This document shows, one piece after another, positions 1 through 52,255 of a DNA stretch of 52,255 bases. The DNA is taken from NCBI GenBank assembly GCA_025936825.1, contig JAICSO010000027.1, positions 1 through 52,255 on the forward strand, read 5' to 3'. The translations under genes and the position numbers were made by a program. The notes beneath the pieces are model-generated. The model searched no databases. It was not told the DNA's origin and saw only the letters and a program-made list of their open reading frames with translations. Source of the stretch: Terriglobales bacterium (GTDB lineage Bacteria; Acidobacteriota; Terriglobia; Terriglobales; Acidobacteriaceae). The stretch's first letter is position 1. The number at the start of each line of letters is the position of its first letter.

Positions 1-350
<350 letters not shown>

Positions 351-352
<2 letters not shown>

Positions 353-890
353 ACGAACTCACCAACTGCTGCCTAATCCTCTCCAACTGCCCCTTTACCG
401 AGCCGTCGTAAACCGTACTGCCAACGCGCGCAATCGCCCCGCCGAGGAGCGCCGGATTCTGCTCATACTTCGCGCGGACTGTCTTGCCGGTGACTCGCGA
501 CAAATCAGCTTCGAGTTCAGCGCGCTCTTGCGCTGACAACTCGCGCGCGGTCGTGACTTCCGCCTCTGCGATCCCGAGGCGGTCATTCAGATCGTGCGCA
601 AACTGCTTCACGATCTCTGACAAAAATCGCGTGCGCCCTTTGTCGATCAGCACCGCAACGAAATTCCGCACCGGACGCGAGAGACCGGCGCGCTGGACAA
701 TTGCGTCCAGTACTGCACGCTTTTGCTCCGCAGCGATCGATGGAGTGTCCCAAACCTCGCGCAGTTCTTTGCTCTGATCCGCCAGCGCTGCGATCTGCTG
801 CGCCTCGGCCAAGGTGCGAGCCACGTCCAGACGGCTGCCGATGACGACGTCGGCGAAAGCCCGCGCATAGGTATTGACGACGGTGGCCAT
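351..890 (-). CDS. atpH: ATP synthase F1 subunit delta
   Basis: The 179-residue product is the delta (OSCP-like) subunit, which joins the top of the F1 hexamer to the peripheral b stalk. The N-terminal helical domain begins MATVVNTYARAFADVV. The C-terminal part contains the family phrase TGKTVRAKYEQNPALLGG and the ending GSVKGQLERIRQQL, both characteristic of AtpH. Length is normal. Its start codon directly abuts the stop of the upstream b gene at 891, implying translational coupling so that stalk and F1 subunits are made together. The stop codon overlaps the dispersed repeat at 252-352. Confidence 0.95.
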
Positions 891-1601
891 TTACGCCTTT
901 TTTCCTCCACCATTCGTAAGCTGGCTCGCGAACCGGCGCACAAGCGCCTGATCGGTCGGCGCATCGACATGAATCTGTTTCGTGGCTAGCGTTACCGCAA
1001 GATCCGCCGCGTACGAAGTCAATTCACGGCGCGCAGCCTTAGCTGCGGCGGCGATCTCCTGCCCCGCCGATTCCACAATGCGTTTTGCGTCTTCCTCGGC
1101 GGATTTCTGGATCCGTTCCTCCTCGGCCGCGGCCTCTTTCTCCGAGGTCAATCGCATCTGCGCGATCTCGTCGCTAAGACGACCGAGGCGAGACTCGATA
1201 TCCGACAACCTCCGGTTCGCGTCTTCACTGGCCCGTCGCGCTTCCTCGATGGACTTCTGAATCGAAGACGTCCGGTTGCGGAACACCGCAGGCAAATGCT
1301 TCTTCGAAGCCCAGACAATCACGGCAACGACGATCCCAAAATTGATGAGTATCGCCAGCCAGTAGGCGTGATCTTCGCTCAATCCCGTCAGCCGAGAAAG
1401 CAGGTGCACCGAACCGGAGTGCCTGAACTGCGCAGTCTCATCGGCGCTGCCGGTTTCTTCGGCCTTTAGATCCGATTTAGCCGTTTGCTCAGAGCGCTGG
1501 CTGGAAGGACTCGAGTCCTGAGCGAGGGCAAGCCGGCCCAAGCAAAAGCACGCAGCAAAGAACAACACCAAGATTTTCAGATGGAGAGCAGAACTCCTCA
1601 T
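891..1601 (-). CDS. atpF: ATP synthase F0 subunit b (long form with leader)
   Basis: The 236-residue protein is a peripheral-stalk b subunit. It has one membrane segment around residues 80-100 (AYWLAILINFGIVVAVIVW), then a long charged coiled coil rich in Glu, Arg and Ala up to the C-terminus. Unlike a classical 156-residue b subunit it starts with about 28 residues resembling a cleavable signal peptide (ILVLFFAACFCLGRLALAQ), followed by about 50 polar residues before the membrane segment. The gene overlaps the upstream b' gene by four bases and abuts atpH. I infer it pairs with b' in a heterodimeric stalk. Whether the leader is cleaved is unknown. Confidence 0.85.
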   Translation of the reverse strand: MRSSALHLKILVLFFAACFCLGRLALAQDSSPSSQRSEQTAKSDLKAEETGSADETAQFRHSGSVHLLSRLTGLSEDHAYWLAILINFGIVVAVIVWASKKHLPAVFRNRTSSIQKSIEEARRASEDANRRLSDIESRLGRLSDEIAQMRLTSEKEAAAEEERIQKSAEEDAKRIVESAGQEIAAAAKAARRELTSYAADLAVTLATKQIHVDAPTDQALVRRFASQLTNGGGKKA

Positions 1602-2068
1602 CGTCCACCTGCCGGAGCCTGCGACATGGCCGGTTCGAGCACTGTACGAATAATTTCGGTGGCGAGGCGGCCAGCTTCCGCCTCGAGATTTTGCTTGGCA
1701 GCCGCTTTGTCCTGTTCGATCTCCGCACGCGCCGCCTCGATCTGCGTCTGAGCCTTGTAACGCGCATCGGCAACGGCTTGTGCGCGCAGTTGCGATGCCT
1801 TCGCGCGCCGTGCTTCCTGCGCCTTGAACAGCGCCACACGCGCATCCCGCAATTTCTGTTCGTATTCGGAGGTTCGTGCCTCAGCTGCGGCGACGTCCGC
1901 GCGGGCCTTCTCGATGGCGCCTTGCGTCCGCGCACGGCGCTCGGCCAGCACGCGCGTCAGAGGCTTGTGGACAAGCACTGTATAGAGCCCAAACAGAAGC
2001 AAAAAGAAAATCACTGTCGGGACGGCTCCGAGCAGTAATCCCCCTATTTGTCTGAGCGTCTCATCCAT
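1598..2068 (-). CDS. atpF: ATP synthase F0 subunit b' (second b-type subunit)
   Basis: The 156-residue protein has the standard b-subunit plan: a short N-terminus, one hydrophobic segment at about residues 10-32 (LLLGAVPTVIFFLLLFGLYT), the motif HKPLTRVLAERR just inside the membrane, then a continuous Ala/Arg/Glu coiled coil. It is the first visible gene of the run, and its stop overlaps the start of the longer b gene. Two adjacent, dissimilar b-type genes suggest a b/b' heterodimer as in cyanobacteria and several other phyla. Genes for a and c are not upstream here; a TonB receptor gene is, so the F0 genes appear split between loci. Confidence 0.88.
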   Translation of the reverse strand: MDETLRQIGGLLLGAVPTVIFFLLLFGLYTVLVHKPLTRVLAERRARTQGAIEKARADVAAAEARTSEYEQKLRDARVALFKAQEARRAKASQLRAQAVADARYKAQTQIEAARAEIEQDKAAAKQNLEAEAGRLATEIIRTVLEPAMSQAPAGGR

Positions 2069-2220
2069 ATTTTCTGCTGGTTCTGCTAGGTATCCGGCCG
2101 GCCGAGAGAGGACTCTCTGGAACTAGTGATTTTATCGGCGGGAAGGAGGCGGTGTCAAACAGCAAAAGGTGTGTTTTGAGAGGTCGAAATTCAGTTCTGT
2201 ACAGGCGGATACAAAGAAAA

Positions 2221-2242
2221 GGGAGCCGGACACCCGGCTCCC
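2221..2242 (-). terminator. Rho-independent terminator of the TonB receptor gene
   Basis: Read on the minus strand this is GGGAGCCGG, a GTGT loop and CCGGCTCCC: a perfect nine-pair GC-rich stem directly followed by TTTTCTTT. It lies about 22 bases past the stop codon of the receptor gene and upstream of the ATP synthase genes. It should end the receptor transcript and insulate the two units. Confidence 0.9.
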
Positions 2243-2264
2243 TAAGAATCAAAGCAACTGAAGG

Positions 2265-5200
2265 TTAGAAGCTGAACGTTACTCCCAACCGAATGTTGCG
2301 CGAAAGCTGCCAGATATTTGGCTGGCCGAATTGGGAGTTCTTAATGAGCGGAAGTGGCGATCCGAAGAGTCCGCAAGCTTCGCACGTTCCCGCCGCTTGC
2401 GAATTAATCAAGCTTTGGACGTTATAGCCAGTCATTGTTTCCTGATAGAAACCAGCGCCATCTAGGAAAATCTGTAATGGGAACAATGAACTCGAATTGT
2501 AGATGGAGCTGAAACCCGTCCACTCCGAAACGACGCTGTGTTGATTAAGCAGGTTGATGACAGTCGCTTGGAACGTGAGTATCTGGTGCTCATTGTTCTT
2601 GTTGACCTTGATGGAGTGCCCGAGATTGAAATCGGTTTGCGTGAACCAAGGCGTTCTAGCGGTGTAGGGCGTACCCACCGTCACGTTTCCGGATGAGTCC
2701 ACCGCGATCGGCGCCATCTTGCCCCGACCGAATGGATATAGAGACTCGATTGGCTCGTTGCAGCAGGCCAAGCCAAAATCTGCATACGCGCTCAGCGGAG
2801 TTCCCTGATACGCAGACTGGAATAAACCAAAGGTCGTCCTTCCACCTTTCCACGGCAGTTCATAATACAAATTGCCTTTGAAGGTGTTCGGACGGTCCGT
2901 AGGCAGAGGCCCGCTGTTCGATTTGCCGTTCGCGCCGAAGTAGTAGAAGGGCTGATCGAAAGCGCGGGTGGTGTCGGGCGAGTTGCGTCCAACAATACCA
3001 CCGTCCACTTGGTCGGTGGTCGTCAGACCGGTGTAGTTGCCCCACAGGCTGCTGTACGTATAACTGAACATACCCGCCCATCCGTGGCTACTAGCTTTCG
3101 TCAAACGCAACTCCACGCCGTCGTAGTTGCGAACTGCCTTTGGCAGGTGTGGGCAGCTGGGACATGTTCCAAATGCAGCCGGGTCGAAGAAAAAGTTCGG
3201 AATGCCATACGCCGACCCAAGCGAACCTAGATAGTTGGCGTACCCATCGATTGTAGAATTTACGCCTTCACCCGGGTTGACGATGGTGTACATCTCGAAG
3301 TTGGTCGGATCAGCCAGGGAAGCATCCTCAATCACGTGATCCAAACGGCGACGATCGTAACGCGCTTCGAAAGCCCAGTCTTTCGCGATCTGGTAATCGA
3401 CCCCGAACACGAATTCGTGCTGCCGATATGGTTTTACTCCTTTAGCAACAGGTTCCCAAGGACGCAGGTTGACGTTCTCGATCAGCGAAACACCAGTTGC
3501 AGTATCCGTTAATGAAGCTGGAACGCCGCCGCCGGTGAAGTTCGCATCTTGAGTGGGAGGACCGTTCGGGCAAGCCCGGTTGTTCACGAAGGTTGAGGTA
3601 ATATCCGCGAAGCTGAAGGAATTGCTCGAATCCGGTCCGAGCGGATACGTGCAATTCTCGAATGCCTGCGCGCCCCAAGATGTCTGCGCTAACAGAAGTT
3701 TCATGACGTCGTTAATAACGCCATAGCTCCCGAAGATTTTCATTTTCCCGTTTGCCGGACCCCAAGCAAACCCGAGGCGTGGCTCAATCTTGTCACTCCA
3801 CGGGAAGTTGATCGATGCGGGCGGTACTACGCCGGCTTGCTGCAGTCCACTCGGAACCGGTAAGCTCTCCTTCTCGATGCGGAGACCCAAATTGAGAGTC
3901 AGACCTCGGCCTATGGTCCATGCATCCTGCGCGAACAAGGCGTGGTTCCAATCAACTGCAGGTTTCGGCAGAATCGTGGCAAAGTCGGTGATCGTCACAT
4001 ACCCATACTGGCCGGCGCAGTTCCCCCATTGCGCAATGAGCGCACCGCAGTTGGTTCCCCCAAAAGTTGTGGACGGCTGGTAACTCTGGCCTGAGCCAGG
4101 GAAGAACTCGACCAGTGGCACGTTGCCGTTCTGATTGATCAAGTTCGACAGATGGTTCAGTTGGTAACCGAACTTGAAGTTATGGGTACCTCCCCAGCCG
4201 CTCTTAAAGAACGCGACGTCCTGGTCGAACTGATAGTGCTTACTCGCGTTGTACAGAGTGTAGCTCTGGTCATACGGCGCGGTGGCAAATCCTGCGGATT
4301 GCGCCAACGCTGTTCCGTTAAGCGAGTTACCTGCGTTATCAGTTGTGCCCGCGCCGCTTGTCTCCCACAACAAATTAGGGGCAGATGTCGGCCAACCAAA
4401 GTCATGGTAGTTCGTAAAGAAGTAGCCGAAGCGGGTGGTTGCGACAATTTTCGGGGTCAAAGTTATGTCTGCACCGAAGTTGTAAGTCGCATTGGGCTGG
4501 GAATATCCGTATGCGTGCGAGAACTGGGCCAGAGGATCAAGAACGGTAATTGACTCATTTATCAAATTCTGGCCAGGTTTGGGATCCCGGACCGGAAGGG
4601 AATTCCCCTGAAGGCGCTCAAACTGATAGAGCCACGAACCGAACACGCGAACCTTTTGTGACAGAGTCGCGTCAAGACGCGCGGTTGTGTAGTAAAACCT
4701 GTCTTCCTGCTTGAACGTCTTTGTGCCGACCGCAGTGTTGATACACAGCGGGGCCGCTGCCGGATCCGTAGTACAGACCGACGGATTGAAGTTCACAGTT
4801 CTAGCGGTTGAGTTGAGAAGCGGCCCGAAACCCACGAAGAACCACAACCGATCCTTCTTGATCGGCCCACCAAGAGTGAACCCGGGCTGCCACTGGTGAA
4901 AGTCGTCCTTCCTGCGGGTGTAACTCTGAGCTGCGTCTTCGCCATCCGGAAGCAGGTTACCCAACGGATCGTAACGTAGTTCATTATTAGGGGAGCCATT
5001 CATCGAGTTATTGGCGTAGGTAACAAATCCGCTGCCATGGAACCCATTTCCGCCCTTCTTCATAACAACGTTGACAACGCCGCCCAGAGCGCCTCCATGC
5101 TCGGCCTCGATACCAGAAGTCTTGATCTGAACTTCTTGGATGAACTCGAACGGAACGTTTGCAGCAGACGCTCCACCGGAAATGTTCTCAGTATCCTGGC

Positions 5201-5834
5201 CTTCAATGAGATAGGAACTCTCGGAATCCGCTGCTCCGCCGATCGAATAACCCACTGCATTTCCATTACCGCTGCTGCCAGGCAAAGCGCCTCCTCCCGT
5301 ACCTCCTACGATGAGCTGGCTTCCTGCCAGAGGTTCGTTGCGAGCCATCGGCGCAAACTGAATCATGGATTGAAACGAAAGGCCGTGAGGAGCGTTGGCA
5401 ATCATGTCCTCATTCACGTTGGTTTGGCTGGTGTTGGTCGTTACATCCACCAAGGGAGCTTCGCCGCTGACCTCGACCACGCTTTCAGTCTTACCAACTT
5501 GCAGCGCGAAATCCACGGTTGGAAGACGTCCAGTTTCCAGCGCCAAACCTTCTCTTTTCGTGGTTGCGAAGCCTTCAGCTTTAACAGTCACCGTATATGA
5601 GCCCGGAGGAAGGTTCGCGAAGCGATAATAGCCTGCCGAATCTGTTTTGACGGATTTGTCGCCGATCAACGTTGTTCCAGTGACGGTAACTTGGGCATTT
5701 GCGACTAGTGCGCCGGATGGATCTTTAACCGTTCCTTGTAAACCGGCGGTGGTTTCCTGGGCGAACGCGCTAATGGCAAACAGCAGTAGGGCCACAAGAC
5801 GGACGGCAAATATTAGCTTTCGAAAAGAGTTCAT
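2265..5834 (-). CDS. TonB-dependent receptor, Oar-like with carboxypeptidase-regulatory domain
   Basis: This 1189-residue outer-membrane protein starts at an ATG at 5834 preceded by GGGAGG; the frame stays open upstream, but only this start gives a proper signal peptide (MNSFRKLIFAVRLVALLLFA, then ISAFAQ). Residues of about 28-110 form a carboxypeptidase-regulatory-like beta sandwich (TTAGLQGTVKDPSGALVANA). A plug domain follows (VVEVSGEAPLVDVTTNTSQT), then a long barrel ending in the aromatic strand IRLGVTFSF. Oar-like receptors of this design are expanded in Acidobacteria and are thought to import glycans or other large substrates, but the substrate cannot be read here. The neighbouring genes give no clue. 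A terminator follows. Confidence 0.9.
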   Translation of the reverse strand: MNSFRKLIFAVRLVALLLFAISAFAQETTAGLQGTVKDPSGALVANAQVTVTGTTLIGDKSVKTDSAGYYRFANLPPGSYTVTVKAEGFATTKREGLALETGRLPTVDFALQVGKTESVVEVSGEAPLVDVTTNTSQTNVNEDMIANAPHGLSFQSMIQFAPMARNEPLAGSQLIVGGTGGGALPGSSGNGNAVGYSIGGAADSESSYLIEGQDTENISGGASAANVPFEFIQEVQIKTSGIEAEHGGALGGVVNVVMKKGGNGFHGSGFVTYANNSMNGSPNNELRYDPLGNLLPDGEDAAQSYTRRKDDFHQWQPGFTLGGPIKKDRLWFFVGFGPLLNSTARTVNFNPSVCTTDPAAAPLCINTAVGTKTFKQEDRFYYTTARLDATLSQKVRVFGSWLYQFERLQGNSLPVRDPKPGQNLINESITVLDPLAQFSHAYGYSQPNATYNFGADITLTPKIVATTRFGYFFTNYHDFGWPTSAPNLLWETSGAGTTDNAGNSLNGTALAQSAGFATAPYDQSYTLYNASKHYQFDQDVAFFKSGWGGTHNFKFGYQLNHLSNLINQNGNVPLVEFFPGSGQSYQPSTTFGGTNCGALIAQWGNCAGQYGYVTITDFATILPKPAVDWNHALFAQDAWTIGRGLTLNLGLRIEKESLPVPSGLQQAGVVPPASINFPWSDKIEPRLGFAWGPANGKMKIFGSYGVINDVMKLLLAQTSWGAQAFENCTYPLGPDSSNSFSFADITSTFVNNRACPNGPPTQDANFTGGGVPASLTDTATGVSLIENVNLRPWEPVAKGVKPYRQHEFVFGVDYQIAKDWAFEARYDRRRLDHVIEDASLADPTNFEMYTIVNPGEGVNSTIDGYANYLGSLGSAYGIPNFFFDPAAFGTCPSCPHLPKAVRNYDGVELRLTKASSHGWAGMFSYTYSSLWGNYTGLTTTDQVDGGIVGRNSPDTTRAFDQPFYYFGANGKSNSGPLPTDRPNTFKGNLYYELPWKGGRTTFGLFQSAYQGTPLSAYADFGLACCNEPIESLYPFGRGKMAPIAVDSSGNVTVGTPYTARTPWFTQTDFNLGHSIKVNKNNEHQILTFQATVINLLNQHSVVSEWTGFSSIYNSSSLFPLQIFLDGAGFYQETMTGYNVQSLINSQAAGTCEACGLFGSPLPLIKNSQFGQPNIWQLSRNIRLGVTFSF

Positions 5835-6149
5835 CGAATCCTCCCGCATGTGCGGTATCTCCTGACCTTTAACCTGAGAAATCTTGCCTCTGACTACCTG
5901 AGAATTGGTAGAAACACAAAAAGCTGAGTTACCAAAGTGCAACTCTAATTCCATAGACTCTGAAGGTGTGTCAGGCTATACGGTGCAGTAGCTTACGAGC
6001 AACTCTGCACATTAGTCAAGCCTTTTGCATACGGTATTCTGGATTTCGATACAAATGAGGTATATGAAAAAATGTAGGAGTTGACGTTCAAGTTGCGTCG
6101 TTACAGAACCTGGCGATCTCAAATACTTGTTGTAAAATCCTGATTTTCA
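5835..6149. other. Divergent intergenic region, no gene seen
   Basis: This 315-base AT-richer region separates the receptor gene (minus) from the aminotransferase gene (plus) and must hold both promoters. A possible -10 element for the rightward gene (TGTAAAAT, about 6131-6138) lies just upstream of its ATG, but no convincing -35 box could be assigned. No ORF or RNA was recognised. Confidence 0.4.
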
Positions 6150-7448
6150 ATGCCAAAACTCCAGCCATCTGCTGTGGCAGACATCCCTACGCTCGATCTG
6201 AAGCGGCAATATGTTGATATCGAGGGGGAGGTCCGAGCCGCCATCGGCCGCGTCTGCGCCTCGCAGCAGTTCGTGCTAGGACCGGAAGTTGAGGCGTTCG
6301 AGCAAGAACTGGCGCAATTCGTTGGCGCGAAGCACGCGGTCGGCTGCGCCTCGGGAACTGATGCCCTTTGGCTGGCGCTGGCGGCTGCTGGAGTTGGCCC
6401 AGGCGACCGCGTCATCACCACTCCTTTTAGTTTTTTTGCCTCTGCGAGCTCGATCGTTCGGGCTGGCGCGGAACCCGTTTTCGTGGATATCGAGCCGGAA
6501 ACGATGAACTTGGATCCGGCAAATGTCCGAGACTTCCTCAAAAAAACCAGCGGGTTCCTCGACTCGAATAATCAATCCGTGGTCGGATCGATGCGCTTCG
6601 CTCAGAATGACCGTAGAGAAAGGGGGCAAAGCCAAGTTGCCGGCCGGATCAAGGCCATTCTTCCCGTCCATCTATATGGCCAATGTGCCGACATGACCGC
6701 CTTCCAGCGAATCGCATCGGAACACGACATAGTCCTGATCGAGGATGCTGCCCAAGCCATCGGCGCGAAATGTAACGGCAACCCTGCAGGTTCCATGGGC
6801 GTCGCCGCTGCTTTCAGTTTTTATCCCACGAAGAATCTGAGCGCGTACGGCGATGCCGGTATGGTCACAACCAACGACCCGGCCTTGGCCGATCACATGC
6901 GCCGCCTTCGCAACCACGGAAGTCCCGAGCGCTATCTGCACACCGAGTTTGGATGGAATGCACGTATGGACGCGATCCAGGCCGCCGTGTTGCGGGTGAA
7001 ACTAAAACATATTAATCGCTGGAACGATCGGCGACGAAATCATGCGGAAACTTACAGTCTGCTTCTCAAAAAAGCAGGCCTGGTCGCTGAAGGTTTCTCT
7101 CCAGAAGAAAACGCTGGCTCGGCGGATCGGGCCAATCGCTCCGGCTTTCCTCTCCAACTCCTCCACACCTCGCCCTACGCGTTCCATATCTTCCATCAAT
7201 ATGTCATTCGAGCTGAGCGGCGCGACGAACTTCGTGCCTTCCTGAAATCTCGCGGGATCGCAAGCGAAGTCTACTACCCGCTTCCGCTGCATCTGCAGCC
7301 CGTGTTCGCTTACCTGGGATATAAAAGAGGAGATTTGCCGGAGACCGAGAAGGCGCCGAATGAGGTATTGGCCCTACCTATGTTCCCGGAACTGACACAG
7401 GAAGAAATTGCACGAGTGGTTGCCGAGATCGCAGATTTCTACAGCTAG
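6150..7448 (+). CDS. DegT/DnrJ/EryC1/StrS family aminotransferase with in-frame insertion
   Basis: The 432-residue protein is a fold-type I PLP enzyme of the sugar aminotransferase family, which typically aminate nucleotide keto-sugars for envelope polysaccharides. Diagnostic stretches are LKRQY at the start, GCASGTDALWLAL, ITTPFSFFASASSI, VHLYGQCADM, LIEDAAQAIGA, FYPTKNLSAYGDAGM with the PLP lysine, FGWNARMDAIQAA and the C-terminal YYPLPLHLQP. Two segments exceed the usual fold: residues about 133-165, encoded by 99 bases that contain GCGCTTCGCTCAGAATGAC, and roughly residues 315-340. The first resembles a dispersed intergenic repeat read in frame. The catalytic core is intact, so activity remains plausible. 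No sugar-nucleotide genes are adjacent. Confidence 0.9.
   Translation: MPKLQPSAVADIPTLDLKRQYVDIEGEVRAAIGRVCASQQFVLGPEVEAFEQELAQFVGAKHAVGCASGTDALWLALAAAGVGPGDRVITTPFSFFASASSIVRAGAEPVFVDIEPETMNLDPANVRDFLKKTSGFLDSNNQSVVGSMRFAQNDRRERGQSQVAGRIKAILPVHLYGQCADMTAFQRIASEHDIVLIEDAAQAIGAKCNGNPAGSMGVAAAFSFYPTKNLSAYGDAGMVTTNDPALADHMRRLRNHGSPERYLHTEFGWNARMDAIQAAVLRVKLKHINRWNDRRRNHAETYSLLLKKAGLVAEGFSPEENAGSADRANRSGFPLQLLHTSPYAFHIFHQYVIRAERRDELRAFLKSRGIASEVYYPLPLHLQPVFAYLGYKRGDLPETEKAPNEVLALPMFPELTQEEIARVVAEIADFYS
6546..6644. repeat. Repeat-like 99-base in-frame insertion in the aminotransferase gene
   Basis: Between the conserved blocks VRDFLKK and RIKAILPVHL, where family members have only a few residues, this gene carries 99 extra bases (33 codons). 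The stretch includes GCGGGTTCCTCGACTC and GCGCTTCGCTCAGAATGAC, sequence typical of short repeats found between genes in many bacteria. Its length is a multiple of three, so the reading frame is kept. The exact ends are approximate. Confidence 0.5.
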
Positions 7449-7596
7449 ACTGCCAGCTGTATTTTCTTGAAAACGCCAGTATTCATGCTGTTTCTGCTGA
7501 GTCGGGTACAATGGTGGACCGTGAACGATCTCCATGATATCTGCGTTTAAATGGGCGCGTACTGGGCCTATATTGCATCAGCAAAAGGGAAAGCAA

Positions 7597-8079
7597 ATGT
7601 TGTACCTGCGTACGCTACGATTCTCAGTCTTTTTCATAATGTCCTGCGCTGGCCTGGCGCAAGTGCTGAGCATGCCAACCACCCCAGGAGGCAAATTTGG
7701 CGGAGGCATGGGGCTGGATCAGATTCAGGCGACTCAGATAAGCTTTGATATATTCCTGATCAATAGCCGCAACGCCGATCGCACGCCGCTCCAGAGCCCA
7801 AGCGGATCTGTCTCGAGGTTCGATTTGAAGGCTCCGGGGAAAGCAAAAAAGGAATACGAAAAAGGGTATCAGCTACTTCAGCGCAAAGATTTGCAGGCTG
7901 CGGTTCAGCACCTGTCAAATGCAATCCGGATTTACCCAGATTTCGTCGCCGCGCGTAACTCTCTCGGAACCGCTTATCTCGATCAGAATCAGTATCAATT
8001 GGCTCGTGACGAGTTCGCAAAAGCGGAGGGCGGGAGCTTAACAGACGGTTATTCGCGGACGGTACCTCCTGACGTATAA
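7597..8079 (+). pseudogene. Secreted TPR protein, C-terminally truncated
   Basis: The likely start is the ATG at 7597, giving a signal peptide (MLYLRTLRFSVFFIMSCAGL) and about 160 residues. A low-complexity region rich in Gly and Pro follows, then a linker, then about two tetratricopeptide repeats (AKKEYEKGYQLLQRKDLQAA; FVAARNSLGTAYLDQNQYQL). The second repeat stops abruptly after DEFAKAE and the frame ends in an unrelated tail that overlaps, in another frame, coding sequence of a VWFA-related protein (8042-8218). I infer that a deletion joined the 5' part of a TPR gene to the 3' end of another gene. Family members usually have many more repeats. A short functional protein cannot be excluded. 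Confidence 0.55.
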
Positions 8080-8218
8080 ACCCGCTGGCTTTGAATCTGA
8101 CGGCCGCTACCGCTCAATCAACGTCGCCGCCCAGCGGGACGGACATCGACTGAGGGTCTTTGCCCGTAAAGGATATTACGCCTCCGTCGCAAAGCCTGAA
8201 CCTGACAATCGGCAGTAA
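8042..8218 (+). pseudogene. C-terminal remnant of a VWFA-related (TIGR03436-type) protein
   Basis: In the frame one base ahead of the TPR gene, 58 codons without a start read RGRYLLTYKPAGFESDGRYR, then SINVAAQRDGHRLRVFARKG and YYAS before a stop. This is the usual ending of acidobacterial VWFA-related proteins, where an exported von Willebrand A domain is followed by a strand pattern closing on VRARKGYYAP-like sequence. No start, A domain or other part is present. It is the tail of a gene whose body has been lost at the junction with the TPR gene. Confidence 0.65.
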
Positions 8219-8351
8219 CTCATGGATCACTTTTCTAATTAAACGTTTCTGCCAGTGGTGTCATCCCTCTCTAGCCCTGGTTTGGGGTCTAAATGAAACC
8301 AGCTTGAACGAAGCAGGCTCAGGGGGGGCGAATACGATGCTAATCATATTT

Positions 8352-9578
8352 CTAATATTTTGAAAACCCGCCGCTCAGGTTCGTTTTGAAATACTTGCCC
8401 CTGGAAGTGGTCTCCGGCCTTTGCCGTATAGCGTTTGGTGCCTCCAAAAGCGGCGTTGACCGATCGTATTCTCGGGATGCATACAGAGCAGCCAACGCAC
8501 GATACATGCGACGCTCGGCGGTCGTTTCAGCTCGAGAAAACCGGTCCGCGATGTCCGGTTCCACGATTGCCGTAGCCATCCGCGTAATCTGGTCAGCCCT
8601 CTCAAGCAGGGCGGCCTCTCTGCCCCGAGATTCCAATTGGCTGATTGCAATCGAAAGCACCTCTGACAACGACTTCAGAGTTTCTCCGCGACCCTCCTCC
8701 CTCGCCTGCTCTTTTAAGGTCCCATCCGCAGATTGTTGCGGTTCAGGTAAATCCTTTACGGTCAGTGAAGGTGATTCCACGGGCACTAGATTCTGCCCCC
8801 GCTCCGCTTTCAGCTTCCCAGATTCGTATTTAAGGGCCGCAGCGATGCGAAGCACTTCTTTCTCCTTCTCGGTCAATCTCTCAAACTGCAGCGCACCTGT
8901 TGAGTCCGGTGATGCGCTTTTTGTGCTTTGATTTAGACCTGAATTTATTTCAAGCACGGCGAGCGTCACTTCGCTTGCCAAACCACAACACGCGCGCAAA
9001 GTTACAATTTGCTTTTCGTTGAGTGCCAAACCCCTGTCTACAGAGCTTTGAAGATTCCGCACTTGACGCCTGAGGAACAAAACTCCGTCACTCGATGAGG
9101 CCAGTTCCAGCCGAAGGTTCTCCAATTTTTCAATCAGTTGCGTACGCGTGCGAGCGTCTAGAGCGGTATCTTGAGTGAGAGATTCGCATAAGAGCAAGAA
9201 CTCACCCTTAAGCTTCTGAATCTTACCTGCTCGAGCTACTTTGTCACTAATGTTTGCAATGCCGAGACGGGCGCTCAGCTCCAGGTGTTCTGCCCGCCGG
9301 ATCCGCTCTCGGCGCCACCAGTTCTCGACAAAATCAATCACTAAAGTCTCCTCCAGAGAACCGACCGGGTGGAGCGTCTTCCAAAATTCTGCTTTGATTT
9401 TGTTGAAATCTGCTTCTTTTTCGTCGAGTGTAGGGATTACGATTCCACGTGAAAAAATCCCATCCTTGACTGAGTTTTGAGCAGCTCGCTGTTTTCCCCG
9501 GGCTGTTTTCGGCCCGGCGGATTTACCGCCATTGGTGCGGCTCGCTCCGGACTTAGCCGCTGAAGTGCTGCTTGTCAT
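8352..9578 (-). CDS. Hypothetical protein with GPKTARGK-type N-terminus
   Basis: The 408-residue protein starts at an ATG preceded by AAGGAG at good spacing. Its N-terminus is low-complexity and basic, with the motif GGKSAGPKTARGKQRAAQNS followed by VKDGIFSRGIV. This matches a family common in Acidobacteria and Planctomycetes whose members share GPRTAEGKARSSRNALKHGL-like starts; no function is established that I can name. The middle has helical segments with a Trp-Trp-Arg-Arg-Glu block (FVENWWRRERIRRAEHLELS), and the rest is charged and probably helical. There is no signal peptide or membrane segment. It lies on the same strand as the XRE regulator, 86 bases downstream of it, at the edge of the recombination cassette. 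Confidence 0.7.
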   Translation of the reverse strand: MTSSTSAAKSGASRTNGGKSAGPKTARGKQRAAQNSVKDGIFSRGIVIPTLDEKEADFNKIKAEFWKTLHPVGSLEETLVIDFVENWWRRERIRRAEHLELSARLGIANISDKVARAGKIQKLKGEFLLLCESLTQDTALDARTRTQLIEKLENLRLELASSSDGVLFLRRQVRNLQSSVDRGLALNEKQIVTLRACCGLASEVTLAVLEINSGLNQSTKSASPDSTGALQFERLTEKEKEVLRIAAALKYESGKLKAERGQNLVPVESPSLTVKDLPEPQQSADGTLKEQAREEGRGETLKSLSEVLSIAISQLESRGREAALLERADQITRMATAIVEPDIADRFSRAETTAERRMYRALAALYASREYDRSTPLLEAPNAIRQRPETTSRGKYFKTNLSGGFSKY

Positions 9579-9664
9579 TTTTGCTCCTTTTACTTATTTG
9601 CGACTCCGAAATGAGGACAGATCCTCCCTGCTCTCTTGAAAGAATCGCGCCAAATTGCACGAGG

Positions 9665-9898
9665 TTACCTGTGGTAGATACGACCACAAACAATCCAGTC
9701 GATGCTTCTCGCAAATCTAGCGCCCAAACGTGCGAGTACGTCCAATGTCGGGGCAATCATACCCCGCTCAATTTTCGATAATTGTCCCTGACTGATTCCG
9801 AGCTCATTCGCAAGCTCTTCCTGGCGCAGATTACCGCGGAGGGCGCGAATGCGCTTTCCGATCTCCCGTAAATCTACCGACGCGGCGACTCGTGCCAT
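9665..9898 (-). CDS. XRE-family transcriptional regulator
   Basis: The likely start is the ATG at 9898, giving 77 residues; the frame stays open upstream to 9964 but would run through the operator array. The protein is a single helix-turn-helix domain of the Cro/C1 type: IGKRIRALRGNLRQEELANE, then LGISQGQLSKIERGMIAPTL. There is no ligand or protease domain, so how it is inactivated is not visible. It is transcribed away from the annealing-protein/nuclease operon. The array of GAATATTC palindromes sits 18-55 bases upstream of its start and over the opposing promoter. I infer that it represses that operon and itself. Confidence 0.9.
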   Translation of the reverse strand: MARVAASVDLREIGKRIRALRGNLRQEELANELGISQGQLSKIERGMIAPTLDVLARLGARFARSIDWIVCGRIYHR

Positions 9899-9904
9899 CC
9901 CTAG

Positions 9905-9934
9905 TTGACATTTCTGGAATATTCCTATTAGAAT
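9905..9934 (+). promoter_or_regulatory. Rightward promoter of the recombination cassette
   Basis: A perfect -35 box TTGACA (9905-9910) is followed after 18 bases by TAGAAT (9929-9934), five of six matches to the sigma-70 -10 consensus. Transcription would begin near 9941, leaving a leader of about 105 bases before the likely GTG start at 10046. The spacer and the -10 box are covered by the first two palindromes of the operator array, as expected for repression. Confidence 0.65.
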
Positions 9935-9953
9935 ATTCCCGTTGGAATATTCC
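9916..9953. promoter_or_regulatory. Triple palindromic operator array
   Basis: Three copies of GAATATTC, two extended to GGAATATTCC, lie at 9916-9925, 9931-9938 and 9944-9953. Their centres are exactly 14 bases apart. They occupy the promoter spacer, the -10 box and the start region of the rightward promoter, and lie just upstream of the divergent XRE gene. A dimeric XRE repressor is the obvious candidate ligand. Confidence 0.75.
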
Positions 9954-10045
9954 TGGTGGAACAAACCAATCTACAATATGAGTATATTTCCCGGATTTGG
10001 GTATTAACTAGCCTGGGCCGTACCACCTCATTAAAAGGACACCCG

Positions 10046-10807
10046 GTGAACCACAAATCGCTTTTTGCCGCTAACATGCGTCTCGCGAAGAAATTATGGC
10101 CAGCTTTGTCGGCGAGAACTCTGAGAGTGCTGGGAGATATTACACACCGACATGGGCTTTCAGTCCTGTGTGGTGAGGTTGTGCCGATCAATGAGAGATG
10201 GTATGTCACGCACGTGGGCCTGCTCAGAATCGCTCAACACCGGAAGTGTCGAGGAATTCATGTGGAACTCCTCACGGACCTGTGCGATCCGCAAGCAGCA
10301 CGATGGTGCGCCAAGGCTATGGTATTCACGTCGGCGAGCTCTCGCGGCTTCGTCGGACATGGCGATGCAGACCCATCCAACGTTTCTCCGTTGGTTCATG
10401 GTGCAGAAATGAGAGTGGCTGAGACCCGGGCAGTAAATCGAGCACTCCGAAAAGCCTACGGCATTGGCATCTGCTCGTTAGAAGAGCTCGGAGCTCAACG
10501 ATGTGACCAGACGCCGCAGCGAGACCTTCGCAAACTCCCACCGGAGAACGTCGAGAAGGACAATAACAATGGGAATGGCGCGCGGCTGCGCGATCGACTC
10601 TGCCAAATCATTCGTAAACACGAGCTGGATGGTGAGCTGGTCAAAGCCTACGTCGCAGACTTCTGTGGGACAAAGACTCTTCGGGAGGCTACGCGGGAGC
10701 AAATTGAAGCGTTTGTTGTTCACATTGCCGATTGGGCGGAAAAGGACCGCAATGCCCTGCTTTGCCAGCTGAACAGCTATGTCCGCCCTCAGGCAGGTGC
10801 AGCATGA
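10046..10807 (+). CDS. Putative single-strand annealing (Rad52/ERF/RecT-like) protein
   Basis: The start is taken as GTG at 10046 because AAAAGGAC precedes it; the frame is open from 9956 inside the operator. The product has about 253 residues. The N-terminal half has predicted strands around ERWYVTHVGLLRIAQHR and a conserved-looking block at residues 125-140, AETRAVNRALRKAYGI, reminiscent of the AETxAxxRAL helix of ERF and Rad52-type annealing proteins. A separate C-terminal helical module (about 195-250, with VADFCGTKTLREATREQIEA) resembles the small C-terminal domain seen in phage annealing proteins. It heads a coupled operon with a RecB-like nuclease, the classical partner of such proteins. 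The function is inferred from weak motifs and context, not proven. Confidence 0.55.
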   Translation: MNHKSLFAANMRLAKKLWPALSARTLRVLGDITHRHGLSVLCGEVVPINERWYVTHVGLLRIAQHRKCRGIHVELLTDLCDPQAARWCAKAMVFTSASSRGFVGHGDADPSNVSPLVHGAEMRVAETRAVNRALRKAYGIGICSLEELGAQRCDQTPQRDLRKLPPENVEKDNNNGNGARLRDRLCQIIRKHELDGELVKAYVADFCGTKTLREATREQIEAFVVHIADWAEKDRNALLCQLNSYVRPQAGAA

Positions 10808-11244
10808 GACGCCACATAGCAGGACTCAGCACAGCTGATGCGGCACCCGATCAGGGCATTCCGAATGGCGTTTTTCTTGTTCGAGTTGAGCGCGCCCAAC
10901 ATCGTTGGCACGCTCAGAAGCCGTATTACTCCTGCTTATTTGTTGTGCTCGAACCGATGGACATGCGAGGCCAGCGGTTCAGCGCCCGACTTTACGCCAC
11001 TGCCAAAGCTCTGTGGAAGCTCAATTGGTTTCTGCGCGATTTTAGCTATGACCCGGAGCTACTAGGACGGGACGAGATTGACGACAAGAACCTCGTCGGG
11101 CTCTCGGGCGTAGTCAAGATCAGTCATGCCGTCGTGAACGGCACTTCCCTGCTCAACCTAGATGCGTTTGCACCCAAGGACCGCTGGTCCGAATTAGCAA
11201 TCGGAACTGCGGGGCTGGACGACCCAACGCAGGTGGCGTCATGA
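10804..11244 (+). CDS. DUF669-like protein of the recombination cassette
   Basis: The start at 10804 overlaps the preceding stop as ATGA, showing translational coupling; the frame is open further upstream only as an overlap. The 146-residue product contains GVFLVRVERAQHRWHAQKPY, a Trp/Tyr-rich strand pattern, and ALWKLNWFLRDFSYDPELLG, then a final strand set LVGLSGVVKISHAVVNGTSL. This pattern resembles DUF669-type phage proteins found next to annealing proteins and nucleases. I infer a small beta-rich nucleic-acid-binding or accessory role. There is no signal peptide, membrane segment or catalytic motif. Confidence in the family is moderate and in the role low. Confidence 0.6.
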   Translation: MRRHIAGLSTADAAPDQGIPNGVFLVRVERAQHRWHAQKPYYSCLFVVLEPMDMRGQRFSARLYATAKALWKLNWFLRDFSYDPELLGRDEIDDKNLVGLSGVVKISHAVVNGTSLLNLDAFAPKDRWSELAIGTAGLDDPTQVAS

Positions 11245-12044
11245 TCTACAGCTTCACCCAACTGAGCCATTACCTGACCTGCCCGCGTCGTTACCGGCAT
11301 CGCTATCTCGATGGCTGGAAAGAGAAGGACACCCGGGCCGCCATGCTCTTTGGGCGGGCCTTCGAGCAAGCTCTTGCTGCCTATTTCCGCAAGGAAGACG
11401 CTGCTGTCACTCTCTACCGCGAATGGGCTGCCTATAAAGCACAGCCGCTCCATTACTCCGAGCGCGACAGCTGGGACAGCATGCTCCAGCAAGGCATCCA
11501 GCTTCTCGAACGGTTCTGTCAGGAAGACCGTGTGCGTGTACGGCAGCCGCGAAAGAACCTGCAGATCAAGTTTGTGCGGCCGATCGGGGACGGAAACGAG
11601 TTCGTGGCGTATGTGGACGCAATCGGCAAGCTCGACGGCACCGGATGTTTGCTCGAGTGGAAAACGACTTCAAGCCGCTATGCCGAGCACCCCGACGGAC
11701 TATTGGGTCTCGACCCTCAGCTGCTGTGCTACTCGTGGATCACAGGAATCTCGGAAGTAGCCCAAATCGTGTTCGTGCGTAAACGAACGGTCGAAATCCA
11801 GTACCTTCGCACCACGATCACTGATGAGCAACGTCGCGAGTTCAGCGCCCTGGTCCACGATACAGTTCGGCAGATTGAATCCGCCCAGTTTCTACCTCAC
11901 AGCGGCATCCGTTTTCCACAGAACCCGTGCAGCACGTGTCCTTTCGTTGGGCTCTGCCTGCATAAACCGCAGTTAATCGAGGCCGGCCTGATCCGCCGTC
12001 CGGGAGCCCAGAACTTTGGTGTGTTTGACGAGCTTGCGTACTAG
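11241..12044 (+). CDS. PD-(D/E)XK exonuclease, Cas4/RecB-like with Fe-S cysteines
   Basis: The 267-residue protein carries the RecB/Cas4 nuclease motifs. These are a conserved N-terminal helix SFTQLSHYLTCPRRYRHRY with Cys14, then FGRAFEQ at 37-43, Asp126 in YVDAIGKLDG, Glu139 and Lys141 in LLEWKTTS, and Gln160/Tyr164 in DPQLLCYSW. Cys230, Cys233 and Cys239 (PCSTCPFVGLC) plus Cys14 form the four-cysteine [4Fe-4S] signature of Cas4, AddB and related nucleases. The start overlaps the upstream stop as ATGA. No cas genes are present, so a role in DNA end-processing with the putative annealing protein is more likely than CRISPR adaptation. The nuclease family is firm; the biological role is inferred. 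Confidence 0.88.
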   Translation: MIYSFTQLSHYLTCPRRYRHRYLDGWKEKDTRAAMLFGRAFEQALAAYFRKEDAAVTLYREWAAYKAQPLHYSERDSWDSMLQQGIQLLERFCQEDRVRVRQPRKNLQIKFVRPIGDGNEFVAYVDAIGKLDGTGCLLEWKTTSSRYAEHPDGLLGLDPQLLCYSWITGISEVAQIVFVRKRTVEIQYLRTTITDEQRREFSALVHDTVRQIESAQFLPHSGIRFPQNPCSTCPFVGLCLHKPQLIEAGLIRRPGAQNFGVFDELAY

Positions 12045-12054
12045 TACACCGCCT

Positions 12055-12756
12055 ATGACGCCGAAGCTGAATGAAAAACGGGCGCTCTTCGTGCTGTCGA
12101 AGATCGATGAAATTCTCGCCTGGGAGAAGCGCCAGGAAGCAGAGAAAGACACGCGCTTCGTTGAGCTGGGACGCTATTTGTGCGAAGTACGCGCTGGACA
12201 GTACTGGCGGTTAGAAAGATTGTCATCATTTGATGACTTCCTGGAGAGGCGCTTCCCTGAATCTCGTCGGAAGGCCTACTACCTGATGTCCATCCATGAG
12301 CACCTTCCGCCAGAGGCGAAACGGGAGCTGAAGCAGGTGGGATGGAGCAAGGGTCTGGAACTGGCGAAACTCGCCCGACGAAACAACGGCCAGGAGTTTG
12401 ATTGTGCAACCTGGTTGCACAAAGCCCGGGTACTTCCCAAAGAACAGTTTCGCCATGAAGTCGAGAAGGAACTGACGGGAGGCGATTCAGAACCTTCCGA
12501 ACTCATATACTTCAAGGTGTATAAGAGCCAAATCCCGGTGATCGAGCAGGCAATCGAAACTGCTTCGTTGATGCTAGGAAGCGACAAATCCCGCGGCTAC
12601 TGCCTGGAGATGATCTGCGCAGATTTCTTAGCCGGCGCGAATCTCGACCATGCGCAACCGGAACAGCTCTTGCGTTCAGCCCTGCACTTTTTCAAGTTTC
12701 TGCCAGGAGAGCAGCAACACTCTTTCCTAGAATCAGTTGAAAAGAAGTTGGCATGA
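12055..12756 (+). CDS. Hypothetical protein of the recombination cassette
   Basis: The start is taken as the ATG at 12055, ten bases after the nuclease stop. The 233-residue protein begins with a charged helix (MTPKLNEKRALFVLSKIDEI). It then has a region, about residues 60-110, with FLERRFPESRRKAYYLMSIH followed by LKQVGWSKGLELAKLARR. The spacing of those helices resembles the DNA-binding part of ParB/KorB-type and DUF3102-like proteins. The C-terminal half (from about 140) is a mixed alpha/beta segment with YFKVYKSQIPVIEQAIETAS. No enzyme motif is seen. Its place between the nuclease and the HNH gene, coupled to the latter, implies a DNA-related role, but I do not recognise a named family. 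Confidence 0.65.
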   Translation: MTPKLNEKRALFVLSKIDEILAWEKRQEAEKDTRFVELGRYLCEVRAGQYWRLERLSSFDDFLERRFPESRRKAYYLMSIHEHLPPEAKRELKQVGWSKGLELAKLARRNNGQEFDCATWLHKARVLPKEQFRHEVEKELTGGDSEPSELIYFKVYKSQIPVIEQAIETASLMLGSDKSRGYCLEMICADFLAGANLDHAQPEQLLRSALHFFKFLPGEQQHSFLESVEKKLA

Positions 12757-12986
12757 GCTCCTCACGTCTTAAAACAACACCTGTTCGGCTGTCGCCGTCT
12801 GCATACGAAGCAGTCCGAAGAAGAGTTCTTGAACGCGACGGCTGGAGCTGCCAATCCTGCGGATCAACGAAGAATTTGGAAGTCCATCATCAGCAGTATC
12901 GTAGCCACTCTGGGGAGGATACAGAACTGAACCTCATAACTTTGTGCCGACATTGCCACATGTCGGCGCATCGCAATAATGGGTAA
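12753..12986 (+). CDS. Small HNH endonuclease-like protein
   Basis: The 77-residue protein is little more than one HNH beta-beta-alpha-metal domain. Cys33-x2-Cys36 and Cys65-x2-Cys68 would hold structural zinc, His45-His46 (LEVHHQQ) provides the catalytic pair, Asn60 lies in ELNLITLC, and His69 completes the motif. The helix VRRRVLERDGWSCQSCG is typical of the family. Its ATG overlaps the preceding stop, so it closes the coupled five-gene operon. HNH proteins of this size occur in phage, defence and recombination modules and may nick or cut DNA. The target cannot be predicted. Confidence 0.85.
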   Translation: MSSSRLKTTPVRLSPSAYEAVRRRVLERDGWSCQSCGSTKNLEVHHQQYRSHSGEDTELNLITLCRHCHMSAHRNNG

Positions 12987-13109
12987 ATTGGCTGCGAAAT
13001 ATCCTGCATCACCACAACCCTGATCCCGAACCGGGAGCGGCTTTGCAAGCGTCTCCAACTCGTCGTAAGGGATCCCACGATCATGCCTGCGATCACCGAT
13101 TCCTACAGG

Positions 13110-14063
13110 CTAGCCTACCGTCACTTTGCGAACTATCGGCGTATCCATCTTGTACTTGCGCTCGGTGACCGGAAGGTCCGGATTCTTGAGATCCTTCCCC
13201 TTGAGCGTGAAGGTTGGCAGATCGCCTTCTTTGCCGAAGTCCTCGTGCGAGACAGTGACCGGCAATTCACCGCTCAGTCGTTCACGATAGGCAGTCTCAT
13301 ATCGATGTCGCTTCACATTCCACGTGAACACGCGTGCCTGGTTGTAGTCGAACGGTAAGCCGTCCTTTGGCTCGGAAAGAAGCATGAGATATTGCGGCAC
13401 CTCCTTGTCGCCGTCTTTGACCTCATTCAGCACGAAGCAGGCAACGATCCGCTGGCCTTCGGCGTACTGTGCGACTTCCAGTGGCACATCGATATCGATC
13501 AACCGCCCCAGTACCCACCCAACGTGGTTCTGAGAATCGCGCACCAGCCACCAGTCTTCCATGGGAGGCTTCGCGTCTTTTGCCACTGCGGGCTTGATGA
13601 CACCGGGCAGCACCTTCTCAACCGTCGCACGTTTCATGACCGTCAGCTTTGCCCCTTGCGCCACCTGGTAAAGGTGGTCGGTGTCGCGGCCGGGTTCTAC
13701 GTGCAAGTTGGTGTCGTTCCGCGTGACAGCAGTGCCTTGCGCGGGGAGGTCTTTCGACTCCTGCGCCATCTTCTGGAATGCATCGTAGACCTGCTGATTC
13801 ACAAGATAGCGTTGTTCAACCCAGCCTTCGACACCGTTGGGAAGCCTGACTTTGGCAAAGCGCTTTTCCCGATCGACGACTTCCACCCGGTCCCCATTCT
13901 TCGCGGTTCCGACCTTGTTATAGACCTGCGCCAGTTGGTCGCGCAGCGTGACCTGGGGAGCAGCAACGTAATCGACTTCGAGAACACGCTGTCGATGTCG
14001 GCCGCAAGCAGAGAACAACGCAACTAGCGCTAGCAAGAACAGTATTCTGGCGGGAAGTTTCAC
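13110..14063 (-). CDS. Lipoprotein with bacterial SH3 domains
   Basis: The likely start is GTG at 14063, giving a lipoprotein signal (VKLPARILFLLALVALFSAC followed by Gly); the frame continues upstream but only this start places the lipobox LFSAC properly. The roughly 317-residue protein has two SH3-like segments. The first, VYNKVGTAKNGDRVEVVDRE with VEGWVEQRYL, spans about residues 45-90. The second, around 115-195, has TNLHVEPGRDTDHLYQVAQG and GWVLGRLIDIDVP. The rest is a beta-rich domain. SH3 lipoproteins usually bind cell-wall peptides and sit in the envelope. It converges on the recombination cassette with a gap of about 120 bases that shows no strong terminator. Confidence 0.75.
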   Translation of the reverse strand: MKLPARILFLLALVALFSACGRHRQRVLEVDYVAAPQVTLRDQLAQVYNKVGTAKNGDRVEVVDREKRFAKVRLPNGVEGWVEQRYLVNQQVYDAFQKMAQESKDLPAQGTAVTRNDTNLHVEPGRDTDHLYQVAQGAKLTVMKRATVEKVLPGVIKPAVAKDAKPPMEDWWLVRDSQNHVGWVLGRLIDIDVPLEVAQYAEGQRIVACFVLNEVKDGDKEVPQYLMLLSEPKDGLPFDYNQARVFTWNVKRHRYETAYRERLSGELPVTVSHEDFGKEGDLPTFTLKGKDLKNPDLPVTERKYKMDTPIVRKVTVG

Positions 14064-14130
14064 GGGGAAAAGCCCATCATAACGCAGAGTGCAGGGAATG
14101 ATAGTTACGAATGGTGTAAGGGGCAGAACG

Positions 14131-14146
14131 AGCACTCAGCATTCAG
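14131..14146. repeat. AGCACTCAGCATTCAG dispersed repeat unit
   Basis: The 16-mer is identical to the complement of the right arm of the inverted repeat at 252-352 near atpA and related to the units at 38531-38567. It lies in the gap between the SH3 lipoprotein and threonine ammonia-lyase genes, 32 bases before a second, unrelated repeat. Confidence 0.55.
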
Positions 14147-14177
14147 TGGCTAGTTCAGTACCCACTCAAAACGTGGC

Positions 14178-14225
14178 GTCATCCCGAAGGCCCGCGCTTT
14201 CGCCAGCGGGCCGAGGGATCTGGCG
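14178..14225. repeat. GTCATCCCGA...GAGGGATCT intergenic repeat
   Basis: This stretch starts CGTCATCCCGAAGG, has an imperfect inverted core (CCCGCGCTTTCGCCAGCGGG), and ends CCGAGGGATCTGGCG. Sequences of the form GTCATCCCGAG...GAGGGATCT are common short dispersed repeats between genes in many bacteria, Acidobacteria included. Only one copy lies in this window. Confidence 0.5.
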
Positions 14226-14272
14226 TGGAGCATTGCTGCGCCAGTCTCTGCTCCAGCTTTGGGATCGAAGGA

Positions 14273-15532
14273 CTAGAGAATTCTCTCGTGCACGTACCCG
14301 CTGGCACTGAGCGCGGAAAGAAGTTCGGTAATGTGGTCGGGACCGCGCGTCTCCATGGTGATGTCGATAGCAGTGTCACCAAGATTCACACCGTAGTAGG
14401 CGCGATCGTACGAAGTCTCGACGATGTTGGCTCTATGCTGCGCCAGAATTCCGGTGAGTCGGTGTAATGCACCCGGGTAGTCCGGGAGGTGAACGCGCAA
14501 TCTCACCAGGCGCCCATCCTTCACCAAGCCGCGTTCCATGATGCGCGAAAGCAGGCTGACGTCGATGTTGCCCCCGCAGACGAGGACAGCGACTTTGTTG
14601 CCGTTCAGCGACGTCTTATGATTGATCAACGCCGCAATGGCTGCCGCACCGGCACCTTCCGCCAGCGTTTTCTCGCGCTCTAGTAGAAGAAGGATGGCGT
14701 TCGCAATCTCTTCTTCATCGACCATCACGATGTCGTCGACATATTTCTGAACCAGCGCAAGCGTCTTTTCGCCCGCACGGCGGACCGCGATGCCGTCTGC
14801 GATGGTAGCCGCAGGGCTCAGAGTGACAGGATGTCCCTCGGCGATGGCAACCTTCATCGAAGGCAGGCGCGCGGGTTGCACCCCAATCACGCGCACGCGC
14901 GGATTGCTTTCTTTGATGGCGCACGCCACACCCGAGATCAATCCACCACCGCCGATGGGAGCGATAACTGCCTCGATCTCGGGAACCTGCTGCAGGATTT
15001 CCAGACCCATCGTTCCCTGCCCCGCGATGACGACCTCGTCATCGAAGGGATGAATGAACGTCAATCCATATTGATGGCTGCGCCGAACGGCTTCTTCGCA
15101 CGCCTCGTCGTAGTTCGCACCGTGCAGGACAATTTCCGCTCCATAGCTTTTCGTCGCCGACACCTTGATCAGCGGCGTGGTGAGCGGCATAACGATCTGC
15201 GCACGGACGCTATGCTTGCCTGCGTGATAGGCGACACCTTGCGCGTGATTGCCGGCGGAAGCTGCAATCACTCCCCGCGAGCGCTCTTCCGGAGTAAGCG
15301 TCAGAAGCTTATTCAGCGCGCCACGTTCTTTGAAGGCTCCCGTGCGCTGAAGATTGTCGAGCTTCAGGTAAACCGAATTGCCGGTGAGCTGGGAAAAATT
15401 CTCAGATCTCGCACAGGGAGAAAGATAGATGGACTCGCGGATCCGGCCCATCGCGGCCTGAATCTCGGAAAGTGAGACTCGGTTTTCAGGAGCCCTGGCA
15501 GCTTTGGTGCGAATGAGAATGGGTTTGGACAT
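14273..15532 (-). CDS. ilvA: Threonine ammonia-lyase with C-terminal ACT domain
   Basis: The start is taken at 15532 (MSKPILIRT), giving about 419 residues. The protein is a fold-type II PLP enzyme deaminating threonine to 2-oxobutyrate. The PLP lysine lies in LQRTGAFKERGALNKL, the substrate loop is SAGNHAQGVAYHA and the phosphate-binding glycines are IGGGGLISG. The C-terminal 75 residues (from LVRLRVHLPDYPGALHRLTG) form an ACT-like regulatory domain, as in the short TdcB/IlvA forms of many bacteria. It could feed isoleucine synthesis or degrade threonine; no ilv genes adjoin, so biosynthetic versus catabolic use is open. The 147-base gap to gltD contains AGTGAGTGG-like repeats. Confidence 0.9.
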   Translation of the reverse strand: MSKPILIRTKAARAPENRVSLSEIQAAMGRIRESIYLSPCARSENFSQLTGNSVYLKLDNLQRTGAFKERGALNKLLTLTPEERSRGVIAASAGNHAQGVAYHAGKHSVRAQIVMPLTTPLIKVSATKSYGAEIVLHGANYDEACEEAVRRSHQYGLTFIHPFDDEVVIAGQGTMGLEILQQVPEIEAVIAPIGGGGLISGVACAIKESNPRVRVIGVQPARLPSMKVAIAEGHPVTLSPAATIADGIAVRRAGEKTLALVQKYVDDIVMVDEEEIANAILLLLEREKTLAEGAGAAAIAALINHKTSLNGNKVAVLVCGGNIDVSLLSRIMERGLVKDGRLVRLRVHLPDYPGALHRLTGILAQHRANIVETSYDRAYYGVNLGDTAIDITMETRGPDHITELLSALSASGYVHERIL

Positions 15533-15679
15533 TAGAATTCGGGAGCTTTGCTGATATCCAATAAGTAGTGAGTGGTGGGCTATGAGCTTTGAGCAAACCC
15601 ACAGGCCTCGGTTGCTCATTGCTCGCTGCTCACCGCTCGCAGCTAGTCTTTAACCGTGCGCGCAGCCTGAACAGGACAA

Positions 15680-17140
15680 TTACGCTGAGACCATCTCGCG
15701 CTTCGCACGCGTCTTCGCGACGGGTTTGGCGACAGGTTGGCTGAGATATTTATCAACCGAAGCTGCAGCTTTGCGCCCTTCCGCAATCGCCCAGACAACT
15801 AGCGACTGTCCGCGACGCATATCGCCAGCGGCGAAGATGCCGGGGACGGACGACATGTAGTCGCCATTCGCTTCGACATTGCCGCGCGCGTCAAGTTTCA
15901 CTCCAAGTTGCTCGATCGTTCCGTTGCGAACCGGGCCGGTGAATCCCATCGCTAACAGAACGAGGTCGACGTCCATCACGAACTCAGTTCCGGGAATTGG
16001 CTCAAATTTAGGCGGAGGGCCAACCTGAATTCCGTGCAACTGCTTCACATTCCCGTTCGCGTCGCCGGTGAATTTCGTGGTCGCGACACTCCACTGCCGA
16101 ATGCCGCCTTCTTCGTGAGCACCTTCAATGCGCAACTGCATTGGCCACAAGGGCCACGGCGTTTGCGGCGCCCGCTGCTCAGGAGGCTGCGGCATGATCT
16201 CGAACTGGTGAACCGAAATTGGTTTCTGCCGATGCGCTGTTCCCAGGCAATCAGCACCGGTGTCGCCGCCGCCAATAATGATGACGCGCTTGCCGTTGGC
16301 CAGAATGTCCAATGCAGAATCGAGTTTGTCGCCTTGGCAGCGCTTGTTGGCCTGTGGCAGATATTCCATCGCGTAATAAATGCCCTTCAATTCCCTGCCC
16401 GGCACATTCAGATCGCGTCCGGCTTCTGCGCCCCCGGCGAGAAGGATCGCATCGAACTCACGCTGCAAGTCTTCAACCGGTACAGTGCGGCCTACATGCG
16501 CGTCGGTGACGAACTTCACGCCTTCCGCTTCCATCTGTTCAAGGCGGCGATCGAGGACGCGCTTCTCCATCTTGAATTCCGGAATGCCGTAGCGCAGCAG
16601 TCCACCGATGCGGTCGGCCTTCTCGTAAACCGTTACCCAGTGCCCCGCGCGATTTAGTTGCTGCGCAGCCGCCAGTCCGGCCGGGCCGGAGCCGACCACC
16701 GCAACTTTTTTGCCCGAACGAAACTTAGGAGGCTCCGGCTGGATCCATCCTTCGGCCCATCCGCGATCGACAATGTTTTTCTCAATATTCTTGATCGTGA
16801 CTGCAGGCTCATTAATGCCGAGCACGCACGCCGCTTCACAAGGTGCAGGGCAGATGCGACCAGTAAATTCCGGGAAATTGTTGGTCGAGTGAAGCTGCCG
16901 CAGGGCTTCCTTCCAGCGTCCGTTGTAGACCAGATCATTCCAGTCCGGAATCAGATTGTTCACCGGACACCCGGTGTGGCAGAACGGCACGCCGCAATCC
17001 ATGCAGCGCGCGCCTTGCGTACGCAGCTTGTCTTCGGAGAAGTCCTGATAGATCTCGAACCAGTCGTTCACGCGTTCAGCGACTGGCCGGCGGGGAGTGG
17101 TCTCGCGAGCGAATTCTTTGAACCCAGAGGCTTTACCCAT
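15680..17140 (-). CDS. gltD: Glutamate synthase (NADPH) small subunit
   Basis: The 486-residue protein has the GltD plan. An N-terminal cysteine-rich region ([20 protein letters not shown] and [14 protein letters not shown]) binds two [4Fe-4S] clusters. It is followed by an FAD site ([20 protein letters not shown]) and an NADPH site ([20 protein letters not shown]). It passes electrons from NADPH to the large subunit for glutamate formation from glutamine and 2-oxoglutarate in the cytoplasm. The gene overlaps the end of gltB by eight bases on the same strand, so both are made from one transcript. Length and motif order are normal. Confidence 0.96.
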
Positions 17141-20100
17141 GAAGCGCCTCCACCAGTTCAGGCACGGGCAGCGGCTGCCCCGGGATGTAATTGCTGCGCG
17201 AGCGGCTCACGCCAAGCACGCGCTTAAATTCGTGCGGGAAGATCTTGATGAACCTTGGCAACATCTCCATCCAGTTATCGAGAATATGTTTCGCGCGCTT
17301 GCTTCCGGTCAGATCGAAATGTTTTTGAATCAGGCCGTGAATCAATTCGACATCTCGCGGCTCGATCACAGGCTCAAGATCGACGGACGCCAGGTTGCAG
17401 CGCTTCTCCGTGAAATCTCCGCGCTCGTCAAAGACGTACGCGATTCCGCCGCTCATGCCCGCTGCGAAGTTCCGGCCGCACGCGCCCAGCACAACCACGA
17501 GCCCATTGGTCATGTATTCGCAGCCGTGATCGCCGACGCCTTCAACGACTGCGGTTGACCCGGAATTGCGCACCGCAAATCGCTCGCCGGCCACGCCGTT
17601 GAAGAACGCCTCCCCGCTTGTCGCGCCATACAGCACAACGTTTCCGATGAGGATGTTTTCTTCTGCGGCAAACGTCGAGTTCTTAGGCGGACGAACAACC
17701 AGCCTTCCACCCGAGAGCCCCTTGCCAACGTAGTCGTTGGCGTCGCCCTCAAGCGTAATCGTCACGCCTTTGGAGAGGAACGCGCCAAAACTTTGTCCAG
17801 CTGATCCTTCGAAGTGAATACGAATGGTGTCGTCTGGCAGGCCTTCCGACCCGTACTTGCGCGCGATCTCGCCGCTCAACATTGCGCCCACCGTGCGGTG
17901 CACGTTACGGATCGGCAGCGTGATGGTGATCGGCTCGCGATTTTCAATCGCCGCTCTAGATAGCTTGATCAGTTCATGATCGAGCGCCTGATCGAGTCCG
18001 TGGTCCTGCTTCTGCACGCAATGCCGCGCCACGCGACCGGGCAGTGGCGGATTGTAGAGAATCGTTGAGAGGTCAATTCCACGCGCCTTCCAGTGGTTCA
18101 CCGCAGGCTGCATGTCGAGCATGTCAACACGGCCGACCATGTCGTCGAACTTTTTGAAGCCGAGGTCCGCCATATACTGGCGCACCTGCTCAGCCACAAA
18201 GAAGAAGTAATTGATCACGTGCTCGGGCTTGCCTGCAAACTTCTTGCGGAGCTCGGGGTCCTGCGTGGCAATGCCGACTGAACAAGTATTCAGATGGCAC
18301 TTACGCAGCATGATGCAGCCGAGCGTCACGAGCGGGGCGGTCGAGAAGCCAAACTCCTCCGCACCAAGCAGCGCCGCAATCACCACGTCACGACCGGTTT
18401 GCAGCTTGCCGTCGGTCTGTACGCGAATGCGGCTGCGCAGATCGTTCATCAGCAGGACTTGCTGCGTTTCTGCGAGACCCAACTCCCAAGGAATTCCCGC
18501 ATGCTTGATCGAACTAAGAGGCGACGCGCCGGTACCACCACTGTCGCCGGAAATCAGAACCACGTCAGCGTGCGCCTTGGCCACGCCAGCCGCAACCGTC
18601 CCCACACCGATCTCCGAAACCAGCTTCACCGAAATGCGCGCTTTCGGATTCGTGTTCTTCAGGTCGTAAATCAGTTGCGCCAGATCTTCGATCGAGTAAA
18701 TATCGTGGTGTGGCGGCGGAGAGATCAGACCCACACCAGGGATCGAGTGCCGCAGGCGTGCAATGACATCATCTACTTTGTGCCCCGGCAACTGACCGCC
18801 TTCTCCGGGCTTTGCGCCCTGCGCCATCTTGATCTGCAACTCATCCGCATTAACCAGATAATTCGTGGTGACGCCGAAGCGAGCCGATGCCACCTGCTTG
18901 ATTGCACTGCGGCGGGAATCGCCATTCGCGTCAGGCTTGTAGCGTGCTTCGTCCTCGCCGCCTTCGCCAGTGTTCGACTTGCCGCCCATCCGGTTCATCG
19001 CGATGGCAAGCGTCTCATGCGCTTCTTTGCTGATCGAACCAAATGACATCGCGCCAGTCGTAAATCGCTTCACGATGTCCTTCGCGGGTTCCACTTGATC
19101 GATCGAGACGGACTTGCGCGGCTTCTTGAACTTCATCAAGCTGCGCAAGGTCGCAAGGCTTTCGTTCTGCTTGTCGATGAGATCGGTGAATTCCTGGAAT
19201 GTTTTGAAGTTCTCGTCGCGCACGCTGTGCTGCAGCTTGCTGATGGTCAGCGGATTGAGCAGGTGGTACTCGCCGTTGATACGGTAGTGATAACTTCCGC
19301 CGACGGAAAGCTCAGTCTCCGCTTCGGTGAGCGGCCGGAACGCAAACTCGTGCTTCATCTGCGCTTCGCGCGCGAGCACGTCGAGCCCAACTCCGCCGAC
19401 GCGAGAAGTTGTGCCCGAGAAATATGCGTTCACCAGATCTTTGTTGAGTCCGATAGCCTCGAACACCTGCGCGCCGCGATAGCTCTGCAGGGTCGAGATA
19501 CCCATCTTCGAGAAGGTCTTCAGCAGGCCCTTGTTAATGGCCTTGATGAAGTGTTTCACTGCCACATCCGGTGTAACTCCCGGCAAGTAACCGCGATTCG
19601 CAAGGTCTTCCAGGGTTTCGATTGCCAGATAGGGATTGATCGCGCTGGCGCCGTAGCCGATCAGCAGTGCAAAGTGCATCACTTCGCGCGGTTCACCGGA
19701 TTCGATAATCAACGCCACCAGCGTGCGCGTCTCTTCGCGCACCAGCAGGTTATGTACAGCCGACAGAGCGAGAAGGCTAGGGATCGGCGCGTAATCTTTG
19801 TCGACGCCGCGATCCGACAAGATCAGCAGCGTGTAGCCAGACTTCACCGCTAGGGATGCACGCTTCGACAATTCGTCCAAGGCCGAGCGCAGGCCGGCTT
19901 CGCCATCCGACGCGCGGAATAGCGCAGGCAGTGTAATGGCCAGAAGATCGCCACGCGAAACCCGCCGCAATTTTTCCAGATCACGGTTCGTCAGGATCGG
20001 ATGCTGCAATTTCAGCGTGTGGCAGTTCTCGGGCGTCTCGTCGAGGATGTTGCGCTCCGTCCCGATATAGCTGATGAGCGACATCACCATCTCTTCGCGG

Positions 20101-21689
20101 ATGGGATCGATCGGCGGATTCGTGACTTGCGCGAACAACTGCTTAAAATAATTGAACAGCGGCTGCGGCTTATCGCTGAGACACGCGAGCGGCGTATCAG
20201 TTCCCATGGATCCGACAGGCTCCTGTCCCTGTATGGCCATGGGTTCCAAAATCATCTTCAGATCTTCTGCGGTGTAGCCGAACGCGCGTTGCCGCGCCAG
20301 AATCGTCGAGTGATCCGACGGGTGCACGCGCATGGGTTCCGGTAGCTGATCGAGCGTGATCTGATTTTCCTTCAGCCACTCGCCATAGGGCTGGCGCGCT
20401 GAAAGTGTTTTCTTGATCTCCTTGTCGGCGATGATCCTGCCCTGAACCGTGTCGACCAGGAACATCTTGCCCGGCTGGAGACGTCCCTTGCGCTTGATCT
20501 TCTCCGGCGGGATCGGAAGCACACCGGTTTCCGACGCGGCAACGACTAAATCATCGTCTGTTACGACGTAGCGTCCGGGGCGCAGTCCATTTCGATCGAG
20601 CGTCGCGCCGATTACGCGGCCGTCCGTGAATGCAATCGCCGCGGGGCCGTCCCACGGCTCCATCAGCGAGCAGTGATACTCGTAGAACGCACGCTTCTCC
20701 GGCTTCATGTGCGGATTGCCGGACCATGCCTCGGGTATCAGCATGGCCATCACGTGGGGGATGCTTCGTCCGGACTGAAACAGCATTTCAACCGCGTTGT
20801 CGAAACTGGCGGAGTCGCTGCCACCCGGTTCAATGATCGGGAACAGCTTCTTGATGTCGTCTCCGAACAGCGGTGACGCAAGGATCGACTGCCGCGCATG
20901 CATCCACGCGACATTACCTTTCAACGTGTTGATTTCACCGTTGTGGGCAACGTAGCGATACGGGTGCGCCAGCTTCCAGCTCGGGAACGTGTTGGTGGAA
21001 AAGCGCTGGTGCACCAGGCACAACGCACTGGTCACATCAGGATCGGACAGCTCGCCGTAGAAGTTTGCAATCTGCGGCGCTAGCAGCAGGCCCTTATAGA
21101 CGATGGTCCGCGCCGAAAGCGACGGGATGTAGAAGAACTCTTTATCTTCAATATCGGAAGCCGCGATCTCGTTCTCCGCCCGCTTGCGGACCACATAGAG
21201 CTTGCGCTCAAACGCGTCCTCGTCCATCTCCGGAGGACGCGCAACAAATATCTGCTGAATGTACGGCTGCGAAACACGCGCCACACGGCCAATAGCTTCG
21301 CCATTCACCGGCGTGTCGCGCCAACCTAGGACAGTCAGCCCTTCTTCCTGGATGATCCGCTCGAGCACGCCTTCGCAATTCAACCGAGGCGTTTTCTCTA
21401 CCGGAAGGAACGTCATGCCAACGGCATACTCGCCCGGTGCCGGCAACTCAATTCCAAGCGAGGCGCACTCCCGCGCGAAAAACTTGTGCGGAATTTGAAT
21501 GAGCACACCCGCGCCATCGCCAGTCTCGGGATCGCACCCGCAGGCACCCCGGTGGGTAAGGTTGATCAGGATCTGAATGCCCTGCTCAACGATGGTGTGG
21601 GTCTTTTCCCCGCGGATGCTGGCCACAAAGCCAATACCGCAGGCATCGCGCTCGGTCGCTGGATCATAAAGACCCTGTGCCGGAGGCAA
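17133..21689 (-). CDS. gltB: Glutamate synthase large subunit
   Basis: The 1518-residue protein contains the four expected parts: a class II glutaminase domain whose catalytic cysteine is Cys17 in [11 protein letters not shown] (exposed by propeptide removal), a central domain, an FMN-binding TIM-barrel synthase domain with the Fe-S cysteines [19 protein letters not shown], and a C-terminal beta-helix (GXGXG) domain with [20 protein letters not shown]. It converts glutamine plus 2-oxoglutarate to two glutamates together with GltD. The chosen start is a TTG at 21689; no ATG is available upstream in frame, so the exact N-terminus is uncertain by a few residues. It is followed by gltD with an eight-base overlap. 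Confidence 0.96.
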
Positions 21690-22075
21690 ACCGTTGTTTG
21701 TCTTCCAATGCTTCAGAACAATGCTCCTGGCTGGTCGTGGGCGTTGTGTCGTCGGCCTTCTCGAAGGTGAGCTACGCCGCTTGTTGATTCTAGAGCACTT
21801 CGAGTAGCGAGAACGCTGGAGGGCTGGGGGCCTCGAATTGCCTTAACCAACTACAGCAGCCAACGACGGCTTTCGGTCGCGCGCGCCACGACCCGTATAT
21901 ATCTTTGTTACAGCCACTTGGGGTCAAAAGTCGAATTCAGAATTTCGATGGGGCGCATGGAAAAATCGGGATGGAATTCTGGTCACCACAGGGGCACGGA
22001 GACACAGAGGACAGCCCTGGAGGCATCGAGATCTTGTGTTCCCCAATTCTGTCAAATCAGGGAGACAATCGCTAT
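21690..22075. other. Intergenic region between gltB and vapB, no gene seen
   Basis: This 386-base region must contain the gltB promoter (leftward). A stretch at about 21987-22011, CCACAGGGGCACGGAGACAC followed by AGAGG, resembles the ACCACAGAGRCACAGAG-type short repeat found between genes in many bacteria. No ORF, RNA or riboswitch was recognised. The vapBC operator begins at 22076. Confidence 0.4.
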
Positions 22076-22108
22076 CATTTCTTACATTCTGATATAATGT
22101 AAGAAATG
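22076..22108 (+). promoter_or_regulatory. vapBC promoter-operator overlapping the vapB start codon
   Basis: A perfect 12-base inverted repeat, CATTTCTTACAT (22076-22087) and ATGTAAGAAATG (22097-22108), encloses nine bases. A consensus -10 box TATAAT (22093-22098) lies between and across the arms. The right arm ends on the ATG of vapB. The expected transcription start, seven bases past the -10 box, falls on or next to the A of that ATG, so the message is probably leaderless. The usual VapBC autorepressor would bind the palindrome. Confidence 0.75.
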
Positions 22109-22348
22109 AAGCAGCTACGTGCTACCGTGACATCTAAAGGCCAGCTTGTCATTCCAGCCGAGCTTCGCCGCAAGAGTGGGATTAAAAAGGGCACCGAAGT
22201 TTGTTTTCTCGAGGACGAACTGGGCCGCATCATTCTGCAACCCGTCACCGAGGAATTTATCGATCGCCTGACCGGTTCCCTTTCCGGCTCCAATATGCTT
22301 GAGAGTCTTCTCCATGAGCGACGAACGGAGGGCGAGCACGACAAGTGA
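22106..22348 (+). CDS. vapB: AbrB/SpoVT-family antitoxin
   Basis: The 80-residue protein begins with a swapped-hairpin AbrB/MazE DNA-binding domain (LRATVTSKGQLVIPAELRRK, then SGIKKGTEVCFLEDELGRII) and ends in a short toxin-binding tail (about residues 50-80). Such antitoxins neutralise a PIN-domain ribonuclease and repress their own operon. The gene starts at the ATG inside its operator, with no ribosome-binding site ahead of it, and its stop overlaps the GTG start of the toxin gene. The GC content and style do not differ obviously from neighbours. The identification rests on domain type plus the partner gene. Confidence 0.88.
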   Translation: MKQLRATVTSKGQLVIPAELRRKSGIKKGTEVCFLEDELGRIILQPVTEEFIDRLTGSLSGSNMLESLLHERRTEGEHDK

Positions 22349-22752
22349 AAACCTACGTTTTCGATTCCGGGGCCTTACTCGCCTTGTTCGAAAACTGCCC
22401 TGGAACGCACAAAGTTAATGAATTGTTGAAGGAAGCCCACCGTGGCCACTCGCGAATCGCGATGTCCTGCGTGAATTTTGCCGAAGTGTATGGCAAGATT
22501 CTTCGCGATTATGGCCCGAATCGAGCGCTTTGGGCTAGAAGTGCCGCCCGGTCACTACCGATCGACTTATACGAAGTCGACGAACAGAGGGCTGTAGACG
22601 CACAAAATATGAAAACCAAGTACGGCCTCTATTACGTAGACAGTTTCGCCGCGGCCTTGGCGATCGAGCAAAAGGCAACTCTTGTAACGAATGACTCTGA
22701 TTTTCGAAAGCTGGGGCGCACCGTGCCCGTGCTCTGGCTAAAGACGATCTAA
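22345..22752 (+). CDS. vapC: PIN-domain ribonuclease toxin
   Basis: The 135-residue protein is a PIN-domain nuclease. The four acidic residues expected at the metal site are Asp7 (YVFDSGALLALF), Glu47 (SCVNFAEVYGKIL), Asp99 (YYVDSFAAALA) and Asp117 (LVTNDSDFRKLG). VapC toxins cut RNA, often initiator tRNA or the 23S sarcin-ricin loop, and halt growth when freed from VapB. It starts with GTG overlapping the antitoxin stop, which keeps toxin synthesis coupled to antitoxin synthesis. All catalytic residues are present, so the toxin looks active. Its RNA target cannot be told. Confidence 0.9.
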   Translation: MKTYVFDSGALLALFENCPGTHKVNELLKEAHRGHSRIAMSCVNFAEVYGKILRDYGPNRALWARSAARSLPIDLYEVDEQRAVDAQNMKTKYGLYYVDSFAAALAIEQKATLVTNDSDFRKLGRTVPVLWLKTI

Positions 22753-23057
22753 GAACACATTTTTGGATTGTCTGTATCGAAAAACCTGCTTTGGGAACGC
22801 CGCCTCTTTCCGGTATATTCATCTTTTATGCCGTTCACATCCCAGACAATCTCGTCGATGTCCATGCGAATTAAGGGCACACGAACTATCGTCTGGGGTG
22901 GGCGTTGAGCGGAAAGCAGAAATTAAGATTCAGCTCAGACCCACAGCCAGAAAAAGCCGGCTGCTGGGTCTTTCGTGCGTATGGGGCATTTTGATCCGGG
23001 CATATGAGGCGTTTTGATCGTGCCGGTGGTTTTTGCGTCAATCTGATCTGAACGACT

Positions 23058-23093
23058 CGGGAGGGCACAGCTTCGGCTGTACCAAGGTCAGGT
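23058..23093. repeat. CGGGAGGGCACRGCTT-type repeat
   Basis: The element CGGGAGGGCACAGCTTCGGC followed by TGTACC forms a small hairpin (ACAGC/GCTGT). Its first 16 bases match, with one change, those at 39988-40003 upstream of the GH16 gene, indicating a dispersed intergenic family. Confidence 0.55.
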
Positions 23094-23132
23094 GGTACGA
23101 GCGCGGGACCAAACCGGAGCTCCGTACCGAAC

Positions 23133-23163
23133 GGGCCGGCATGGCTTCCAGCCATGCCGGCCC
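23133..23163. repeat. Perfect 14-base-pair palindrome (REP-like)
   Basis: GGGCCGGCATGGCT (23133-23146), three bases, then AGCCATGCCGGCCC (23150-23163): a perfect 14-pair hairpin. A second, smaller one, GGGGCT-TT-AGCCCC, lies at 23180-23193. Neither is followed by a U-tract, so these look like REP-type elements and not terminators. Confidence 0.7.
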
Positions 23164-23248
23164 AAGCGTCAACTAAAGAGGGGCTTTAGCCCCGGGTTCA
23201 TGTAGGAGAATACGTCATCATGGAAACTGAGTTGTGCGGGGTGGTGCG

Positions 23249-24727
23249 ATGATCGTAATGAAGTTTGGCGGGACGTCCGTTGAGAGCGCAGAGGCAATCG
23301 AACGTGTCTCGAAGATTGTCACCAGCCGCATTAAGCAGTCTCCTCTCGTCGTTGTTAGCGCCATGGCGAAGGTCACCGATCAACTCGTCGCTATGGGAAA
23401 CACGGCTGCCACTGGCGATTGCACCGAGGCTCTCTCGTCGGTCGAGGCTCTTCGTGAGCGTCACACGCAGACGTCCAAGGCGTTGCTCGGTGAAAAACGC
23501 GCCGCCGCCCTCGCCCCCAAACTCCACGCGCACTTTGTCGACCTGGAGAATTTCGTCCGCGGACTAGCCGCAGTTCGCGAATTAACTCCTCGCGGCAGCG
23601 ACTATCTTCTTTCGTTCGGCGAACTGCTATCGAGCCTCATCGTCGCGGACGCGTTCGCCGTTCGCGGGCTGAACGCCGCCTGGGTTGACTCCCGCGAATG
23701 CCTGGTGACTGATACGACTCATACTCGCGCTGTCCCACAACTAGCCGACACGCGGGAGAAATCAAAAAAGAAAATCGGCCCTCTTCTTGCGAAGAAGCGA
23801 ATTCCCGTCATGGGCGGATTCATTGCCGCGAGCCCCGACGGTATTCCGACCACTCTGGGCCGGGGCGGCTCCGATTACTCTGCCGCCGTTATGGGCGCAG
23901 CGCTCGACGCGCAGAAGATCGAAATCTGGACCGATGTCGAAGGCATGATGACCACCGACCCGCGTCTCTGCCCTGATGCCCGCACCATAAATCAGATCAG
24001 CTTTAACGAGGCCGCCGAGCTTGCGTATTTCGGAGCCAAGGTCCTGCATCCGTTAACCCTTCTTCCCGCCATTCACAAGAACATTCCGGTGTACGTGCTG
24101 AATTCGCGGAATCTGAAGAGCACGGGAACGGAGATCACCGCTCAGGCGCCACCCAGCCGCGATGTGTTCCGCGCCATCACCGCCAAGAAAGGCGTGAGTA
24201 TCGTGAACGTTGTCGCCTCGCGCGGCGTGGGCGTACACGGATTCCTGCGCTCGGTTTTCGAGGCCATGGACCGTCACTCGGCTTCCGTGGACCTCGTCGC
24301 CATTTCCGAAGTGAGCATGTCGTTCACGATCGAGACGAAACGCCTGGCACAGGCACTGGTCGAAGACCTCGAACAAATTGCCGACGTCAACGTCGACAAC
24401 GACCAGGCGGTCATTTGCCTGGTTGGGGAAGATATTCACGGCAAGCCAGGTATCGCCGCCAGCGTTTTCAACACAGTCGCCGATTCGCAGGTCAACATTC
24501 GAATGATTTCGCAAGGCGCGTCGGAAATTAACATCAGCTTTGTGGTCAAAGAGGATGACGTTCCCCGGGTCGTGCGCCATTTGCATGATCACTTTTTTTC
24601 GGCGAATTCGCGCGCAGCGGCTAAGTCGGCGAAAAAGAAGAACGGAGCGCGGGCTAACGGAAGCGGAGTGAAACGGGGCTCGAATGGAAAGTCTTTGGTG
24701 AAACGGGCGATTGCGGCGGTAGTCTAG
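23249..24727 (+). CDS. lysC: Aspartate kinase with two ACT domains and a basic C-terminal tail
   Basis: The start is taken as the ATG at 23249, preceded by GGGGTGG; the protein has about 492 residues. It phosphorylates aspartate, the first step to lysine, threonine and methionine. The kinase signature is IVMKFGGTSVESAEAIERVS, with RGGSDYSAAVMGAALDA and EIWTDVEGMMTTDPRLCPDA further on. Two ACT domains follow (VSIVNVVASRGVGVHGFLR and VICLVGEDIHGKPGIAASVF), the site of feedback inhibition. After the normal ACT end at about residue 450 there are roughly 40 extra residues rich in Lys, Arg, Gly and Ala, which is unusual. It is followed after 15 bases by homoserine dehydrogenase. Confidence 0.95.
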   Translation: MIVMKFGGTSVESAEAIERVSKIVTSRIKQSPLVVVSAMAKVTDQLVAMGNTAATGDCTEALSSVEALRERHTQTSKALLGEKRAAALAPKLHAHFVDLENFVRGLAAVRELTPRGSDYLLSFGELLSSLIVADAFAVRGLNAAWVDSRECLVTDTTHTRAVPQLADTREKSKKKIGPLLAKKRIPVMGGFIAASPDGIPTTLGRGGSDYSAAVMGAALDAQKIEIWTDVEGMMTTDPRLCPDARTINQISFNEAAELAYFGAKVLHPLTLLPAIHKNIPVYVLNSRNLKSTGTEITAQAPPSRDVFRAITAKKGVSIVNVVASRGVGVHGFLRSVFEAMDRHSASVDLVAISEVSMSFTIETKRLAQALVEDLEQIADVNVDNDQAVICLVGEDIHGKPGIAASVFNTVADSQVNIRMISQGASEINISFVVKEDDVPRVVRHLHDHFFSANSRAAAKSAKKKNGARANGSGVKRGSNGKSLVKRAIAAVV

Positions 24728-24742
24728 GAACAGGAGAGCAGA

Positions 24743-26059
24743 TTGAACCCACTCACGGCCCCGGTTGATGAACCTGCGAAGGCGAATTCCGTGCCTCGCA
24801 AGCCACTGACCGTTGCCATTATCGGTTTCGGGACCGTGGGCAGTTCCGTCGCTCGCATTCTCACCGAGCATGCGCCTGAGGGCCTGCGCCTGAGTTACGT
24901 CTTCAATCGAAATTTCGAGCGCAAGCGCAAAGCCGCCGATTGGATTTCTCCAATCGTCCAATGGACCGACAACATCGAGGACATTCTTTCCTCGGATGTC
25001 GACATCGTTGTCGAGCTTGTCGGCGGCCTTGAACCCGCCGGCACATGGATTCGACGCGCAGTCGGGTCCGGCAAGTCAGTTGTAACCGGCAACAAGCAAG
25101 TTGTCGCGCGCTATGGCCCCGAACTGGTTGTGCAGGCACACGCGCGAGGTGGGCATGTGGCGTTTGGGGCTTCTGTGGCGGGAGGCGTCCCCCTCATCTC
25201 TGGCCTTCAGGAAGGTCTCGCGGGCGACGAACTGGTTGAGCTTTGCGGAATTCTGAATGGGACCTGCAATTACATCCTCACGCGCATCGAGACCTCGGGG
25301 ATCTCGTTTGCCGAGGCTTTGGCCGAAGCGCAAAAGTTCGGCTACGCCGAAGCTAATCCCGCCGAAGATGTAGACGGTCACGATGCGCTCGCCAAGCTCA
25401 CAATCCTATGCCGAGTGGGATTGCGTTGCGCGGTTGGACACACCGAAATTCCCACGCGTTCGATCTCGATCATTGAGCCGATTGATTTCGAGTACGCCAA
25501 GCTTCTCGACTGCACCATTCGCCAGATCTCGCGTGCGGAGAAGACATCTGGTCGGCTGCTCGCCTCAGTTGAGCCGACGCTGGTTCGCCGCTCATCGCCG
25601 CTGGCGAGCGTGGAGGGCCCGCAAAACCTGGTGATGTCCACCGGCAAGTTTGGAGGCGAGACCATTTTCGCCGGCCATGGTGCGGGAGGAAACGCAACTG
25701 CGGTGGCGGTAGTTTCCGATCTTATTTCTATCGTTCGCTTGCGCCAGATTGGCGGCGTGGCCATCCACGAAAACGGCTTGAGGCACCTGCCTGTCAGCTC
25801 CGACTTCACCACCCGCCACTACCTTCGCTTCATGGTGAAGGACGAACCCGGCATCATTGCGACCCTGGCAACGATCTTTGCGAAGGCTGGAATCAACATC
25901 GATTCCGTTTTCCAGAAGCCCGGCTTCTCTGCTTCCAGGCTCCCGTTCGTGATCACGCTTGAACCCTGCTCTACCTCACTGGTTGAGGAATCACTCAAGC
26001 AGATCAATCAACTGCCGTTCCTGGTACAGCCATGCGTGGCCCTGCCGATACTGGACTGA
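24743..26059 (+). CDS. hom: Homoserine dehydrogenase
   Basis: The 438-residue enzyme reduces aspartate semialdehyde to homoserine with NAD(P)H. It starts at TTG, six bases after AGGAG. The dinucleotide fold is VAIIGFGTVGSSVARIL. The conserved catalytic region is LCGILNGTCNYILTRIE, then FAEALAEAQKFGYAEANPAE with DVDGHDALAKLTIL including the expected lysine. A C-terminal ACT domain (FMVKDEPGIIATLATIFAKA) provides regulation. It lies directly behind aspartate kinase, forming a two-gene operon for the threonine/methionine branch; thrB and thrC are not adjacent. Confidence 0.95.
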   Translation: MNPLTAPVDEPAKANSVPRKPLTVAIIGFGTVGSSVARILTEHAPEGLRLSYVFNRNFERKRKAADWISPIVQWTDNIEDILSSDVDIVVELVGGLEPAGTWIRRAVGSGKSVVTGNKQVVARYGPELVVQAHARGGHVAFGASVAGGVPLISGLQEGLAGDELVELCGILNGTCNYILTRIETSGISFAEALAEAQKFGYAEANPAEDVDGHDALAKLTILCRVGLRCAVGHTEIPTRSISIIEPIDFEYAKLLDCTIRQISRAEKTSGRLLASVEPTLVRRSSPLASVEGPQNLVMSTGKFGGETIFAGHGAGGNATAVAVVSDLISIVRLRQIGGVAIHENGLRHLPVSSDFTTRHYLRFMVKDEPGIIATLATIFAKAGINIDSVFQKPGFSASRLPFVITLEPCSTSLVEESLKQINQLPFLVQPCVALPILD

Positions 26060-26317
26060 AATTCTTAGCGTATTTCCTGAGCAGAGTGGCCCATCACATC
26101 TTGGATCGAACGGTTCTGAAATCTACGGCATTAGGCTCATCAATGGTTCACTGCGAGCCGTCCTGCCTCGCCGCTAGGCCGCCCCTTGCATTTCAAATTC
26201 ATCCTCGGAATCCCGGCGCCGCCCACAGCCCCATCACTCCCGCCTGTGATTCCACGCACTCCCACCCTGTGACCCGAGGCACAGATACACCTCCCGCCAA
26301 GGCCTAAAGTTCTAGGC

Positions 26318-28147
26318 ATGGGTACCCTGGAATCCGCAGTCCTCGAGCGCCGAGAGATCTCCACATCCGCTACTCCCCGATCCACTCCCTACGATGCCAC
26401 GCGTCTGCAGAACTGGCAGATATCGCAACTGGCGGAAGAACACATGCCAACTCCCTACCAGTGGGCAGACCGCCTGGGACTCGATCGTGACGAGATCATT
26501 CCCATGGGCCGGCTATGCAAGCTCGATTTCCTGAACATCATGGAGCGTCTGAAGAACCGCCCTGACGGCAAGTACATCGAGGTCACCGCCATCACGCCGA
26601 CACCGCTCGGTGAAGGCAAGAGCACGACTTCTCTCGGGCTGATCGAAGGCCTCGGAAAGCGCGGAAAAAACGTCGGTGGATGCCTGCGCCAGCCCTCCGG
26701 CGGTCCGACCATGAACATCAAGGGCACGGCAGCAGGCGGCGGCAACGCGTTGCTCATCCCCATGACCGAGTTCTCCATGGGCCTGACCGGCGACATGAAT
26801 GACCTGATGAACGCGCACAACCTCGCGATGACCGCGCTTACTGCTCGCATGGAACACGAGCGCAACTATGACGACGCTACGCTGGAGCGCCTCACCCACA
26901 TGCGCCGTCTCGACATCGACTCTACCGGCGTGGAAATGGGCTGGGTGCTCGATTTATGCGCGCAGTCCTTGCGCAACATCATCGTCGGAATTGGGACCAG
27001 CAAAGATGGCTACATGATGCAATCAAGATTCGGCATCGCGCCGAGTTCCGAACTGATGGCCATTCTTTCAATCGTGCGTGACCTGGCGGATTTGCGAAAA
27101 CGGCTGGCGGAAATCACGGTTGCTTATGACAGGAGAGGCAAGGCCATCACCACTGGCGATTTGGAAGTTGCCGGCGCGATGGCCGCCTGGATGCGCAACA
27201 CCATCAACCCGACTCTGTGCTGCACGGCCGAGTATCAGCCCTGCATGGTTCACGCCGGACCGTTTGCCAACATCGCTGTTGGTCAGTCTTCGATCATTGC
27301 CGACCGCCTCGGCCTGAAGATGTTTGATTACCACGTCACCGAAAGCGGTTTCGCGGCGGATATCGGCTTCGAAAAATTCTGGAATGTGAAATGTCGGTAC
27401 AGCGGTCTGAAGCCGAATGTTTCTGTGCTGACCACAACCGTGCGCGCTCTCAAAATGCACGGTGGAGGACCTAAAGTCGCACTCGGCTTGGCATTGCCGG
27501 AAGATTACACAAAAGAAAACGTCGCCCTGGTTGAAAAAGGTCTCGCGAACTTGTTGCATCACATCGCCGTGATTCGAAAGTCAGGTATCAATCCGGTGGT
27601 CTGCATCAACAGATTCCACACAGATACGAATGAAGAGATTGCCATCATCAGTCAGGCCGCCGAGAAGGCCGGCGCGCGATGCGCTGCTTCCGACCACTGG
27701 GCCCGAGGTGGCGAAGGCGCGCAGGACCTTGCCGACGCGGTGATCGACGCGTGTAAAGAAGAGATCAACTTCCGATATCTTTATCCACTCGAAATGAAGT
27801 TGCGCGATCGCGTCGAGACGATTGCGAAGGAAGTTTACGGCGCTGACGGCGTCGCGTGGACGCCCGAAGCGATGGCAAAGTGTAAGGCGTTCGAGTCCGA
27901 TCCGAAGTTTGATGACTACGCAACCATGATGGTCAAAACGCATTTAAGCCTCAGCCATGATCCGGCGCTGAAAGGCGTGCCTAAGGGCTGGGTGCTGCCG
28001 ATTCGTGATGTGCTGGTCTACTCTGGCGCGAAATTCCTTTGTCCCATGGCTGGGACCATCAGCCTGATGCCGGGAACATCGTCCAACCCCGGCTTCCGCA
28101 AAGTTGACATCGACGTGAACACAGGCAAAGTGAGCGGCCTGTTCTGA
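26318..28147 (+). CDS. fhs: Formate-tetrahydrofolate ligase
   Basis: The 609-residue enzyme makes 10-formyl-THF from formate, THF and ATP. The P-loop [12 protein letters not shown] lies at about residues 94-105; other hallmarks are [52 protein letters not shown] and [15 protein letters not shown]. It is some 50 residues longer than the common 557-residue form, partly an N-terminal extension with little conservation. It acts in one-carbon metabolism; nothing else of a Wood-Ljungdahl set is nearby. A cyclic-nucleotide-binding protein gene follows after 14 bases, suggesting co-transcription. The gap of 258 bases before it shows no gene. Confidence 0.95.
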
Positions 28148-28161
28148 GCGAGGTACGAACC

Positions 28162-28620
28162 ATGAGGATTGCGAACAAGGCGAGCCTGTTTTCAGCGCTG
28201 AGCGAGCCCACGCTGCGGCAGATTGAAGCCCTCGGCGAATCGAAGTCCTACCTGCCGGGTACGTTCATTTTTCACGAGGGCGATCCCGCCAACCACTTAT
28301 ATGTTTTGCAGGATGGCCGCGTCCGCCTGCGGGTAGGCGAAGAAGGACAGGTCGCGTACATGCTCGGTGCCCCCGGCGAAATCTTTGGCTGGGCAAGCAT
28401 GGCAAACCTGGCGGAATACACGCTGTCCGCGCAGTGCGTTTTGCCGGTCCGCACAGTCCGCTTCGAGCGCTGCGCTTTGCTGCGGATTCTCGAAGCTGAT
28501 CCTCCGAGCGGCTTGCTCTTCTATCGACGCCTCAGCGAACTCATCGGCCAGCGGCTGATCAATTCTTATAAAGCTACCGTGTCCGTTCATGGAGAAAAGA
28601 GTTCGCTGTCTTACGGCTAA
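28162..28620 (+). CDS. Cyclic nucleotide-binding domain protein without DNA-binding domain
   Basis: The 152-residue protein is a single cNMP-binding (Crp/Fnr sensor) beta barrel: LFSALSEPTLRQIEALGESK, then YLPGTFIFHEGDPANHLYVL, DGRVRLRV and GAPGEIFGWASMAN, followed by a helix, LFYRRLSELIGQRLINSYKA. Unlike a Crp regulator it ends where the helix-turn-helix should start, so it probably does not bind DNA itself. The phosphate-binding cassette (PGEIFGWAS) lacks the arginine and serine pair of classical cAMP binders in obvious form. It follows fhs by 14 bases and may be co-expressed. It could act as a sensor or a partner of another protein; this is not known. Confidence 0.85.
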   Translation: MRIANKASLFSALSEPTLRQIEALGESKSYLPGTFIFHEGDPANHLYVLQDGRVRLRVGEEGQVAYMLGAPGEIFGWASMANLAEYTLSAQCVLPVRTVRFERCALLRILEADPPSGLLFYRRLSELIGQRLINSYKATVSVHGEKSSLSYG

Positions 28621-28698
28621 GGTGTGCCAGCACGCCGCAAAGGTACGATTGCTACGCTGAATTTCGCGAATCTTGCATCTCAGGATTAGAGAGGAACT

Positions 28699-29076
28699 GT
28701 GACTATCACCCGGCTGTCCATTTTTGCCTTCGTCTTAGTTGGAGCGTCGCTCCTTCTCAGCTGTGGTGGCGCCAATTGCTCGTTCTCTTCTCTCAGCGTA
28801 TCGCCACCGTCCGCAGCAGTCTCTGTTGGCAGTTCGCAGCAATTCACGGCATTTGGGGGCGGGCTGAGCAACGGCTGTGCAGCAGCCGCTTCGAATCTTA
28901 ACGTTAGCTGGACAGTGTCGGACTCCACCAATGTCAGCGTTACGAACACCAATGGCACCGCGAGCATGAAGTGCCTTGGTGCGACTCAAGGCTCAGTAAC
29001 GGTCACGGCCCCTCTTCCTTCCAGCGCCAATAATGGCCAGTCCTTGAATGCAACTGGTAGCCTAACTTGCAACTGA
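28699..29076 (+). CDS. Small lipoprotein with an Ig-like domain
   Basis: The 125-residue product starts at GTG preceded by GAGAGGAA and has a lipoprotein signal (LSIFAFVLVGASLLLSCGG, lipobox LLSC). The rest reads as a single bacterial Ig-like (BIG2-type) sandwich: SSLSVSPPSAAVSVGSSQQF, then VSWTVSDSTNVSVTNTNGTA and GSVTVTA near the end. Such proteins are anchored to the envelope and are common in Acidobacteria; binding partners are unknown. Four cysteines besides the lipid-bearing one may form disulfides. It is likely a free-standing gene. The family is reasonably clear, the role is not. Confidence 0.75.
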   Translation: MTITRLSIFAFVLVGASLLLSCGGANCSFSSLSVSPPSAAVSVGSSQQFTAFGGGLSNGCAAAASNLNVSWTVSDSTNVSVTNTNGTASMKCLGATQGSVTVTAPLPSSANNGQSLNATGSLTCN

Positions 29077-29113
29077 ATGATGTCGAGAGATACTGCGATA
29101 GAAACGGAGTTAA

Positions 29114-30430
29114 CTAGGCCATTACCGGCACTTCAAACCCATCCGGCAGGAAGCCGGCGCGGGTCATCGCGACCTCGACTTCTGGGTTGCGCATGAAAGT
29201 GTCCCACACGTACTGAGAACGGGCGTTCTCAGCCATCAGCATGCTGATGCCTACATCAATTCCCAAAACATCTTTGCTCGCCCACCCGGTGATCGGATTG
29301 AAGGCGTCGACGAAGCCATACTTCCGCCAGGTTTGCTTCCCGTAGCGGCTGCGCAGAGTGCGTAGAACGGTCAGTGACTCGTTGAGCAGAAACGGTAACG
29401 ATCCTGCCGAGGCCGCCGGAACCACGCTGCCATCGATTGGCCCCAGCAGCGGAGGCCCTCCCCAGGCCACGTATCCGCGACTGGAGTCCGAAGCCGTAAT
29501 CCCCCAGATGTCTTCCGAGTAGCTTGGGAAGTGATGGCTCAGCGACGTGCAGAACTCGCGGTGTGCCTGGCAGGCAACAATCGAGTTCTGGAAGTAGTTG
29601 GCGTAGTCGTCGTGCTTATCCCGGAAGTCGAACCATGCGTGCGAAAACTGGTGCACGAATAGAGGTGCGGGACTGGAAATGTACTGGTGTCCCGCGTAGA
29701 CCATCTTCGGCCGCCGCACCGCATGCCAGCTCTCGGCCGGAATCGGATGCGTCGGCGATCCCATCGCCAGCAGGTACAGCATCATCGACTCGCAGTACGA
29801 ATCCCAGCGGAACTTGGTGAAGCCCTCCTCAGGCGTCCACGATCCGGCAAACGTCTGTCCCCCATTCATGGCCCAGTTCCAATCAACACGGTGGTAAAGC
29901 GTGGTAGCGTCGCGCTGGATCTCGGCATTGGAGAATTGCTCGCGGCAGGTGAGTGCGCCGCAGAGCAGGATGGCCGTATCGATCGGTGACACTTCGGACT
30001 GGCGGAACCGCTTGCCGGTCGAGTGCTCCATAAAGTGATAGAAGAGCCCGTTTTCCGTCGGAGTCTGATTGGCGAGGAAGTGCAGCGTCTGCCGAACTCG
30101 CGCCTGAATTTCGCCACGCGGGCGGAAGCGACGCTCGTGTCCGATGCAAAGTGCGGTCAATCCGAATCCCGTGGCTGCGATGCTGGCTTTTGTTCTCGGG
30201 CCGCCGCCGTCAGCATTGGCGCGATCGCGAATCAACCCTGTATGCGGATCAGCTTCGTTCCAATAGAAGTCGAAGGCGGCGCGCTCGAGTTCATCGAGCA
30301 GCGCTTCGTCAGCGGGCGAGACTCGAGGAGTCGGAGGCGCGAGATCGGCGGCCAGCAGTCTCTTGGCAAACGGGAGAGCCGCGGCCCCGGTCATACCCAC
30401 GCGAAGGAAATGACGACGGGAAAAACTCAT
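29114..30430 (-). CDS. Secreted PF10091 (glucoamylase-like, GH144-related) hydrolase
   Basis: The likely start at 30430 gives 438 residues with a Tat signal (MSFSRRHFLRVGMTGAAALP). The rest is an alpha/alpha-barrel protein of the PF10091 glycoamylase family: AAFDFYWNEADPHTGLIRDR, IAATGFGLTALCIG, WDSYCESMMLYLLAMGSP, FVHQFSHAWFDFRD, YSEDIWGITASDSSRGYVAW and the closing DVGISMLMAEN. Characterised GH144 members of this family cut beta-1,2-glucan. The gene is divergent from an ABC exporter and a GT84-type glucan synthase, which also contains a PF10091-type domain, so beta-1,2-glucan is a sensible substrate guess. Substrate specificity is inferred only from family and context. Confidence 0.85.
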   Translation of the reverse strand: MSFSRRHFLRVGMTGAAALPFAKRLLAADLAPPTPRVSPADEALLDELERAAFDFYWNEADPHTGLIRDRANADGGGPRTKASIAATGFGLTALCIGHERRFRPRGEIQARVRQTLHFLANQTPTENGLFYHFMEHSTGKRFRQSEVSPIDTAILLCGALTCREQFSNAEIQRDATTLYHRVDWNWAMNGGQTFAGSWTPEEGFTKFRWDSYCESMMLYLLAMGSPTHPIPAESWHAVRRPKMVYAGHQYISSPAPLFVHQFSHAWFDFRDKHDDYANYFQNSIVACQAHREFCTSLSHHFPSYSEDIWGITASDSSRGYVAWGGPPLLGPIDGSVVPAASAGSLPFLLNESLTVLRTLRSRYGKQTWRKYGFVDAFNPITGWASKDVLGIDVGISMLMAENARSQYVWDTFMRNPEVEVAMTRAGFLPDGFEVPVMA

Positions 30431-30840
30431 TGCTTCAGCTTCAGTATTATGTGCAGAGCTGCTGGCCAGAGACAATCCTGAATTCGCGAGGTAAGTTCCT
30501 TTCTGCGCGAGGTCAGGAAATTTTTGCTCGAATCAGCGCTCAGCCGCGAAAAACTTGCCTTCGCGCATGTTCGTCCCAGGTGCGTCTAGAGTCAAAGCAT
30601 TCCCAACTTCAGGAATAACCGGAGTAATTAGGGCCCTCGCCTTAGCCGCGAAGTGTGCCCTTCCGGAGGTGCGCCGACTATAATGACCAGCAGCCCGACG
30701 GTGGTTGTGTAGCTACTAAGTGCAGAGCGATCAAACCTTTACTGCGGTTTTCGGCATCTCTGGTTGGAACCACGGCGGCGAAACGAATGGCCCGTTCTGC
30801 GGGAATGTAAGTAGAAGCAACCGGCACCAGGCTCGGCCCA
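30431..30840. other. Divergent promoter region of the glucan locus
   Basis: About 410 bases separate the PF10091 hydrolase (minus) from the ABC exporter gene (plus). A TATAAT box lies at about 30679-30684 on the plus strand, but no good -35 box was assigned at the right distance. No ORF with support and no RNA structure was recognised. Confidence 0.35.
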
Positions 30841-32661
30841 ATGTCACACAGCGAAACCTTCTGGAGCAGTTGGCAGGAGCGCCTCACCGCGCTAAAGAAC
30901 GTCCCGCCAATCCTGAAGATTGTCTGGCGCTCCGGCCCTGGCGTGGTGGCATTTGGCATCGTGGCGCGAATCGTCGCCGCCCTTCTGCCCATCGCGATCG
31001 GCTACATTCCCAAGCTGATCATCGACATCCTCGACCAAGCAATCAAGACGCACGGTCCCATCGGCCCCCGGCTCTGGTGGCTTGTGGGAGCAGAGTTTGG
31101 TCTGGCAATTCTCAATGGCATTGTCCTGAGGACGATCGACTACTCCGACGCTCTGCTGGCCAACAAGTACACGCGCCACGTCAGCATTCAGGTGATGAAG
31201 CACGCGTCGGAGCTCGACCTTACAGCCTACGAAGATCCTGTTTACTACGACCGGCTGGAGCGCGCGCGTGTGCAGGCAACGGACCGCCTGGTCATGATCC
31301 AGTCCATCGGCCGGCTCGAGTTGCAGATCATCACCGCAATCGGCTGGACGGTCGCCGTGATGCTGTACTCGCCGTGGCTGATGCTGGTTCTGGTTGCCAC
31401 CGTGCTGCCCGCATTCCTCGGCGAAACGCACTTTGCGTTTCTCGGCTACGCTAAGAATTTCCGCCAGACCCCGATTAAGCGCCAACTGGATTATCTGCGC
31501 CAGGCGGGAGCCACCAAGGAGGCGGCCAAGGAACTCAAGCTTTTCAATCTCAGCGACTTCTTCACCAGCCGTTTCGCTAAGCTGTCCGACATTGTTTATG
31601 AGCAGGACGTTGAGCTGGCGCGCACGCGCCTGAGCATAGGATCAGTTCTGTCTGTTATCAGCACCGGTGGCTACTACGGTGCTTACGCTTATGTCATCTG
31701 GAAGACGCTCGCCGGCAAATGGGGCATCGGTACCTTTTATTTCTTGACCGCCGCCATCCTGAACGCGAGCAGCAATATTCAGCAGGTGCTCTCGACCCTT
31801 TCTGGAATCGCCGATCAGGCGCTATTCCTGACCGATTTGCTGGCATTCTTTGAGATGAAGCCAACGATCCAGTCGAAGCCGAATGGCTTGCGTGCGCCAC
31901 GGCCCATCCGGCAGGGATTCGAATTCCGCAACGTTTCTTTTGTTTATCCCGGCACCGAGCGGAGGGTTTTGAATGGATTGAATTTCCATCTCCGTCCCGG
32001 AGAGCGCGTCGCGCTGATCGGCGAGAACGGCCAGGGCAAAACCACGATCGTCAAACTGATCACGCGTCTTTACGATCCCACCGAAGGGCAGGTTGTGCTC
32101 GATGGAGTCGATCTTCGTGAGTACGACCTCGAGGACTTGTACCGGGAGATCGGTGTCATCTTCCAGGATTTCATGCGCTACGAGATGACAGCGCGAGAGA
32201 ACATCGCGGTGGGCAAAATCGATGAGATCGAGAACAAACCTTTGCTCGAACAGGCCGCCCACAAAAGTCTCGCCGACGAAGTAGTCGCCAAACTTGGCGC
32301 TAGGTACGAGCAGATGCTGGGCCGTCGCTTCGAAGGCGGTGTCGATCTCTCCGGCGGCGAGTGGCAAAAGATCGCACTGGCTCGTGCTTACCTGCGCGAT
32401 GCTCAACTATTGGTCTTGGACGAACCCACAGCTGCTCTCGACGCACGAAGCGAGTACCAGGTGTTCCAGCGTTTCGCGGAACTTACCGCGGGCAAGATGG
32501 CGCTCTTTATTTCCCACAGATTTTCAACGGTGCGCATGGCTGACCGCATCGTAGTACTTGAGAACGGAAACATCGCCGAAGAAGGCACGCACGAGAAACT
32601 CACGCGCATGGGCGGACGTTATGCCGAGCTGTTCGAACTGCAAGCTGCAAGCTATCGCTGA
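30841..32661 (+). CDS. ABC exporter, fused permease and ATPase
   Basis: The 606-residue half-transporter has six predicted membrane segments in the N-terminal half (for example VVAFGIVARIVAALLPIAIG and LMLVLVATVLPAFLG) and a nucleotide-binding domain after about residue 355. Walker A is GENGQGKTT at 394-402, the signature is LSGGE at 503-507 and Walker B ends in Asp527-Glu528. It works as a dimer in the inner membrane, exporting lipids, peptides or glucans. The gene is six bases upstream of a cyclic-glucan-synthase-like gene, the same pairing as ndvA/chvA with ndvB/chvB, so export of the glucan into the periplasm is the favoured role. The family is firm, the substrate inferred. Confidence 0.88.
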   Translation: MSHSETFWSSWQERLTALKNVPPILKIVWRSGPGVVAFGIVARIVAALLPIAIGYIPKLIIDILDQAIKTHGPIGPRLWWLVGAEFGLAILNGIVLRTIDYSDALLANKYTRHVSIQVMKHASELDLTAYEDPVYYDRLERARVQATDRLVMIQSIGRLELQIITAIGWTVAVMLYSPWLMLVLVATVLPAFLGETHFAFLGYAKNFRQTPIKRQLDYLRQAGATKEAAKELKLFNLSDFFTSRFAKLSDIVYEQDVELARTRLSIGSVLSVISTGGYYGAYAYVIWKTLAGKWGIGTFYFLTAAILNASSNIQQVLSTLSGIADQALFLTDLLAFFEMKPTIQSKPNGLRAPRPIRQGFEFRNVSFVYPGTERRVLNGLNFHLRPGERVALIGENGQGKTTIVKLITRLYDPTEGQVVLDGVDLREYDLEDLYREIGVIFQDFMRYEMTARENIAVGKIDEIENKPLLEQAAHKSLADEVVAKLGARYEQMLGRRFEGGVDLSGGEWQKIALARAYLRDAQLLVLDEPTAALDARSEYQVFQRFAELTAGKMALFISHRFSTVRMADRIVVLENGNIAEEGTHEKLTRMGGRYAELFELQAASYR

Positions 32662-32667
32662 TTCCTG

Positions 32668-35600
32668 ATGCCAGAGAACACCCATATCGAGATGCTCGAA
32701 GCCGTCGCGGAGCACGCGCCGCAAGGCCCGACGCCCGCGCCGCCCGATCCGGAGCAATTGCAGCAAGGCGCCGAGGAACTCTCGCGGTTGCTGGCCTGGA
32801 ACCCCGGGGTCCACAACTCGAGTTTCTTCAACGCGCGTTGGCGCGCCATGCATGCAGCGCTGAAACCCGCACTGGACAAAGCCGGCCGAATTCCTCGTAC
32901 TAAAGACGACGCCGACGATCTCCGCTGGTTGCGGGACAACATGGCGATGTTGTGGGCTGAGGTTTGGAACACTCGCAACGCGTTCAAGCTGCTCAAGAAT
33001 CTGCCCCATGTGCGCACGCCGAATGGTCTGACGATTCCACGCTGCGCGGCGGTTGCCGAGGCCTACCTCCATGCCGTCCAGTTCAACTTCAGCGAAAAAA
33101 CATTTTCGGAATACTTGACAGCCTTTCAGCAGCACACGGTCTTAAAGTTCCGTGAACTCTGGGCGGTCATTCCATCGATGGAACTCGTGCTTCTCGAGCA
33201 AGTCGCGGTTCGCGCGCGGAAGTTCCTGGACAACTCAGCGCCATCCTCAGTAGGCATCTGCGTTCGCAGCCTGCGCGAGATCAACGAACTGCAGTGGAAG
33301 GATGTTCTTGATCCGCAGATTGCCTTCGACACTACCCTTCGCCAGGACCCCGCAGGCGCGTACGGCCACATGGATTACGACAGCCGTAGCCTCTATCGCG
33401 AGCGCGTCGTCAAACTTGCCGAGCGTTCCGACTCCACCGAAATGGAGGTCGCATTCGAGGCGGTAGCGCTTGCGCGCCGTGCTGCCGAGCGCAGCTATGA
33501 AGATCCTCGTGTAGCTTGCCGGCAGTCACACGTTGGCTACTATTTGATGGCCGAAGGTCTGCCGGAATTGCAGAACCGTATCCGCTTCCGCCCTTCTCTG
33601 ATCCAGCGTGTGCGTGCGTTTTTGAAGGGCCATCCCGACGAGTTTTATCTACCGGGCATCGAGGTCCTGACGTTCGGAATTATGTCGGCGATTGTGCTGA
33701 TCCTTACCAGCACCTACACGCCGCCGCTCCTCATCCTGCTCTCCATGATTGTTCTGCTGCTGCCGAGTTCACAGAGCGCGGTGCAGTTGATGAATTATCT
33801 GACGACCACCCTTCTCCGCCCCGAGATTCTGCCGAAGCTGGACTTCTCGAAAGGAATTCCGGAAGACTGCACCACCCTGGTTGCCGTTCCCGCATTGCTG
33901 CTGAACGAAAAGCAAGTGCGCCGCCTGGTTGAGGACCTTGAGGTTCGTTTCCTTGCCAATCACGATCCCAATCTCCACTTCGCGTTGTTAACGGACTTGC
34001 CCGATTCGCCGGTCCCCGCGCATGAAGACGATCCCCTCGTAAGCTTCTGCGCGACCCTGATCGCCGATCTCAACGAGAAGTACTCAGAGAAGCAGAGTAG
34101 TTCATTCCTGATGCTGCATCGCCACCGCGTGTACAACCCGCGCGAACAGGTATGGATGGGCTGGGAGCGGAAGCGCGGCAAGCTGATGGACCTGAGCAAA
34201 TTCCTGTTTAGCGAGTACGACAGTTTCCCGTTCAAAGCGGGCGATGTCTCCAAGCTGGCGAAGGTTCGCTATGTAATCACGCTGGATGCTGACACGGAGC
34301 TTCCGCGCGGTACGGCGCACAAGCTGGTAGGTACGCTCGCGCACCCGCTGAATCAGGCGATTGTCGATCCGGAGAAGAACGTCGTGGTCGCCGGTTATGG
34401 AATTCTCCAGCCTCGTGTGCGCATCAGTGTTCAAAGCGCCTCTCGTTCGCGCCTCGCTAACATTTACTCAGGCCAGACCGGCTTTGATATCTACACCCGC
34501 GCCGTATCGGACGTTTACCAGGACCTGTACGGGGAAGGAATCTTTGCCGGTAAGGGGATTTTCGAAGCGCGAACCGTGCACCGTGTGCTCGACCGCCGCT
34601 TCCCCCAGAACGCGCTGCTCAGCCACGACTTGATCGAAGGCGCGTATGCCCGCGTGGGATTAGTTACCGATGTGGAAGTAGTCGAGGACTACCCATCCCA
34701 TTACAGTGCGTATAACCGCCGCAAGCACCGCTGGTTGCGCGGAGACTGGCAGATCACCAGTTGGTTGTTTACCCGGGTGCCGGATGAGAGTGGCCGGTCG
34801 GTCCCCAATCCCATTGCACTGGTGTCGCAATGGAAAATCTTCGACAACCTGCGACGCAGCCTTGTCGAGCCAGCCACCTTGATCCTGTTCGTGTTTAGCT
34901 GGCTCATTCTGCCGGGATCGCCGATCAAATGGACCATTGCTGCGGCGGCAATTCTCTTCGTCCCCGTGTGGTTCGAGTTTCTATTCACACTGGTTCGTGC
35001 GGCATTTGAAAAGAAACTCACAGTCGCGCGTGAAGCGGTTGCTGGGCTGGTGGTGTCGAACTTCAGCGTCTTGCTCAGCTTGACGTTCCTGCTGCACCAA
35101 ACGTTAGTCTCCCTCGATGCCGTGGTCCGCACCTTGATTCGCCGATGGTTTACGCGGCAGCGCTTACTCGAATGGGAAACCGCAGCAGAAGCGGAGGCTG
35201 GACGGAGCAAGCGCACTCCGGTCGATATTTATCTCAATTGGATGCCGCTGATCTCGTTGCTTCTGGGCGTCCTCGTCTTCTTCGACCGGCGTAGTGGATT
35301 CGACGCGGCTCTTCCTATTCTGATTTTATGGGCATGCAGCAAGGCAGTTTCGGTCTGGCTGAATCATCCGCCGCAACTTTCGCGGACCGAAGCTTCCGAC
35401 AAAGATCGGCTTTTCCTGCGCCGCGCCGCACTGCGCACCTGGCGCTACTTCGCCGAATTCAGCACCGAAGAACATAACTGGCTGATTCCGGACAATCTGC
35501 AGGAAGATCCATATCGTGTGGCTGCGCGCGTCTCACCTACGAATGTCGGCCTGCTGTTGAATACGCGGCAGGTGGCATGCGAATTCGGATATCTGTCTGC

Positions 35601-37149
35601 TCCCGAGTTGGCCGAACAGACCGCGCGCACCCTGGCGACAATCCGTCGCATGAAGCGCTACCGTGGCCACCTCTTCAACTGGTACGACACCAACACGCTC
35701 GAACCTCTTCCACCACTTTTCGTCTCAACGGTTGACAGCGGAAATTTCGTCGCATCACTGTGGACACTGCAAATCGGATGCAAGCAACTTCTGGAACAAC
35801 CCTTGTTGCGCCCTGCATTGGCAGACGGTTTCCTTGACCATTTGCGCGTGCTGACGGATTTACGAGCGTTCCCTCGCGGCCTCTTTACACGACTGGAACG
35901 CAGGGTCGAGCACGGGGACTGGCTCAAGACACTGCTCAAATTTCCTGTTCCAGCGTTGGAGCGGATTCCTGGAAAAGACCCCGAATCCAAACATGCTGAC
36001 GATGTGAAATGGTTTGCCAATGAATCGGCGCGCAGATTGCACGCGCTGCATGATCTCGTCGCTCGCCTCACACCATGGATGCTGCAGGATTTCGCAGGAC
36101 TTCGAAATGAAATAGAGCTTGGCTTGCCCGGCGCTGACGTTCTGCTCAAAGATCTTCCGGAGGTCGCCGCAAAGCTCGGCAGCAGACTGCAAGCCATGCT
36201 TGATCTTCGTGCGGATGCGAACGATGAGCAAACCAACCTGCTTCGCCGCCTTATCCCCATGGTTGCAGGCGCGAGCCACGATGCTTCTCGTTTGATCAGT
36301 GACCTGGTAGCCATTTCTGAAGACGCCGAACGAATTGCCGATGAAACCGAATTCGCGTTCTTGTGGAACCCGCGCCGCAAGCTGCTTTCGATCGGCATGG
36401 AGAGCGAGAAGGGCGAGGTCCACGCAGCGTGTTATGACCTCCTGGCCTCCGAAGCTCGCACCGCCGCGTTCGTTTCCGTCGCCAAAGATGAGGTCCCACA
36501 GGAAACGTGGTTCCTTCTGGCCCGAACCCACGTTGCACCGCTTGGACGTCCAGTCCTGCTCTCGTGGACCGGAACGATGTTCGAGTACCTGATGCCTGCG
36601 ATCTGGATGCGTACCTACACCGGCACCTTGCTCGACCGCTCGCGCCACGCCGCCGTGCAAATGCAACGCGAATACACGGTCACGAGACGAATTCCGTGGG
36701 GAATCTCCGAGTCTGCGTACGCCGTGCGTGATGAGGCGGGCACTTACCAATATCACGCGTTTGGTGTCCCACAACTGGCGCTGCATCAGGGGGACATCGA
36801 AGCCTTAGTAATTTCTCCCTATGCAACCGCTCTCGCCCTGAGCACCGCGCCGAAAGCCGCGCTCGACAATCTGCGCCGCATCTCGCACGAAGGTTGGTTC
36901 GGGGCGTATGGTTTCTACGAGTCTGCCGACTACACTGCCAGCCGCCATCGCAAGTGGCGCCATGATTTCGAATTAGTACGTTGCTACATGGCCCATCATC
37001 AGGGCATGACACTGCTGTCGATTGCCAATTTCCTCGCAGACGGGGTGGTGCAAGAGTGGTTCCACGCACATCCTCGCGTGATGGCCACCGAACTCCTGCT
37101 GCACGAAAAGCCAGTAAATTATCTTCCATCCGGTCATCCCGCGGCGTAG
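32668..37149 (+). CDS. GT84 cyclic beta-1,2-glucan synthase-like protein lacking GH94 module
   Basis: The 1493-residue membrane protein has an N-terminal soluble region (1-330), membrane segments near 330-385, and a GT84 glycosyltransferase domain with the metal motif DADTELP at 540, HDLIEGAYARVGL and RRKHRWLRGDWQ near 690. More membrane segments lie at about 735-840, and a PF10091 glycoamylase-like domain runs from about 910 (LRTWRYFAEFSTEEHNW) to MAHHQGMTLLSIANF near 1440. NdvB/Cgs proteins have about 2800 residues and continue with a C-terminal GH94 phosphorylase module that sets ring size. Here the protein stops 50 residues after the PF10091 motif and no open frame follows. It may make glucan of different length or depend on a separate trimming enzyme such as the neighbouring PF10091 hydrolase. 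Confidence 0.85.
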   Translation: MPENTHIEMLEAVAEHAPQGPTPAPPDPEQLQQGAEELSRLLAWNPGVHNSSFFNARWRAMHAALKPALDKAGRIPRTKDDADDLRWLRDNMAMLWAEVWNTRNAFKLLKNLPHVRTPNGLTIPRCAAVAEAYLHAVQFNFSEKTFSEYLTAFQQHTVLKFRELWAVIPSMELVLLEQVAVRARKFLDNSAPSSVGICVRSLREINELQWKDVLDPQIAFDTTLRQDPAGAYGHMDYDSRSLYRERVVKLAERSDSTEMEVAFEAVALARRAAERSYEDPRVACRQSHVGYYLMAEGLPELQNRIRFRPSLIQRVRAFLKGHPDEFYLPGIEVLTFGIMSAIVLILTSTYTPPLLILLSMIVLLLPSSQSAVQLMNYLTTTLLRPEILPKLDFSKGIPEDCTTLVAVPALLLNEKQVRRLVEDLEVRFLANHDPNLHFALLTDLPDSPVPAHEDDPLVSFCATLIADLNEKYSEKQSSSFLMLHRHRVYNPREQVWMGWERKRGKLMDLSKFLFSEYDSFPFKAGDVSKLAKVRYVITLDADTELPRGTAHKLVGTLAHPLNQAIVDPEKNVVVAGYGILQPRVRISVQSASRSRLANIYSGQTGFDIYTRAVSDVYQDLYGEGIFAGKGIFEARTVHRVLDRRFPQNALLSHDLIEGAYARVGLVTDVEVVEDYPSHYSAYNRRKHRWLRGDWQITSWLFTRVPDESGRSVPNPIALVSQWKIFDNLRRSLVEPATLILFVFSWLILPGSPIKWTIAAAAILFVPVWFEFLFTLVRAAFEKKLTVAREAVAGLVVSNFSVLLSLTFLLHQTLVSLDAVVRTLIRRWFTRQRLLEWETAAEAEAGRSKRTPVDIYLNWMPLISLLLGVLVFFDRRSGFDAALPILILWACSKAVSVWLNHPPQLSRTEASDKDRLFLRRAALRTWRYFAEFSTEEHNWLIPDNLQEDPYRVAARVSPTNVGLLLNTRQVACEFGYLSAPELAEQTARTLATIRRMKRYRGHLFNWYDTNTLEPLPPLFVSTVDSGNFVASLWTLQIGCKQLLEQPLLRPALADGFLDHLRVLTDLRAFPRGLFTRLERRVEHGDWLKTLLKFPVPALERIPGKDPESKHADDVKWFANESARRLHALHDLVARLTPWMLQDFAGLRNEIELGLPGADVLLKDLPEVAAKLGSRLQAMLDLRADANDEQTNLLRRLIPMVAGASHDASRLISDLVAISEDAERIADETEFAFLWNPRRKLLSIGMESEKGEVHAACYDLLASEARTAAFVSVAKDEVPQETWFLLARTHVAPLGRPVLLSWTGTMFEYLMPAIWMRTYTGTLLDRSRHAAVQMQREYTVTRRIPWGISESAYAVRDEAGTYQYHAFGVPQLALHQGDIEALVISPYATALALSTAPKAALDNLRRISHEGWFGAYGFYESADYTASRHRKWRHDFELVRCYMAHHQGMTLLSIANFLADGVVQEWFHAHPRVMATELLLHEKPVNYLPSGHPAA

Positions 37150-37337
37150 TCTGCACCGTATCCAACCGCAACAAAACGCGCTGTTTGCTGCGCGTGTACT
37201 AAGTACTATTTTTCCTTATTGCACGTAAGTTGATGCACGTCTAAAGTTCCCAGCAACTTCCCCCGCCGCTGATCAACGAAGGCCTGCTGCAGTCGCTGGC
37301 AGTCGTGTGCGCGTGCGGAAATCAGCTGGAGTACAGA

Positions 37338-38447
37338 ATGAAGCACATCTTCGCACTCGTGTGTCTACTCACGACGTCCGCGTTTGCAAGCGTAACCGTA
37401 ACCTCACCCACTTCAGGCTCTTCCGCTGCGCCCGTGCATTTTGTGGCGAGCGCCACGACATCGTGTTCATCAGGCGTCTCATCAATGGGTATCTACACGG
37501 CGCCTTATGTTCTCGCCTACACGGTATCGGGATCCAGCCTCAACACATATTTGAATTTGTCGGCGGGAACCTATAACGCAGTCGTCCAGGAGTGGGACAA
37601 GTGCGGATCCACGAAAACCGCGGTTGCCATCACCGTTACCAGCGGAGGATCAACGACTGGCACAATACCGGCGTCCAGCCACGTATTTGTTGTGGTCGAG
37701 GAGAACCACAGCTATTCGCAGGTAATTGGCAGTTCCTCCATGCCCTACCTGAACAGCCTCGCGAGCAAGTATGGGCTCGCCACCCAGTACTACGCGAATA
37801 CGCATCCTTCGATTGGCAATTACTTCATGATGGCTGCCGGGCAGACCATCACCAATAACGATAGCTACTGCTCCACGCTGACCAATGACAACGTGGTCCG
37901 CCATCTGCTCACCGCGGGCAAGACTTGGAAAGCGTACGCGGAGAGTCTGCCGTCGGTGGGATATACCGGATGCGGCTCAGGTTATTACGTCAAGCGCCAC
38001 AATCCGCTCGCCTACTTCTCCGACGTGGCCAACAGCAGTGAGAAGTACAATCTCGCGCCTTTCACGCAATTCTCAAAGGATCTTGCCAACAACAACCTGC
38101 CGAACTTTTCGTTCATCGTGCCAAACCTTATTCACGATGCTCATGACGGCAGCTTGAGCAGTGCCGACTCGTGGTTAAAGACCAACATCGCGCCGCTGAT
38201 TTCGAGCGCGACATTCCAGAAAGATGGAATCCTGATCATCGTCTTCGATGAAAGTCTTGATACCGACACCGCTCATGGTGGCGGACACGTAACTTGCGTC
38301 GTGATCGGGCCCAAGGTAAAAGCAGGGATGAAGTCAACGACGGTTTATCAGCATCAGAACATGCTGAAAACTGTCATGACGGCACTCGGCTTGAGCAGTT
38401 TTCCGGGAGCCGCCAGCAGCGCGTCAGGAATGACGAGCCTGTTTTAG
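37338..38447 (+). CDS. Secreted phosphoesterase (PF04185) with N-terminal Ig-like domain
   Basis: The start at 37338 is preceded by GGAG and gives a signal peptide (MKHIFALVCLLTTSAFAS). Residues of about 18-105 form an Ig-like beta sandwich (VTVTSPTSGSSAAPVHFVAS). After a Ser/Thr-Gly linker the catalytic part begins with HVFVVVEENHSYSQVIG, the metal-binding start of the phosphoesterase family that includes phospholipase C and acid phosphatase A. It continues with NTHPSIGNYFMMAAG, FSFIVPNLIHDAHDGSLSSA, ILIIVFDES and HGGGHVTCVVIGP, where the metal-binding His and Asp residues recur. The 369-residue protein should act outside the cytoplasm on phosphate esters or phospholipids. A terminator follows. 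Confidence 0.88.
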   Translation: MKHIFALVCLLTTSAFASVTVTSPTSGSSAAPVHFVASATTSCSSGVSSMGIYTAPYVLAYTVSGSSLNTYLNLSAGTYNAVVQEWDKCGSTKTAVAITVTSGGSTTGTIPASSHVFVVVEENHSYSQVIGSSSMPYLNSLASKYGLATQYYANTHPSIGNYFMMAAGQTITNNDSYCSTLTNDNVVRHLLTAGKTWKAYAESLPSVGYTGCGSGYYVKRHNPLAYFSDVANSSEKYNLAPFTQFSKDLANNNLPNFSFIVPNLIHDAHDGSLSSADSWLKTNIAPLISSATFQKDGILIIVFDESLDTDTAHGGGHVTCVVIGPKVKAGMKSTTVYQHQNMLKTVMTALGLSSFPGAASSASGMTSLF

Positions 38448-38468
38448 GAGAGTTTGCGCTCGCATAGA

Positions 38469-38500
38469 GACAGCCGCCCTCGGCTGTCCCTGTTTCTTTT
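38469..38500 (+). terminator. Intrinsic terminator after the phosphoesterase gene
   Basis: GACAGCCG (38469-38476), a CCCT loop and CGGCTGTC (38481-38488) form an eight-pair stem, followed by CCTGTTTCTTTT. It begins 22 bases after the phosphoesterase stop codon. The stem core also resembles ACAGCC-type dispersed palindromes, so it may have been recruited from a repeat. Confidence 0.7.
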
Positions 38501-38530
38501 ATCAATGCACACATGACGCTGTGGTGCATC

Positions 38531-38567
38531 TTGGCTGTTGAGTGCTGGCTATTGAGTGCTGAGTGCT
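38531..38567. repeat. TGAGTGCTGAGTGCT dispersed repeat
   Basis: Three tandem variants of KTTGAGTGCTG lie between the phosphoesterase terminator and the convergent PEBP gene: CTGTTGAGTGCTGG, CTATTGAGTGCTG and AGTGCT. They belong to the same family as the units at 252-352 and 14131-14146. Confidence 0.55.
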
Positions 38568-38571
38568 TTCT

Positions 38572-39054
38572 CTACGCCGCTCGCTCGGCGTTCTTCTCGT
38601 AGGTCCCCATCAATTCCGCCTGAGCCAGCACATGTCCCTTAATCGCTGCTTGGACTTCGGTGAACGCCGCTCCCGGCGCAAGATCCAGCATGCAATCGAG
38701 AGCGTAGAGCTTGAAGAAGTATCTGTGAACTCCCGATGGCGGCTTAGGCCCCATGTACCCGAGTTTGCCGGCTTCGTTCTTTGCCTGCAGGCCTACGCCC
38801 TTAATCTCCTCGCCTTCGGGAACGCTTTCCTCGATGTGCCCCACTCCCGGGTTGATGTTGTACACCACCCAATGCGTAAATCCGCCTTCGCGCGGCGCAT
38901 CGGGGTCGTGCATCACCAGCACAAACGACTTCGCATTCGGCGGCGCGTCCTTCCACGCCAACTCCGGCGAGGCGTTCTGACCATCACTCGTATATTTGCT
39001 GGGGATTTCTGCGCCTTCCTGGATTTCTGCACTGGTAAGTTGCATGACGACCAT
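38572..39054 (-). CDS. YbhB/YbcL-family PEBP-like protein
   Basis: The 160-residue protein is a phosphatidylethanolamine-binding-protein fold of the bacterial YbhB/YbcL type. Hallmarks are YTSDGQNASPELAWKDAPPN, FVLVMHDPDAP, FTHWVVYNINP and GVHRYFFKLYALD, the conserved anion-binding pocket of PEBP proteins. There is no signal peptide; a cytoplasmic location is likely. The real start may be the second Met at codon 4 (MQLTSAEI), as AAAGGA lies at a suitable distance. Bacterial members have no agreed function despite the kinase-inhibitor name. It precedes nothing in an obvious operon and lies 70 bases downstream of the GH16 gene on the same strand. Confidence 0.9.
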   Translation of the reverse strand: MVVMQLTSAEIQEGAEIPSKYTSDGQNASPELAWKDAPPNAKSFVLVMHDPDAPREGGFTHWVVYNINPGVGHIEESVPEGEEIKGVGLQAKNEAGKLGYMGPKPPSGVHRYFFKLYALDCMLDLAPGAAFTEVQAAIKGHVLAQAELMGTYEKNAERAA

Positions 39055-39124
39055 CCTTTCGGAGACTCGCTTTTTGAGACTCCGAACTTGCAGGCCGCGT
39101 TGCCTGAATCATCCCAGGATGTAC

Positions 39125-39952
39125 TTACGGGGCTTTCTTGTACACGCGCACATAGTCAACGAGCATGATCTGAGGAAACTTCGTGGTTGCCTCCGGACTT
39201 CCTGGCCACTCTCCGCCCACCGCAAAATTCAGCAGCATATAGAAAGGATGGTCGTACACCCACTTCGTTCCCGGTGGCAAATCCGCCGGCTTGCGCGTCG
39301 CATAAAGATGATCATCGACATAGAAGCGGATCTCTGCCGGTTCCCATTCCACAGCATAGACGTGAAACTCGTCCGCGAATCGGCCAGAGGTCAATGAGTA
39401 AGGGGCGCCAATTCCCTTCCCTCCGGAATATCCCGGGCCATGGATCGTGCCATGCACAGTCGCAGGCTCGCGGCCGATATTTTCCATGATGTCGATCTCG
39501 CCGCATGTGGGCCAGCCGACTTGCTTGTCGTCCGCTCCGAGCAGCCAGAACGCCGGCCACACGCCCTGTCCAAATGGGATTTTGATTCGCGCCTCAAATC
39601 GCCCGTACGCCTGCTCGAACTTTCCCGACGTCATCAGCCGCGCCGATGTGTAGTCGCGCTTTAAGCCATCACTGCCACTGTAATGTTCCTGACGAGCGAT
39701 GATCTCCAGATTGCCATGCCGTATCCGTGCATTCTGAGGGCGAGAGGTATAGTACTCGAGTTCTTTATTTCCCCAGCCATTCCCCCCAATCGCAAATTGC
39801 CACTTCGCCGGATCCGGAACGGAGCCGCTGTTGAATTCGTCCGACCAGGTCAATTCCCAGCCGGGGCGCACAGGAGTTCTGGTCTTTTCTTTTGGATAAC
39901 TCAACAATGTCAGGGACGAGAGCATCACAAGAACAAGAATAGTTTTGGGCAT
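39125..39952 (-). CDS. GH16 family beta-glucanase, secreted
   Basis: The start at 39952 gives 275 residues with a signal peptide (MPKTILVLVMLSSLTLLSYP). The body is a GH16 jelly roll: WELTWSDEFNSGSVPDPAKW, FEARIKIPFGQGVWPAFWLL and the catalytic signature GEIDIMENIG at about residues 152-161, in which the two Glu are nucleophile and acid/base. It continues with FHVYAVEWEPAEIRFYVDD and ends in MLVDYVRVYKK. Most relatives are laminarinases cutting beta-1,3- or beta-1,3-1,4-glucan. It lies in a run of minus-strand glycan genes (GH16, GH2, GH3). A dispersed palindromic repeat sits directly upstream of the start. Confidence 0.92.
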   Translation of the reverse strand: MPKTILVLVMLSSLTLLSYPKEKTRTPVRPGWELTWSDEFNSGSVPDPAKWQFAIGGNGWGNKELEYYTSRPQNARIRHGNLEIIARQEHYSGSDGLKRDYTSARLMTSGKFEQAYGRFEARIKIPFGQGVWPAFWLLGADDKQVGWPTCGEIDIMENIGREPATVHGTIHGPGYSGGKGIGAPYSLTSGRFADEFHVYAVEWEPAEIRFYVDDHLYATRKPADLPPGTKWVYDHPFYMLLNFAVGGEWPGSPEATTKFPQIMLVDYVRVYKKAP

Positions 39953-39987
39953 AGCTCCTGATCTCCGGCTTGCTCGTGAGGCGCAGT

Positions 39988-40016
39988 CGGGAGGGCACGG
40001 CTTTTCAGCCATGCCG
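39988..40016. repeat. CGGGAGGGCACRGCTT-type repeat upstream of the GH16 gene
   Basis: CGGGAGGGCACGGCTTTTCA followed by GCCATGCCG forms a hairpin (GGCACGGCT/AGCCATGCC with one G-T pair). Sixteen bases match the element at 23058 with one change, so both belong to one dispersed palindromic family. Confidence 0.55.
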
Positions 40017-40089
40017 TTAGTCATTGGTTTGCGAGTTCCGGCGCGGCTGTATGCTCTGCCGGGAACTCACTTCCCACATCCCGTCGGAC

Positions 40090-42603
40090 TCACGCCAGCG
40101 TCGGCCTCAACTCCACCTTTTTTGTCGTGATCGTCAACGACACGGTGGGGAGCTTTGGCCCCGGCCACTCTTCGGTATACGCTTCGAGCGTGATTTCTCC
40201 TGGAGTCTTGTTCGCCTGCAGAATCACCTGCGCGAGGCCGTTGAACAAGCTCCGCATCGGTTCCTTGTCCGACTCCTGGCAATTCGGATCACCGTTTCCC
40301 ACTCCAATCAGCGCACCCTGGCCGCGTATCCTGAAGTTGATCGGGAAGTCCGCCGTGGGAACATGTCGGCCCTGGTCGTCGAGCGACTCGACGCGAATGA
40401 CCGCCACGTCCTCGCCGTCCGCATTGATCTCAGTACGATCGGCCGTCAACTTGATTGACGCCGGCTTGCCGGTCGTCTCTCTCTTATCCGTGAGCACGAC
40501 CTTCCCGCCCTTGCTGCCGCGCGCCTCAATCCTGCCCGGCTCGTACTTCACAGCCCACTCCAGATGTTTCAGTTGCTCCACTTTCTTGCTGCCCTGGCTC
40601 TTGCCATTCAGGAACAACTCGACTTCATCGAGATTCGAGTGCACCCAAACCTTGATCACTTCGCCTTCACGCTGCTCCCAATTCCAGTGGGGGAACAGGT
40701 GCAGCACCGGCTCATTTCCCCACCACGCTTTGTAGTAGTAGAAGTTGTCCTTGGGAAAGCCGCACATATCGACGATGCCAAACTGCGAGTTGATCGACGG
40801 CCATCCATAAGGAGTTGGCTCGCCGCGGTAATCAAATCCCGTCCATGCGAATCCGCCTGCCAACCACTCGCGCGCTGCATAGAACGTCCACCATTGCTCT
40901 GCTAGTTCCGACCAGGAAGTGTGGTTCAGATCGTAGGCGCTGACCCAGTTGCGCAACTTGTCCGTCTCATAGATCCCTCGTGTGGAAACCGTGCTCGCCG
41001 TTTCCGTTCCCACGCTCGGCGTCTTCGGATGTTTATTGTGCCAGCCGTCAATCACGCCAAGGTTGTAGTTGTAGCCCATGACGTCCAACTGCTCGGCAAA
41101 CGGCTTATCGAACGAGGCGTTCACCGCCGCCGTGCACAGTCGCGTCGGATCGAGTTCGTGGCACTTCGCGATCATCGCGTCCACCACCGGCACGGCCTGC
41201 TGCTGGGGCATCATCGTCCACTCTTCGTTCCCGACGGACCAGATGACAATTGCCGGGGAATTACGATAGCGCTTAACCATTGTTTCCAATTGCGCCATGG
41301 CTTCCGGATTCGAGCTCATCATGCGCGTTTCGCACATCATCATCATGCCCACTTGATCGCAAGCTTCCACCCACTCCGGTGTTGGCATGTTATGGGAGGT
41401 CCGCACCGCGTTCCCACCCATGTCGCGAAGCACGGCGAGCCGATACCATTGCAAACGATCCGGCAAGGCCGCGCCGACGCCTGCATGGTCTTGATGATTG
41501 CAGGTGCCCTTTAATTCAACGCGTTTGCCATTAAGGAAGAAGCCTTTATCCGCGTCCCACGAGACTGTACGCACGCCGAAACTCACGCGCTCAGCATCGC
41601 GAGCCTTTCCATCAACTTCTACAGTCACGATCGCGGTGTAAAGGTTCGGGCTGTCCGGCGACCACAGCGCCGGACCGCTCAACCTTGCCGTCGCGGTAAA
41701 TGGTGTGAATCGATCCGCGGCAGCCGATTGTGGCGCAGAGTCAGCGCTGGCAACTGTTTTTCCTGAGGGATCTACGATTTGCCACCGCACCCGACATGTC
41801 TCAGCCTTCGTTCCGCGGTTGTGGACCGAGGTGCCCAGGTTCAGCGTGGCCACATTTCCCTTTACATCCGGGCGCACATAGCTTTCCCACTGCTCCAGGT
41901 GCAGTTGATCCATCTTGGTCAGCCACACGTGTCGATAAATTCCCGCGCCTTCGTAGAACCAACCGTCTCCAAAGCTGGCATCCACGCGGACCATGAGGTA
42001 ATTCTTCTGTCCATAGTTAAGAAAATCGCTGATATCGAAGCTGAATGGAGCATACGAATTGTCGTTGCGCCCAATGTAATAGCCGTTCAGGAACACCAGC
42101 GTGTCGCGCACGGCACCATCAAACAACAGCGAAGTGCGGCGTCCGCGATCACTCTCCGGTACATCAAACGTTCGCCGGTACCACCCCACGCTCGTCTCCG
42201 GATACTTCCGACCCAAGGGCTTGTAGCCGTGACTCTGCAGGCTCTCGTCGCGCACGAAAGGCAACTCGACCGCCCAGTCATGCGGCAGGTTCAGCGATCG
42301 CCAGTTCGAATCATCCAGCATCGCCGTCGCAAACTTGAATTCGCCAGACTTGGCAAAATCGCCTTGGCTGTTCCCAAAGCCCAAGTCCTTGGCCGGATCG
42401 CAACCGTTGCCGAACTGGAACTTCCAGCCGAAATCCATGAGGTAACGTTCTCTCGGCGCAACCGCAGAAAGAGCCTCGGATGATGCTGCTTCCGGGTAGG
42501 CCGCCAATAACGCCTCGGCCCGCTTCACAAACGAACCGGCAGCTAAGCTAGACGCAGAAACCGCGACTCCGGAACGGAGCAAGTCACGACGGGTAAAAGA
42601 CAT
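40090..42603 (-). CDS. GH2 family beta-galactosidase-type glycosidase, exported
   Basis: Starting at 42603 the 837-residue protein opens with a Tat-type signal (MSFTRRDLLRSGVAVSASSL). The sugar-binding jelly roll comes first (DFGWKFQFGNG, LNLPHDWAVELPF, SVGWYRRTFDVPES), then an Ig-like sandwich and a TIM barrel. The acid/base Glu lies in VIWSVGNEEWT near residue 457 and the nucleophile in SVGTETASTVSTRG near 533. C-terminal Ig-like domains follow, with ELFLNGKSQG and the substrate-independent DUF4982-type segment. It should remove beta-linked galactose or a related sugar from oligosaccharides outside the cytoplasm. It is flanked by GH16 and GH3 genes on the same strand but separated by sizeable gaps, so it is probably its own unit. 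Confidence 0.9.
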   Translation of the reverse strand: MSFTRRDLLRSGVAVSASSLAAGSFVKRAEALLAAYPEAASSEALSAVAPRERYLMDFGWKFQFGNGCDPAKDLGFGNSQGDFAKSGEFKFATAMLDDSNWRSLNLPHDWAVELPFVRDESLQSHGYKPLGRKYPETSVGWYRRTFDVPESDRGRRTSLLFDGAVRDTLVFLNGYYIGRNDNSYAPFSFDISDFLNYGQKNYLMVRVDASFGDGWFYEGAGIYRHVWLTKMDQLHLEQWESYVRPDVKGNVATLNLGTSVHNRGTKAETCRVRWQIVDPSGKTVASADSAPQSAAADRFTPFTATARLSGPALWSPDSPNLYTAIVTVEVDGKARDAERVSFGVRTVSWDADKGFFLNGKRVELKGTCNHQDHAGVGAALPDRLQWYRLAVLRDMGGNAVRTSHNMPTPEWVEACDQVGMMMMCETRMMSSNPEAMAQLETMVKRYRNSPAIVIWSVGNEEWTMMPQQQAVPVVDAMIAKCHELDPTRLCTAAVNASFDKPFAEQLDVMGYNYNLGVIDGWHNKHPKTPSVGTETASTVSTRGIYETDKLRNWVSAYDLNHTSWSELAEQWWTFYAAREWLAGGFAWTGFDYRGEPTPYGWPSINSQFGIVDMCGFPKDNFYYYKAWWGNEPVLHLFPHWNWEQREGEVIKVWVHSNLDEVELFLNGKSQGSKKVEQLKHLEWAVKYEPGRIEARGSKGGKVVLTDKRETTGKPASIKLTADRTEINADGEDVAVIRVESLDDQGRHVPTADFPINFRIRGQGALIGVGNGDPNCQESDKEPMRSLFNGLAQVILQANKTPGEITLEAYTEEWPGPKLPTVSLTITTKKVELRPTLA

Positions 42604-42774
42604 GAACAGGCCTCCACTGTGCAAACTGGTATGAACAACGCAAGAAACGCACAATGGTACGCCGATCCTAGGGACGAGACAATCGGGACGAGGTTGATGT
42701 TTCGAAAGGTGGAACCGCAGAGTGTAGCGCGACTTGCGAGACGATCGACAGAATTGGGAGGCGTTGCCTTGCCG

Positions 42775-43038
42775 TCAGCAGGAGGAACTCAAGCGCGGAA
42801 TGTAGTGACCGAATCGCTTACTCAGCGGTATTTTACGGCCCTCGAATTCGACTTCGTACTCACCATCGGGAAAGTTGTCGCTGTCCTCAATCACGCAACG
42901 TGAGTACGAACAGCAGGTGGGTTCAGAGCACTCATCGGCGTACATGGTGTGCCTCAGAGCCTTCAGACGGCACGTTCTCTCGTAGCCTTCTCCTCTCAGC
43001 GTGCCTCGCAGCGGTATGTTTTCCTTGGTGACGGTCAT
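42775..43038 (-). CDS. Small conserved-looking hypothetical protein
   Basis: The likely product has 87 residues from the ATG at 43038 (an upstream ATG at 43077 is possible). It is cysteine-rich (about five Cys, including SEPTCCSYSRC) and ends in DFPDGEYEVEFEGRKIPLSK-like sequence (exactly NFPDGEYEVEFEGRKIPLSK), a pattern of short beta strands that looks like a genuine small protein and not a shadow frame. There is no signal peptide or membrane segment. I do not recognise a named family; function unknown. The region between it and the GH2 start (42604-42774 is its downstream side) shows no other gene. Confidence 0.5.
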   Translation of the reverse strand: MTVTKENIPLRGTLRGEGYERTCRLKALRHTMYADECSEPTCCSYSRCVIEDSDNFPDGEYEVEFEGRKIPLSKRFGHYIPRLSSSC

Positions 43039-43216
43039 GGCAATGTCCCGCAACCTGAGTTCGTCAAACAGGTTCATGGACTCAGATGCGAGAAGGTCAA
43101 AGAAGTTGGGCTGAGAGTCAGGTGGGAATTCCCGTAGGGAACGCCAGGAATTTTAGGGATGTTGGCGCCGAGAGCATGTTCTCTCCGAGTCGCGTGTCCA
43201 ACGGGCGCAAGGCGAC

Positions 43217-43242
43217 GGGCCGGGTTTCTCCCGGCCCGCGAA
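43217..43242. other. Strong GC hairpin without U-tract
   Basis: CGGGCCGGG, a TTTCT loop and CCCGGCCCG form a perfect nine-pair stem. Neither strand has a run of T after it. It lies just downstream (minus strand) of the PxKF-like remnant and may be its former terminator or an independent palindromic repeat. Confidence 0.4.
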
Positions 43243-43267
43243 TCGGAAGGAGTGTTTGCCGACCCTA

Positions 43268-43495
43268 TCGCAATTGAATCGGGAATGGCCCCGTTGTTTG
43301 TCCGGTTAACACGCTCTTGATGTTGATGTTGTAGCAGCCGCTACTCAAACCTGTGGTCTTCCAGTTGAACTGCCAACCATTGGTCGTCGGATCATACTGG
43401 TACCCGCTCTGTCCTCTGGAAAGAGCAAGCACTTCGGCAACAGTGCCTGTTCCACCGCAAGGATAAGGATGGCGGTGCCGGTTCTCTATTACTTA
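43268..43495 (-). pseudogene. C-terminal remnant of a PxKF-type secreted protein
   Basis: On the minus strand about 75 codons without a start read, near their end, GYQYDPTTNGWQFNWKTTGL and SSGCYNINIKSVLTGQTTGP before FPIQLR and a stop. This is the familiar ending of large bacterial surface proteins (PxKF and similar Ig-rich families), where a YDPTT..YxFNWxTxGL strand pair precedes a final strand. Upstream the frame closes within 35 codons and contains only unrelated sequence. I interpret it as the tail of a decayed or deleted surface protein gene. Confidence 0.55.
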
Positions 43496-43559
43496 TCTCA
43501 AAGGGGGCCCGCTGCTGCATCCGTTCACCTCCCGATGAGCCCCCTTCGACTAGCTCTTC

Positions 43560-46244
43560 CTACTCGGGCAACGCGTATTGCCCGTCAATGTGGAAATGGC
43601 CGGTGACAATGGGTGCTCCGGTTTCAGGCTGCCCGCCACCGATGCTGATGGTGTAGTCTCCCGGAGCGATAATCGGATCGCCCTTCTCAGTCACCATACC
43701 CAAGTCGCGTGGCTTCAACTCGAAATGAACTTTCTGGCTCGCACCCGGATCGAGATGAATTCGTTCAAATCCGCGAAGAGCAATGAGAGGCGCACCCTTC
43801 ACCTCCGGGAACTTGAGGTATAGCTGAACTACCTCGTCTCCCGGGACCTTGCCGGAATTCGTGACCGTTACATCAGCTCCGAGAGGCTGTCCCGCAGCGA
43901 TGCCCTGCTCCGGCACACTCAAATCGCTGTAGCTGAATTTCGTATAGCTGAGCCCGTAGCCGAACGGATACAGCGGCTTTCCGGTGAAATAACGATAGGT
44001 GCGGTTTGCCATCCCGTAATCCTCGAAGTTGGGCAACTGGTCAACTCCCTTGTAGAACGTGACCGGTAGCCGCCCCGCAGGATTGTTTTTTCCGCTCAGG
44101 GTTTCCGCCACGGCCGCGCCGCCTTCTTCCCCGGGGTACCAAGCGTCAAGAACGGCATTGGCATGTTGGTTGATCCAGTTCACGGCGAGAGCACTGCCGT
44201 TGGTGAGAACGACGGCAAGCGGTTTTCCGGTGGCGGCGACAGCCTCCACCAGATCTTCCTCGGGCTGAGGAAGATCGATGCTGGTGCGATCTCCGCCGAG
44301 GAAGCCGGGTTCGCTCACCGGCATCTCTTCGCCTTCAAGCTGGCTGGTGATTCCGACGACGGCGATGACAACATCCGCATTCTTAGCAGCGGCAATCGCT
44401 TCCGGTGACGGAGCGCTGCTGTACTTATTCCAAAAGATTTCGGCGTGCGGCTTGCCGTTCCTGGTCCCATAGAAAATTTCGAGCTCGACCTTATGACCTT
44501 TTTCGAGGTGAACGCGGCCCGCGCCCGATGCGACTCCTCGTGTGCCGCCGCCGATCGCCGCCGCTACTTGCTTGCCGTCAACCATGAGCCTGCCAAATCC
44601 CGCGCAGCGGATGCCGAGGAGAAATTCGCCAGATTCTGACGGTGTCAAGAATCCGGACCATCGCACGCCAAAGGTCTTCCTGGTAGCGACTTCCTTTGGC
44701 AGATCGTTTTCCGTGAGCTTCACGTTTGGCTCCGTGAGGGTGACAAGTGGGGCCGGCGCAGGACCTGAAGCCAGATCACCCCTTCGCGGGGCTTCGTTGT
44801 ACTCCACCTTCAGTCCGGGCTTGCCGTCTGGAGTGGTCAGGAGCGAGTCCGGTACCGGGTTGCCATCGGCGCGCAGGAACTGCGTTCCCGGAACGAACGT
44901 GATGTTCGCATTGGGAAACTCAGCGTGAAGCCCATCGAGAATCGAGACGATATGAGTGGGCTGACCCGCGTAGTTTCCAATCAGCGGTCTGGTCTGATCG
45001 GCAAGAGGCCCGACCACGGCGATCTTGCGGATCCCAGGCTTCAGCGGAAGAAGGCCATCGTTTTTCAGCAGGACCATCGACTCATTCGCGAGCTTGCGGG
45101 CGTGTGCGCGATGTTCTGCGCTGTCGAGTTCCTTCTCATCGATCTTTGTGTAGGGAACCATGTCCAGCGGATCGAACATGCCGAGCCTGATGCGTGCTGT
45201 GAAGAGACGGATCAGCGCGGTATCGAGATCGCTTTCCGGCAAATAACCCTGCTGAACGGCGTCAATATAGGCTTTATCGACGGGTTCACCGAATCGGGAA
45301 GTGAAGGTAACGCACTCGTTGTCCATGCCGCGAATGACGGAAATGGCGGCGCCTTGCGCTTGCGTTGGACGGTAGCGATGGTTGGCAGCGACGTCTCTGA
45401 CGGCGTCACAGTCCGAGACTACATATCCTTGAAAACCCCACTTCCCGCGCAACTGGTCTTGCAGCAGGTACTGATTCGCGCATGCCGGTTCGCCATTGAT
45501 CGCGTTGTAGGCGCACATCACTGATCCCGCTTTGCCTTCTACGATAGCGGCACGGAAGGCGGGCTCGTACGTATCGACCTCATCATGCTTGCTGACGTCG
45601 ACATCGGCGAAGTGGCGCGTGGGTTCTGGTCCGCTGTGGACGGCATAGTGCTTCGGAGTGGCGATGCCTAGGTAGTACTTAGGATTGTCGCCTTGCAATC
45701 CGGTCACGTAGGCAACGCCCATGCGGCCTGTGAGGAATGGATCCTCGCCGTAAGTCTCCTGTCCTCGGCCCCAGCGCGGATCGCGAAAAATGTTGATATT
45801 GGGCGACCAGAAATCCAGGCCTCCCATGATGCCGACGTGCCCCTCGCGCGCGTTTTGCACGTGCTTGATTCGGCCTTCAATTCCAATCTGCGCCGCCATG
45901 GTGTGAATGCCCGGCGCATCGAACGTCGCCGCAAGACCTATCGGTTCGGGATATTCCGTCACTCCCTCGTTGATGACGCCATGAAGGGCTTCACTCCACC
46001 ACTGATACGCCGGAACTTTCAGCCGCGGAACCGCCGCCGAGTTGTTCTGCATCTGCGAAGCTTTCTCCGCGAGTGTCATGCGTCGAACCAGATCGGTGGC
46101 GCGCTGCTCCGGTGAAAGCTGAGGATTCAGGTACGCAGGATTCTCAGCTTCTTGCGCAACTGCGGTCTGCAAAGCTGCAACCAGGAAGAGCGCTCCCGCG
46201 CAAATAACAACCCACTCGACGATCCCCACGGCACGGCATTTCAT
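43560..46244 (-). CDS. GH3 family beta-xylosidase/beta-glucosidase with PA14 domain
   Basis: The start at 46244 (MKCRAVGIVEWVVICAGALF) has GGAGAA at good spacing and yields a signal peptide and about 894 residues. The GH3 barrel begins ATDLVRRMTLAEKASQMQNN and contains the nucleophile Asp in YVVSDCDAVRDV near residue 277. The second domain starts SMVLLKNDGLLPL. A PA14 domain interrupts it at about 470-600 (FGVRWSGFLTPSESGEFLLG), as in many xylosidases and glucosidases. The C-terminus is a fibronectin-III-like domain (VTNSGKVPGDEVVQLYLKFP). SDCDA and VPAYQWWSEALHGV favour a beta-xylosidase. It acts outside the cytoplasm on plant-type oligosaccharides. Confidence 0.92.
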   Translation of the reverse strand: MKCRAVGIVEWVVICAGALFLVAALQTAVAQEAENPAYLNPQLSPEQRATDLVRRMTLAEKASQMQNNSAAVPRLKVPAYQWWSEALHGVINEGVTEYPEPIGLAATFDAPGIHTMAAQIGIEGRIKHVQNAREGHVGIMGGLDFWSPNINIFRDPRWGRGQETYGEDPFLTGRMGVAYVTGLQGDNPKYYLGIATPKHYAVHSGPEPTRHFADVDVSKHDEVDTYEPAFRAAIVEGKAGSVMCAYNAINGEPACANQYLLQDQLRGKWGFQGYVVSDCDAVRDVAANHRYRPTQAQGAAISVIRGMDNECVTFTSRFGEPVDKAYIDAVQQGYLPESDLDTALIRLFTARIRLGMFDPLDMVPYTKIDEKELDSAEHRAHARKLANESMVLLKNDGLLPLKPGIRKIAVVGPLADQTRPLIGNYAGQPTHIVSILDGLHAEFPNANITFVPGTQFLRADGNPVPDSLLTTPDGKPGLKVEYNEAPRRGDLASGPAPAPLVTLTEPNVKLTENDLPKEVATRKTFGVRWSGFLTPSESGEFLLGIRCAGFGRLMVDGKQVAAAIGGGTRGVASGAGRVHLEKGHKVELEIFYGTRNGKPHAEIFWNKYSSAPSPEAIAAAKNADVVIAVVGITSQLEGEEMPVSEPGFLGGDRTSIDLPQPEEDLVEAVAATGKPLAVVLTNGSALAVNWINQHANAVLDAWYPGEEGGAAVAETLSGKNNPAGRLPVTFYKGVDQLPNFEDYGMANRTYRYFTGKPLYPFGYGLSYTKFSYSDLSVPEQGIAAGQPLGADVTVTNSGKVPGDEVVQLYLKFPEVKGAPLIALRGFERIHLDPGASQKVHFELKPRDLGMVTEKGDPIIAPGDYTISIGGGQPETGAPIVTGHFHIDGQYALPE

Positions 46245-46708
46245 GTTCTTCTCCATTTTGAATCTGGCGCTTCTCTGGCCCTCGGTCTCGATGCCAGTTT
46301 TCGTAAAGACCGAGCTGACGGCAAACGAGTGATATCGGAAAACCCTGGCACGTTGCACAAGAAATCGACTATACAAATGCTCAAGGGTCACAGACAAGTG
46401 AAATAAATCGTTTTAGTGTTGCAGATGGATGAGCTACGGTGCTGAGTTCAGTGTCGAGAGTGCCATGTCGACATTTCACAGCCTCGGCGGACACGCTTGC
46501 GAAACTTGAACAGAGCCTAAGCGACCGCCTCTTTGGTCCGGTCCCTGCTGAAAAGCTTCTTCTTTCCACGAGTGAAGGCAATCTTTGACCGCTGTGACCG
46601 GAATCACCGCATAATTAAACCTTCTTAGGAACTATGAGATTCACAGCGGGAATCTGGAAGGCCTGGCTGTGCTCCCTGGTCTTGCCGCCCACCTTTGCGG
46701 AGGTTTTC
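46245..46708. other. Divergent intergenic region, no gene seen
   Basis: This region of about 460 bases lies between the GH3 gene (minus) and the metallophosphoesterase pseudogene (plus). Short frames here lack recognisable families, ribosome-binding sites or conserved patterns. It should contain the GH3 promoter, which I could not place. Confidence 0.35.
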
Positions 46709-47455
46709 ATGTCTTCCCAGGCAATTCTCCTCTATGCACGCGCCACGGCACGTTTATTCGTTTTGACAGCCATCATTCTGATTTGTTCTTCCCCCCTCAT
46801 TGCTACCACCGCGGGCGATTTCACCATTGTTGTGTTCCTGACCCTCAGAATTACAGCCAGTATTATCCGCAGATCTTCGACGCTCAAACCCAGTGGATCG
46901 CCGCCAATTCGGCTGCGCAGAATGTCCAGGTGGTCCTAGAAGTGGGAGACTCAGTCAACAATTCCAAAGATCTTGCGGAATGGCAGAACGCAAATCATTC
47001 GATCTCGCTCCTCGATCAGTCAGGCGTGCCTTATGCCATCGCAGTGGGGCAACCATGATTACGACACATTGCCGCCTACAAATCGGCCAGCGACATATTT
47101 CAATCAATATTTCGGCCCTTCCCGCTACTCGGGGAAACCGTACTACGGTTCAAGCAATTTCCCGCCAGGTAGCAATGAGAACTTTTACGAGACCTTTACC
47201 TGGGGTGGAAAGCCGTACTTGATATTGGTACTAGAGTTTGTTCCGCGCAGCAGTGCGGTCGCGCGGGCGAAGTCCGTGCTTAGCGCGAATACAGACAAAG
47301 AGGTCATCGTTTGTCACGCACAGTTATCTTTATTTCGGTGCTACGACCGTCGATCAATGCGATACGGCCGACATGGTCGGCGATGAAAATGGCGCAATGC
47401 TGTGGTCTGACCTGATCAGCCAATACCCGAACGTTAGTGTGGTACTCAGCGGTCA
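46709..47455 (+). pseudogene. Exported metallophosphoesterase, multiply frameshifted
   Basis: An ATG at 46709 preceded by GGAGG opens a signal-peptide-like start (MSSQAILLYARATARLFVL) that reads into TTAGDFTIVV. The sequence then continues in a second frame from about 46830 (PDPQNYSQYYPQIFDAQTQW, NVQVVLEVGDSVNN), and in a third from about 47050 (GNHDYDTLPPTNRPATYFNQ, YETFTWGGKPYLILVLEF). From about 47310 it returns to a different frame (VTHSYLYFGATTVDQCD, YPNVSVVLSGH). Together these give the calcineurin-like motifs GD, GNHD and GH in order, so it was a secreted metallophosphoesterase. At least three frameshifts and the loss of the 3' end make it non-functional, barring assembly error. Confidence 0.8.
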
Positions 47456-47502
47456 CTTGCTTCTCTCGGGCCGACACCGCAGAGCGTTCGCTTCACGACG
47501 CA

Positions 47503-48360
47503 TCACACCTGCAACTTTCGCAGGTATGGGACGCTGGCCCTCATCTTTTCAAGGTCCATCTCGACGAAGTAATTTTTTACCCCGCCAACTTTCGCTGCTG
47601 TGAAAATATTCTTCCAGTCCAGCGTACCTTCTCCCACAGCGACAATCTTTTTCGTTTTCGCGTCCCAGCCCTGCACGTGCATGGAGATGAACCGTCCCGG
47701 ATATTTCATGAAGTATTGCGCGGCGTCGTATCCCTCAGAGATGGTTGACACTTGGAACTGGAACTTCACCAGCTTGGGATCGAGCAGCCCAAACAGCACG
47801 TCGTAGATACGCTGACCCTGGACTTTCGAGAGCTCAAAATCTTCGTTGTGAAGGCCCTGCTGAATGCCCGCCTGCGCGGCTCTTTCGCCCATCTTGTTAT
47901 ATTCGTCGGCCGCGCGTTTCACGTCGTCCAGCGTCGGATTCTTTGGTCCGTTGAGGCTCGGCACCAGCATTTGCGTCAGGCCAACGTCTTTCGACCAAGC
48001 GATACGGTCTTCCTGATTGGCGCGCAACTCCTCGATACCGAAATGCGAGCTGAAACATGTGACGCCGACATCGCTTAGAATCCTCTTCAGCTCGCTGGGC
48101 TTGTATTTGGCCAATCCGGCAAATCCGGAATCGGCGTACCCGACAGGCGAGCAGAGTTCGACGCTCTGGAATCCCGCTTGTGCCAAGGTTTTGATCGTGC
48201 CGGGGAAATCTTTCGCGATCATGTCGCGCACCGGCCACGTCTGGCATCCGATTGGAAGGCCGAGCGGATTGGCGTGAAGCTCAATTGCATTGGCCAGCAT
48301 GAAGCCAGCAGCGGCAGCAGTGCTTTTCTTAGCAAACTCTCTACGGGAAATGTCAGACAT
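47503..48360 (-). CDS. Exported sugar isomerase/epimerase-like TIM-barrel protein
   Basis: The 285-residue protein has a Tat-type signal (MSDISRREFAKKSTAAAAGF) and a xylose-isomerase-like TIM barrel: IGCQTWPVRDMIAKDFPGTI, AGFQSVELCSP, VTCFSSHFGIEEL, LHNEDFEL, GRFISMHVQGWD and KNYFVEMDLEKM. The conserved His and Glu residues at strand ends fit the divalent-metal site of the family. Members isomerise or epimerise sugars, or act on 3-keto-glycosides. It lies 24 bases downstream of a Gfo/Idh/MocA oxidoreductase gene on the same strand, a pairing known from oxidative routes for glycosides and inositols. The pair is probably one operon. The precise substrate is unknown. Its 3' end abuts the metallophosphoesterase pseudogene. 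Confidence 0.88.
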   Translation of the reverse strand: MSDISRREFAKKSTAAAAGFMLANAIELHANPLGLPIGCQTWPVRDMIAKDFPGTIKTLAQAGFQSVELCSPVGYADSGFAGLAKYKPSELKRILSDVGVTCFSSHFGIEELRANQEDRIAWSKDVGLTQMLVPSLNGPKNPTLDDVKRAADEYNKMGERAAQAGIQQGLHNEDFELSKVQGQRIYDVLFGLLDPKLVKFQFQVSTISEGYDAAQYFMKYPGRFISMHVQGWDAKTKKIVAVGEGTLDWKNIFTAAKVGGVKNYFVEMDLEKMRASVPYLRKLQV

Positions 48361-48384
48361 GATTGCCTCCTCCTTGATATTTGC

Positions 48385-49929
48385 TTACAGATCCCATCCT
48401 TTACGTCGCTCCGGTTGTACAAACTTCTGACCATTTGCCGAATTGACTTTCAGGTTCATTCGGTCCCAATGCAGACGCTCTCCCGTGCAGCAAGCAACAT
48501 TGCCCAACAGCAGCGTCTCCGTAACCAATCCCTCGAACTCGAAATTTCCGCCGGGCTTGCTCTTGCTGCCCTTGCAGGCGTCGAGCCACTCGCGTTCATT
48601 ACCGGGAGAGCGAGGCAGTGTCTTCGGCGGAGGCTCGAAGCTGCGCATCTTCTCTTCGGGAATCAGTCGCGGATTTTCGCCATTGAAACCGCAGAGAATC
48701 TTGCCGTGATCGCCAATGAACAGCAGGCCTTCGTCGTTTTCGTTTCCGCCCTGAAAAGAAACATTGTCTGCCAGCTCCTCGGGACGCGCGGGCATCAATC
48801 CGCCGTCATACCAGGTAAATCTCACCGGCGGCATCTCGCCTCGCGCGGGAAACTCGTAGCGCACGATGGAAGCCAGGGGATAGGTTTCCTGGTAGCGGTC
48901 GCTCGAACTCGCTTCCACAGCCGACGGAGCTTCCAACTTCAGCACGCGAAAGATGGTGTCAAAGCTGTACGAGCCCATATCTCCCAGCGCGCCACAGCCG
49001 AAATCAGTCCATCCTCTCCAGGAAAATGGCAGATAAATGTGATTGAAAGGGCGTTCTGGCGCTGGGCCGAGCCACAGGTCCCAATCGAGTCCCGGAGGTA
49101 CCGGCTCCGACTCTTTCGGACGCTCAATTCCTTGCAGCCAGAATGGGCGGCTCGACCAATTCTGTACTTCGCGAACTGGGCCGATTGCGCCCGCCCAGAT
49201 CCATTCGCAGAGAAGGCGCGTGTCTTCCGAAGCCTGATTAGCGACGGCTATCTGCGTGGCAACTCCGGTTTCCTTCGCCACTTCAGCCATGCGGCGGGCT
49301 TCATAGATCGTGTGCGTCAACGGCTTTTGACAGAACACGTGTTTGCCTTTTTTCATGGCCGCAACCGACGCGGCTGCGTGAAGATTGTCAGTTGTGCAGA
49401 CGACCACCGCGTCCAGATCTTTCTGCTTTTCGAGTAGTTCGCGGAAGTCAACATAAGCAGCACATCCTATATATTGTCCCGAACGCTGGTGCGTCGCGTA
49501 ATAACCATCCACAACTTTTTGTGCCGGCTCGCGCCCCGCTACACCACTGGTCACACGTAGCGTGTGGCTCAACTGGAGCGGCTGATCCGGGCTCAGCCAG
49601 TCCCAGCCCGAATCGACGCCGAGCAATTTGCGGACAGACTTGCAGAATTCATGCGTGTCCCATTGCGGATAATTCGCTGCGCTCTGAGTCACATCACACA
49701 CGGCGATGCCCTGCACGTCGGGCTCGCTCATGAAGCGCAGCATCACGCGGAAACCCTGTGCGCCAACCCCGATGAACCCCATGTTGATTTTGTCGCTGGG
49801 AGAAACGTATCCCGGACCGCCCAGCACGTGGCGGGGAACGATGGAGAAACCCGCGGCAGCGACCGTGGTTTGTGCAATGAATTTACGGCGCGAAACGGGC
49901 TTACTCGAAGAGTCAGGAGCATTCTTCAC
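48385..49929 (-). CDS. Exported Gfo/Idh/MocA family oxidoreductase
   Basis: The start is GTG at 49929, six bases after AAGGAG; this leaves 514 residues with a Tat signal (KPVSRRKFIAQTTVAAAGFS). The Rossmann part reads INMGFIGVGAQGFRVMLRFM, followed by DAVVVCTTDNLHAAASVAAM and KGKHVFCQKPLTHTIYEARR, where Gln replaces the more usual Glu of the EKP motif. The C-terminal beta-sheet domain follows. Relatives oxidise sugars or cyclitols with tightly bound NAD(P); the exported Tat form carries its cofactor folded. It precedes the TIM-barrel isomerase gene by 24 bases, suggesting joint action on a sugar. The substrate is not predictable. Confidence 0.9.
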   Translation of the reverse strand: MKNAPDSSSKPVSRRKFIAQTTVAAAGFSIVPRHVLGGPGYVSPSDKINMGFIGVGAQGFRVMLRFMSEPDVQGIAVCDVTQSAANYPQWDTHEFCKSVRKLLGVDSGWDWLSPDQPLQLSHTLRVTSGVAGREPAQKVVDGYYATHQRSGQYIGCAAYVDFRELLEKQKDLDAVVVCTTDNLHAAASVAAMKKGKHVFCQKPLTHTIYEARRMAEVAKETGVATQIAVANQASEDTRLLCEWIWAGAIGPVREVQNWSSRPFWLQGIERPKESEPVPPGLDWDLWLGPAPERPFNHIYLPFSWRGWTDFGCGALGDMGSYSFDTIFRVLKLEAPSAVEASSSDRYQETYPLASIVRYEFPARGEMPPVRFTWYDGGLMPARPEELADNVSFQGGNENDEGLLFIGDHGKILCGFNGENPRLIPEEKMRSFEPPPKTLPRSPGNEREWLDACKGSKSKPGGNFEFEGLVTETLLLGNVACCTGERLHWDRMNLKVNSANGQKFVQPERRKGWDL

Positions 49930-50320
49930 TTTGGTCTCCTTAGTGAACCCGATACTGTAAATCAAATCGGAAGTTCTAAGACGTGCAAATGCTACAAATT
50001 GTCAGGCAGTCCGATCCCTCAAAACCATACGTTTGCAAGACAGTGGACGATTTGCGGAGAAGCAGCAGACTGACTCACGCGGGAATTGTACTGCTAGGCG
50101 GCCACCGGTTGGATCCTAGGCGCCAGTTCGTGAAAAATGCCCATCAGTGACAAGCTCGTTTTTACCAGCAGCTGAATCGACGCATCGCAGCATCCCTCCT
50201 GAATGCCCGCAGCGTCCATAGAAAGCCTTCGCCAGTTCCGGAAGATTCCTTCATGGAGTCGCGAACCGGCAGGAGTTCTCGCAAAAATCTTCGAGAAAAG
50301 GTCCGCGGCAAGCAAATCGA
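49930..50320. other. Intergenic region, one weak ORF only
   Basis: About 390 bases lie between the oxidoreductase start and the M48 remnant. A minus-strand frame of 73 codons at 50094-50315 follows directly behind the M48 remnant. It has no recognised motif or ribosome-binding site and may be decayed sequence. No RNA, repeat or promoter was recognised. Confidence 0.35.
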
Positions 50321-50749
50321 CTACTTGGATTTTTGCACCAAGATCCTGCGTACAAAATTGTGCACCAACGACGATCCCGAGAATCTCGGAGTTCTCAGTA
50401 GTTCCCCATTATGCACTGCGTATTCCACCCGGAATGGCTTCTGGGTTGTTTTAGTCTGCCAGCGCTCCTCGGCTATCACGCGTTGCACCTGGGCAATTCG
50501 ATCCGATGTGGCCGGATGCGATCGGAAGTACCCTTCCAGGCCCTGAATCGCAAGCTGTGAGAGCTCCTGTTCGGGGCTGTTCGCGTGAACCACGTTTTCC
50601 AAAGATAAGTCATTGAACTTCTTGAACAATGTGACGGCACCGTACGGCGAGTATCCGCCGAGCACTGCCAATCGCAGACCTTCGCGGTGCGCTTCCAATT
50701 CTTGATCTTTGTTGTAACCCGCCTCCCACACTCCCAGCGGGATCTGCAC
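50321..50749 (-). pseudogene. C-terminal fragment of an M48-type zinc metalloprotease
   Basis: The 142-codon frame contains DQELEAHREGLRLAVLGGYS, then PYGAVTLFKKFNDL and YFRSHPATSDRIAQVQRVIA, the usual C-terminal half of periplasmic M48 (BepA/LoiP-like) peptidases: the third zinc ligand region (E-x3-HREG, normally E-A-D) and the SHPATSDRI loop. The N-terminal part with the signal peptide and HExxH zinc motif is missing. Just upstream the sequence runs into the divergent cupin gene. It is therefore an N-terminally truncated remnant, and the ATG at its start is probably incidental. Confidence 0.75.
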
Positions 50750-50817
50750 CCCGCAGGGTTCAATTCAAACGGGTGGGGACGTATGTTCTCGAAGCAAGGA
50801 GTACTATATCCCCTGCC

Positions 50818-51375
50818 ATGAGAAGCGTTGAACGTCGCAATTTCTTAAAAGTAGCGGCGGTGCTGCCTCTAGCCTCGCCGCTGACATCGTTCGCAGAAGT
50901 TGAGGGCGCGCTGGGGAAACCAGCGTTTGTCGGCACCGGCATGGACGCGACTGGTACAGAACATCATGGGCCGCGTGCAGGCACGCACTTGGATTTTAAG
51001 GTCCTCACCAAGGACACCCAAGCCGGGTTCTTTCTTTTGGAGCATCGCAATATTCCGCAAGGCGGCCCAGTGCGCCATCTGCACTATGCCCAGGAAGAGT
51101 GGTTCTACCTCCTTGAGGGCAACAAGCTAGTGATTGAGGTAGGCAACGAGCGCTTCACGCTGCGACCCGGGGATTCCATACTAGCGCCGCGAAATGTACC
51201 CCATGTCTGGGCCTATGTCGGCGAGAAACCAGGACGGATGCTGATGGGGTTCACACCCGCTGGCCAGATGGAAGATTTCTTCGCTCTCTCTAGCAAGCAG
51301 CCGGTAGACGCGAAAATCGCAGAGGCACATGGCATGAAATGGCTGGGGCCACCTCTCGACATATCGAAACTGTGA
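50818..51375 (+). CDS. Exported cupin domain protein
   Basis: The ATG at 50818 gives about 185 residues with a Tat-like signal (MRSVERRNFLKVAAVLPLAS). The rest is a single cupin barrel: FFLLEHRNIPQGGPVRHLHY, then AQEEWFYLLEGNKLVIEVGN and FTLRPGDSILAPRNVPHVWA. The expected metal-binding residues are the histidines in RHLHY, the Glu in EEWFYLLEG and the His in NVPHVW. Such proteins may be dioxygenases, isomerases or simple binding proteins; no substrate can be assigned. The frame is open to a GTG at 50773, but the later start places the signal at the N-terminus. The ribosome-binding site is poor (AAGGAG lies about 16 bases upstream). Confidence 0.85.
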   Translation: MRSVERRNFLKVAAVLPLASPLTSFAEVEGALGKPAFVGTGMDATGTEHHGPRAGTHLDFKVLTKDTQAGFFLLEHRNIPQGGPVRHLHYAQEEWFYLLEGNKLVIEVGNERFTLRPGDSILAPRNVPHVWAYVGEKPGRMLMGFTPAGQMEDFFALSSKQPVDAKIAEAHGMKWLGPPLDISKL

Positions 51376-51468
51376 ACGACCAAGGACTACCGCCTGCGAA
51401 AATGCAGGGAGTTAATTCCAATGAGTGTAATGGAGATTTATCAACAGTGAGGCACGAGAGGATGCTGG

Positions 51469-51987
51469 CTAGTCTTTCGACCACGGTGGAGTTGTCCCTG
51501 TCATGCGCGCATACGCGACGAGCTGCCCCATGTGTTCGTTGCAGTGAATGATCAGGCGGAGATAGACGTCGCCGGCTGTAGTGCTTCGCTTCAGAAAGTC
51601 AACCTTTCGCTCCAGTTCTTTGGGGCTTTCCTTGGCCCGTGCTTCGCTCGCGGCGTCTAACGAACGCTTGAGCCAGGAGATCACATCCGCCTTAGCGGAT
51701 ACCGATTTCTCAAATCCCGGTTTGATCTCCGGCGGCATTGTTTGTTTTCCGACAACGCTCAGAAAGTAAAAATTGGCGATGGCGATGTGCATGTACACCT
51801 CACTCGTAGAGCGCACACCGGGGGCTGGCCGCCACGCGAACTTATCTGTGGGCGTGGCCTCCGCCAACGCCAGCAGCTGATTAGTTACGTGCTTTAACTC
51901 GCCATCGTATCCCTGTCCAATTCCCTCAGGGATGGTCTGGGCAACTGCTGGACTTAGGCAAAACAGCAACAACAACAATTTGCTCAT
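51469..51987 (-). CDS. Exported DinB/YfiT-like metal-binding four-helix protein
   Basis: The start at 51987 is preceded by AGGAG at seven bases and gives 172 residues with a signal peptide (MSKLLLLLFCLSPAVAQ). The mature part is a DinB-type four-helix bundle: LLALAEATPTDKFAWRPAPG, VYMHIAIANFYFLSVVGK and LRLIIHCNEHMGQLVAYARM. The histidines in YMHIA and HCNEH match the metal triad of the family. DinB-like proteins are metal-dependent, some of them thiol transferases; exported acidobacterial members are uncharacterised. The frame is open further upstream from a TTG at 52143, but that start would bury the signal peptide. Confidence 0.88.
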   Translation of the reverse strand: MSKLLLLLFCLSPAVAQTIPEGIGQGYDGELKHVTNQLLALAEATPTDKFAWRPAPGVRSTSEVYMHIAIANFYFLSVVGKQTMPPEIKPGFEKSVSAKADVISWLKRSLDAASEARAKESPKELERKVDFLKRSTTAGDVYLRLIIHCNEHMGQLVAYARMTGTTPPWSKD

Positions 51988-52255
51988 ACGAGTCTCCTCG
52001 CACCATGCTGCAGTCGAATTGTACTCGAAGGGCTTCCTGATGATCGGGTCAACACTGAGGACGGGCGGGAGGGCCAGTCCCATCCCGACGAACTCGGCAT
52101 TCAGTGCGACCGGGTCAATGAGTTCTATAAAAAGGGATGTCAAGAAAAAACTTCTCCTCCGACCGGAGCGCGAGAGTGATGCTCGAGATCCAGCCCCACA
52201 GTGCTTCCCTGGAGAAGTTTAGTGAATCCATTCTCGCGGATTTCTTCGTTGGCGG

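What the first reader, a model, noticed from the sequence alone, without database searches (positions are those of the whole stretch)
9665..12986. Compact chromosomal annealing-protein/nuclease cassette under XRE control
Five plus-strand genes are linked by three ATGA overlaps and one ten-base gap. They comprise a protein with an AETRAVNRAL block like ERF/Rad52 annealing proteins, a DUF669-like protein, a four-cysteine Cas4/RecB-type nuclease with all motifs intact, a hypothetical and an HNH domain. An XRE regulator is divergent. This resembles a phage Red-type recombination unit, yet no integrase, replication or structural phage gene is near. It may be a domesticated recombination, DNA-uptake or defence module.
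Basis: partly seen in the sequence, partly recalled or inferred. Interest (0 to 1): 0.8.

Follow-up and report, generated by a model that had tools for sequence, protein, structure and literature searches.

The report
Repeated DNA-annealing operon with swappable controls
The window holds one copy of a five-gene, phage-like DNA recombination operon that occurs, often several times per genome, in one group of soil Acidobacteria, and whose control end differs from copy to copy while the rest is kept alike within a genome, as if the copies recombine with each other.

The parts
8352..9578 (-). Left-arm gene of the GPKTxxGK family, function unknown
   Evidence: Same family 0.2-3.4 kb upstream of erf in 22 of 88 loci, all 24 ORFs (some are fragments) on the opposite strand; no Pfam match above cut-off
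9665..9898 (-). XRE/Cro-CI type regulator, 77 aa from the likely ATG start
   Evidence: PF01381 E 1.5e-12; related XRE ORFs in 17 of 88 loci, ribbon-helix-helix regulators in the same place in others
9905..9934 (+). Promoter-like site TTGACA-18-TAGAAT for the operon
   Evidence: 11 of 12 matches; mean 0.3 in shuffles
9916..9953 (.). Three tandem palindromes GGAATATTCC / AGAATATTCC / GGAATATTCC every 14 bp (9916, 9930, 9944), proposed operators
   Evidence: The only three GAATATTC in the 52-kb window; copies of it, degenerate in places, at the same spacing in XRE-type loci L034, L041, L049, L050
10046..10807 (+). erf: 253-aa putative Rad52/Redβ-type annealing protein
10046..10345 (+). Variable segment: first ~100 codons of erf, no within-genome likeness
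10346..12650 (+). Homogenised core: erf codon ~100 to near the end of g4
   Evidence: Same-genome identity 0.76-0.90 against 0.62-0.81 between genomes in 100-bp windows
10804..11244 (+). Second gene, 146 aa, unknown; no DUF669 match
11241..12044 (+). PD-(D/E)XK nuclease with four Cas4/AddB-type cysteines
   Evidence: PF12705 E 7.9e-19, phrog_1218 exonuclease E 4.9e-13, motifs
12055..12756 (+). g4, 233 aa, phrog_17202 family of unknown function
   Evidence: E 3.7e-13; distant relatives in 21 of 50,697 phage records
12753..12986 (+). Free-standing HNH domain protein, 77 aa
   Evidence: PF01844 E 1.4e-10; IscB-type HNH similarity E 7e-15, below cut-off

Best explanation
The cassette is one copy of a phage-derived, integrase-less multi-copy element of one acidobacterial family. 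Each copy has two parts. (1) A control end: a divergent repressor, in some copies tandem palindromic operators over the operon promoter, and the first ~95 codons of the annealing-protein gene. This end differs from copy to copy, like phage immunity regions. (2) A constant operon: annealing protein, small partner, Cas4/RecB-like nuclease, g4 and HNH. Proposed working: the repressor holds the operon off; when it is released (damage or an incoming element), the nuclease resects DNA and the Rad52-like protein anneals strands, tolerating divergence. One product is exchange between the copies themselves, which keeps the core alike within a genome while control ends persist as separate types. SHOWN: genes, copy number, mosaic history, purifying selection, palindromes. 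INFERRED: phage origin, repression, enzyme activities, that its own enzymes drive the exchange, and how copies reach new sites.
For: Copies: 4 in this genome at unrelated sites; 54 of 397 order genomes, 18 of 80 genera, with up to 6 matches, six being the number of candidates scored per genome; 114 stretches in genome contigs, the 80 kept all titled as Acidobacteria, Terriglobia or their genera. Mosaic, 45 of 88 loci, 990 pairs: for erf codons 1-95, 401 of 2000 label permutations reach the observed genome effect; for each of 8 other segments 0 of 2000; Spearman of erfN with other segments 0.03-0.21, others among themselves 0.42-0.85. Synonymous sites agree: L050 erfN dS 0.52 to L041 (other genome) but 1.81 to L071 (same genome), g4 dS 1.05 and 0.15. 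L034/L060, same genome: N-part 0.40, rest 0.97. Control end: nearest N-part neighbour in another genome shares regulator class in 33 of 48, nearest C-part neighbour in 20 of 48, permuted mean 17.4, maximum 30; tandem palindromes in 7 of 55 upstream regions against 1 of 1320 control pieces. Constraint: median dN/dS 0.065-0.18 by segment. Fold and context. Precedent: Rad52-like phage recombinases tolerate divergence (PMC3945230, passages only).
Confidence: 0.5

Rival explanations
1. Relics of prophages or phage islands whose recombination operon outlasts the rest; the host RecA pathway homogenises the copies and the operon no longer does anything special.
For: Terminase-like pair beside 5 of 88 loci and related terminases in 75 viral contigs, some of 43-80 kb; decayed copies and fragments.
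Against: Purifying selection on all five genes; 47 of 54 copies uninterrupted; the same five genes are kept in 50 of 54; of the 46 of 75 terminase contigs checked only L151, L168 and L172 (the contigs of L110, L112, L111) have cassette genes, though at most about 20.7 kb of each contig was held.
Confidence: 0.25
2. A phage satellite or small packaged element: the left arm carries terminase genes, the right arm the recombination operon, a repressor between them; most copies have lost the terminase.
For: A DUF5763-like gene, two terminase-like genes and a small ORF divergent from the cassette in viral contigs L110 and L112; divergent switch with tandem palindromes in some copies.
Against: Only 5 of 88 loci; no integrase or capsid gene seen beside the cassette; the commoner left-arm neighbour is the GPKT family (22 of 88).
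Confidence: 0.15
3. Domesticated host recombination, DNA-uptake or defence module.
For: Purifying selection; TA genes between pieces near some copies.
Against: Patchy (54 of 397), often multi-copy, absent at the orthologous site of a same-genus genome; no defence model matched specifically.
Confidence: 0.1

Closest known systems
Phage Red/RecET-type modules (lambda Redβ-Exo, Rad52-like SSAP with exonuclease)
   Same: Annealing-protein-like fold and an exonuclease-type nuclease in one operon beside a repressor-like gene; one phage relative of erf lies between Gam-like and SSB genes
   Different: Chromosomal, often multi-copy operon with g4 and HNH and no phage genes recognised around it in the window; nuclease of Cas4/RecB type with four cysteines; no family-level sequence match of erf to Redβ, Erf or Sak
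Phage immunity regions / heteroimmune prophages (recalled)
   Same: Divergent repressor-like gene, here with tandem palindromes overlapping a promoter, and types that differ between coexisting copies
   Different: Repression not shown; the variable region runs into the first ~95 codons of the annealing gene
REP13E12 repeats (DUF222-HNH) of mycobacteria (recalled, not tested)
   Same: Multi-copy chromosomal repeats with an HNH endonuclease
   Different: As recalled, no annealing protein or exonuclease; no DUF222 match here
Phage satellites with own terminase (PICI and the like, recalled)
   Same: Small size, divergent switch, terminase-like genes in a few copies
   Different: No integrase seen, no terminase in the window copy

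Membership tests
Rad52/Redβ-type single-strand annealing proteins | Rad52-like core fold | tested here: inconclusive
Rad52/Redβ-type single-strand annealing proteins | Sequence-profile match to a known SSAP family (ERF, RecT, Rad52, Sak) | tested here: not met
   No Pfam match for the window protein; over 55 members only weak hits to other families; hhalign probability 0.1% with Sak and 3.0% with P22 Erf alignments
Rad52/Redβ-type single-strand annealing proteins | DNA annealing activity and ring or helix assembly | not testable with these tools
   Needs purified protein
Cas4/RecB-like PD-(D/E)XK nucleases | PD-(D/E)XK motifs plus four iron-sulphur cysteines | tested here: met
   D126, E139-x-K141, Q160, Cys14/230/233/239 invariant in 8 copies; PF12705 E 7.9e-19. 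The cas4 equivalog model is below its cut-off (25.6 of 65 bits), so it is not Cas4 proper
DUF669 | Match to the family profile | tested here: not met
   No Pfam or NCBIfam match
Prophage | Integrase, structural and replication genes | tested here: inconclusive
   None seen among the window ORFs of 150 aa or more by reading translations; most of these ORFs were not run through a family search
Phage satellite | Integrase and packaging or hijack gene | tested here: inconclusive
   None recognised in the window (by reading); terminase-like pair in 5 of 88 related loci
Known anti-phage defence system | PADLOC models for the system's proteins | tested here: not met
   Of 7 proteins scanned only the nuclease and HNH matched, with generic Cas4 and HNH/restriction similarities
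Transposon | Terminal inverted repeats and target duplication | tested here: inconclusive
   Homology between same-genome copies L073/L096 ends about at the regulator stop codon and inside the last hnh codons, with no shared ends seen beyond; no close empty site available

The most novel reading that the evidence does not exclude
A self-homogenising family of heteroimmune recombination elements: each copy's repressor-operator end, together with the first half of its annealing protein, gives it an identity of its own, while the annealing protein, nuclease and HNH convert the other copies' cores to their own sequence, so the family stays uniform, and perhaps spreads, by recombination alone, without integrase or transposase. 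The variable half of the annealing protein, which covers the N-terminal helices and first strands of the model, could also stop subunits of different copies from mixing.
Probability: 0.22. Interest if true: 0.85.

Novelty: new variant of a known kind. Interest (0 to 1): 0.62.

Why it matters
Concerted evolution with a sharp edge inside a gene, next to a swappable repressor-operator region, makes a direct test possible of whether a bacterial annealing protein and nuclease shape the sequence of their own gene family. If so, recombination enzymes would be enough to maintain a repeated element without integrase or transposase. It also points to a family of possible annealing proteins, far from the known ones in sequence, in little studied soil bacteria, and to possible recombineering tools for them.

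Tried and rejected
Profile comparison of erf (A5) with a Sak alignment (35 rows) and a P22-Erf alignment (13 rows): no match. Sequence search of erf against solved structures gave mainly TALE repeats in the C-terminal helices, taken as spurious; the nuclease gave none and g4 one hit at E 1.9. Empty-site mapping: SH3-gene neighbours in 120 family genomes, regions read for two same-genus genomes; G004 has the flanking oar and SH3 genes adjacent, but divergence is too great to place junctions, and in G006 the gene's neighbour on that side is another gene; a flank search with L064 in 45 genomes of its genus gave, apart from itself, only a 66% match in one genome and 31 bases in another. Terminal repeats: none seen at L073/L096, L038/L076, L050/L071 ends. 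Enrichment near exopolysaccharide genes: 8 of 34 loci against 1 of 20 control windows, the 7 loci that supplied the markers left out; weak, not used. The idea that g4 plus HNH are a split form of a fused HNH family is recalled and untested. Rejected: GPKT family as chance neighbour, because all 24 ORFs are divergent. Papers: searches returned 0 papers, 112 one, 140 eighteen (8 listed), 113 twenty-seven (12 listed), 46 fifteen, 87 two; from listings alone none seemed to describe this cassette. The library holds open-licence papers only, so absence from print is not claimed.
Full report
WHAT IS THERE. The window is the whole of contig C139 of a 6.54-Mb, 141-contig assembly. The five genes and the divergent XRE gene are as described: erf 10046-10807, a 146-aa gene 10804-11244, a nuclease 11241-12044, g4 12055-12756, hnh 12753-12986, with three ATGA overlaps and one 10-base gap. 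Pfam gives PF12705 (E 7.9e-19) for the nuclease, PF01844 (1.4e-10) for hnh and PF01381 (1.5e-12) for the XRE protein; erf, the second gene and g4 have no match. PHROGs gives weak phrog_22961 for erf (5e-4) and phrog_17202 for g4 (3.7e-13), both of unknown function. So 'DUF669-like' is not supported. The XRE gene probably starts at 9898, leaving 147 bases of control region.

COPIES AND RANGE. The genome has four copies: this one, C22 (85% DNA identity), C140 (79%; erf 5' part lost, second gene broken) and C105 (67%). Their flanks differ. The erf alignment finds 54 of 397 genomes of the order (31 of 268 good ones, 18 of 80 genera); all 54 are in the window's own family by the tool's labels. Only 20 of the negatives are listed, so I cannot say how many other families were drawn. 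At most six candidates were scored per genome, so six matches, the highest number seen, is a floor; many matches are fragments. g4 finds only the own genome among 396 in another draw from the phylum. A scan of genome contigs gives 114 stretches; the 80 kept are all titled as Acidobacteria, Terriglobia or their genera. In viral contigs three contigs of 4-10 kb carry the cassette or part of it (one search also lists two contigs with a 28% alike nuclease). After dropping four loci that repeat contigs fetched twice (L043, L055, L081, L082), 88 loci remain. Of 54 with an erf match and 3 kb of room, 50 have all five genes in order and 47 have each gene uninterrupted. In same-genus genome G004 the genes that flank this region (oar and SH3) are neighbours, so the region 5954-13110, which also holds an aminotransferase and a TPR gene, is not there.

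LEFT ARM. Next to erf lies a small regulator: by ORF clustering XRE in 17 of 88 loci, ribbon-helix-helix classes in 14 and 8, all on the divergent strand, and a co-directional class in 4; by tblastn 48 of 55 loci have one. Beyond it come the GPKT family (22 loci, all 24 ORFs divergent; 8352-9578 here), an unknown pair F429/F236 (9 and 6 loci; one F429 lies on the other side), a DUF5763-like family (8 loci) or a terminase-like pair (5 loci: L037, L094, L110-L112; phrog_2 E 9.5e-7 for L110). Relatives of the terminase ATPase part occur in 75 viral contigs, some of 43-80 kb; of the 46 checked, within the at most 20.7 kb held of each, only L151, L168 and L172 have cassette genes, and they are the contigs of L110, L112 and L111 again. 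The phage collection has no match to it.

MOSAIC. In 45 of the 88 loci, chosen by a script for complete cassettes (29 same-genome, 961 different-genome pairs), the first 300 bp of erf are no more alike within genomes (0.38, 0.56, 0.56) than between (0.37, 0.56, 0.54); from there to about 12650 same-genome pairs lie at 0.76-0.90 against 0.62-0.81; over the last three windows, which hold the end of g4 and hnh, at 0.68-0.75 against 0.60-0.69. Permuting genome labels, 401 of 2000 sets reach the observed value for erf codons 1-95, 0 of 2000 for each of the other eight segments, hnh included; erfN identity correlates with the others at 0.03-0.21, the others among themselves at 0.42-0.85. Protein examples from the 55 aligned erf sequences: L034/L060 same genome, N-part 0.40, rest 0.97; L103/L107 different genomes, 0.90 and 0.76; L042/L093, 0.87 and 0.77; but L073/L096, same genome, 0.94 and 0.95. 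Synonymous sites give the same answer: L050 against L041 (other genome) erfN dS 0.52, g4 1.05; against L071 (same genome) erfN 1.81, g4 0.15. So the two parts have different genealogies, whatever selection does. Most loci are metagenome bins; I think that chimeric assembly at 85-90% identity is unlikely to produce this everywhere, but it was not tested. L073/L096 are alike from about the regulator's stop codon to the last hnh codons and not beyond.

CONTROL END. Between XRE and erf stand three palindromes, GGAATATTCC 9916, AGAATATTCC 9930, GGAATATTCC 9944, 14 bp apart, the only GAATATTC in the window. They overlap the promoter-like TTGACA-18-TAGAAT at 9905-9934 (11 of 12). Similar sites, degenerate in places, have the same spacing in L034, L041, L049 and L050. 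Other loci have other tandem palindromes: ACTAAGCGCTGAGT (L093, L046), GCTAAGCGCTTAGC (L097), CTAGAGCGCTCTAG (L076), ATGATATCAT three times (L061). A strict test is passed by 7 of 55 upstream regions, 1 of 1320 control pieces from 20 windows and none in 20 Markov sets; 48 of 55 do not pass, and the control pieces were taken regardless of genes. The nearest N-part neighbour in another genome has the same regulator class in 33 of 48 cases, the nearest C-part neighbour in 20 of 48, permuted mean 17.4, maximum 30 in 5000 sets; the 7 loci without a recognised regulator were left out. There are exceptions (L072/L077, L042/L093).

SELECTION AND DECAY. Of 15 chosen pairs, median dN/dS over those that could be measured: erfN 0.18 (8), erfC 0.08 (14), second gene 0.12 (12), nuclease 0.10 (12), g4 0.07 (14), hnh 0.13 (8); the rest were missing or saturated. 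The genes are kept under constraint in these copies. Yet 15 of 88 loci have extra cassette pieces nearby (hnh 20, g4 13, erf 4, nuclease 2), all but three pieces in the same orientation as the main copy, and none in 20 control windows; L042 and L079 share one contig, so two hnh pieces and one site are counted twice. Genes between pieces include AbiEii, PIN, Phd, zeta toxin and nucleotidyltransferase families (10 proteins scanned, 8 matched).

HOW IT WORKS. The anatomy is that of a phage-like switch beside a recombination operon. I think the repressor keeps the operon silent and that, once released, nuclease and annealing protein recombine diverged DNA, including the other copies. Rad52-like phage recombinases are known to exchange diverged sequences with defective prophages (PMC3945230; passages seen, abstract passages among them). 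There, 12% divergence cost about 100-fold in the lytic cycle, against 10,000-fold for 4% on E. coli plasmids. The copies in this genome differ from the window's by 15-33% over the aligned parts; the same-genome pairs elsewhere that I read by about 4-16%. That makes the element's own enzymes a fair candidate, besides RecA, for the homogenisation, but this is inference. How copies reach new sites is unknown.

VERDICT. The new points are the multi-copy family, the sharp two-part history inside erf and the regulator-operator diversity.

Noticed in passing
window 8352-9578 and L023, L046, L064, L077 and others: A GPKTxxGK protein family without annotation is divergent from and upstream of the cassette whenever found in the fetched flanks (24 of 24 ORFs in 22 of 88 loci); function unknown.
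   Followed up: partly
L032 1267-2541, L038 5916-7211, L048 6119-7399, L079 6059-7348: An unknown gene of about 430 aa, often with a second of about 236 aa, recurs in the left arm of several cassettes; the L079 pair has no Pfam or PHROG match.
   Followed up: partly
L110 893-2718, L111 954-2875, L037 3191-5491: Terminase large subunit apparently split into two adjacent genes, also in viral contigs of up to 80 kb; the ATPase part has no match in the phage collection.
   Followed up: partly
L065 7584-13293, L077 10962-13941: Toxin-antitoxin type genes (AbiEii, PIN, Phd, zeta) sit between repeated g4 C-terminal/hnh pieces downstream of a cassette.
   Followed up: partly
L007, L008, L026, L064, L101, L109 and window 6150-7448: Several cassettes lie beside exopolysaccharide or O-antigen type genes; 8 of 34 loci against 1 of 20 control windows, too weak to claim.
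   Followed up: partly
window 12753-12986: The HNH protein is most like the HNH part of IscB among NCBIfam models (E 7e-15, below cut-off).
   Followed up: no
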